IMG/VR virus record: IMGVR_UViG_3300037504_000308
Coordinates: 1 to 30,968 of that record
DNA from: a virus
Length of the DNA: 30,968 nucleotides
Strand: one strand, 5' to 3'
This document shows, one piece after another, positions 1 through 30,968 of the stretch. Positions within the stretch are counted from its first letter, which is position 1, and the number at the start of each line of letters is the position of its first letter. The notes below the pieces were generated by a model. That model saw nothing but the letters and a program-made list of their open reading frames with translations, was not told the DNA's origin and did not search any database. A program made the translations under genes and the position numbers.

Positions 1-448
1 CACGACAGGCCTTCTGCTCCCGAGCACGCTCCAACATGCGGCCCTGCTCGGTGGCAATACGGGCGATGTCGTCGATCTGGCTCAACGCAGCGTCGTAGCC
101 TTCGACGTACTCAGTGGATTCCACCGCGCGGTCCGGGGTGATGGAGATTTCGGTCTTGCGGTAGTCGTCATTGCTCGTACGCAGGCTACCAGGAGCCACG
201 TAGTCACCGTCGATCCGGTTGACGGCGATGAACTGATCCTCCACACGACCACTCAGGGTACGGACATCGAAGGTATCGGCCACGCCCAGGTTATTCTGGA
301 GCGGGGCCATGACCATACCGGAGTAGGCCTTCAGGAACAATGCATCCTGGTTAGCCTCGGTACGCTCAGCTGCGCTCTTGTAGTTACCACCAAGGTTACT
401 AACGAGGGTATCCGGGGGTACACTGCCGGGGACTAGGTTGTCAGCCAT
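1..448 (-). CDS. Major capsid protein, N-terminal part (cut by left edge)
   Basis: The frame is open from an ATG at 448 to the left edge, giving about 149 residues starting MADNLVPGSV. AGGGA seven bases upstream is the ribosome binding site. The visible part includes an acidic stretch followed by RIDGDYVAPGSL and a charged, helix-prone end (IDDIARIATEQGRMLERARE). I identify it mainly by position: it directly follows the scaffold-like gene, as gene 10 follows gene 9 in T7, and no other capsid candidate is visible. The sequence itself gives no diagnostic motif, so a neighbouring head or decoration protein cannot be excluded. It is probably strongly expressed late, from transcription entering past the terminator at 1098-1133. 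Confidence 0.72.
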   Translation of the reverse strand, partial: MADNLVPGSVPPDTLVSNLGGNYKSAAERTEANQDALFLKAYSGMVMAPLQNNLGVADTFDVRTLSGRVEDQFIAVNRIDGDYVAPGSLRTSNDDYRKTEISITPDRAVESTEYVEGYDAALSQIDDIARIATEQGRMLERAREQKACR

Positions 449-472
449 TTGGTGTCCCTTTCTTGTTGTTCA

Positions 473-1084
473 TTAGAAGGAGCTAGCGGCAACCTGCGCC
501 CAGAATGCATCAGGATTACGCCGAGCGTTCTTAGCCGCCTTGACCATGTCCTGGGCATTCTCAAAGCCCTTCTGTTGTTTCTGTGTGGTGCCTGCCGTTG
601 GAGCCCCCTTGATGGGGCCCTTGGAGGACTCTTTGGAAGACTGCGGACCCAGGCCAGCCTCGGCAGCCAGCCCCCGCAGGGTGGCCATGCCGGTCTTGGG
701 ATGGCGGCAGGCGGCAATAATCTCATTGCGCTCGGCCTCGTCCGTGTACTTCTCCGTGAGAAATTCATTCAGGGCCTGAAGGTTATCGCCTCCACCAACG
801 GCAGAAGCGGCCTGTGCCGCCCACTCACGGGTCTTCATCTCCTCCAGCTGGGACTTGATGGCGGTGAACTCCTCAGGGTCCACTACCGTGTCCAGCTTCT
901 TGCGGAGTTCTCCAAGCTCCGAGCCCTGTTGGCCCAGCTTCTTGGAAAGCTCTGCGTATGCCCGTTCGGCTTCCTCCTGGGACTTGAAGCGCTTATCATG
1001 AGTCTCCTCATGGGCGCCCTCCTGAGAGGTCTGCTGCTGTTGGGCTTCTTGGGATTGCTCCTGCATGTTGTCCTGTTCGGGCAT
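473..1084 (-). CDS. Capsid assembly scaffolding protein
   Basis: This 203-residue protein has a very hydrophilic N terminus rich in Q and E (residues 1-45), then a charged helical segment with coiled-coil character (about 45-90, ERAYAELSKKLGQQGSEL), and a basic C-terminal region (KGFENAQDMVKAAKNARRNP). An acidic N-terminal half with a basic, helical C terminus is typical of podovirus scaffolds such as T7 gp9, which organise capsid subunits around the portal and then leave the procapsid. AGGAG lies seven bases before the ATG. It sits 24 bases upstream of the capsid start and just after a rho-independent terminator, matching the T7 order portal, scaffold, capsid. The call rests on composition and order, not on a catalytic motif. 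Confidence 0.8.
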   Translation of the reverse strand: MPEQDNMQEQSQEAQQQQTSQEGAHEETHDKRFKSQEEAERAYAELSKKLGQQGSELGELRKKLDTVVDPEEFTAIKSQLEEMKTREWAAQAASAVGGGDNLQALNEFLTEKYTDEAERNEIIAACRHPKTGMATLRGLAAEAGLGPQSSKESSKGPIKGAPTAGTTQKQQKGFENAQDMVKAAKNARRNPDAFWAQVAASSF

Positions 1085-1097
1085 GCTGGTGCTCCTA

Positions 1098-1133
1098 TAA
1101 AAAAAAATCCCCCCAGGGTAGTTCCTAGGGGAT
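1098..1133 (-). terminator. Rho-independent terminator ahead of scaffold
   Basis: On the minus strand a GC-rich stem (ATCCCCTAGG pairing with a CCTGGGGGGAT-type arm, loop about five bases) is followed by a run of nine to ten Ts. The T run ends only about a dozen bases before the scaffold start codon, so the terminator would cut transcription between the portal/tRNA segment and the scaffold/capsid genes. Either it leaks or a phage promoter lies between the tRNA and the scaffold; I could not identify such a promoter. Confidence 0.8.
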
Positions 1134-1289
1134 TGGTTGGATGTGTAGATATGGGGGCCCGTCTTTCCGGGCTGTCAGGGGGCTCTACCCCAAAGTACCC
1201 ATTCCCTAGGCGTCCCTAGGGCGTAGCCGTAACATTCGGCTCAGCAGAGAGCGCATGTCTGTATCAACAGACAGAGGCGGCCGGGTGTG

Positions 1290-1366
1290 TGGTTCTCAGG
1301 GATGGACTCGAACCACCAATCTCTCGGTTATCAGCCGAGTGCATTAACCAGTTATGCTACCTGAGA
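1290..1366 (-). tRNA. tRNA-Ile (anticodon GAU)
   Basis: The minus strand folds into a complete 77-base cloverleaf. The acceptor stem is TCTCAGG with CCTGAGA, the D stem GCAT with ATGC, the anticodon stem CTCGG with CCGAG around loop CTGATAA, and the T stem GGTGG with CCATC around TTCGAGT. The discriminator base is A and CCA is encoded. The loop gives anticodon GAU, reading AUC and AUU. It lies between the portal region and scaffold, where processing could also separate the late transcripts. No other tRNA was found. Confidence 0.96.
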
Positions 1367-1477
1367 ATAAGCTGTGAGCGCCCCTGAGGACGCCCACGGA
1401 ACTCCTTGTACACATGGCACACGAGCTGTGACTACCCGGGGAGGGTAGATTCAAAAGCTGGCGTTACCCAGCGACGA

Positions 1478-1522
1478 TTAGCGGCCCTTGCCGCCACCCT
1501 TTTTCTTCTTACCACAGGCCAT
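1478..1522 (-). CDS. 14-residue Lys/Gly-rich micro-ORF after the portal gene
   Basis: The ORF encodes MACGKKKKGGGKGR. An AAGGAG motif six bases before the ATG is as good as any ribosome binding site in the window, and the ATG lies one base downstream of the portal stop. The product is extremely basic and could bind nucleic acid or sit in the virion. I know of no family to assign. The perfect spacing supports translation, but at this length coding cannot be shown from one sequence. Confidence 0.45.
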   Translation of the reverse strand: MACGKKKKGGGKGR

Positions 1523-1523
1523 T

Positions 1524-3152
1524 CTAGGCTCCTTCCTGAGGGGTTCTCATGTCTTCTTGGGCGGCCCTACCGAGGGCCTGCATCTCTTGCTCCTGGGCCA
1601 TCTGAGCACGCTGGGCACGGGCCACGGATTCCTCCGATGGTACGTACCTACGAGCATTGTGGCCAGCACTCTGGAGCATACTGGAGGCGAATCGTTGGTT
1701 GTAGATTGCTGTGTCTGGGGCAATACCCTTGATGGTCTGCATGGTAGTAGCCAAGCGGCTGCCTTCTATGGCACGACCAAGGGCTTCCAGACCAGTGACT
1801 ACCGTAGGGATGACGCCCTCAGGCAGTTCCGGGAGGCTGTCCCCATGTCGCTTCTGGATGCGCTTCTCAAGGATCCTGTAGAGCGGGATGATGAACTCAT
1901 CGATGAAGTCCCCAAGGAGGGACCCCAAGGTGGACAGCTCAAGTTCCTGCTTGGTTAGCTCCACCTCGGTGGCCGTCGTACGTTCTGAGTCGCGGATGCT
2001 TGAGGGGACATATAGGAAGGCCTGGGATAGGTACCTGAGGAGATCCTGCTCCCTCACCTGAAGGAGCTGGAAGTCGTTCATACCTCCGCCTTCAGGTACG
2101 AAGACGTCTCCTTGGTCACCCACAACGAAGGTGTCACTATTCAGGAACCGCCTCATATTGATGCCCTTACCCTTGCGCACCATCACCTTGGACATGAGAC
2201 TAGCGATGCCGGTACGCTTGTCGAGGGCGGCACAGATACCGTTATACTTCACGATCTCACGGTAGTAGTCATCCAAGAAGGGCCTGCGGTAGTCCGTCCC
2301 CAGGTAGCCATCACCACCAAACAGGAAGAAGGGAGACTCGTCCTCTGGGTACTCCTCCTCCCAGACCTTCTCGCCCTCAACCTCCATACAAACATACAAT
2401 GTGCCGTCACGAAGCTTGCCCTGGTAGTATACTTCCACCAGATCATCTTCTTCAGCTTCGTCATCATTGGCACGAGCCTCTTCGACTACCTTACGGATGT
2501 CCTCAGGGAGGGCCCCTGGGTGGTACATCTCTAAGGCAGCCCACCTGAAGCACTTACCTGAGGCATCCCGCTTGGTCACGAGCTGGTCCATACCCCAGAT
2601 GCGACAGTTGTCGTCTGACGGGTCCTCTGGGACATACATGAGGCCTTGGCCCCCGTAGAACACATGCTGGACGGCTCGTCGCAGGAAGGTCCGGAGACGC
2701 AGACGGTTAAACTCAGCCCGAGCTGACTGCTCACGGCTGATGAACTTCTCTTCGATGTCACTCTGGAGACGTGCCGTCTCCGCAGCTATCTCGTCCCCGA
2801 TGTCCACCTTTTGTGGGTCTATCTCTTGGGCATTCACCTTCTCTTGTACAATAAGCGCGGCCGCTGTCTGAGCCTCTATAGGGTCTATCTGATAACGTAC
2901 CGTGGGTTCAGTGGGAGGGGCGATACCAAACACCACCTTGTTCACGAGTGCCTTTACGAGCTGCCCTGGGACCGAGCTATCAGGCTCATTGGTGTACTTG
3001 CGGGAGTTGTTACGCCCGCGTGAACACTTCCATTCATCGCCATAGAATGTCGGGAGCACCTCTGCGCATATGTCCTTGGACCGCTGTAACCAAGAGGATC
3101 TATGGCCCTCCTCCCGACGATAGAACTCTCGTACCGTCATGTCGTCGTACAT
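1524..3152 (-). CDS. Portal (head-tail connector) protein
   Basis: This 542-residue protein matches the usual length of T7 gp8-like portals (about 536). The N-terminal region (MTVREFYRREEGHRSSWLQR, then LPTFYGDEW) and segments such as LYVCMEVEGEKVWEEEY, RKGKGINMRRFLN and SERTTATEVEL are of the podovirus connector type. The C terminus is charged and Q-rich, ending in QEDMRTPQEGA. Twelve copies would form the ring at the unique vertex through which DNA is packaged and ejected and on which the scaffold nucleates. AAGGAG precedes the ATG by six bases. It follows two small genes and precedes the tRNA, scaffold and capsid. Confidence 0.9.
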   Translation of the reverse strand: MYDDMTVREFYRREEGHRSSWLQRSKDICAEVLPTFYGDEWKCSRGRNNSRKYTNEPDSSVPGQLVKALVNKVVFGIAPPTEPTVRYQIDPIEAQTAAALIVQEKVNAQEIDPQKVDIGDEIAAETARLQSDIEEKFISREQSARAEFNRLRLRTFLRRAVQHVFYGGQGLMYVPEDPSDDNCRIWGMDQLVTKRDASGKCFRWAALEMYHPGALPEDIRKVVEEARANDDEAEEDDLVEVYYQGKLRDGTLYVCMEVEGEKVWEEEYPEDESPFFLFGGDGYLGTDYRRPFLDDYYREIVKYNGICAALDKRTGIASLMSKVMVRKGKGINMRRFLNSDTFVVGDQGDVFVPEGGGMNDFQLLQVREQDLLRYLSQAFLYVPSSIRDSERTTATEVELTKQELELSTLGSLLGDFIDEFIIPLYRILEKRIQKRHGDSLPELPEGVIPTVVTGLEALGRAIEGSRLATTMQTIKGIAPDTAIYNQRFASSMLQSAGHNARRYVPSEESVARAQRAQMAQEQEMQALGRAAQEDMRTPQEGA

Positions 3153-3161
3153 AGGGGCTCC

Positions 3162-3470
3162 TTAGCGTCCAACCGGGATGGGGAGACCTGAGGCTGCTCC
3201 CATGTCGAGCCTAGGCCCCATGAGCTGCCCAAAGCCTACATCCTCTGTCTCATCCTCAGGGGTTTCTACAGTGGTAGTGGCCCGCTCTGCCAGGACGGCC
3301 TGACGCTCAGCCACCATGGCTTGCCTGTCGGCTAGAGCCTGCATGCGTTCCCTACGGCGGGCCTGACGTTCCGCCCTACGTTGGGCCTCTGCGGTCTTAC
3401 GGGCCTGATATGAGGCCCCTAGGGTAACGACGTCCGTGAGCCCCTGCTTCAGCTCATCGAAGAATGCCAT
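3162..3470 (-). CDS. Small coiled-coil protein upstream of portal
   Basis: A 102-residue protein with a short hydrophobic start (MAFFDELKQGLTDVVTLGAS), then a long Arg/Gln/Glu-rich helix (about 22-65, with RRAERQARRRERMQALADRQ), an acidic linker and a Gly/Pro C terminus. In T7-like phages small virion or tail-assembly proteins (gp6.7 and gp7.3 types) sit just before the portal gene, and the position and composition fit such a role. I see no sequence match that proves it. Its start overlaps the stop of the upstream gene by one base, so the two are probably translationally coupled. Confidence 0.7.
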   Translation of the reverse strand: MAFFDELKQGLTDVVTLGASYQARKTAEAQRRAERQARRRERMQALADRQAMVAERQAVLAERATTTVETPEDETEDVGFGQLMGPRLDMGAASGLPIPVGR

Positions 3471-3760
3471 TAGTCTGCCTCCTCGTCCTCAGGTGGATCC
3501 TGGAGGTACACTAACTCATGGATACGCTCGGCTTCCTCCGGTGCCCACGCCATAAGGATGCTCGTAAGGAGATCCTGCTGGCCCTTAGCCTCCCCTACAG
3601 CCTCCGCCACCTGCTGAGCCGAGGCTCCCTTAGCCACCCGTGTGGCCACCTTGGTGATGGCCTCATAGGGCCATAGAGCCTTCACTAGAGCTACAGCCGT
3701 GTAGGCATCAAGGAACACGTCCGATGTATCGAGCTTCGCGCCTGAGTCAGGGTACAGCAT
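3470..3760 (-). CDS. Small alpha-helical protein of unknown function
   Basis: The preferred start at 3760 (MLYPDSGAKL) has GGAG six bases upstream; in-frame ATGs at 3772 and 3796 are possible but lack a good site. The 96-residue product is mostly helical and Ala-rich (AITKVATRVAKGASAQQVAE), with an acidic tail DPPEDEEAD. It lies between the exonuclease and portal genes, where T7-like phages encode small late proteins. I do not recognise the family. Confidence 0.7.
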   Translation of the reverse strand: MLYPDSGAKLDTSDVFLDAYTAVALVKALWPYEAITKVATRVAKGASAQQVAEAVGEAKGQQDLLTSILMAWAPEEAERIHELVYLQDPPEDEEAD

Positions 3761-3791
3761 GTGGCTCTCCATGTGTGTGGAAACTAAGGAA

Positions 3792-3813
3792 CCCACGCCC
3801 GCAGGAGCGTGGG
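3792..3813 (-). other. Stem-loop between exonuclease and head genes
   Basis: Seven perfect GC-rich base pairs (CCCACGC with GCGTGGG) close an eight-base loop. There is no T run on either side, so it is more likely an RNA processing site or transcript-stabilising hairpin than an intrinsic terminator. It marks the boundary between replication genes and head genes. Confidence 0.5.
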
Positions 3814-3868
3814 AACATACTTATAGGTCGTGCTACTTGTACTTATGTGAGCGGGTGCTCTCTTATCC

Positions 3869-4633
3869 TCACACCAGACCGTCCACCTTAGGGCTCCACA
3901 AAGGCTCATCCAGGGAGCGCTTCATGCGTAGCACCTGGGCATACCGTATGGCAAGCTCCTCAGAACCCCCATCAGCCTTCTCATAGGCAGCCACTATGGC
4001 CTTCCACCAGTCCTTCCTGGTAGGCCCCGTGAGTATGCCCTCAGCCTTCTTAGGACCCACCCCAGGGCACCCTGGGACACCATCACAGGAGTCTCCTATG
4101 AGCACCTGATGGAGGAAGGCCTTGAGGGCATCGGCCTCAGGGATGGTCCTGATGGTGGGCTCACGGCGGTACCATAGCTGTCCTGGGACGGTCAGGAGGT
4201 CCTTGTCATTGGAATAACCTGTACCACCCTGAGTCATGCCTATGGCTACCAGGTCGTCGGCTTCCATCTTGGGGGCCTTCCACAGGGAGACACCCTCAGG
4301 CAGCCAGTCCTGGGGGGACCTAAAGAGGACCTTTCTACCCATTAGCCATGCGATGTGGTGGTGTGTGATAGTTCTTCCACTCTTGTATTCAGGTAGCACC
4401 TCATGCCGCCAGTAGGTGGAACTGGGGTCTGACACACAGAGGATTGTCTCCCTGGGAGTCTCAGCAGGAATATCCTCAAGAAGGTCCCGTACCCATACAC
4501 GAAGGGCCTCCTTGAGGACCCCTGCGTTGAAGACCGGAGGAGTGTATTCCCCAGGGCCTATCTCCATGTAGTCCGTGGAGTCTATCACGAGACCCCTGAG
4601 GGGGCCGTCTGCGTCTACGTAGAGGGGGGTCAT
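3869..4633 (-). CDS. 5'-3' exonuclease / flap endonuclease family
   Basis: The 254-residue protein carries the acidic metal-site motifs of the FEN/5'-3' exonuclease family: VDADG near the N terminus (residues 6-10), the arch-region YKSGR (83-87), MEADDLVA (123-130), SNDKDLL (141-147), and the helix-3-turn-helix GDSCDGVPGCPGVGPKKA (180-197). The enzyme removes 5' flaps and RNA primers and degrades host DNA; T7 gp6 has this role. It follows the DNA polymerase by a few small genes, as in T7. Its ATG overlaps the stop of the upstream gene by four bases. Confidence 0.93.
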   Translation of the reverse strand: MTPLYVDADGPLRGLVIDSTDYMEIGPGEYTPPVFNAGVLKEALRVWVRDLLEDIPAETPRETILCVSDPSSTYWRHEVLPEYKSGRTITHHHIAWLMGRKVLFRSPQDWLPEGVSLWKAPKMEADDLVAIGMTQGGTGYSNDKDLLTVPGQLWYRREPTIRTIPEADALKAFLHQVLIGDSCDGVPGCPGVGPKKAEGILTGPTRKDWWKAIVAAYEKADGGSEELAIRYAQVLRMKRSLDEPLWSPKVDGLV

Positions 4634-4866
4634 TGGCCTGCTCCCTTGGTCTTCCCCCGAGGCTTCCTCTTAGTGACCACCGCCTTAGGGTGTTCCTTTT
4701 GTCCGTACCACCCCAGGACCTCCTCGAAGGACTCCTCGAAGGACCACTTGGTGTCTCCAACCTGTATCTTAGTACCCCCCGTGATGGGATCCTTACGGAT
4801 GGACAGGGGGTTCTCTACATTGACTAGAACCGTGACCGACCCTAGGGGTCTCTTGAAGATTGGCAT
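4630..4866 (-). CDS. Small basic protein of unknown function
   Basis: A 78-residue product. The N-terminal half is beta-strand-like (LGSVTVLVNVENPL), the middle reads DTKWSFEESFEEVLGWYG, and the tail is very basic (KAVVTKRKPRGKTKGAGQ). The tail suggests contact with nucleic acid. It overlaps the exonuclease start by four bases and the previous gene by one base, so it belongs to the same coupled set. No family recognised. Confidence 0.75.
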   Translation of the reverse strand: MPIFKRPLGSVTVLVNVENPLSIRKDPITGGTKIQVGDTKWSFEESFEEVLGWYGQKEHPKAVVTKRKPRGKTKGAGQ

Positions 4867-5069
4867 TAGGAGTTCTCCTCATAATCAGGTAGGCGGACCC
4901 ACCCAAGACATTCTTCCATAAGCACTGTGCCGCACTCCGTATCGAAGCGCAGCCCGTCGTATGTGTAGGCCACTTCTGTAGCCACTATGTCGTACCACCT
5001 ATAGGCTAGCCATATCCTGGTTCCATCTGTAGGGGCCTCCTCCATGGGCAGCCATTCCGCATTACTCAT
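4866..5069 (-). CDS. DUF551-like small phage protein
   Basis: The 67-residue protein begins with EWLPMEEAPTDGTRIWLAY. This resembles the W-P-(x)-E-x-AP-x-DG signature of small phage and prophage proteins commonly labelled DUF551, whose role is unknown. The remainder alternates aromatic and charged residues and ends LGWVRLPDYEENS. One-base overlaps join it to both neighbours. Confidence 0.7.
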   Translation of the reverse strand: MSNAEWLPMEEAPTDGTRIWLAYRWYDIVATEVAYTYDGLRFDTECGTVLMEECLGWVRLPDYEENS

Positions 5070-5245
5070 CAGTCCTCTCCTTCGTAGTAGCTCCTAGGAG
5101 CCTCAAGGTTCTTCCCACAGGAGCTACACCGCATGGCGCAGGTCTCCCATGGGAGTTCATTCCCTAGTCCGTCTATGGTTATACTGCGGTCAAACCACGG
5201 GTATGGATCTTTGGTACCGCAGTGGGGGCATGGGGGGTCTTCCAT
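5069..5245 (-). CDS. Zinc-ribbon-like small protein
   Basis: The start at 5245 is preferred because AGGAA lies seven bases upstream and longer alternatives would run into the polymerase gene. The 58-residue product has two Cys pairs, CPHC (residues 6-9) and a CxxxCSSC cluster (36-43), that could hold one zinc ion. A regulatory or nucleic-acid-binding role is inference only. It sits directly downstream of the DNA polymerase. Confidence 0.7.
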   Translation of the reverse strand: MEDPPCPHCGTKDPYPWFDRSITIDGLGNELPWETCAMRCSSCGKNLEAPRSYYEGED

Positions 5246-5255
5246 GTAGGGTTCC

Positions 5256-7349
5256 TCAATGTGTATCCGCCCAGGACTGCCCAATGTCGTAGGCCCCGTC
5301 CAGTGGACAGCGAAGGTTGTAGTGTTCACCGGCTTCCTTGATGCCGTCCACAATGCACTGCCCAACCAAGTCTGCATGCTTAGGGCGGCATGTCAACTGC
5401 CATTCATCATGAGACCACCCCAGGACAGCTACATCATAGAGCACCTGGCGGCGGTCCCAGAAGGGGCAGTCATAACCGAACACCCGCAGGCCATTCTCCC
5501 GTAGCTTCCTCACGAGTAGCACCCCTGCGTACTTCATGATGATGCCACCTACGCCTTGCAGTAGGGTGTTCAGCGCAGAGTGGGGCTTACGGACAAACGC
5601 ATGGCGGCCATCGGGGAACCTAAGGTAGCCTCTCTTGGCAGACTCCTGTACCTTCCCTAGTAGCTTATCAATGCCAGGCATACCGTCGTACAGCATGCGG
5701 CGTACCCGAGCACCGTCCTTAGCTGTACCATCTACGATCTTACCAAGCTTCGTGTCCCCCGCCCCATACACCAGGCCGTAATACCCAGGCTTGGCCTTGG
5801 AGCGTCCCTTCTTGATCTCGTCCTTAGCTAACCGCTCCTGGTAGTCCTCCGGGAGGAAGCCCATGGAGATGGCGTTGTCTGTGTGAACATCGAAGCCATC
5901 AGCAGTAACGAGAGAGGCATAGCGGCCCTTGTCGAAGAAGGCCAGGTAGGCAGCAAGTTCCCGCAGCTCCAAAGCAGAGGCATCACCACCAACCATCACC
6001 CACCCAGGCTCCCCAAGGAACAGGGCCCTGAAGTCCTCACCAAACGGCTTACCGCTGGCAGGCACCTGAGACAGGTTGGGGTTGCTATGGGAGGCTCGCC
6101 CTGTGACGGTGCCGTTGGCATTGATGCTGGCATGGATGCGACCGCCATGGTCATGCACCATCAGGGCCTGTTTCCCTGAGTAGAGCTGAGAGATGCGCTT
6201 CTGGAGCATGAACAGACGAGACAGCGTAGGACACTCCTCATAGGGAAGGCTCCCTAGGACATCCTCATCCACCACAGGACTGAGGCCCTTCCGACGCATC
6301 TCCTCGAACTCTGATGGGCGGACATCATACTCCCGCACCTTAGGTTGACTCTTCCCCCACACAGTAGGCATCCATTGGTATTTGTCCTGTAGAAAGCCTA
6401 TGATCTGGGATCGTGAGGTGGGGTTCCAATGGGTGTACTTGATGGTAGGGCTACCCTGAATGATGCGCCTCTGGAGACTGACCTTGGTCTTCTCACCGGG
6501 GAGCAGGAGCTGACGCCAGTCCTTCATGAGGTCCTCCTTGGTGTCGTACACACGGTAGACCCCATCAGGCCCTTCGGCTTGGTAATACGAGGGTTGCCGC
6601 CCTACGACCACCTTGGGGATTACCAGATCTACAGCCTCTTGCCGTACTTTGGTATACTCCTCGTTCAGCCTGCCGTAGAGAGCAGCTGCGGCCTCCGTGT
6701 CGAACCTCCACCCATGGATTTTCATATATTGGAGGATGCGCTTCAGCTCCATCTCCTCCCACACCCACTGCTCATTGAGGCCCGGCTCCTTCCACATCGT
6801 CTCCACAAGCCTCATGGTGACACGCACGTCCTGGGCACAGTAGTCCAGCATCTGTGCCGTGAAGGTCCCCCAGTCTCCACCAGGATCTCCCTTGGGCTCC
6901 TTCAGTCGGAAGCCCCAGGCCTCCAGGGAATAGGGTTTCTTGAGGAGGGTCTTATGGTAGTCTGTGCGCTTGTCTTTGTTCCTAGGCACCCACCTCCAGC
7001 CATACTTCTTAAGAAGCTCAGGGCGACTAAGAATGTCCTGCCAGAGGATCCTACAGAGTTCCAAAGTGTCCACCTGGTTCTCCCATAGGACAGCCTCAGG
7101 ATCCCCCAATACCTTCTGAATGGCCAGTATGTCGAAGCCATAGGTGTTATGCCCGGCAGCCAAGGGACTACTCTTGATGATACCCACGGCATCCTTGATA
7201 GAGCCGTCCCGAGGAGCAACCTGGGGGCTGTCATGGTAACGACGAATGATCCCGTCTTGAGTGTCCCCTATGCAGATACAGTGGATTACTGTGGTCTGGT
7301 CCAGGAGTCCATTGGTCTCGATGTCGTAGACGTGCCGTGGGTATTCCAT
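5256..7349 (-). CDS. Family A DNA polymerase with 3'-5' exonuclease (T7 gp5-like)
   Basis: The 697 residues match the family length (T7 gp5, 704). The exonuclease domain has YDIETNG with D9 and E11, GHNTYGFDI (66-74), and YCAQDV (170-175). The polymerase domain has TGRASHSNPNLSQVP (416-430), motif A GGDASALELRELAAYL with D456, motif B RSKAKPGYYGLVYGAGD (516-532), and motif C SHDEWQ with D648. All catalytic residues are present, so it should be an active proofreading replicase. It presumably works with the helicase, SSB and exonuclease encoded nearby. In T7 the processivity factor is host thioredoxin; whether that holds here cannot be seen. AGGAA precedes the ATG by seven bases. Confidence 0.97.
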   Translation of the reverse strand: MEYPRHVYDIETNGLLDQTTVIHCICIGDTQDGIIRRYHDSPQVAPRDGSIKDAVGIIKSSPLAAGHNTYGFDILAIQKVLGDPEAVLWENQVDTLELCRILWQDILSRPELLKKYGWRWVPRNKDKRTDYHKTLLKKPYSLEAWGFRLKEPKGDPGGDWGTFTAQMLDYCAQDVRVTMRLVETMWKEPGLNEQWVWEEMELKRILQYMKIHGWRFDTEAAAALYGRLNEEYTKVRQEAVDLVIPKVVVGRQPSYYQAEGPDGVYRVYDTKEDLMKDWRQLLLPGEKTKVSLQRRIIQGSPTIKYTHWNPTSRSQIIGFLQDKYQWMPTVWGKSQPKVREYDVRPSEFEEMRRKGLSPVVDEDVLGSLPYEECPTLSRLFMLQKRISQLYSGKQALMVHDHGGRIHASINANGTVTGRASHSNPNLSQVPASGKPFGEDFRALFLGEPGWVMVGGDASALELRELAAYLAFFDKGRYASLVTADGFDVHTDNAISMGFLPEDYQERLAKDEIKKGRSKAKPGYYGLVYGAGDTKLGKIVDGTAKDGARVRRMLYDGMPGIDKLLGKVQESAKRGYLRFPDGRHAFVRKPHSALNTLLQGVGGIIMKYAGVLLVRKLRENGLRVFGYDCPFWDRRQVLYDVAVLGWSHDEWQLTCRPKHADLVGQCIVDGIKEAGEHYNLRCPLDGAYDIGQSWADTH

Positions 7350-7352
7350 ATG

Positions 7353-7514
7353 TCATTCCTCTCGTTCCCTCAGACGTAAAGCCCACGGCGGGGCCACTGA
7401 GGATACCCCATTGGCGGACTCTACCCAGACATTCCACTCATGTTCTCTCCCTAAAGGTATGAACCAGTAATGTCCATCACGATCCTTCACTGGTTTCCAC
7501 CACAGCTCCTGCAT
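7353..7514 (-). CDS. Small Trp-rich protein of unknown function
   Basis: A 53-residue product starting MQELWWKPVKDRDGHYWF, with further WNVW and a basic tail RLREREE. The start follows a GGAGGAGG site and lies inside the 3' end of the upstream gene. Its stop is four bases before the DNA polymerase start, so the two are probably co-translated. The size, strong initiation site and position support a real gene; function unknown. Confidence 0.65.
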   Translation of the reverse strand: MQELWWKPVKDRDGHYWFIPLGREHEWNVWVESANGVSSVAPPWALRLREREE

Positions 7515-7707
7515 GGGACACCTCCTCCCAGGGCATAGCCCCATAGACACGCCCGAAGATACGGATGACCTCTTCATCAGAGAACTCAGGGAAATCATCG
7601 GGGGCCTCCTCACGGTACTTCCTGATGACATCCTCCTCGGTGATGAAGGTCCGTGTACCGCCCATTGGTTGGTACACGAGGTAGTTATTCACTGTCTTCC
7701 TCTCCAC
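7477..7707 (-). CDS. Small acidic protein of unknown function
   Basis: 76 residues: a beta-like N terminus (TVNNYLVYQPMGGTRTFI), then an acidic helical region (EEDVIRKYREEAPDDFPEFS and DEEVIRIFGRVYG). It overlaps the upstream gene by 19 bases and the downstream gene by 38. This dense overlap is typical of the small-gene block between primase-helicase and polymerase. I recognise no family. Confidence 0.7.
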   Translation of the reverse strand: MERKTVNNYLVYQPMGGTRTFITEEDVIRKYREEAPDDFPEFSDEEVIRIFGRVYGAMPWEEVSHAGAVVETSEGS

Positions 7708-7889
7708 TCCACCTCCCCGTCATCCTCCATGAAATATCCATCGATGATCTCCACGAGGGCCTCCGCAGGGATATTATGTTGTATCCACTCTAGAGCACCA
7801 CTAAGAGGGTAACCAGGTTCAGAGTATGTCTTGAGATGCTCTAGGAACCGTTCCTCTTGTTGGGCGCTGGGGACGTAGGGGCAGGTCAT
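7689..7889 (-). CDS. Small helical protein of unknown function
   Basis: 66 residues beginning MTCPYVPSAQQEERFLEHLK and ending with acidic YFMEDDGEVEWRGRQ. The ATG overlaps the TGA of the upstream gene by four bases, indicating translational coupling. It is predicted soluble and helical, with no motif I can name. Confidence 0.7.
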   Translation of the reverse strand: MTCPYVPSAQQEERFLEHLKTYSEPGYPLSGALEWIQHNIPAEALVEIIDGYFMEDDGEVEWRGRQ

Positions 7890-8104
7890 AGGTACTCCCC
7901 CGCAAACATAACATCAGATATGATTTCTCTGGCACACGACAGGTGACGGCCTACCTCCTCCCCCACGTCGTGGTGCTTCTGTATTAAGCGTAGGTTGTTA
8001 TCTACCTCGTGTAGGCATGCATAAGCATCCTCGGCCAGCATCATCCGCCGGGCCTTACCGGAGGAGACATCTTCTTCTGATAGGTTTATGATTATGGTTG
8101 GCAC
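7886..8104 (-). CDS. Small helical protein of unknown function
   Basis: 72 residues: a short hydrophobic strand (MPTIIINLSEEDV) followed by amphipathic helices with several His residues (LRLIQKHHDVGEEVGRHL). It overlaps the gene on each side. The codon usage and overlap pattern match its neighbours; function cannot be inferred. Confidence 0.7.
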   Translation of the reverse strand: MPTIIINLSEEDVSSGKARRMMLAEDAYACLHEVDNNLRLIQKHHDVGEEVGRHLSCAREIISDVMFAGEYL

Positions 8105-8298
8105 TGGACAGCTCCTTCCTTCATACTCTCCATCAGTCCCTCCCGAAGCTTATACTCCAGGACCTCCAATTGGTCGAGCAACACGGTGTTCGTTATAGGC
8201 TCCTCACGTACTTCCTTGCAGGACGCCAGATGATCAATGATAATTCCGTGAAGGTAATCCACTTGATTGTTTGCTGGGAAATACCATGGGAAGGTCAT
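8092..8298 (-). CDS. Small protein of unknown function
   Basis: The start at 8298 (MTFPWYFPANNQVD) overlaps the upstream stop by four bases and has GGAG eight bases before it; an ATG three codons further upstream is a weaker choice. The 68-residue product is aromatic at its N terminus and helical and charged afterwards (LLDQLEVLEYKLREGLMESM). It has no recognisable domain. Confidence 0.7.
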   Translation of the reverse strand: MTFPWYFPANNQVDYLHGIIIDHLASCKEVREEPITNTVLLDQLEVLEYKLREGLMESMKEGAVQCQP

Positions 8299-8504
8299 TG
8301 GGGCCACTCCAGTTTACCGAGGGTCAGTAGGACACCGAGGCTCCATAGACAACCCCCGAGCAGTACCAAGGGCATACATAGGAGGCGCCACAGGATAAGA
8401 TACCAGGCGACGTATCCGGTGTCCCGAGACTCCGGCCAAGTGTACCAGGGAGCTTTACCTAGGTATCGCCCACCGTGCTCATTTGTGTATACTTTGATTC
8501 TCAT
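8295..8504 (-). CDS. Small membrane protein
   Basis: The 69 residues start MRIKVYTNEHGGRYLGK. A hydrophobic stretch follows (about 34-64, covering VAWYLILWRLLCMPLVLLGG and LWSLGVLLTLG), long enough for one long or two short membrane helices. The start overlaps the upstream stop (ATGA). A holin-like or host membrane-targeting role is possible, but no lysis gene partner is next to it. Two hydrophobic segments with a short loop would give both ends on the same side of the membrane. Confidence 0.72.
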   Translation of the reverse strand: MRIKVYTNEHGGRYLGKAPWYTWPESRDTGYVAWYLILWRLLCMPLVLLGGCLWSLGVLLTLGKLEWPQ

Positions 8505-8692
8505 TCGTCTCCTCCATAAGGCATCATAGCAGGGCACTCATCGTCGGACGACACGTGGAAAGGCCTGAGGGTGGCTACGTGTGGGCATCTGTCTGGATCC
8601 TCACGGCGGAGCCACCTGAGGCATTGCTCCTTCTCGGGACAGCTGTCGTCGTGGCATCGACACATGTCGTTGGAGATGTTTGGGATGGTCAT
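8501..8692 (-). CDS. Cys-rich small protein
   Basis: The start at 8692 uses an upstream GAGG site and overlaps the preceding TGA by four bases. The 63 residues contain a compact Cys cluster (MCRCHDDSCPEKEQCLRWL) and later CPH and DECP, consistent with a zinc-stabilised fold. Similar Cys-rich miniproteins with a CxxxxxCLRW-type core occur in many phages without known function; this is a general resemblance, not a match I can name. Confidence 0.72.
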   Translation of the reverse strand: MTIPNISNDMCRCHDDSCPEKEQCLRWLRREDPDRCPHVATLRPFHVSSDDECPAMMPYGGDE

Positions 8693-8880
8693 TGGGAGTC
8701 CTCCACTGTGCGGTATTTTCGGACTAGCTCTGCCACACATTGTAACAGTGATAGGGCCTCATCACGTTCGGTTTCCAGATCTGAGATACGTTGTCTTAGT
8801 AGATTCAGGGCTAGATGCGGGTTGCATTCCTCACATCCATCCCCCACCACATGTTGAGCGAAAGTGCATTTGCAGGTCAT
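8689..8880 (-). CDS. Small protein with CxC / CxxC and a coiled coil
   Basis: 63 residues. The N terminus has MTCKCTF and, 13 residues on, CEEC. The remainder forms a heptad-like helix (LNLLRQRISDLETERDEALS) that may dimerise. The ATG overlaps the primase-helicase stop by four bases, so it is translated behind a replication gene. A DNA-binding or scaffold role is speculative. Confidence 0.72.
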   Translation of the reverse strand: MTCKCTFAQHVVGDGCEECNPHLALNLLRQRISDLETERDEALSLLQCVAELVRKYRTVEDSQ

Positions 8881-10553
8881 ATGTCTAATCCTTCTGGTGT
8901 TTCCTCTTGAGTCATTTCTACAGGATCATCCACCTCTGTCAAGCGGGAAGTCTCGGGGTCATACAAGAGTTCTACAATCTTCCCGTCGTGACGACCTGTG
9001 AAGCGGTCCTTCCCGCACTTGATCCTAGTGGTGTTCCTCTCGGCATCGTCCTGGGCACACTTGTTTCTGGCGACAAGGAATAGGAAGCTGGAGTACCTAT
9101 CGATGGCCCCGGATCCATATATCTCGGACACCTTAGGAAAGGCCCCATCCTCATACTTCTCGGCCCCCTTGCCCTCCTTACGGACATGACTAACGGCATC
9201 CACACAAATGTTGAGCCTAGCGGCGTCTGCTTTCAGCTCCTTCACAATCTGATGCAGTTCCGTGTCCGTACCCTCCTTGTGGTCCAGTAGGCAGGTGAAG
9301 TTATCTAGGATGATGCTTGTGCAGCCTTCTGCTATGGCCAAGTATTGGATAGCCTCTCGGACTGGCCCCCAGGTCTTCTCTCCTGAATCACTCTGGGCAG
9401 CATCAAAGAATACCACCCTACCGCCACACTCGCGGTACATCTGCTTGGCCTCCTCGCGCTCCTCTTCAGACACTACCACGGAGGGGTCATGCATGGCCTT
9501 CCCATAGAGCACCCCAAGGATCCTCTGGGACATCTCATGTGGGGGCTGCTCCAAGAAGATACACCCCACGGTGTTGCCTTCATGTAGGCTCTGGGCGGTT
9601 ATGCTGGAGAGCACAGATGTCTTCCCTATACCGCTCGCCGCCACCCATGTGACGATCTCCCCAGGCCTACGTCCATAGGTGATATCCGTCAGGCCTTGCC
9701 ATGGGTAGGGGCTCCCCCACTGAGGCTCCTTGAGGGCCTCGTCTAGGATCTGTCCCATGTCTACAAAACCTGGGGGCTGCCATCGTTGGGCAGCCCAGAA
9801 AGCCCTCACGAGCGCTCCAGGACCCTCCTTGAGGAGTACCTCATTGGCGTCCTTCCTAGGGAGGGACATCAGCAGCAGGCCCCCAGGCTTGACCTTCTGA
9901 AGCTCTTTTAGAGCTACCTCCGTGGCAGCTCTTCCGGCCTCATCCATGTCGAAACAGAGGCGTATCTCGTCGAAGGAGGCCAACCATGTGCATTGCTTCT
10001 GGATGGCCTTCCTCACCGAGCCCGTACCTGAGGGGATGCTAACTACAGATTCCTTGTGTCCCATAGCCTGGGACAGGGACATGGCATCAACCTGGCCCTC
10101 GGTGATGGTGAGCCGCTTACCCCCGCCCCGTGATGTGCGTTGTCCGAAGAAGCTCCCTGTGATGTCTCCCACCACCTTGAAGGTCTTATCAGCTCCCCGG
10201 GACTGATACCCTATTCGTGCTCCCTTGTCGTCGTGGTACCAATGCACCCATACCTTCTTCTGAGGACACCACAGGACATCATACTTCCGGCATGTCTCCT
10301 CGGTGAGGCCCCTAGCCTTCCACTCCATATAGACACCACCAGGGTCACGGACCAAAGTGTCGTCACTTGTTCCTACCTGTGTGCTCTTTGCATCTGCCCC
10401 CATGGTTCCGTCCTTCCAGCGCTTAGGCCCATGGATATCCTCACGGTGGTTCCCAGAGAAGCACGTCATGTACCCATCGGTATTCAGGGACACAGCATCA
10501 GAGGACCCACAGCGAGGACATGGGAGCCCAGTCTCCAGCCATCCTTCAGCCAT
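8877..10553 (-). CDS. Bifunctional DNA primase-helicase (T7 gp4-like)
   Basis: 558 residues from the ATG at 10553 (AAGGA eight bases upstream; an ATG two codons earlier is also possible). Order: zinc-binding region with C12, C15, C31 and probably H36 instead of the fourth Cys of T7 gp4; Toprim motifs ITEGQVDAMSL (E152) and FDMDEAGR (D202, D204); RecA-like helicase with Walker A AASGIGKT (305-312), Walker B SIILDN (D417), VSHVRK with H456, and an Arg finger in GKDRFTG (R518). It would unwind the fork and synthesise lagging-strand primers with the downstream polymerase. The altered zinc ligand is worth noting, because it may affect primer-site recognition. Confidence 0.96.
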   Translation of the reverse strand: MAEGWLETGLPCPRCGSSDAVSLNTDGYMTCFSGNHREDIHGPKRWKDGTMGADAKSTQVGTSDDTLVRDPGGVYMEWKARGLTEETCRKYDVLWCPQKKVWVHWYHDDKGARIGYQSRGADKTFKVVGDITGSFFGQRTSRGGGKRLTITEGQVDAMSLSQAMGHKESVVSIPSGTGSVRKAIQKQCTWLASFDEIRLCFDMDEAGRAATEVALKELQKVKPGGLLLMSLPRKDANEVLLKEGPGALVRAFWAAQRWQPPGFVDMGQILDEALKEPQWGSPYPWQGLTDITYGRRPGEIVTWVAASGIGKTSVLSSITAQSLHEGNTVGCIFLEQPPHEMSQRILGVLYGKAMHDPSVVVSEEEREEAKQMYRECGGRVVFFDAAQSDSGEKTWGPVREAIQYLAIAEGCTSIILDNFTCLLDHKEGTDTELHQIVKELKADAARLNICVDAVSHVRKEGKGAEKYEDGAFPKVSEIYGSGAIDRYSSFLFLVARNKCAQDDAERNTTRIKCGKDRFTGRHDGKIVELLYDPETSRLTEVDDPVEMTQEETPEGLDI

Positions 10554-10728
10554 GTTCATAGTCCTTCATAGGAAAGCCCTCAGGAGGGCATACAGTAGAA
10601 TCCCCATCAGTATCAACCATAGGAGGTCCCCTGGTGGTCTCCTCTCGGAGGCACCTGATGCACCATCGCTTGGACACTCCATCCTCAACCCGCTCATAGG
10701 TCACTCCTCCGCACACTGGACACCGCAT
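10546..10728 (-). CDS. Small zinc-ribbon protein
   Basis: 60 residues with CPVC (3-6) and CIRC (23-26), spaced as in a single zinc ribbon, followed by an unstructured acidic, Pro-rich tail. AAAGGA lies five bases upstream. The 3' end overlaps the primase-helicase start and the 5' end lies inside the previous gene. It may be a small nucleic-acid-binding accessory, by analogy with similar ribbons in phage replication blocks. Confidence 0.7.
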   Translation of the reverse strand: MRCPVCGGVTYERVEDGVSKRWCIRCLREETTRGPPMVDTDGDSTVCPPEGFPMKDYEHG

Positions 10729-10976
10729 GTGTTCCTTTCGTAGCTCCTTACGATTATCTGGTAGGGGGGCGGAGGCACCACCACATGGAGAATGAAGGAG
10801 ATGGCCTCGGGCTCAGACCCCCAGACAAATCCAAAGGCCGGATCAAAAGATGACTCTACATAGTCCCGCTGTGTGGGGAATAGGTATAGAGGCACATCGT
10901 CGTATATTGATTGCTTGGTGATTTTATAGCCACCCCTAGGATCCTCGATCCGAGGGACAAGAGTAAAGGTCAACAT
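10701..10976 (-). CDS. Protein of unknown function
   Basis: 91 residues, beta-rich and aromatic (MLTFTLVPRIEDPRGGYKIT, later FGFVWGSEPEAISFILHVVV). AAGGAG lies eight bases before the ATG. The start overlaps the dNMP kinase stop by seven bases. The N terminus resembles that of the protein at 13135-13377 (a short hydrophobic start, then a DGG/RGG-Y-K motif), which may reflect a shared small-domain fold; this is only an eyeball similarity. Confidence 0.7.
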   Translation of the reverse strand: MLTFTLVPRIEDPRGGYKITKQSIYDDVPLYLFPTQRDYVESSFDPAFGFVWGSEPEAISFILHVVVPPPPYQIIVRSYERNTCGVQCAEE

Positions 10977-11512
10977 AGGTGTGACTCCTTGATGTACCTA
11001 TGGACGGTGCGTATGAGGTCCTCTATGGAACCGTCATTGCAAATCTCCCCATCGAAGTCCCACCCGTCCAAGCCCCCCTCAGACACATGGCCGTTGGGGC
11101 GGGGCTGACCAGGGCGAGTTACACGCCACATGACGCCCCCCATGTTCTTTATCAGCCGGGCTTCGTTTGGGAAACGTACATCGTCCACCACCACAGGAGT
11201 ACCATCGAGGACCCGCCCCGAGGTTTGCCGCTTCCAAACATGGAGCCACACGTCAGGGTGCACACATTCGCGTCCCCACTCAGTACCCAACGTCTGATAC
11301 AGGGACCTGAGTGTAACACCGAAGGGCTCCACCACATCCTCCTTCCGTAGATGCCTCCAGTCGATCCAAGCTGCCTCCAGGAAGGAATGCACGACAGCCT
11401 TCAGAGGACCGGCCATAGGGAGAACTTCCGCAGCAATTTCATCGCTGATCACCTGGGCCACTGTAGATTTACCACTCTGGGGGGCTGTTGAATATAGTCC
11501 TATGATAGTCAT
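10970..11512 (-). CDS. Deoxynucleoside monophosphate kinase
   Basis: 180 residues from the ATG at 11512. The P-loop is GLYSTAPQSGKST (5-17). Further dNMP-kinase family motifs are LGTEWGRECVHPDVW and VVVDDVRFPNEA, followed by a basic lid-like region (RVTRPGQPRPNGH). T4 gp1-type enzymes phosphorylate dTMP, dGMP and hydroxymethyl-dCMP so that host DNA breakdown products can feed phage synthesis; the exact substrate cannot be read from sequence. It sits amid replication genes, which fits nucleotide supply. Confidence 0.88.
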   Translation of the reverse strand: MTIIGLYSTAPQSGKSTVAQVISDEIAAEVLPMAGPLKAVVHSFLEAAWIDWRHLRKEDVVEPFGVTLRSLYQTLGTEWGRECVHPDVWLHVWKRQTSGRVLDGTPVVVDDVRFPNEARLIKNMGGVMWRVTRPGQPRPNGHVSEGGLDGWDFDGEICNDGSIEDLIRTVHRYIKESHLC

Positions 11513-11519
11513 CCTTCTC

Positions 11520-11768
11520 CTACTCCTCCCGCAACGAGTCCAAGATTGCATCTTCGTACCGCCTAAGGACCTCCTCAGCCCTCTCCATCAGACCTCCCAT
11601 ATCTACCATCCTACCTCTGTGGATTTGATCGAGGAGTTCCCAACACCTCCCACCATAGAACAGGATCTTGCGGATATGATCTGGTAGGCCGGAAGCGCGG
11701 CCACTATCGTTCATGTAATACGCCTCGAGCCTGTCCAGGTATACACGAATGTTGTTTTGCGTACTCAT
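11520..11768 (-). CDS. Small helical protein of unknown function
   Basis: 82 residues from the ATG at 11768 (MSTQNNIRVYLDRLEAYYMN), which overlaps the upstream TGA by four bases. It is almost entirely helical and charged, ending MERAEEVLRRYEDAILDSLREE, a likely coiled coil. It lies eight bases upstream of the kinase gene. No family recognised. Confidence 0.72.
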   Translation of the reverse strand: MSTQNNIRVYLDRLEAYYMNDSGRASGLPDHIRKILFYGGRCWELLDQIHRGRMVDMGGLMERAEEVLRRYEDAILDSLREE

Positions 11769-12058
11769 ACCTTCTGTTCCTCCTGCTGGATCGCCATACA
11801 GGCAGCCTCCCATAGGTCACTAGCTGAAGCTCCCCCAGGCTTACCCCGCTCCTCAGCAATAGCCCGACATGCGGTGTCCTCATGACGCTTCATAGCGGCC
11901 AGGGGCATGGGGTCAGGTACGTCGCCCACCCGCATGAAAAGCCCCTGAGAACCATCCTGCACCAGCCACACACCATCCGCAGGGAAGCCATAGAATGGTT
12001 CCACGGGGATGTACCTACGGCCCTTCTTGATGTAATACTGCGGGCGTTCATATACCAT
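11765..12058 (-). CDS. Protein of unknown function
   Basis: 97 residues beginning MVYERPQYYIKKGRRYIPVE, a beta-rich aromatic N-terminal part, then a helical C-terminal half (ERGKPGGASASDLWEAACMA). The start is five bases after the upstream stop. Overlap with the next gene suggests coupled translation. Function cannot be inferred. Confidence 0.72.
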   Translation of the reverse strand: MVYERPQYYIKKGRRYIPVEPFYGFPADGVWLVQDGSQGLFMRVGDVPDPMPLAAMKRHEDTACRAIAEERGKPGGASASDLWEAACMAIQQEEQKV

Positions 12059-12062
12059 ACTT

Positions 12063-12245
12063 CTACTCCTTCCACTGCCATGTGGTATCCCCGGTGGAGG
12101 GATCTAAGATATACTCTGCGGCCCCACGTTCAACGGCCTCACGTTCCCAAGCAATGTTGTTGTAGTGTATGATGAATCCTAATGCCAAAAGCATCAGGAA
12201 CGCGGTTACGGTAGTCCCGACGAGAAAACCCTCCGTTTCAGTCAC
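12063..12245 (-). CDS. Single-pass small membrane protein (GTG start)
   Basis: I choose a GTG at 12245: AAAGGAG lies seven bases upstream and GTGA overlaps the phosphoesterase stop by four bases. The alternative ATG at 12263 has no good site. The 60-residue product has one membrane helix near its N terminus (FLVGTTVTAFLMLLALGFII) and a charged C-terminal domain (EREAVERGAAEYILDPSTGD). This layout recalls i-spanins and other small inner-membrane phage proteins, but no partner gene supports a spanin call. Confidence 0.7.
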   Translation of the reverse strand: MTETEGFLVGTTVTAFLMLLALGFIIHYNNIAWEREAVERGAAEYILDPSTGDTTWQWKE

Positions 12246-12955
12246 GGTAACACTCCTTTCCATCGTCCCCCATCGTCCAGCCACATGGGGATGTTCATAG
12301 GACAACCATCGATCACCACGCCCATCCCGAGGAGGGGCCTATCGGTGTTCTCTGAGCCTGGCTTGGCGTAATCGAACGCTGGACTGTGGTAGTCTATCAT
12401 GCACCCCACGTTCATACCCCACAGGAGGTAGTCTGGAGTGCTCACCCAAGTGGTGAACATGCGGGTATGGTGGTGGCCTCCCGCCAGACAGATGCCCCTG
12501 AGCTTCCTTTGGACAGTGGCCTCAGTGGCGCCTATGGAATGTTGGATACCCAACAGGACACCACACTCCAGACGGATCCTGTGGCTAGGCACCCAGCGCC
12601 AGCTCTTAGGGATGCCCCAGATACTGTTATACGATAGGCTCTCCCCAAGGTATAGCCCTGCTGTCTTTAGCTTACGCTTCCACAGGCCTCCATGGTTACT
12701 CTCACAGATGGTCATCTCGGGGAATGCTGTGAACCACTCATTGAGGGTGTCTCGGGCCTTCTCAAACTCATCCTTGGGGCTAGGCAGGCGGGGGTCCTTC
12801 TCGTGATAGCTGATGGAATTACCATCGAACTCATCGCCTACGGACACCCACTCGTTGATCCCGTACTCCTCCCCTACGGCCTTGACGAAGGCCAGAGCGT
12901 CGGGGTGCTCATTGGGGATGTGGAGGTCTGAGATAATTCCTATGCGTTGTTCCAT
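12242..12955 (-). CDS. Calcineurin-like metallophosphoesterase
   Basis: 237 residues with the full metal-binding series of the superfamily: SDLH (D10, H12), GDEFD (D41), SNHG (N87, H88 in place of the usual GNHE/GNHD), H139 in GIQHS, and GGHHH (161-163). Members hydrolyse phosphodiesters or monophosphates; substrates include nucleic-acid ends, 2',3'-cyclic phosphates and nucleotides. Phage copies are common in replication blocks. Whether it processes DNA ends, or RNA ends together with the RNA ligase at 20982-21512, cannot be decided here. The upstream gene ends four bases before. Confidence 0.88.
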   Translation of the reverse strand: MEQRIGIISDLHIPNEHPDALAFVKAVGEEYGINEWVSVGDEFDGNSISYHEKDPRLPSPKDEFEKARDTLNEWFTAFPEMTICESNHGGLWKRKLKTAGLYLGESLSYNSIWGIPKSWRWVPSHRIRLECGVLLGIQHSIGATEATVQRKLRGICLAGGHHHTRMFTTWVSTPDYLLWGMNVGCMIDYHSPAFDYAKPGSENTDRPLLGMGVVIDGCPMNIPMWLDDGGRWKGVLP

Positions 12956-12958
12956 CCC

Positions 12959-13135
12959 CTAGTCCTCCTCTCGCCCAGCACACTTGGGACACACCCAAGC
13001 GTAATCCTTATGTTGATTGCTACCACAGCTCAAGCATACAGCTGCCCCACAGGCATCGCATGTATCTTCCTCTATGTAGGCATGGTGCTCCAAACAGAAG
13101 GGGCATACCTGGACAGAGAACCTGTGGTTATCCAT
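12959..13135 (-). CDS. Double zinc-ribbon small protein
   Basis: 58 residues from the ATG at 13135, overlapping the upstream TAA by one base. Four CxxC knuckles are evenly spaced: CPFC, CDAC, CLSC, CPKC, enough for two zinc sites. Such ribbons usually bind nucleic acid or an RNA polymerase subunit, so an accessory or host-takeover role is plausible but unproven. Confidence 0.72.
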   Translation of the reverse strand: MDNHRFSVQVCPFCLEHHAYIEEDTCDACGAAVCLSCGSNQHKDYAWVCPKCAGREED

Positions 13136-13377
13136 TAGGCCCCTTCCCAAGGTTCGATGCAAGCAGATTCCCCGAAGTGTTTTCTAATCCATAGAACCGC
13201 ATGCTGCGGGCTGGAACACCTCCTACGATGCACCAGTCTGAAGGGATAAAGAGAGCATGCCTTGGCCTTACCGAAGCAGTCCCCCATATCCTCCCAGCAG
13301 ACAAGCAGACTCCGACGCTGTACCTTGTAATGTATCCCCCCGTCATCCACTACAGGCACGATCCTAAAGGTAGACAT
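13135..13377 (-). CDS. Small basic protein of unknown function
   Basis: 80 residues starting MSTFRIVPVVDDGGIHYKVQ. The rest is rich in Arg, Cys and aromatic residues (VHRRRCSSPQHAVLWIRKHF). The stop is fused to the next start (TAATG). No domain recognised. Confidence 0.68.
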   Translation of the reverse strand: MSTFRIVPVVDDGGIHYKVQRRSLLVCWEDMGDCFGKAKACSLYPFRLVHRRRCSSPQHAVLWIRKHFGESACIEPWEGA

Positions 13378-13379
13378 AA

Positions 13380-13646
13380 CTAGGCCCTCCGATCTACAAA
13401 GATATACTCATGTTTGTTCCCAGGACTCCTACAGTAAGACACCATCGTGAGTCTCATCGTGGGATCTCCCTTAGGCCCCTTCACTCGTTCTGTCATGAGA
13501 AAGTCCTGGCAGTGGCTATAGTGATTGTTCCTCTGGTTCCAGAGTTTACCGTAGGACTCGAAGACAGAAACATAGCAGTTATCCAAGGGACCTCCTATGA
13601 GACGTACCGTAAGACGTGCTTCGGTTTGTTCCTTAGGGAGTGTCAT
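13380..13646 (-). CDS. Protein of unknown function
   Basis: 88 residues with a basic, beta-strand-rich pattern (TEARLTVRLIGGPLDNCYVSV) and an aromatic C terminus (NKHEYIFVDRRA). It overlaps the RusA gene end by 14 bases and is followed after two bases by the next gene, so it is part of the same tightly packed unit. No family recognised. Confidence 0.7.
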   Translation of the reverse strand: MTLPKEQTEARLTVRLIGGPLDNCYVSVFESYGKLWNQRNNHYSHCQDFLMTERVKGPKGDPTMRLTMVSYCRSPGNKHEYIFVDRRA

Positions 13647-14001
13647 CAGGAATCTCCCAGAGTGTCAGATGAATACCCCCCGGATGCCTCGGGGGGAGAC
13701 GTTCCTTGGACACCATCACCACGTTCTTGTCGTTGGTCACGACCCCAGCCTTCTCCAGTACATCTAAGAGCTGCTTCTCGTAGGCATCGATGTCGGGAAT
13801 CCGCTTGGAGCGTGGGGTGATAGTGTAGGAGCAGGCCACAGGCCCCTCAAGAGGCTCCGGCCTACCCCCTAGTTGATCGTAGATCTCCCCCACCAGCTGT
13901 GCCTCACGCTTCCTGGAATCAGGACTGTTGACGATCCTACGCCCTGCCGCCATGAACTTACGGTTGAGGGTCACTGGGAGGCTGAGCGTGAGGTCAATCA
14001 T
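13633..14001 (-). CDS. RusA-type Holliday junction resolvase
   Basis: 122 residues with the family core: basic then acidic ITPRSKRIPDIDAYEKQLLD, where the Asp pair corresponds to the catalytic aspartates, followed by VLEKAGVVTNDKNVV (family: dG-hyD-D-Q) and a basic end. RusA dimers cut four-way junctions. In T7 this job belongs to an unrelated enzyme, gp3, so this phage uses a different resolvase to debranch DNA before packaging. The start overlaps the upstream stop (ATGA). Confidence 0.88.
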   Translation of the reverse strand: MIDLTLSLPVTLNRKFMAAGRRIVNSPDSRKREAQLVGEIYDQLGGRPEPLEGPVACSYTITPRSKRIPDIDAYEKQLLDVLEKAGVVTNDKNVVMVSKERLPPRHPGGIHLTLWEIPDDTP

Positions 14002-14354
14002 CGGGGGGCTCCAAGGCCGTACAGGACATCCAAGAGACGGATCAGGTAGCCCTTATGACAGCACACGTACACCTCAGGCTCCCCCGCCAGCTCCCACTCC
14101 TTGAGGTTGTCCTCGTCAGGCTCTTTAGGGAGCACCTCAAGAACATCATCTGATGCTACATCCTCTTCATCCCAATAGGGACTCGTGGCTACAGCTACAT
14201 ACCTACCCCCGGTGGTCACGTAGGCCTGATGCTCCATACACGTATAGAACCGCCACTCCCCATCCTCGGGGATCCTCACGACCTCCCCCGAGCGTAGCCT
14301 AACGCGCTTCCCGAGGAGGTTCAGGAGGCCCTTCACTGTATATACTTCGTACAT
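13998..14354 (-). CDS. Tandem paralogue C of a small acidic phage protein
   Basis: 118 residues, third of three adjacent paralogues. All share MY-(x)-VYTV-(x)3-L-LLGKRVRLRSG-(E/D)-VVR-(I/L)-PEDGEW, a middle VATSPYWDEEDVAS segment, and an acidic VLPKEPDEDNLKEWELAGEP linker. The LLGKRVRLRSGEVVRIPEDG part looks like a small SH3-like beta barrel. This copy keeps the longer C-terminal part (EVYVCCHKGYLIRLLDVLYG) also present in the copy at 14685-15062. Function unknown; it lies between SSB and resolvase. Confidence 0.8.
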   Translation of the reverse strand: MYEVYTVKGLLNLLGKRVRLRSGEVVRIPEDGEWRFYTCMEHQAYVTTGGRYVAVATSPYWDEEDVASDDVLEVLPKEPDEDNLKEWELAGEPEVYVCCHKGYLIRLLDVLYGLGAPR

Positions 14355-14363
14355 GTGTTCTCC

Positions 14364-14675
14364 TTAAAAGTCAGGGGTATCTTGAGGATCTTCCTTAGGA
14401 TCATCCCCCTCGGTGTTCTCTTCGTAAGCGTCCTTATCAGGCTCATCAGGGAGCACCTTAAGGATATCCCCCGGTCCGATATCCCCTTCATTCCAAGAGG
14501 GGCCCGTGGCCACATATACATACAGATCTCCGGTGGTCAAGCAGGCCTGATGCTCTGTACCCGGAAGGAAAAACCACTCCCCATCCTCAGGAAGCCTCAC
14601 GACCTCCCCTGAGCGCAGCCTCACGCGTTTCCCGAGGAGGGTCAGGAGGTCCCTCACTGTGTGTATTACATACAT
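14364..14675 (-). CDS. Tandem paralogue B, internally shortened
   Basis: 103 residues. The N-terminal 75 match the flanking paralogues closely (LLGKRVRLRSGEVVRLPEDG). The EPEVYV-type C-terminal segment of A and C is missing and replaced by an acidic run (DAYEENTEGDDPKEDPQ) before the shared ending DPQDTPDF. This looks like a deletion within one copy after duplication. AAGGAGAACC precedes the ATG, as for the other copies. Confidence 0.8.
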   Translation of the reverse strand: MYVIHTVRDLLTLLGKRVRLRSGEVVRLPEDGEWFFLPGTEHQACLTTGDLYVYVATGPSWNEGDIGPGDILKVLPDEPDKDAYEENTEGDDPKEDPQDTPDF

Positions 14676-14684
14676 AGGTTCTCC

Positions 14685-15062
14685 TTAGAAATCAGGGGTA
14701 TCTTGAGGATCTCCCTCAGGATCATACCGTCCATCCAGGAGGTGGCTCAGGGATCCTTCTTGAGACCACACGTACACCTCAGGCTCCCTCACCAACACCC
14801 ACTCCTTGAGGTTGTCCTCATCAGGCTCCTCATCAGGGAGCACCTTAAGGATATCCCCTGGCCCTACATACTCTTTATCCCAATAGGGGCTCGTGGCTAC
14901 ATATACATACAGATCTCTGATGGCCATGTAGGCTTGATTCCCCACGAGTATAAAGAACCGCCACTCCCCATCCTCAGGGATCCTCACGACATCCCCCGAG
15001 CGCAGCCTCACACGCTTCCCGAGGAGGTTCAGAAGGTCCCTCACTGTATATGCTACGTACAT
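14685..15062 (-). CDS. Tandem paralogue A of a small acidic phage protein
   Basis: 125 residues, first of the three copies and directly behind SSB. The conserved N-terminal barrel-like region (LLGKRVRLRSGDVVRIPEDG) is followed by YVYVATSPYWDKEYVGPGDI, an acidic linker, EPEVYVWSQEGSLSHLL, and the shared ending DPQDTPDF. It combines the full length of copy C with the ending of copy B, so A is probably nearest the ancestral form. AAGGAGAACAC precedes the ATG. Confidence 0.8.
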   Translation of the reverse strand: MYVAYTVRDLLNLLGKRVRLRSGDVVRIPEDGEWRFFILVGNQAYMAIRDLYVYVATSPYWDKEYVGPGDILKVLPDEEPDEDNLKEWVLVREPEVYVWSQEGSLSHLLDGRYDPEGDPQDTPDF

Positions 15063-15071
15063 GTGTTCTCC

Positions 15072-15887
15072 TTAGAAAGGGGGCTCATCAATAGGAGCAT
15101 CATCGGCATACCCACTGCCGTCTCCAGCCTCAGGCTGTTCACACTCATTGGTCTCCTCAGCGGCAACCACTGGCAGGTCCACGGGGAGATCTCCATGTTC
15201 CCCCCCGTTGTTAGAACCACGCTTGGCCTCCGTCACGATGACAGTCGTAGGTTGGAGTCCGATGGAATAGCGTTTCTTGTCAGCCAACCAGAGCATCCGA
15301 GGTCGTACCCACACCTGAGCCTTGGTCCCTTGGAAGTAATCCCGCTTGGCCTGAGGGACCGCCTGCAACATACTGCCATCGGAGGAATACTCGTACACCC
15401 GAGGGGTTAGGTCAAGGATACGTTCGCCCTTCTTGGTCCGCAGCTTCATAGGTTCAGCACGGACTGCGCACTGGACGTAGAACTTACCGGTGGGGACATA
15501 GTCCACCCCATCAGATCCTTCCTCCTGGATCTTCTCCAGCTGTTCTTTAGCATCTACCTGTGGACAGCCCACCTTCTCCTTCACCCGTTTACTGGCGTCC
15601 TTGGTCTTCTCTAGGTCCTTCTCGTACTCCTCCCGCAACCAGCCATTGGTGTACCCAAGGGCTTCATTCAGGACCTCCACTGCCGCCTCATCCTCAAGAA
15701 TTACCGCGAACTTCCACTGCGGTTTACCTGGGGCTTGCCCCGGAGCGGTGTATACATCCGGTTCCTTGAGGCTGATGAACATGAGTTCAACCTCCCCTAG
15801 CTCGAACTGGTCCTTCTCCCAAGGGACACAGTTGGTTGGGTTATCCTTGCGGGGATTCCAGCGGGGGGTCTCGTTGGTGTTAGCCAT
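15072..15887 (-). CDS. Single-stranded DNA-binding protein
   Basis: 271 residues from the ATG at 15887 (AGGAG eight bases upstream; a longer frame would run into the RNA polymerase gene). The middle contains beta-rich, aromatic and basic segments (KPQWKFAVILEDE, GKFYVQCAVRAEPMKLRTKK, TKAQVWVRPRMLWLADKKRY) consistent with an OB fold. The C terminus is acidic and ends DDAPIDEPPF, a tail with a terminal Phe as in T7 gp2.5 and bacterial SSB, which recruits polymerase and helicase. A charged helical insertion lies around 85-120 (LREEYEKDLEKTKDASKR). It is read just behind the RNA polymerase. Confidence 0.88.
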   Translation of the reverse strand: MANTNETPRWNPRKDNPTNCVPWEKDQFELGEVELMFISLKEPDVYTAPGQAPGKPQWKFAVILEDEAAVEVLNEALGYTNGWLREEYEKDLEKTKDASKRVKEKVGCPQVDAKEQLEKIQEEGSDGVDYVPTGKFYVQCAVRAEPMKLRTKKGERILDLTPRVYEYSSDGSMLQAVPQAKRDYFQGTKAQVWVRPRMLWLADKKRYSIGLQPTTVIVTEAKRGSNNGGEHGDLPVDLPVVAAEETNECEQPEAGDGSGYADDAPIDEPPF

Positions 15888-15900
15888 GTGGCTATCTCCT

Positions 15901-18291
15901 CTAGCTGTAAGCGAAGGCTGACTCCAGAACTTCCTGGGGATCCCACGATCCCACCTCAGGGGGTTCCGGTAGGTCACAGCCTGTGAGTTGTTGCATTCCT
16001 TGGTGGAGTCTCTGGATGAGTGGCTCCTGGTTGTCCGTACGGTACATGTCGTGGAAGGAAGTCAAGAGGTTTTTCCTCATGGTGTCCACATCAGGGGCCA
16101 GCACGCCATGTTGGTCATGGACTACCGTCTGAAAGTGCACCCCATCGTCACGATTCCTGATGGCCGCCATGGAGAGCTGTTGGGAATCCAGCCAATGGAT
16201 GATGTTAGGAGCAGTAGCCTGACGAGCCTTCTTGACGTCAGGCTCGTCGGTATCCTCCCTAAACCACACCGTGGTCCTCCCGTACAGGTTGCTTACTACG
16301 TTTCGGCCCCTCTGTTTGTAGTAGGCCTGAGAGCACTGTGGATAGCTGGTATCATCGGGGATACCCCAAGATAGATGATGCCCTTGGAGAGCTGCATCCC
16401 GACCAGCCACAGAGGCCCACTGCATGTAGGCACTACCCCCAGGGACCACCTGTTGAATGGCATCCCACCAGACTCTCCCTAGATAAATACCTGCCTTATG
16501 GTGGTCGTGCTTACCAGGCCCGAAGGTCACCTTGGTGAGACCTGCCTTCAGACGCCTGAGGTACTCCTGGCGGGAGTAATCACCCATAGCCATCTTGGTC
16601 CCAGCGTATGGCTGAATCATGGTGGGGCGTTTGGCTAGAGCACGATCTATAACAACCTCCAACCACAGGGAAGCATACTCATGATCATCCAGTAGGAGGA
16701 TACCACGGGCAGCCTCGGCCACCGCATTATACACATCCTGTCGGGGACCGCCACGGAGGTTCACAAGGCCGGCCGTGTGGGGATCCAACATGAGACCGGC
16801 CTGATGTTGGAATCCGGAGCAGGTGGCGTCTTGGGTGATGGGGAGCTTGGTGATGAAACTCTCCCCTTCCTCGATGAATCCTGCCCATTCATGGCATGCT
16901 GCCAGGAAGGCCCATGGGTCATCGGCCTGAGCAAACACCTCCTCAAGATGAGACCAGGGGTCTACAGCCACATCCAGGATCCAATCGGTATTCTCCTGCG
17001 TCCAGGCTGCACGGATATCCCATGGTTCTTTATCCATGCCCCACATCCCCGCCACATGTGTAGCCAGCCAATAGGCCCCGTGCTTCCCTATGGGGAGACC
17101 GGTGTAGGACCTCAACAGGGCCTTTTCCAAGGATTCCCCTTGGGTACGGATGACGGTAGGTATGGGATATATGCGTCCTCGAGAATCACACTGGTGGGGG
17201 TAATAGATGGCCCTACCGAGGTGCTCCTCAGCAGCCCTGAGGGTACGCTCCCATTGGCCCACCTCCTGGATGCTCTTGGTGACATCCTGCCGAAGCTGAT
17301 AACGGGCATCCCCATAGGCCTTCAGCTCATCCTTGGAGGCTCCTTCAGGGGGACGCTGGGGGGCCACGTACTCCAACACCTTAGGGGCCAACTTGTGTGA
17401 GTGCTTCTGCATGTCCAAGGCAATCTGGGAGAGCCATGGATGTATCTCGTATGCCACCTCCTGGAGGGTGTTGACAGCCTCCATGCGGTTCCCTACCGGG
17501 GTGGGGGTATCACGCCGTTTCATGAAGGTGCGGCCAAACAACTCATACCCCCCGCCATCCCATTCGTCCCACTTCCTGGGGACTATGAGCATAGGTTTCA
17601 GTATGAGGTGATCCCCCATACGCTCCCTGGCGCGAGAGATCCACTCCATGGTATGATCACTGAGGCCCACCATCCATAGGTATCGGGGGCGCCCACGGTA
17701 TTCCCCTTGGAACTTCTTATAGAAGTCGAACAGAGGCGTTACCTGCTGTATGACCTCCACTAGCCCGAGGCCCATCGATATGCGTTTCTGCTTGGGGAGG
17801 GGCTCGTCGAACCAGCCGAACCGCTTCGCCACACGGGACTGTATGCGCCAGGCCTTACCCATATCGGCTAGCACACCCGTGGCTGATGCCCCCTGCTTGT
17901 CTGCCTGGAGACGATTGGAAATAACCTTATGTATGCCCTCGTTACGTGCACTCATGTTGGCCCACCGATGAAGCCTAACCTCCCGCATCAAGGCGCTTCC
18001 TACGGCTTGTGCGGCGCAGGTCTTAGATACGGCGGTGTTGGCCAGCAGGCGGCACAGGAGGGTAGCCAGGGCTGAGGTCACGGCTGGAGCTATGTCGGGA
18101 AGGTCCCTCAGATAGAGCACCAGGTAGGGAGCCCGTGTACTCTCCTTCTTGATACGCTTCCACTCGTCCACAATGTCCTGCACGTATTCGCGAATAAGTA
18201 AGGCAATGATAGTCCGGTCGTATACGTCCCGAGTGTTCACCATGGATCGCTCGTGGGCTAGCTCCACTGCTAGTATTGGGTCTTCATCCAT
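15901..18291 (-). CDS. Single-subunit DNA-directed RNA polymerase (T7 gp1-like)
   Basis: 796 residues from the ATG at 18291, with AAGGAG six bases upstream; this start overlaps the stop of a 41-codon ORF. Conserved motifs are DSRGRIYP (369-376), QDATCSGFQH with the catalytic Asp at 488, LAKRPTMIQPYAG with K554 and Y562, and VHDQHGVL with the second catalytic Asp at 726. The C terminus LESAFAYS matches the FAFA foot of T7 polymerase. It is about 85 residues shorter than T7 gp1 (883), partly between motifs A and B, yet all catalytic residues are present. It would transcribe the phage genes downstream, but I could not extract its promoter consensus. Confidence 0.97.
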   Translation of the reverse strand: MDEDPILAVELAHERSMVNTRDVYDRTIIALLIREYVQDIVDEWKRIKKESTRAPYLVLYLRDLPDIAPAVTSALATLLCRLLANTAVSKTCAAQAVGSALMREVRLHRWANMSARNEGIHKVISNRLQADKQGASATGVLADMGKAWRIQSRVAKRFGWFDEPLPKQKRISMGLGLVEVIQQVTPLFDFYKKFQGEYRGRPRYLWMVGLSDHTMEWISRARERMGDHLILKPMLIVPRKWDEWDGGGYELFGRTFMKRRDTPTPVGNRMEAVNTLQEVAYEIHPWLSQIALDMQKHSHKLAPKVLEYVAPQRPPEGASKDELKAYGDARYQLRQDVTKSIQEVGQWERTLRAAEEHLGRAIYYPHQCDSRGRIYPIPTVIRTQGESLEKALLRSYTGLPIGKHGAYWLATHVAGMWGMDKEPWDIRAAWTQENTDWILDVAVDPWSHLEEVFAQADDPWAFLAACHEWAGFIEEGESFITKLPITQDATCSGFQHQAGLMLDPHTAGLVNLRGGPRQDVYNAVAEAARGILLLDDHEYASLWLEVVIDRALAKRPTMIQPYAGTKMAMGDYSRQEYLRRLKAGLTKVTFGPGKHDHHKAGIYLGRVWWDAIQQVVPGGSAYMQWASVAGRDAALQGHHLSWGIPDDTSYPQCSQAYYKQRGRNVVSNLYGRTTVWFREDTDEPDVKKARQATAPNIIHWLDSQQLSMAAIRNRDDGVHFQTVVHDQHGVLAPDVDTMRKNLLTSFHDMYRTDNQEPLIQRLHQGMQQLTGCDLPEPPEVGSWDPQEVLESAFAYS

Positions 18292-18409
18292 TGGCCTCTC
18301 CTTTTGATCTGTTCTTAGGTCCCGCACCACGGGACAACCACATGGTGAATCCTATGGTGGGGACTATGATGAAGGGAATCCCATAGGACAGGGCCATAGG
18401 GAGTGTCAT
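18284..18409 (-). CDS. 41-residue hydrophobic ORF coupled to RNA polymerase
   Basis: The ORF starts MTLPMALSYGIPFIIVPTIG, has one likely membrane segment (residues 5-25), and ends in a basic tail (RGAGPKNRSKGEANG). Its TGA lies within the ATGGATGA of the polymerase start, so it would be translationally coupled to it. No strong ribosome binding site precedes it. Its ATG lies in the 11-bp sequence that ends the gene-cassette-like array. It may be a real small membrane protein or the leftover 3' part of a backbone gene. Confidence 0.45.
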   Translation of the reverse strand: MTLPMALSYGIPFIIVPTIGFTMWLSRGAGPKNRSKGEANG

Positions 18410-18412
18410 GGG

Positions 18413-18631
18413 TTAGCTGTCCGAACGTCTCACGCCACGGTATACAACCGGGTGATCACTATCATATGGGTATTTGCACCCAGCATCGGTAAACTCGCAC
18501 AACTCCCACTCATGATAGTCATCTATATCTTCGGAAGCGGCAGTGTCAGCAGCGTTTTTACCTTCCTCTAGATTATCCCCGATCCAAAAGACACCGTGTC
18601 CATATACGCCCATTTTGTACAGAAAATACAT
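18413..18631 (-). CDS. Last gene of the attC-flanked array (unknown function)
   Basis: 72 residues from the ATG at 18631 with AGGAGG five bases upstream; longer frames would read through an attC-like site and are rejected. The protein starts MYFLYKMGVYGHGVFWIGDN and has an acidic middle (ASEDIDDYHEWELCEFTDAG). It looks like a small soluble globular protein. Its TAA is part of GTTAG at the edge of the array, as in the other cassettes, but no full attC palindrome follows. Confidence 0.72.
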   Translation of the reverse strand: MYFLYKMGVYGHGVFWIGDNLEEGKNAADTAASEDIDDYHEWELCEFTDAGCKYPYDSDHPVVYRGVRRSDS

Positions 18632-18658
18632 GTCTTCCTCCTTGGCAGTAAGTTGCCA

Positions 18659-18711
18659 GCTAGCAAGGTGATTCATCGGAAGACCTCGCGTCGCTGGTCT
18701 CGGTGTTAGAT
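18659..18711. repeat. attC-like site 1 (one end degenerate)
   Basis: A perfect core GTTAGAT (18705-18711) is paired across 40 bases with a degraded partner, GCTAGCAAGG, in place of GCTAACAAGG. The interior keeps the sequence TCGCGTCGCTGGTCT, shared with the site at 19231-19284. The TAA stop of the gene at 18706-18900 is inside the core. The degraded end suggests reduced function. Confidence 0.7.
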
Positions 18712-18900
18712 GACTATGGGCGTCATACCTGCGCGTAGGCAAGCAATCTCGCGATCCTTGGCGTCTATTACTTCGCGCACTAGCGCCGCAGGCGGAGTGC
18801 CAAGCGGTCCATGTTTCGCGACCATTCCATCAGACAGGTCAAGCTCGTTGACAACGTCTTCAAGCATGTTCTCTAGTTGTTCCTTGGTCCAAGATGACAT
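18706..18900 (-). CDS. Cassette-like gene, small helical protein
   Basis: 64 residues from the ATG at 18900 (GGAG seven bases upstream; the longer frame to 18930 begins inside the attC core). The sequence MSSWTKEQLENMLEDVVNEL is amphipathic, and a second helix near the C terminus is VREVIDAKDREIACLRAG. The TAA is within the GTTAGAT core of the neighbouring attC-like site. The protein may dimerise; I recognise no family. Confidence 0.72.
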   Translation of the reverse strand: MSSWTKEQLENMLEDVVNELDLSDGMVAKHGPLGTPPAALVREVIDAKDREIACLRAGMTPIVI

Positions 18901-18928
18901 TGGTGTCTCCGTTCGTTTGTGTGTAGCC

Positions 18929-18975
18929 ATCTAACAATCCGCCCCAGCAGACGCCGATCAATGTTTGGGTCAGCT
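18929..18975. repeat. attC-like site 2 (diverged)
   Basis: ATCTAACAA at 18929-18937 is a perfect core. The other arm is mutated to GGTCAGCT (consensus GTTAGCT). Inner arms CAGC/GCTG-type pair only partly. The TGA of the gene at 18970-19203 falls in the mutated arm, so here a TCA/TGA change replaces the usual TTA/TAA. It is the weakest site of the cluster. Confidence 0.5.
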
Positions 18976-19203
18976 GGCTGCGTGAATACCGGCAATGGTT
19001 GGAGATAACCGGATTTTGCAGCCCTTAAAAACGAATGGACGCCCTTGCATTTCTGGAAGACTGGCGGCTGTCTTCCGCATGTTGGATTGCTCTACCAGCA
19101 TCAGCATGGTTGCCTCGTTCATAACGAGGCATTCCGGCGCCACACCGTGACGTGCTCGGTAGGATTCAATACGATCAATTGCTATCCTTATTAAGTCAAT
19201 CAT
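18970..19203 (-). CDS. Cassette-like gene, unknown function
   Basis: 77 residues from the ATG at 19203 (AAAGGG six bases upstream). It starts MIDLIRIAIDRIESYRARHG, continues PECLVMNEATMLMLVEQSNM, and ends GCKIRLSPTIAGIHAAS. The MNEATMLML and GCKIRLSPT segments are like those of small prophage-type proteins that I cannot name. Its composition (more A/T, fewer CCT/AGG repeats) differs from adjacent replication genes. It is flanked by attC-like sites on both sides. Confidence 0.75.
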   Translation of the reverse strand: MIDLIRIAIDRIESYRARHGVAPECLVMNEATMLMLVEQSNMRKTAASLPEMQGRPFVFKGCKIRLSPTIAGIHAAS

Positions 19204-19230
19204 AGTTGACCCTTTCTGCAGTAAGTCGCC

Positions 19231-19284
19231 AGCCAACAACCCGATGCAGCGGACTCGCCGCGTCGCTGGTCCTGGTGTTATCTG
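19231..19284. repeat. attC-like site 3
   Basis: The arms are GCCAACAACC and GTGTTATCTGG (core GTTATCT at 19277-19283). Inner arms are GCAGCGG with CCGCGTCGCTGG. Length is about 54 bases. The TAA stop of the gene at 19278-19538 lies within the core. The interior GATGCAGCGG is shared with the sites at 22814 and 23068. Confidence 0.72.
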
Positions 19285-19538
19285 GCGGGCGCGTAGGTCG
19301 CATCAAAGATGTCTGGCCTGCAGGGGTAGAACTCGCCCTGCACTCCTTTGCAGACCCATGTGCCCTTATGGATATGCGCCCAGTTGCCATCAATGGTTTG
19401 TATACTGAAGGTTTCGCTGCCCATCTCCCCTGGTTCCCATTTAATCTCACCCATCGCATGTATCTGATCCCATGCGGCCTTCGTCCCGTCCCACTGCACC
19501 GCCTCAATGGTTACAAGTTTCTTTATAAAAAATGGCAT
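19278..19538 (-). CDS. Cassette-like gene, phage/prophage-type small protein
   Basis: 86 residues starting MPFFIKKLVTIEAVQWDGTK and ending VQGEFYPCRPDIFDATYAPA. The pattern IEAVQWDG ... I-(x)-T-(x)-DG ... GEFYPCRPDIFDATY is familiar from small proteins in many phages and prophages, of unknown function; this is recall of a pattern, not a search result. AAGGAG lies six bases before the ATG. The stop is inside an attC core. Confidence 0.82.
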   Translation of the reverse strand: MPFFIKKLVTIEAVQWDGTKAAWDQIHAMGEIKWEPGEMGSETFSIQTIDGNWAHIHKGTWVCKGVQGEFYPCRPDIFDATYAPAR

Positions 19539-19563
19539 TGGAACTCCTTAGCAGTAAGATGCC

Positions 19564-19622
19564 AGCTAATAACGCGTTACAGAGCGGGCCGCTTCATCGC
19601 GTCGCTGATCTTGGTATTAGCT
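19564..19622. repeat. attC-like site 4
   Basis: The outer arms AGCTAAT and ATTAGCT (19564-19570 and 19616-19622) are a perfect 7-bp inverted repeat. Inner elements GAGCGG and CGTCGCTGATC resemble the L arms of the other sites. The interior TCATCGCGTCGCT is shared with the site at 18659. The TAA of the gene at 19617-19826 lies in the right arm. Confidence 0.7.
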
Positions 19623-19826
19623 GCCGTCTGACAGTCCCGCGTTGAGGATTGGCAACAGAGCAGCCGCTTCAGAGGGGGTCGCCTTCCTCTCGATGGTGTA
19701 CTGTGACACCGGCCCTTCGTACCCAAGGCAGCCAGTGTCGCGTGATTTACCTTGTTTCTTAATCCACAAAACCTGTGCTCCGAAAAAACTTGGCTTGAAG
19801 TAGTACTGTATTGTTTTTTCTGGCAT
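19617..19826 (-). CDS. First gene of the attC-flanked array (unknown function)
   Basis: 69 residues from the ATG at 19826 (AAAGGA upstream). The protein begins MPEKTIQYYFKPSFFGAQVL and contains GYEGPVSQYTIERKATPSEA. It is markedly more AT-rich than neighbouring phage genes, with T and A runs near its 5' end, which suggests separate ancestry. It is the first unit of the array after the large gene at 19873-20985. No family recognised. Confidence 0.75.
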   Translation of the reverse strand: MPEKTIQYYFKPSFFGAQVLWIKKQGKSRDTGCLGYEGPVSQYTIERKATPSEAAALLPILNAGLSDGS

Positions 19827-19840
19827 GTGTTTTCCTTTCA

Positions 19841-19866
19841 GCAGTAAGATGCCTGCTAACAAGGCT
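19841..19866. repeat. Array boundary: half attC core with conserved leader
   Basis: The sequence GCAGTAAGATGCCTGCTAAC continues as AAGGC. It repeats the leader-plus-core seen beside the other sites of the cluster (near 18645, 19220 and 19551), but no matching GTTRRRY arm follows; backbone gene sequence begins within a few bases. It would be the backbone-side junction of the array, equivalent to an attachment site. Confidence 0.6.
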
Positions 19867-19872
19867 ATCTGG

Positions 19873-20985
19873 TCAGTCCCCCAGGTCGAAGATGTTGTGG
19901 CCTGTGTAGGTGAGTTCCTCAGTAGATGACCACACCCCATGCCTACACTGCCCATAGTATACCCGAAAGAGCGGCGTACCAGAAACAACATGCTCGATCA
20001 CCACCCCACGGCCAAACTCAGGATGATCCACCACGTCCCCCTTACGGGGTTCATAGGGCAGCACCTCCAGGTGACGGGGGTCGAAGACTTTAAACTTGAG
20101 GATCACGTCCCCCAGTGAGTCAACAGAACCCACCGTGAGGATCTCCCCTAGGCGCGTCGCTGCGTTGTCCTCGCTCCTATACCACACATCACCCCCAGCC
20201 TCATCCAGGGGCTCACAGCTCACGACCTTCACACGTACTCCCTTGCGGATGCCCTTGAGGGCCTCTTCCTTGGTACGCTCGTGGGGCTTGGGCTTACTGC
20301 GGTACTCCTGGAGACGGCAACTGTGTCCACTCCAATAGCATACCCCTTGGGGGGAAGAGCACCAGCTGAAGAAGACCAGGGGGTATTTCTCCAAACCATG
20401 TTCATCGAGTATTTCAAACCGCCCATCCATAGGCAAAGCCCGGAGGTTCTCAGCCGCTTCCACCTCTCCCATCTTCTCCAGATCATCCGCAGCTGCATCC
20501 CTGAGGGCAATGCGCTTTTGGCGTTCGCTGCGGTACTCCTGGAGACGGTCCGAGATATCCCGCCAGTATGTATGACCCTGGGGGGTATCATCGAAGACAA
20601 AGCATTCTGAAATTCTATCCCAACCAACCCAACCACACAACCTCCAGGCCTCATTCTCAAGGTAGTCCGCAGCCTCCTCCTCGCCCATCTCCCGGAGGTC
20701 ATCGATTAGGGATTGATACTCAGGACCCCATGAGGGCTTCTGCGGGGCTGCCTTGACGAGTTCTAGGGAGTCCTCGTGGAGGACGTACTGCCCACGGGAT
20801 GCCCCCTCGCCCACACAATCCCACCTATAAGCAGGTTCTATGTTGTGTAGTAGATACCTACCGGTGATGCGTACCTCCTGCCCTAGGTACTCATCTCCGG
20901 ACCATCTGCTAACACGACCATCCAGGTAGGGACTCTTGGACACCACCTTACAGATGTCCCCAATGTTGTACTTGTGATTCGTCAT
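19873..20985 (-). CDS. Large acidic protein with an internal duplication
   Basis: 370 residues; AAGGAG lies nine bases upstream of the ATG. The N-terminal region (MTNHKYNIGDICKVVSKSPY, later LGQEVRITGRYLL) and the C-terminal region (PRKGDVVDHPEFGRGVVIEH) look like small SH3/KOW-type beta domains. Between them two related repeats occur: DDLREMGEEEAADYLE...QGHTYW...DRLQEYRS (about 88-155) and DDLEKMGEVEAAENLR...QGVCYW...CRLQEYRS (about 165-232). Function unknown; repeats plus barrel domains suggest protein or nucleic-acid binding. It overlaps the RNA ligase stop (ATGA). Confidence 0.78.
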   Translation of the reverse strand: MTNHKYNIGDICKVVSKSPYLDGRVSRWSGDEYLGQEVRITGRYLLHNIEPAYRWDCVGEGASRGQYVLHEDSLELVKAAPQKPSWGPEYQSLIDDLREMGEEEAADYLENEAWRLCGWVGWDRISECFVFDDTPQGHTYWRDISDRLQEYRSERQKRIALRDAAADDLEKMGEVEAAENLRALPMDGRFEILDEHGLEKYPLVFFSWCSSPQGVCYWSGHSCRLQEYRSKPKPHERTKEEALKGIRKGVRVKVVSCEPLDEAGGDVWYRSEDNAATRLGEILTVGSVDSLGDVILKFKVFDPRHLEVLPYEPRKGDVVDHPEFGRGVVIEHVVSGTPLFRVYYGQCRHGVWSSTEELTYTGHNIFDLGD

Positions 20986-21512
20986 TTGTTTATCTCCTTA
21001 GCCCACTTGCCGTTGGGGCTTTTGATGGTGTGTTTGGTCATCTTGTCGAATGCAGGGTAGTACACCACGACCCCCTCATGTTCCACCTCGGTGTCTTCCT
21101 TGAGATGCTCCAAGAGGGTTGGAACCGTAGTGTGATCCATGAGACCCTCGAATAGGATTGGCACCACAGAGCAACAAGATGGGATGTTGTGGCTACACCA
21201 CCGGAAGGTATTGAACAGGAAGAATGTCCTCTGTTCCAGCTTTAGGGGGTTCTTCTGGATGCCGGGGCCTGCCCACTCCCCATAGTGATAACCATCGCCA
21301 AGCTCCACCAAGAGGTTCTCATGAGCATAGGCCCAGGCAGCAAAGCCATGATTATCCTGTTCGGGGGTGATCAGACGCTTACGGCTTTGGACCCCCACCA
21401 GCTTGCCGTCCTGGATGATGACGCAAGCGTTTGTCCCATCGATCTTCTCCGTGATTACCACGTTGAAGGGGTTATCGCGGGTGATCCGAGGCCACGGTCT
21501 GAACTCAAGCAT
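20982..21512 (-). CDS. Small RNA ligase (nucleotidyltransferase domain only)
   Basis: 176 residues with the covalent nucleotidyltransferase signature: motif I EKIDGTNA (adenylated Lys K23), SRKR (43-46), motif III HYGEWAGPGIQ (76-86), aromatic FFLFNTFRW (97-105), motif IV HEGVVVYY (145-152) and motif V TIKSP (K164). This is the RNA_ligase type related to T4 Rnl2. The protein ends right after motif V, so it lacks the C-terminal domain of Rnl2. Phage RNA ligases repair tRNAs cut by host defence nucleases; that role here is inference. The start has AAGGAG and follows the sigma70-like promoter at 21615-21643. Confidence 0.85.
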   Translation of the reverse strand: MLEFRPWPRITRDNPFNVVITEKIDGTNACVIIQDGKLVGVQSRKRLITPEQDNHGFAAWAYAHENLLVELGDGYHYGEWAGPGIQKNPLKLEQRTFFLFNTFRWCSHNIPSCCSVVPILFEGLMDHTTVPTLLEHLKEDTEVEHEGVVVYYPAFDKMTKHTIKSPNGKWAKEINK

Positions 21513-21524
21513 TTGGTTGTCTCC

Positions 21525-21614
21525 TTAGACTCTGTCTTGAGAGCCTTTTAGAAGGGCCACCACGAGGGCAGATCCTATGAGGTTGAGCGAGAGGTATAGA
21601 ACAAGAAGCAGCAT
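21525..21614 (-). CDS. 29-residue hydrophobic ORF upstream of RNA ligase
   Basis: The ORF encodes MLLLVLYLSLNLIGSALVVA plus a short polar tail, a single membrane helix. However, its ATG directly abuts the -10 element of the promoter at 21615-21643, so a transcript from that promoter would start inside it. Ribosome binding sequence is poor. It could be translated only from transcripts starting further upstream. I rate it as doubtful. Confidence 0.25.
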   Translation of the reverse strand: MLLLVLYLSLNLIGSALVVALLKGSQDRV

Positions 21615-21643
21615 ATATTATGTTCGTCCCCACCCTAAGTCAA
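21615..21643 (-). promoter_or_regulatory. Sigma70-like promoter upstream of RNA ligase
   Basis: TTGACT (21638-21643), a 17-base spacer, and TAATAT (21615-21620; an overlapping CATAAT with a 15-base spacer is the alternative). It reads towards RNA ligase, the large repeat protein, the cassette array and RNA polymerase. A host-polymerase promoter is expected there, since phage polymerase must first be made by the host enzyme. Confidence 0.55.
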
Positions 21644-21758
21644 GTCCTAAGTTATTCTAGCGGTTACATCCAGCTTACGCTGGACAAGATAAGCTAGAAG
21701 ATCCTTAGGGAGATACACTTAGGATAAACCCTAGGGGTGGGGTTGATTGGAAGGTAAA

Positions 21759-21826
21759 GCTGAGTAGGAGTCCCATCACGATATCTTTGTGTTTGTTGTT
21801 TCACAACCCTCTTGTTCCTACTCAGC
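21759..21826. other. Long perfect stem-loop
   Basis: Arms GCTGAGTAGGA (21759-21769) and TCCTACTCAGC (21816-21826) pair perfectly over 11 bp. The 46-base loop contains a second hairpin, TTGTG with CACAA. Either strand could form it. No T run follows, so a simple terminator is unlikely. It could be a small RNA element or protein-binding site. Confidence 0.6.
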
Positions 21827-22088
21827 CCCACTAGGAACATCCTAGCAGTTGCCCTAGGTCACACACCCAAGGTTGTATTCAAGAGAGTTGAGCCATACTC
21901 TTGGTATATCTTGGTAACTACCTAGGTCTTGTCCTAGGGAATCTCTAGTGAGGAAACCTCGGGAGGCTCCTCCGAAGGGACATATCTATTGTAGCTCCCT
22001 CCGGTCGCTTCTACAGCCTAGGGTCTAAATGGATCTGTCAATAGTTTAGGTCCTAGGCTGGTCTCCGGGTGTATCAAACAAGTAGAGG

Positions 22089-22490
22089 CTACTCCAGTAG
22101 TGTCCAGGAACATCGGCCAGCACCGAACCACCAGCGGCCTACTTCCCCGTGGTTATCCTCCCCCCATACCATACTATTCCTACCCTCATGGGATGGCATG
22201 AACCACTCACCGTCCTCCATGAAGCCGGCCCTAAGCTTCCTCCCACTGCAATACCTTACGACCTCTTTAGCTCCCCAAGACCCTGGGATTGGGTCCCCAG
22301 TGCGGAGTATGCGGGCCATACCTCCAGTATCATACCACAGGATACCCCCTGGGAGGCTCTCAGACGCCTTCTCAGGCACTTTCTCCTCAGGTTGGGTCTC
22401 AGATACCGGAGCTAGAGATAGGCCCTCAGAGGCGAGCCTAAGGGCAAGCTGAGAGAGTTCCTCGGGGGTACCGTCAATGGTGATCTTCAT
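22089..22490 (-). CDS. Protein of unknown function
   Basis: 133 residues. The N terminus is a helical acidic segment (MKITIDGTPEELSQLALRLA), then a Pro/Glu-rich linker, then a Trp- and Gly-rich domain (PGGILWYDTGGMARILRTGD, later FMEDGEWFMPSHEGRNSMVW). The DGEW motif and layout recall the triplicated family at 13998-15062 but are not clearly homologous. AGGAG lies eight bases upstream and its ATG overlaps the stop of a 17-codon ORF. Confidence 0.75.
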   Translation of the reverse strand: MKITIDGTPEELSQLALRLASEGLSLAPVSETQPEEKVPEKASESLPGGILWYDTGGMARILRTGDPIPGSWGAKEVVRYCSGRKLRAGFMEDGEWFMPSHEGRNSMVWGEDNHGEVGRWWFGAGRCSWTLLE

Positions 22491-22540
22491 TTGGTCATCT
22501 CCTCTGGCAGGATGCTTAGGGTATAATCGTTTGGGTTCAT
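22487..22540 (-). CDS. 17-residue ORF between cassette array and next gene
   Basis: MNPNDYTLSILPEEMTK; its TGA overlaps the ATG of the following gene (ATGA). The start lies in TCATGGGTTAG, the 11-bp sequence also found at the same place beside the other array. The coupling resembles that of the 41-residue ORF before RNA polymerase. No good ribosome binding site, so coding is uncertain. Confidence 0.35.
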   Translation of the reverse strand: MNPNDYTLSILPEEMTK

Positions 22541-22543
22541 GGG

Positions 22544-22768
22544 TTAGGTTTCTTCCTGGATGTTAGGTGTAGGCTGTGGGATTGGTGGTACTGGCGACCA
22601 CTCCCCGCCCTGCGAACTAACATCGATCGTCCAGATCGTTCCATCATCGCACAGCGCAGTGATGACATCATATGCAGCCCCATTTGCAGGTACGATGTGC
22701 GTTTGTATTTGCATTACCCTCCTTGCCCTGGCGGCCATCAGGTCGGGCGGTTGTTTTGGTTTGACCAT
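22544..22768 (-). CDS. Cassette-like gene, Pro-rich tail, unknown function
   Basis: 74 residues from the ATG at 22768 (GGAG five bases upstream); an ATG at 22789 would add seven residues. Sequence: basic start MVKPKQPPDLMAARARRVMQ, beta-like middle DVITALCDDGTIWTIDVSSQ, and a Pro-rich tail. Its TAA is inside GTTAGGT. It is preceded by an attC-like site at 22814-22865. The DDGTIW-W-type middle is seen in other small phage proteins, but I cannot name a family. Confidence 0.72.
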   Translation of the reverse strand: MVKPKQPPDLMAARARRVMQIQTHIVPANGAAYDVITALCDDGTIWTIDVSSQGGEWSPVPPIPQPTPNIQEET

Positions 22769-22813
22769 GCTCACTCCATATCCGCGCATTAAAAAGTGCT
22801 CTCTTCCGTTTGC

Positions 22814-22865
22814 GCCTAACAACGCGATGCAGCGGATTTGTCGCGCCGTTGGTCTTGGGTTTATA
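22814..22865. repeat. attC-like site 5
   Basis: A perfect GCCTAAC core (22814-22820) followed by AACGCGATGCAGCGG; the opposite inner arm is CGCCGTTGGTCTTGG, ending in a degenerate core GTTTATA (22859-22865). About 52 bases long. The arm GATGCAGCGG is shared with the sites at 19231 and 23068. Confidence 0.75.
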
Positions 22866-22870
22866 TACTC

Positions 22871-23056
22871 CTACACCGCCGCCTGCAGTCTTGCCTTTAT
22901 GTCCTTGATGTAAGCGACTACGACGTCTGACTCTGCTGCCACAAAAGGCCCATCGTAGTCATAGTGCATTCCAAGGGCTTCGGAAACCTTTCTAATCCAC
23001 TCTGCATGGGTTGAGCAAGTATCGTACGCACTCAATACATTGTCTTTATCACGCAT
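22871..23056 (-). CDS. Cassette-like gene, small helical protein
   Basis: 61 residues: MRDKDNVLSAYDTCSTHAEW, then IRKVSEALGMHYDYDGPFVA and a C-terminal helix with IKDIKARLQAAV. It lies between two attC-like sites and its ATG is only 12 bases from the core of the site at 23068. No strong ribosome binding site (GGGCTTACT). Function unknown; AT content is higher than in the replication genes. Confidence 0.65.
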   Translation of the reverse strand: MRDKDNVLSAYDTCSTHAEWIRKVSEALGMHYDYDGPFVAAESDVVVAYIKDIKARLQAAV

Positions 23057-23067
23057 AGTAAGCCCAT

Positions 23068-23122
23068 ATCTAACAAGGTGATGCAGCGGTCCGCTTCGCG
23101 CCGCTTATCTTGGTGGTTAGGT
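23068..23122. repeat. attC-like site 6 (best preserved)
   Basis: Both ends fit the integron core consensus exactly: ATCTAAC (23068-23074, RYYYAAC) and GTTAGGT (23116-23122, GTTRRRY). Inner arms are CAAGGTG...GCAGCGG and CCGCTTATCTTGG, enclosing a short GC-rich loop. The total of 55 bases and this order are those of short attC sites. It was found by pairing the ends by eye; folding of the bottom strand was not computed. Confidence 0.85.
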
Positions 23123-23272
23123 TTCTTTCTGGTAGTACTGGAGTTGCTCCCTCAGGGCCTCACGTTGGGCTTTCAGTTGGTGGACCTGGAGTTGAAGCCG
23201 CTGGTTCTCCTTGATAAGCTCCTCACGTTCCAGCTCCCACATCTCCATCATGTTCTTCAGTTTGGTATCCAT
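23117..23272 (-). CDS. Small coiled-coil protein next to attC-like site
   Basis: 51 residues from the ATG at 23272 (AGGAT upstream); a longer frame passes through the previous gene and is rejected. The whole product is a heptad-patterned helix (MDTKLKNMMEMWELEREELI, later NQRLQLQVHQLKAQREALRE). Its stop, TAA, lies in the GTTAGGT core of the site at 23068-23122, so it is the upstream member of the second array. Confidence 0.7.
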   Translation of the reverse strand: MDTKLKNMMEMWELEREELIKENQRLQLQVHQLKAQREALREQLQYYQKET

Positions 23273-23293
23273 TAGACATATCCTATAAATAGT

Positions 23294-23589
23294 GTTAGAA
23301 GTCGACATCCCGGGGAACAAAAGCAATCGGCAGGTATTTGATCGTGCAGTCTTCATCTTCATACAGTCGCGCCATGCGCTCCGCAATAGACCTATAGGGG
23401 CTACACTGCGGGGTGTAGCCTCGGTATAGCAACACTTCATCGGCAGGCGTCACTACCCAATACCTGTCCTCAAAAACCTGGACCACATCCTTCCCTGTCG
23501 GCGTGGTGATGTCAGCGATCTTTACTTTGGTGTGCTTCATGTCATGCCCTTAGGTAGTTAGATACCAGCTCCCCTGGCGGTTAGAAGTC
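23294..23589. repeat. 10-bp direct repeats bounding one gene unit
   Basis: GTTAGAAGTC occurs at 23294-23303 and 23580-23589 in the same orientation, 286 bases apart, enclosing the gene at 23295-23540. Each copy contains an attC-type core GTTAGAA and the stop codon of a gene ending in Asp-Phe. A further GTTAGAT lies at 23557-23563. It could mark an inserted unit, or a chance coincidence of two DF-stop gene ends. Confidence 0.45.
23295..23540 (-). CDS. Protein of unknown function, possible cassette
   Basis: 81 residues: MKHTKVKIADITTPTGKDVV, an aromatic strand FEDRYWVVTPADEVLLYRGY, and a C-terminal part ending AFVPRDVDF. AAGGG lies seven bases upstream. The unit is bounded by 10-bp direct repeats and has attC-type core sequence at both edges, though no full attC palindrome is visible. 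No family recognised. Confidence 0.72.
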   Translation of the reverse strand: MKHTKVKIADITTPTGKDVVQVFEDRYWVVTPADEVLLYRGYTPQCSPYRSIAERMARLYEDEDCTIKYLPIAFVPRDVDF

Positions 23590-24069
23590 CTCAGGAAGCT
23601 CCCCTAGTGTGTACCCCTTAGCTTCCCTCATGTATTGACGATAGGCCACCACCACGTCTTCCAGAGGGCCGTAAAAGGTGGGCCTGTTGGTCCCGCAGAA
23701 GATAAACTCCTCTGGATAATACCCATCAGGCACCGCAGCATCGTCCCAGGCCTCCCACATGCGGAGGCACTGCCCCACACAGGCATGCTCCCGCTGACCA
23801 CGCATGGAGGCTTCATAGGCGCAGGCCTGGGCATATTCTGAGGCCCACTGCGTCTCGTTGATACCACGGCATACCCACCGGGTCACCGGGTGATTCTCGT
23901 GGGTGGGCTTGTAGGGCTCACCAGATAGAGCAATGGGCTGGGGCCACCCGTGAAGCAGGCATGAGGTGGACACCATCTGTAGGCACTCTACAGCCTGTTT
24001 CCTGAGATGCGGCCCGTTGAGTAGCCCAGCGGATTTTATGAGGTCGGGGTGTACGAGGAGGATGTTCAT
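23581..24069 (-). CDS. Pyrimidine-dimer glycosylase-like (Pyr_excise type) protein
   Basis: 162 residues. The layout MNILLVHPD, HLRKQAVECLQMVSTSCLLHG, THENHPVTRWV and then a helical region (NETQWASEYAQACAYEASMR) resembles the small family around T4 endonuclease V-like and DUF-type pyrimidine-dimer glycosylases, where K/R, H, NHP and W fall in this order. Enzymes of this type remove UV-damaged bases. This is recalled similarity; key catalytic residues are not confirmed. AAGGA lies eight bases upstream. It is located in the accessory region. Confidence 0.6.
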   Translation of the reverse strand: MNILLVHPDLIKSAGLLNGPHLRKQAVECLQMVSTSCLLHGWPQPIALSGEPYKPTHENHPVTRWVCRGINETQWASEYAQACAYEASMRGQREHACVGQCLRMWEAWDDAAVPDGYYPEEFIFCGTNRPTFYGPLEDVVVAYRQYMREAKGYTLGELPEDF

Positions 24070-24073
24070 GTGG

Positions 24074-24226
24074 CTATTCCTTACGTTTGAGGGCCCGAGG
24101 GATCATCCTGCGGTAGCAACCCGCAAGCTCGTCCCTTTGGTGTCTGATGATGGCCCTATGGTCGAGGTACGCAAGGGCCAACCCTAGGTTGATCGCTAGG
24201 CTCATCATGAGTAGGGACAGGCTCAT
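24074..24226 (-). CDS. Small membrane protein with basic tail
   Basis: 50 residues from an ATG at 24226 with GGGAGG seven bases upstream. A hydrophobic N-terminal helix (MSLSLLMMSLAINLGLALAY) is followed by a strongly basic cytoplasmic-type tail (RHQRDELAGCYRRMIPRALK). The stop is four bases before the next start. It is a convincing small gene by its start site. Function unknown; single-pass with N-terminal anchor. Confidence 0.65.
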   Translation of the reverse strand: MSLSLLMMSLAINLGLALAYLDHRAIIRHQRDELAGCYRRMIPRALKRKE

Positions 24227-24265
24227 CACATGGCCTCCCAGTCCACATCATATTTACCACAGGGG

Positions 24266-24529
24266 CTAGTCTCTAGGTGTCGTGGCGATCTCATACCGGT
24301 GCCTCCCAGGGTCGGCGTGCTCTGGTAGCATACACATGCAGGTAGTGTCATAGGACGCAGTCAGCAGGCGAGCCCTATGTTCCTCCAGGACCCTGCGGGC
24401 TATCCATGGGTGGGTATCCGAGATATAGGACGTGAGGCCTGCCCTGCCTGTGCGCCCCTGGCGGGTTGCCCTGCGGTGCTCCCTGTGGGCCGCCTGGAGA
24501 TCTTCTAAGAGGTCAGTTGCTGTTATCAT
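24266..24529 (-). CDS. Basic helical protein of unknown function
   Basis: 87 residues from the ATG at 24529 (AAAGGA nine bases upstream). The first half is very basic (LQAAHREHRRATRQGRTGRA) and the rest has a WIARRVLEEHRARLLTAS helix and MCMLPEHADPGRHR. Likely nucleic-acid contact. The gene before it ends about 75 bases away, so it may have separate regulation, but no promoter was found. Confidence 0.7.
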   Translation of the reverse strand: MITATDLLEDLQAAHREHRRATRQGRTGRAGLTSYISDTHPWIARRVLEEHRARLLTASYDTTCMCMLPEHADPGRHRYEIATTPRD

Positions 24530-24604
24530 TGGGGACTGTCCTTTGGTTTGGTGGGGTGTGTGCCAGCTCCCCATGAACATAGTCTTATGGGGAATCGGAG
24601 GGGG

Positions 24605-24985
24605 CTAGTCTTCTTCGTCGTCGTTCTCGAGGATAACATCAGCGATATCCTCAGCCACACATGAGGCCCACAGCTCAACAGCTGAACTCAGGAAATGCAC
24701 AGCAATACCACTCCAGGATGCGCCGGAGGGGATACCTGGCAGCTCCTCGAGATGATCCTCAATGAACCCCAGCACGTCATCGCCATACTCGGTCATAGTG
24801 TCGTTGGCGATGTGGGGGATGACCGCAAGCACGAGTGCTCCGGAGGCGCACCCCCCTTTCAGAATAGCGGCCACCTCGCCTGCCGTTATATCTGCGTCCA
24901 GGGATTCAAGCCAGTCCGGCAGGTCAATACCGTAGTCTACTACTCGCGTGTCCGCGTCGCTGTAGAGTGTTTTGATGATGTCCAT
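24605..24985 (-). CDS. Acidic protein of unknown function
   Basis: 126 residues, strongly acidic (ending DVILENDDEED), starting MDIIKTLYSDADTRVVDYGI and then DLPDWLESLDADITAGEVAA. It contains helices with small residues (GCASGALVLAVIPHIAND) and HFLSSAVELWASCVAEDIAD. The charge could mimic DNA, but no evidence goes beyond composition. AAGGAG lies six bases before the ATG. Confidence 0.75.
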   Translation of the reverse strand: MDIIKTLYSDADTRVVDYGIDLPDWLESLDADITAGEVAAILKGGCASGALVLAVIPHIANDTMTEYGDDVLGFIEDHLEELPGIPSGASWSGIAVHFLSSAVELWASCVAEDIADVILENDDEED

Positions 24986-25067
24986 GGTGGGCTCCTTATG
25001 GTTATGGTCTAGGTTGTATGGCCTTCGGGCAGGGCCGCAAGGGTAAACTTACGGCCTAGCCTGAGGG

Positions 25068-25373
25068 TCAGACTTGCACCTTGCGCGTGATAAGCCGGTG
25101 ACCGTACTCAGGAGCAGCCATGCGGTATTCCTTGAGGTCGGAGCGCGCGTTGGCGTACTCGCCAGGCCCATACTCAGATTCATCCTCCCAACCTTGCCCA
25201 TAGTTGCCCTGGATGATCAAGCGATCCTCCCAGCAGGCACGGACACGGATGGTGTCGCTGTACCCATCGTGGTTGATGAGAGACCGCCGGACCTCTTTAG
25301 GGTCTGTCTCTTGGGTAAACAGCGTGTCGATCCAGCGTCCATTGTCGTACACGTTGAAGGTATAAGTAGGCAT
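25068..25373 (-). CDS. Acidic beta-rich protein of unknown function
   Basis: 101 residues from the ATG at 25373 (AAGGAG seven bases upstream). It begins MPTYTFNVYDNGRWIDTLFT, continues SDTIRVRACWEDRLIIQGNY and GQGWEDESEYGPGEYANARS, and ends with a basic strand. The gene stands directly behind the sigma70-like promoter at 25405-25433. Function not inferable; the promoter suggests early expression. Confidence 0.75.
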   Translation of the reverse strand: MPTYTFNVYDNGRWIDTLFTQETDPKEVRRSLINHDGYSDTIRVRACWEDRLIIQGNYGQGWEDESEYGPGEYANARSDLKEYRMAAPEYGHRLITRKVQV

Positions 25374-25404
25374 GAGGTGACTCCTTATGGTTGTGTCTGT
25401 TGAG

Positions 25405-25433
25405 AGTATACGCAAGGCCTGCCCCTGAGTCAA
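25405..25433 (-). promoter_or_regulatory. Sigma70-like promoter
   Basis: TTGACT (25428-25433), an exact 17-base spacer, and TATACT (25405-25410): five of six consensus bases in each box. Transcription would start about 30 bases before the ATG at 25373, just ahead of an AAGGAG site. This is the best host-type promoter on the minus strand in the window. Confidence 0.75.
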
Positions 25434-25441
25434 TGGGATAT

Positions 25442-25933
25442 CTAGGGTTGCAGCGCCTGGGCATCCTCGAGGCACGTCCCCAGGAACACCGCGATGGTGT
25501 GCAGCTGGTGGACCATGCCCTTGGTGAGCACATCTGGGCTGTTCTTGTGGGCGGCACACAGGGCGGTGGCCTCAGTGATGGCACTAGCCAGCCCCTGAGG
25601 GGCAACGCCGGATAGCAGTAGGGTGACAGCCGCTTGGAGTGACGCTAGGCTGTCCTTGATGTTGTGGCGGATGGTTGTGGGGTCCATGGTGGGGCTCCTG
25701 TGGTTCAAGTGTATCGACAGGCCGTCGCCGTCCTCTCCCAGATGATCCCCCATAGCGTCGTACCACATCGACGCGTGGTACTGGTCCAGGACCGCCTGCA
25801 ACTCAGATTCCGACTGCGTACCAAGCTGGTCATGCACCCACTGTGGGTGGTGGACGGTGACGCAGCGTGCGATTTCCTGGACCTCACCGGTCTCGTGGTT
25901 GCGGATCGTGATGGTGTGGTCGATGGTGGGCAT
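25442..25933 (-). CDS. Protein of unknown function, possibly two fused genes
   Basis: 163 residues from the ATG at 25933 (AGGAGCCTCACC upstream). The first part (MPTIDHTITIRNHETGEVQE to about residue 82) is acidic and beta-rich. An internal ATG at 25687 is preceded by CAGGAGCCCCACC, the same leader that precedes the other genes here, and begins a helical, Ala-rich 81-residue part (MDPTTIRHNIKDSLASLQAA). The frame runs through without a stop. Either two genes have become joined in frame, or one gene has an internal start. A TTGA just before the junction is a stop in another frame, which would fit a small frameshift. Confidence 0.65.
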   Translation of the reverse strand: MPTIDHTITIRNHETGEVQEIARCVTVHHPQWVHDQLGTQSESELQAVLDQYHASMWYDAMGDHLGEDGDGLSIHLNHRSPTMDPTTIRHNIKDSLASLQAAVTLLLSGVAPQGLASAITEATALCAAHKNSPDVLTKGMVHQLHTIAVFLGTCLEDAQALQP

Positions 25934-25950
25934 GGTGAGGCTCCTGGGGG

Positions 25951-26067
25951 TCAAGGCCAGTCGTATTCGACGTATGTATCAACCGGCTGTTGTTGTCTGA
26001 TGTAGTAGCCCGCAGGTAGTAGCCATAGGGCGATGCGGGCACGGAGGGTGCGGATGGTGTGGGACAT
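25951..26067 (-). CDS. 38-residue protein
   Basis: MSHTIRTLRARIALWLLPAG with a basic, partly hydrophobic start and an acidic aromatic end (DTYVEYDWP). AGGAGCCACCTC precedes the ATG at 26067, the same type of leader as its neighbours. The upstream gene's TAG lies inside this leader. It may associate with membranes through its amphipathic helix. Confidence 0.6.
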   Translation of the reverse strand: MSHTIRTLRARIALWLLPAGYYIRQQQPVDTYVEYDWP

Positions 26068-26077
26068 GAGGTGGCTC

Positions 26078-26452
26078 CTATGGGCACAGTCTACAGTAGT
26101 ATGCCCCAGGTGCAACACTCCATTCCCTGGGTAGTAGCTCAGGATGGATCCTGCGGGCAATGCCCATGGCATCATCCACCAGCATGTCAGCATAGGCCTC
26201 CGACCAGTCCACAAGTAGACACATCTGGGCAGCCAACCAGTCGTGGCTGTGGTCATAGGCCGGGACTACCCGCAGGTGCAGCACCTCGCGGGCCAGCTGG
26301 AGCAGTGGCCAGCGGTCAGACACAAGGGAATACTGCCGCCAGCCGTAGTCCCGAGAATACATCTGGGCATACTCATGGCGGTCCTCAGGGGTCCATCTTG
26401 GGGCATCTATGGTGGCCAGGTGGCCGATCAAGGGGGTGATCCTAGGGGGCAT
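26078..26452 (-). CDS. Protein of unknown function (Trp/His-rich)
   Basis: 124 residues starting MPPRITPLIGHLATIDAPRW, with WTPEDRHEYAQMYSRDYGWR and a helical C-terminal half (LAAQMCLLVDWSEAYADMLV). AGGAGAGCCCCAAT precedes the ATG. No motif identified. It is one of five consecutive genes that share an AGGAGCC-type leader. Confidence 0.72.
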   Translation of the reverse strand: MPPRITPLIGHLATIDAPRWTPEDRHEYAQMYSRDYGWRQYSLVSDRWPLLQLAREVLHLRVVPAYDHSHDWLAAQMCLLVDWSEAYADMLVDDAMGIARRIHPELLPREWSVAPGAYYCRLCP

Positions 26453-26494
26453 ATTGGGGCTCTCCTGTGGGTCTAGTGAGGCCTTGGGGCCCTG

Positions 26495-26797
26495 TCAGAG
26501 GATGCCGGACGCCTGTGCTTCCGCGATTATGTCGCCCCAGGACGCCCCGGCGATCCATGACAGGGACCCGGAAGACGTGACCATGAGTCCAGCCTTGACG
26601 GCCACGGACGATTGAATGGCCTTGGGTGTACGGTGGCGCAATAGCAGGGCCTGAGGTCCCCCGTCGAACTGGAGCAACACAGCGGTCCTGCGTTCCGGAG
26701 GGTTGACGTAGCCCCCTAGCTTATTGTCCAACAGGGAATCGGTGGCGGGGGTTCTGGGTGTATGCGACGTGCGGTCGGGGGTGAGGGTGTTGCCCAT
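26495..26797 (-). CDS. Protein of unknown function
   Basis: 100 residues: a polar disordered start (MGNTLTPDRTSHTPRTPATD), then a compact part (RRTAVLLQFDGGPQALLLRH and MVTSSGSLSWIAGASWGDII). AAAGGG lies eight bases upstream. The ordered half could be a small beta domain; no family recognised. Confidence 0.68.
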   Translation of the reverse strand: MGNTLTPDRTSHTPRTPATDSLLDNKLGGYVNPPERRTAVLLQFDGGPQALLLRHRTPKAIQSSVAVKAGLMVTSSGSLSWIAGASWGDIIAEAQASGIL

Positions 26798-26852
26798 GAC
26801 GTTGCCCTTTCAAGGCTAGTAGGTTATGGCTGTGGCGGGGAAAGCTAAGCCG

Positions 26853-27212
26853 TCAAAGACTGGCGCGCAATTCTGCCAAGCGCCCTTGCGCCGCTTCTTG
26901 TGCTTCCTGTAACAGTTCGTTGGCGGTTTCCGCTAAGTGGCCGTTGTCGCCAAGGTTGTATTCGCATCCCCAAAGGGCTTGGGCGTAGTCGTCCAACAAA
27001 GCCACCCCACACTTTTCAGCGCTCAAAACAACGCAGCCGAATGACCAGACGCCCCTGTGATAGTCGTCGATCTGCTCGGGCGAGTAGCATTCGAAATCAC
27101 TGGGGTCTGTGGTCTCATCGGGAACTAGCGTCGCGATGTAGGTAACGCCGTCCGCCACGCAGGAGATTGATTCTCCGGGGATTGCGAAAGCGTCGAATTC
27201 CTGCTTGAACAT
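26853..27212 (-). CDS. Protein of unknown function, atypical composition
   Basis: 119 residues from the ATG at 27212 (AAAGGAGCCTCATC upstream). It starts MFKQEFDAFAIPGESISCVA, has YIATLVPDETTDPSDFECYS, and ends in an Ala/Gln-rich helix (ANELLQEAQEAAQGRLAELR). The coding sequence lacks the CCTNAGG-rich texture of its neighbours and reads more like chromosomal DNA, suggesting recent acquisition. Long upstream extension of the frame is rejected because the ribosome binding site is exact here. Confidence 0.72.
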   Translation of the reverse strand: MFKQEFDAFAIPGESISCVADGVTYIATLVPDETTDPSDFECYSPEQIDDYHRGVWSFGCVVLSAEKCGVALLDDYAQALWGCEYNLGDNGHLAETANELLQEAQEAAQGRLAELRASL

Positions 27213-27283
27213 GATGAGGCTCCTTTGCCGGTCAGTGGTCGCGGGCCGGCGCCGCGTGTGGTGGGGACTGTCGTGTGGATGGG

Positions 27284-27520
27284 TCAGCAGGCGAGTTCGC
27301 CGGATGCGCGAGCCCAAGCCTTCGCGGAGCGGAAAAAAGACTGGACTCTCGCCCTGGTGGGCCGGCGCCGCATCAGTAGGCGTAGGCATGGCAGGACCCG
27401 CGCGGCGCCATAGGGGCGGCGGACTCTCATCATTCCGCAGCATCGACCGGCCTCAGTGGTGGCCCACACGATCAAACCTCCGGTTCCCTGGTCCCTGTAC
27501 ACTCCGCACCGGACGCCCAT
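27284..27520 (-). CDS. Arg-rich small protein, doubtful
   Basis: 78 residues starting MGVRCGVYRDQGTGGLIVWA, then very Arg- and Cys-rich (RVRRPYGAARVLPCLRLLMR). AAGGA lies seven bases upstream, supporting a real gene. However, the region is unusually GC-rich and carries two copies of GGGCCGGCGCCGC (27243-27255 and 27359-27371), and an opposite-strand frame of similar length exists. I give it moderate to low weight. Confidence 0.45.
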   Translation of the reverse strand: MGVRCGVYRDQGTGGLIVWATTEAGRCCGMMRVRRPYGAARVLPCLRLLMRRRPTRARVQSFFRSAKAWARASGELAC

Positions 27521-27717
27521 GGCTTGATCCTTCGCCCGCGAGGTTCTGAGCGGCAGAGGGGCGGGCTTCCCTCACGTCCTGCCCATATGATATGGCCTAG
27601 GGATGATAGACGCAAGAACTTTCTCGATGTGTGCCCTAAGTCCGGCTGCTGTGTGCTCTTACGGTGGAGCCTGATGGCGGTAAAAGGGGAGAGCCTAGGG
27701 CTTGTCAGTGGGGACTA

Positions 27718-28014
27718 TCAGGCGCAGTCAGCTTCCCCATCGATGCATCGGTCTAAGCGGGCAGGGTCGATGCCTTGGCAGGTGACCACATGCTCCACCG
27801 TGCCCAGGACAAAGCAGGTCCCCTTGTATGTGATCCACAGGGTGCCTGCGTTGCTATGTTGTGTGAGATATACGCGGTATTTACGCTTGCCAATAGGTAC
27901 CTTGTACGGCGTGGTGATCTTCTTGCCATACCCGGTCGCCGTTTGTGTTAGGCCTACGGTATGCCACCACAAAGGCTCATGTAGGAGGGGTGCTTCGTTG
28001 AGGTAATAGTACAT
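27718..28014 (-). CDS. Protein of unknown function
   Basis: 98 residues from the ATG at 28014 with AAAGG eight bases upstream; a longer Pro-rich extension upstream is rejected as non-coding. It starts MYYYLNEAPLLHEPLWWHTV, has basic GYGKKITTPYKVPIGKRKYR and ends with an acidic, Cys-containing tail (DRCIDGEADCA). It is the first minus-strand gene after the 28015-28692 non-coding zone and so may be the earliest expressed of the small-gene region. Confidence 0.7.
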   Translation of the reverse strand: MYYYLNEAPLLHEPLWWHTVGLTQTATGYGKKITTPYKVPIGKRKYRVYLTQHSNAGTLWITYKGTCFVLGTVEHVVTCQGIDPARLDRCIDGEADCA

Positions 28015-28157
28015 AGCGTGGCCCTTTCGTTGGCTGCTGTCTGCCCACATCATACCACAGCCCCAGGGGCATGCAAGCACTATTTTCTGAGGGGAGCCAA
28101 GGGGTGCAGCAGGGGGAGGATCGGGAGGCAGAGCAAAAGGGGGGAGCCCAGGGCCTA

Positions 28158-28195
28158 GCCTGATGGTGGAGCCTGATGGTGGAGCCTGATGGTGC
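28158..28195. repeat. 13-bp tandem repeat, about 2.9 copies
   Basis: GCCTGATGGTGGA is repeated head-to-tail from 28158, with the last copy incomplete (GCCTGATGGTG). Related single copies occur near 27667 (GAGCCTGATGGCGG). Short direct repeats in a phage control zone may bind a protein or promote slippage. Confidence 0.75.
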
Positions 28196-28403
28196 AACAT
28201 GAGGGCCCGACCTGATGTGGCAAAAGGGGAGGCAGCACCCCAACCCCACGCCCTTCACATACACACACGCCCCCGTAGCAAACCCCATGCCACCCCCTCA
28301 GACACCACCCAATGTCCGATAATACACCGTATGTTGCATTCCTCCCGCGAGCCAACCCCAGGCCATCACATGACTTAGGCCTTAGGTAACACACGAGCAC
28401 TTA

Positions 28404-28432
28404 CTTATGACACTACCGGGGGGTGGGGTCAA
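28404..28432 (-). promoter_or_regulatory. Possible sigma70 promoter, minus strand
   Basis: TTGACC (28427-28432), a 17-base spacer, CATAAG (28404-28409). Match is five of six and four of six. It would drive the minus-strand small genes starting at 28014. Weak by sequence alone; the supporting argument is its place at the head of that region. Confidence 0.35.
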
Positions 28433-28634
28433 AGGATTTAGACAACGGACGATAACTTAGGGGGCCATGGGGGGACCTTGGGGGTAGCGCCCCGTATACC
28501 TCCCCTCAGAAATTTCCACCAGTTTTACCAAAGGACACTCCTAGGAAGAATCCTCTGTAGGGTCCCAAGACCGCTCTCTACGCATAAGCCAAAGGACTAT
28601 ACCCCCTGTACCCTACTCAGGGTACCCCTGGGGC

Positions 28635-28662
28635 TTGACAAGGGCTTTTGCCTAGGTACAGT
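28635..28662 (+). promoter_or_regulatory. Sigma70-like promoter for the plus-strand gene
   Basis: A perfect TTGACA (28635-28640), a 16-base spacer, and TACAGT (28657-28662). Transcription would begin about 25 bases before the ATG at 28693 with AAGGAG between. It is the only promoter I see reading to the right. Confidence 0.65.
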
Positions 28663-28692
28663 ATGCGCTCAACCAACCAAGGAGAGCATCCT

Positions 28693-28992
28693 ATGCCTCG
28701 TATCAAGAAATGTAAGTCCTTCGTCGCCTGCACGAGGGCCATCAAGAGCCCCACCTACAGGTCCCGCGTGAGGAGGTCCTACAGACAGGCCTTAGGGGAG
28801 GCCTACAATAACAGCCTCAACGATGAACGTAGGGCCATCCTAGCGGAATGCATCTGGAAGCAGGAGGATGACCTGGAGCATTCCGTATGCAGGGAGCCCT
28901 GGTCTCATCCTATGAACCCTACCATAGAGGCCATGCGTACCATACGTAATGACCTCTATGATGATCTGGGGTGGCAGGGCAAGGGTGTCTAG
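28693..28992 (+). CDS. Sole plus-strand gene, basic protein of unknown function
   Basis: 99 residues from the ATG at 28693 (AAGGAG eight bases upstream; an in-frame ATG ten codons earlier lies at the promoter -10 and is rejected). It starts MPRIKKCKSFVACTRAIKSP, has a strongly basic middle (RSRVRRSYRQALGEAYNNSL) and an acidic, Trp-containing remainder (ECIWKQEDDLEHSVCREPWS). It has its own promoter and a terminator behind it, so it forms an independent unit. Such isolated genes in phages often act early on host functions or regulate; no motif shows which. Confidence 0.8.
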   Translation: MPRIKKCKSFVACTRAIKSPTYRSRVRRSYRQALGEAYNNSLNDERRAILAECIWKQEDDLEHSVCREPWSHPMNPTIEAMRTIRNDLYDDLGWQGKGV

Positions 28993-29031
28993 GAGATAGT
29001 CCGTTTGCTTGCCCCCTGTATAGCATTATGG

Positions 29032-29059
29032 AGCCCCCTAGGACATCCCTAGGGGGCTT
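29032..29059. terminator. Probable bidirectional terminator hairpin
   Basis: A strong stem AGCCCCCTAGG / CCCTAGGGGGCT with a four-base loop lies between the convergent ends of the plus-strand gene and the virion gene at 29067. The right-hand side is followed by TTCCTT, a modest T-rich tract for plus-strand transcripts; for minus-strand transcripts there is no T run. Confidence 0.65.
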
Positions 29060-29066
29060 CCTTGGG

Positions 29067-29495
29067 TTACAGCTCGTCGGGGATGGTCTCAGTGACACGG
29101 TAGGTGATGACCACACGGACAGAGCCACCAGTGACATTGGCACTGCCCAGGGCACCAGTGGAATCCACGATACCACAGACATGGATGGTCTCAGCGGAGC
29201 TAAGCACAGAGTCCACCAGGGGCAGGTTGAAGGTGGTACCTGCGGTGAGGCCTGCGGTGGACGGCTTGCCGTACTTGTCGGGGTCACTACCCTGGGGACC
29301 GATGCCGAAGGAGTCAGCAGTGCCGGCCTCCACGAGATCTTCCAGGATGGTGCCGCCAGCGGTCAGCACGACGGAGCCAGCAGGGAGTGCCTCCGAGATG
29401 GCCTTGTACTTGGCAGTGTTGCCATCGAAGTCCACGACTTCATCGATGACGTATTCGCTGTAAGCGTTTGGTACAGTGCGAATTAGCTTCGCCAT
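29067..29495 (-). CDS. Putative virion structural protein
   Basis: 142 residues: MAKLIRTVPNAYSEYVIDEV, then beta-rich, Gly/Thr/Ser-rich sequence (LPAGSVVLTAGGTILEDLVE, GLTAGTTFNLPLVDSVLSSA, GGSVRVVITYRVTETIPDEL). The all-beta composition without charged helices is typical of phage head-decoration or tail-surface proteins. AAGGAG lies seven bases upstream. It follows the other structural gene at 29846-30968 across a promoter-sized gap. The exact structural role is not readable. Confidence 0.7.
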   Translation of the reverse strand: MAKLIRTVPNAYSEYVIDEVVDFDGNTAKYKAISEALPAGSVVLTAGGTILEDLVEAGTADSFGIGPQGSDPDKYGKPSTAGLTAGTTFNLPLVDSVLSSAETIHVCGIVDSTGALGSANVTGGSVRVVITYRVTETIPDEL

Positions 29496-29845
29496 GAGGT
29501 GCTCCTTTCAGCACTAGGGATTGGGTATGGCACACATAGGTACCACTACCATGAAGAAAGACCTAGGGAGAGACCTGAGGAAGAACACCCTAGGGAGGGA
29601 AGTGATACGAAGTGATGAGAAGAGAAGTGATGAGATGAGAGGTGAAGTGACGATATGATAGGACTGAGAGCAAGGAAGACCTAGGGAGAGACTTAAGGTA
29701 GTACCTTAAGATTAACCTTAAGTAGGGGAGAATTTAAACAGAACCACCACAGAGTTTGTTTTATCTCGTTGAAGTGAATCTATCTCGCATAGGAAGCGAA
29801 GCTTCCCCTAGGACACATCCTAAGGTCACTATCTTAAGATGTGCC
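29496..29845. other. Non-coding region with dense repeats
   Basis: No gene in 350 bases. Plus-strand features: two copies of GACCTAGGGAGAGAC (29570 and 29680 area); a purine-rich tract with four GAAGTGA units (29600-29655); CTTAAGGTAGTACCTTAAG, an 8-bp inverted repeat around AGT near 29695-29713; and TATCTCG twice (29762 and 29781). It precedes a late gene, so a phage-polymerase promoter is expected here, but none could be assigned. Confidence 0.6.
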
Positions 29846-29846
29846 C
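29811..29846 (-). other. Stem-loop behind the right-hand structural gene
   Basis: Minus-strand arms GGGCACATC and GATGTGTCC form a 9-bp stem with one G-U pair. It overlaps the TAG of the gene at 29846-30968. There is no T run, so RNA processing or stabilisation is likelier than intrinsic termination. Confidence 0.5.
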
Positions 29847-30968
29847 TAGAGTGGCTCCGACCAGTTGAGGCTCCCGTAGTAATCCTCAGCTCCGTTGCTT
29901 AGGTTCTGTACAGCAAGGACCAACTCATCAGCTGTCCCATCAATGGCCACCCCAGGATGGAGGAGACTACGGAGGGTCGCCGATAGGAGGCCTCCCCCCT
30001 GGTTAGTACTACGGATGTACCCCGAGGCCATCTGGAGCCCACCCGAGAGGGTGTTGGTGTTATCTCGGGAGATGTCATACTCAACAGCCGAAGAGTTCCC
30101 TACAGACACCCAAGACGCAGCATCTACGCCTGCTACGGTGGGGTTCATGATGATAGCCCAACGGAAGTCAGCCGTGGAGGTACATATGGCCTGAGCGGTG
30201 TCCAGGAGGACATTCCCATGCTCACGCCCAGAGCGCAGCCGTATGGAGATCAGCGGATAGAGGTTGGTGTCGTTAGAGGTGGTGAAGGCTGTGGTTCCCC
30301 TATCGGCGGAATACAACTGACCTGTCTGTTCATAGCCACCCTCTGAGGCGACGCTCCCACAGATCTCCCGGAGGGTTGACGTTCCTGCCCCACCATCCCC
30401 ACGAATCTCATAACGTAGGCTATGGTTGGCGAACCGCATGTATGGATCAACCGTGGTGTTGGTGTTCTTGAAGATATGAGCGTAGTGAACCCTACCATTG
30501 AATTGGAAGCCCACACGGACATCACCAAGCGATAGCCATTCAAGGTCCATCACCAGGATGACCCCAAGGTCCCAATCGATGTCTACCCCTGAGGTACCAG
30601 TCCCATCGAAGGTGTCCACATTCCAGGATGACTGGGCCACTCGTGTGACGGTGCCGTTGTCAGCCAGGCAGATATACACCGTGGTGCCGTCCGATTCAAG
30701 GTAGATACCGTCCCTGTTTGAGTTGAATGGGGTTGTGCTGTTCGTATTGAAGTAGCCAAATCTCTTGATGTACCCGGCCTCTGGGAACAGCACTCCCGTC
30801 TCAGCAACCTTCAGGCTCTTGCCGGCCTGATAGTTGAACCGCATCTTAGTCTGTCGGATGGCGAAGTCGCCAGAGGTCCCAGCACACACGAGGTCCACAT
30901 AGTTGTCCGCATTCCATGTGACGGAACTTGAGGCCCCATTCAGTTCCTCATCCCACACAAACTCTCGC
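29846..30968 (-). CDS. Virion structural (tail-associated) protein, N terminus missing
   Basis: 373 residues are visible, open to the right edge, ending SLNWSEPL. The segment around SWNVDTFDGTGTSGVDIDWD, then LVMDLEWLSLGDVRVGFQFN and VHYAHIFKNTN, followed by EICGSVASEGGYEQTG, is a recurring module of phage structural proteins, especially from aquatic phages, that I recognise without a family number. It looks like a concanavalin/LamG-type beta domain that may bind a surface. The protein is Ser/Thr/Asn-rich and all-beta. Its role as tail fibre or virion surface protein is inferred. Confidence 0.75.
   Translation of the reverse strand, partial: REFVWDEELNGASSSVTWNADNYVDLVCAGTSGDFAIRQTKMRFNYQAGKSLKVAETGVLFPEAGYIKRFGYFNTNSTTPFNSNRDGIYLESDGTTVYICLADNGTVTRVAQSSWNVDTFDGTGTSGVDIDWDLGVILVMDLEWLSLGDVRVGFQFNGRVHYAHIFKNTNTTVDPYMRFANHSLRYEIRGDGGAGTSTLREICGSVASEGGYEQTGQLYSADRGTTAFTTSNDTNLYPLISIRLRSGREHGNVLLDTAQAICTSTADFRWAIIMNPTVAGVDAASWVSVGNSSAVEYDISRDNTNTLSGGLQMASGYIRSTNQGGGLLSATLRSLLHPGVAIDGTADELVLAVQNLSNGAEDYYGSLNWSEPL

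Follow-up and report, generated by a model that had tools for sequence, protein, structure and literature searches.

What are attC-like repeats doing between the small genes that precede the RNA polymerase gene of a T7-like phage, and do the units that they delimit obey the rules of bacterial integrons? Integrons are regarded as bacterial devices, and CALINs in phages as stray bacterial cassettes. The window analysed here, a stretch of 30,968 bases that is the whole of an IMG/VR virus record, holds two attC arrays that lack an integrase, and their type appears to be characteristic of phages. They probably belong to a phage-specific form of attC cassette, with genes in reverse polarity, which would be mobilised by the integron integrase (IntI) of the host; as a whole, we rate this best explanation as moderately probable. 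Its direct support consists of homology to bacterial attC sites, the absence of IntI, reversal in many unrelated phages, intact core boxes in better-preserved arrays and the recurrence of a unit. If reversal is consistent across unrelated phages, attC would be used by phages under different rules.

The phage and its attC-like sites

Searches against PHROG and Pfam identified a family-A DNA polymerase, a T7-like primase/helicase, a head-tail connector and a T7-like single-subunit RNA polymerase (15901–18291, minus strand; phrog_414, E = 3e-142; PF00940, E = 3e-63), the last lying downstream of the first array and transcribed in the same direction. An earlier note, made from the sequence of the window, had described the phage as T7-like and put an integron-like array immediately upstream of this gene, and these matches bear it out. 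The RNA polymerase shares only ~27% identity with its nearest isolate homologues, and peptide patterns drawn from it recovered no relatives in IMG/VR. Elsewhere the window carries a tRNA-Ile (anticodon GAT; 1290–1366, minus strand), short imperfect direct repeats of the AAGACCTAGGGAGAGACCT kind (29553–29704) and a tandem gene triplication (13998–15062), in which three adjacent minus-strand ORFs (13998–14354, 14364–14675 and 14685–15062) encode clearly similar products with the shared N-terminus MYxxxTVxxLLxLLGKRVRLRSGxVVRxPEDGEW.

A DNA pattern from a second phage, the unrelated siphovirus contig L004, matched in ten bacterial genomes, mostly at evident attC sites, and further genomes were then added. 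To avoid circularity, our covariance model, R1, was built from 25 aligned bacterial attC sites only, with the known attC pairing and two extrahelical bases on L''. The pairing is strongly backed by covariation: in the R1 alignment 87% of cells were paired, against 24–40% when partners were slid. The model retrieved arrays in genomes bearing an integrase; all attC calls reported here were made with it. Pattern matches in contigs L005 and L061/L063 had no match to the model and were discarded as chance or partial matches. Rfam, searched at gathering and permissive thresholds, returned nothing relevant, and the array had no gathering-level match.

On the full window R1 gave seven matches in two arrays, every one on the plus strand, and by these scores the elements belong to the attC class, with R''/R' boxes (RYYYAAC/GTTRRRY) flanking paired L''/L' and extrahelical bases on L''. 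In the first array one site is clearly significant (site 3, 19231–19283; 29.9 bits, E = 6e-6), with the boxes R'' AGCCAAC, L'' CAGCGGAC, L' GTCGCTG and R' GTTATCT. One is marginal (site 4, 19564–19622; 15.9 bits, E = 0.045): its R'' and R' have changed together to TAAT/ATTA, within 18-nt inverted arms at 19554–19571 and 19615–19632. The earlier note had staked its claim of attC-type repeats on matches to a covariance model, and a model of bacterial sites alone provided them at 19231 and 19564. Three further matches are weak. Site 1 (18658–18711; 9.3 bits, E = 3.2) has both conserved halves in common with sites 3 and 4, an R'' decayed to AGCTAGC and an intact R', GTTAGAT; site 2 (18929–19000; 12.2 bits, E = 0.5) is of a different subtype, with R'' ATCTAAC and a degraded R'; and a half attC of repeat family D1 (19841–19875; model match 19854–19900, 9.1 bits, E = 3.6) consists of the leader GCAGTAAGATGCC and R'' TGCTAACAA without L'/R' and forms the promoter-proximal end of the array. 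These three look decayed and, although non-significant alone, were accepted because they share repeats, strand and spacing with the other sites. The left-half repeats, GCAGTAAG..GCCAGCTAACAA, lie at 18645, 19218, 19551 and 19841, and the right-half repeats, CGCGTCGCTGRTC..GGTGTTA, at 18687, 19259 and 19598; the half-site motif YAACAANNYGATNCAGCGG has three copies in the window against 0.0 per shuffled window. Judged by its sequence, an orphan R'-like box, GTTAGCT (18412–18418, plus strand), which overlaps the stop codon of the final gene in the array, is a candidate distal boundary of the array. The four sites and one half site of the earlier note were thus all recovered on one strand, three of them as weak matches and several in decay; the note had missed the second array altogether. 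That array comprises site 6 (22814–22866; 16.4 bits, E = 0.033), a 47-nt stretch of which matches site 3 at 81% identity, and site 7 (23068–23122; 32.3 bits, E = 1.2e-6; R'' ATCTAAC, R' GTTAGGT), the best of the window. The leader beside R'', GCAGTAAG..GCCAGC (18645–18660, 19218–19233, 19551–19566 and 19841–19856), recurs nearly exactly in the siphovirus contig (680–705), whose R''-L'' halves match bacterial attC.

A six-frame search of the window with a profile of 20 IntI proteins from bacterial loci (positive control, E = 1e-179) yielded no IntI-like ORF. Both clusters therefore answer to the description of a CALIN proposed earlier, with at least two R1-called attC sites within a few kilobases and no integron integrase nearby; a complete integron (intI, attI and Pc) is not present, intI being absent from a 30,968-base record that is possibly incomplete. 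Several sites of the window are degraded, CALINs of phages are known (PMC9892861) and IntI is common in a class of candidate hosts (above the cut-off in 72 of 185 genomes), all of which favours the reading of the arrays as ordinary CALIN debris: host cassettes picked up by a phage through chance and now in decay. Across the window GTT is kept in R' at four of seven sites and AAC in R'' at five of seven, so the arrays may be inactive, and may now be only remnants. What this reading has to explain is the orientation of the genes.

Polarity of genes and attC sites

The direction of an attC site is set by its extrahelical bases and spacers, and bacterial cassette genes are read the same way. All attC sites of the window are on the plus strand and all its cassette genes on the minus strand, so it lacks the canonical layout of an integron cassette, in which a gene in the attC sense carries its own attC at its 3' end; the earlier integron reading holds for the type of site and fails for the arrangement of the genes. 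The first array contains gene 1 (18413–18631, 72 aa), with the Shine–Dalgarno sequence AAGGAGG and its start near R'' of the site at 18658, gene 2 (18706–18900, 64 aa), whose stop codon TAA lies inside an R' box, gene 3 (18970–19203, 77 aa), gene 4 (19278–19538, 86 aa) and gene 5 (19617–19826, 69 aa). In the second array, where the start signals of both genes are weaker, an ORF of ~81 aa (22544–22789; a shorter start is possible) has a Shine–Dalgarno sequence and a start ~25 nt away from the R'' box of site 22814, and an ORF of 61 aa lies between sites 6 and 7 (22871–23056), with a weak Shine–Dalgarno sequence and no call in the cassette count described below. Start codons in the window stand ~24–29 nt from R'', and a reversed gene start was found near R'' at six of the seven sites, a canonical one at none.

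An initial test based on ORF length was noisy in GC-rich bacterial arrays and was superseded by tests based on ribosome-binding sites. The calls used ORFs of 45 aa or more with a Shine–Dalgarno sequence: one that started 8–52 nt from R'' on the strand opposite the attC made a site reversed, and one that started 5–62 nt past R' on the attC strand made it canonical. The bacterial control was drawn for the most part from a single GTDB class, the one to which a Rhodocyclaceae genome belongs, and otherwise from a few scattered genomes. For a gene-blind viral sample, IMG/VR was scanned with two attC DNA patterns and the contigs were scored by R1, so that the database was sampled by few patterns. At the level of sites, bacterial arrays gave 53 canonical and one reversed call (165 sites), as against none and 19 (28 sites) in the window together with the phage contigs G001, G331, G332 and G333, which have terminase, portal or connector genes and are likewise reversed, and six and 47 (82 sites) in the pattern-found viral contigs, excluding one with a true IntI. 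Fisher's test of bacterial against phage sites gave p = 1.8e-27, with sites within one contig being non-independent; with one vote per contig, and contig totals entered by hand, p was ~2e-6. Counted by cassette, bacteria had 36 canonical and two reversed units, the five phages none and 15, and the pattern-found contigs nine and 38; the IntI-bearing contig L136 supplied four of those nine canonical cassettes. Since R1 favours the assigned strand by ~20–50 bits, strand assignment is not marginal. The IntI profile had no IntI-like match in G001, G331 or G332, and its one match in G333 was an ordinary phage integrase.

Among the reversed contigs, L131, L132, L133, L140, L146, L148, L151 and L155 carry phage hallmark or replication genes, and phage identity is less certain for L130, L141, L144, L147 and L154. 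Two phage-like contigs, L143 (3565–6949) and L149 (100–1491), are exceptions with canonical arrays; they are 92.6% identical to one another over 3 kb, and L149 encodes a major head protein of phrog_70. In L136 (IMGVR_UViG_2834908352_000001) an integron with IntI (E = 1e-156) sits beside a 14-site array and is likely to be host DNA adjoining a prophage.

These counts weigh on two of the alternatives. Host cassettes would stay canonical whichever way an array was inserted, yet the phage units are reversed, and we consider chance debris unlikely as an account of them. The arrays could also have been taken from an unsampled bacterial lineage whose integrons have reversed cassettes, an idea favoured by the narrow bacterial sampling and by the GAT/ATC attC subtype of the window, which was missing from 369 genomes of one class. 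Reversed phage arrays, however, span several attC subtypes, the common proteobacterial one included, which makes a single donor lineage unlikely, and we regard this origin as quite improbable. Within the preferred reading of a reversed, phage-specific cassette form, the arrays of the window are probably partly decayed examples.

Cargo, core boxes and exchange of units

Phage units are mostly 150–430 bp long, and their products are mostly of 40–130 aa; of the products searched, most have no known family. In the first array genes 1, 2, 3 and 5 matched no known family (for gene 1, in PHROG and Pfam), tblastn of gene 3 against 50,697 phage records and of gene 5 against the phage records gave zero matches, and gene 4 belongs to phrog_419 (E = 5e-20), a family of unknown function with homologues in 657 phage records. 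It was also the only match when the first array was compared with phage records by blastn. Recognised cargo in the phage arrays includes N6_N4 and D12 DNA methyltransferases and Mom, DNA-modification genes that can shield phage DNA from restriction. Together with phrog_419 this is phage-like cargo, a second point against the debris of host cassettes.

A different view is that attC-derived hairpins, each placed a short way ahead of a start codon, now serve as RNA elements in processing, insulation or translation control, resembling PeSLs, with the genes between them shuffled as the repeats recombine by homology. In its favour, start codons in phage arrays generally keep to a narrow range of distances from R'' (mostly 19–28 nt), leaders are conserved within a phage and the R boxes of site 19564 have co-changed with pairing kept. 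Pairing tolerates compensatory change, yet in 13 reversed contigs the GTT of R', which contains the G|TT recombination point, was intact at 61 of 62 sites and the AAC of R'' likewise at 61 of 62. This conservation exceeds what selection on a hairpin alone would require, and we give the RNA-element account only a small chance.

Exchange of units in phages is inferred here from sequence comparison. A gene of ~230 codons is common to G332, G333, L131 and L144 at 67–83% nucleotide identity; these phages are otherwise unrelated, save for attC-like stretches and one weak pair of array genes, and their homology stops at the gene, between the attC sites. Alignment of the shared cassette gave no clear sign that either flanking attC had migrated with the gene, and the gene also has relatives in isolates, among them Pseudomonas phage Persinger (a gene-level match), which leaves room for homologous or illegitimate recombination. 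The sharing thus supports the exchange of single units, with the identity of IntI as the agent a separate matter. Three reversed arrays with differing cassettes (in L133, L146 and L155) lie close downstream of a RecE-like exonuclease gene (phrog_7655), a possible recurrent insertion locus; a comparison of L130 with L155 for turnover at the same locus found only ~295 nt of common backbone.

A possible mechanism and known systems

The unit that we envisage is a small promoterless gene with its ribosome-binding site and start codon near an attC, on the R'' side. A start in that position means that the gene runs against the polarity of attC and that its coding strand is the recombinogenic bottom strand. 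Only the folded bottom strand of attC recombines, and in Vibrio cholerae inversion of the array, which places bottom strands on the lagging-strand template, sharply increases excision (PMC11023631). When bottom strand and coding strand are one and the same, transcription in the direction of fork movement puts that strand on the lagging-strand template. Phage replication would then expose attC bottom strands in single-stranded form, and a host integron integrase, acting in trans during infection, could recombine them once folded and so exchange units. Behind a host Pc promoter the reversed units would be silent, and host cassettes in a phage would be antisense, so the two pools should tend to stay separate. 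Reversal in this phage and in most of the other attC-bearing phages found suggests a pool of swappable genes that belongs to phages alone. The fuller proposition, that this pool is separate from the bacterial one, comprises reversed units in unrelated lytic and temperate phages, is exchanged by host integrases, owes its form to placement on the coding strand and is set apart by polarity, is one that we advance tentatively, at slightly under an even chance. With reversal consistent across unrelated phages, the swapping of anti-restriction genes among lytic phages by host integrase would become directly testable, as would polarity as a barrier between host and phage cassette pools. Polarity would also be a simple marker with which to separate phage from bacterial cassettes in metagenomes.

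CALINs in virulent phages are already published: Qi et al. (2023; PMC9892861) describe them in TJE1, H101 (PH101) and P12002L, and in MW202573. In that work IntI1 recombined five of six assayed phage attC sites (from TJE1, H101 and P12002L) at the G|TT point, with higher recombination for the bottom than for the top strand; its text is silent on the polarity of gene and attC. By R1, annotated genes run opposite to the attC strand in H101/PH101, P12002L and MW202573, and TJE1 is canonical; the match in P12002L is weak (16.3 bits), and the R1 matches in H101 and P12002L may differ from the sites assayed with IntI1. Like the phage arrays described here, these are integrase-less attC clusters with small cargo that includes DNA methyltransferases, and three of the four are reversed, as the window is; the phage of the window differs in being T7-like and uncultivated and in having two arrays. 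With the cassettes of bacterial chromosomal and mobile integrons the window shares the R''/L''/L'/R' architecture, the two extrahelical L'' bases and one small promoterless gene per unit, whereas its genes are reversed, with attC 5' of the gene, and intI, attI and Pc are missing. The PeSLs of T4-type phages are mobile regulatory cassettes with a phage promoter inside and are not attC-like. They resemble the arrays of the window in setting repeated hairpins among small accessory phage genes in plastic regions; the elements of the window, in contrast, fit the attC covariance model.
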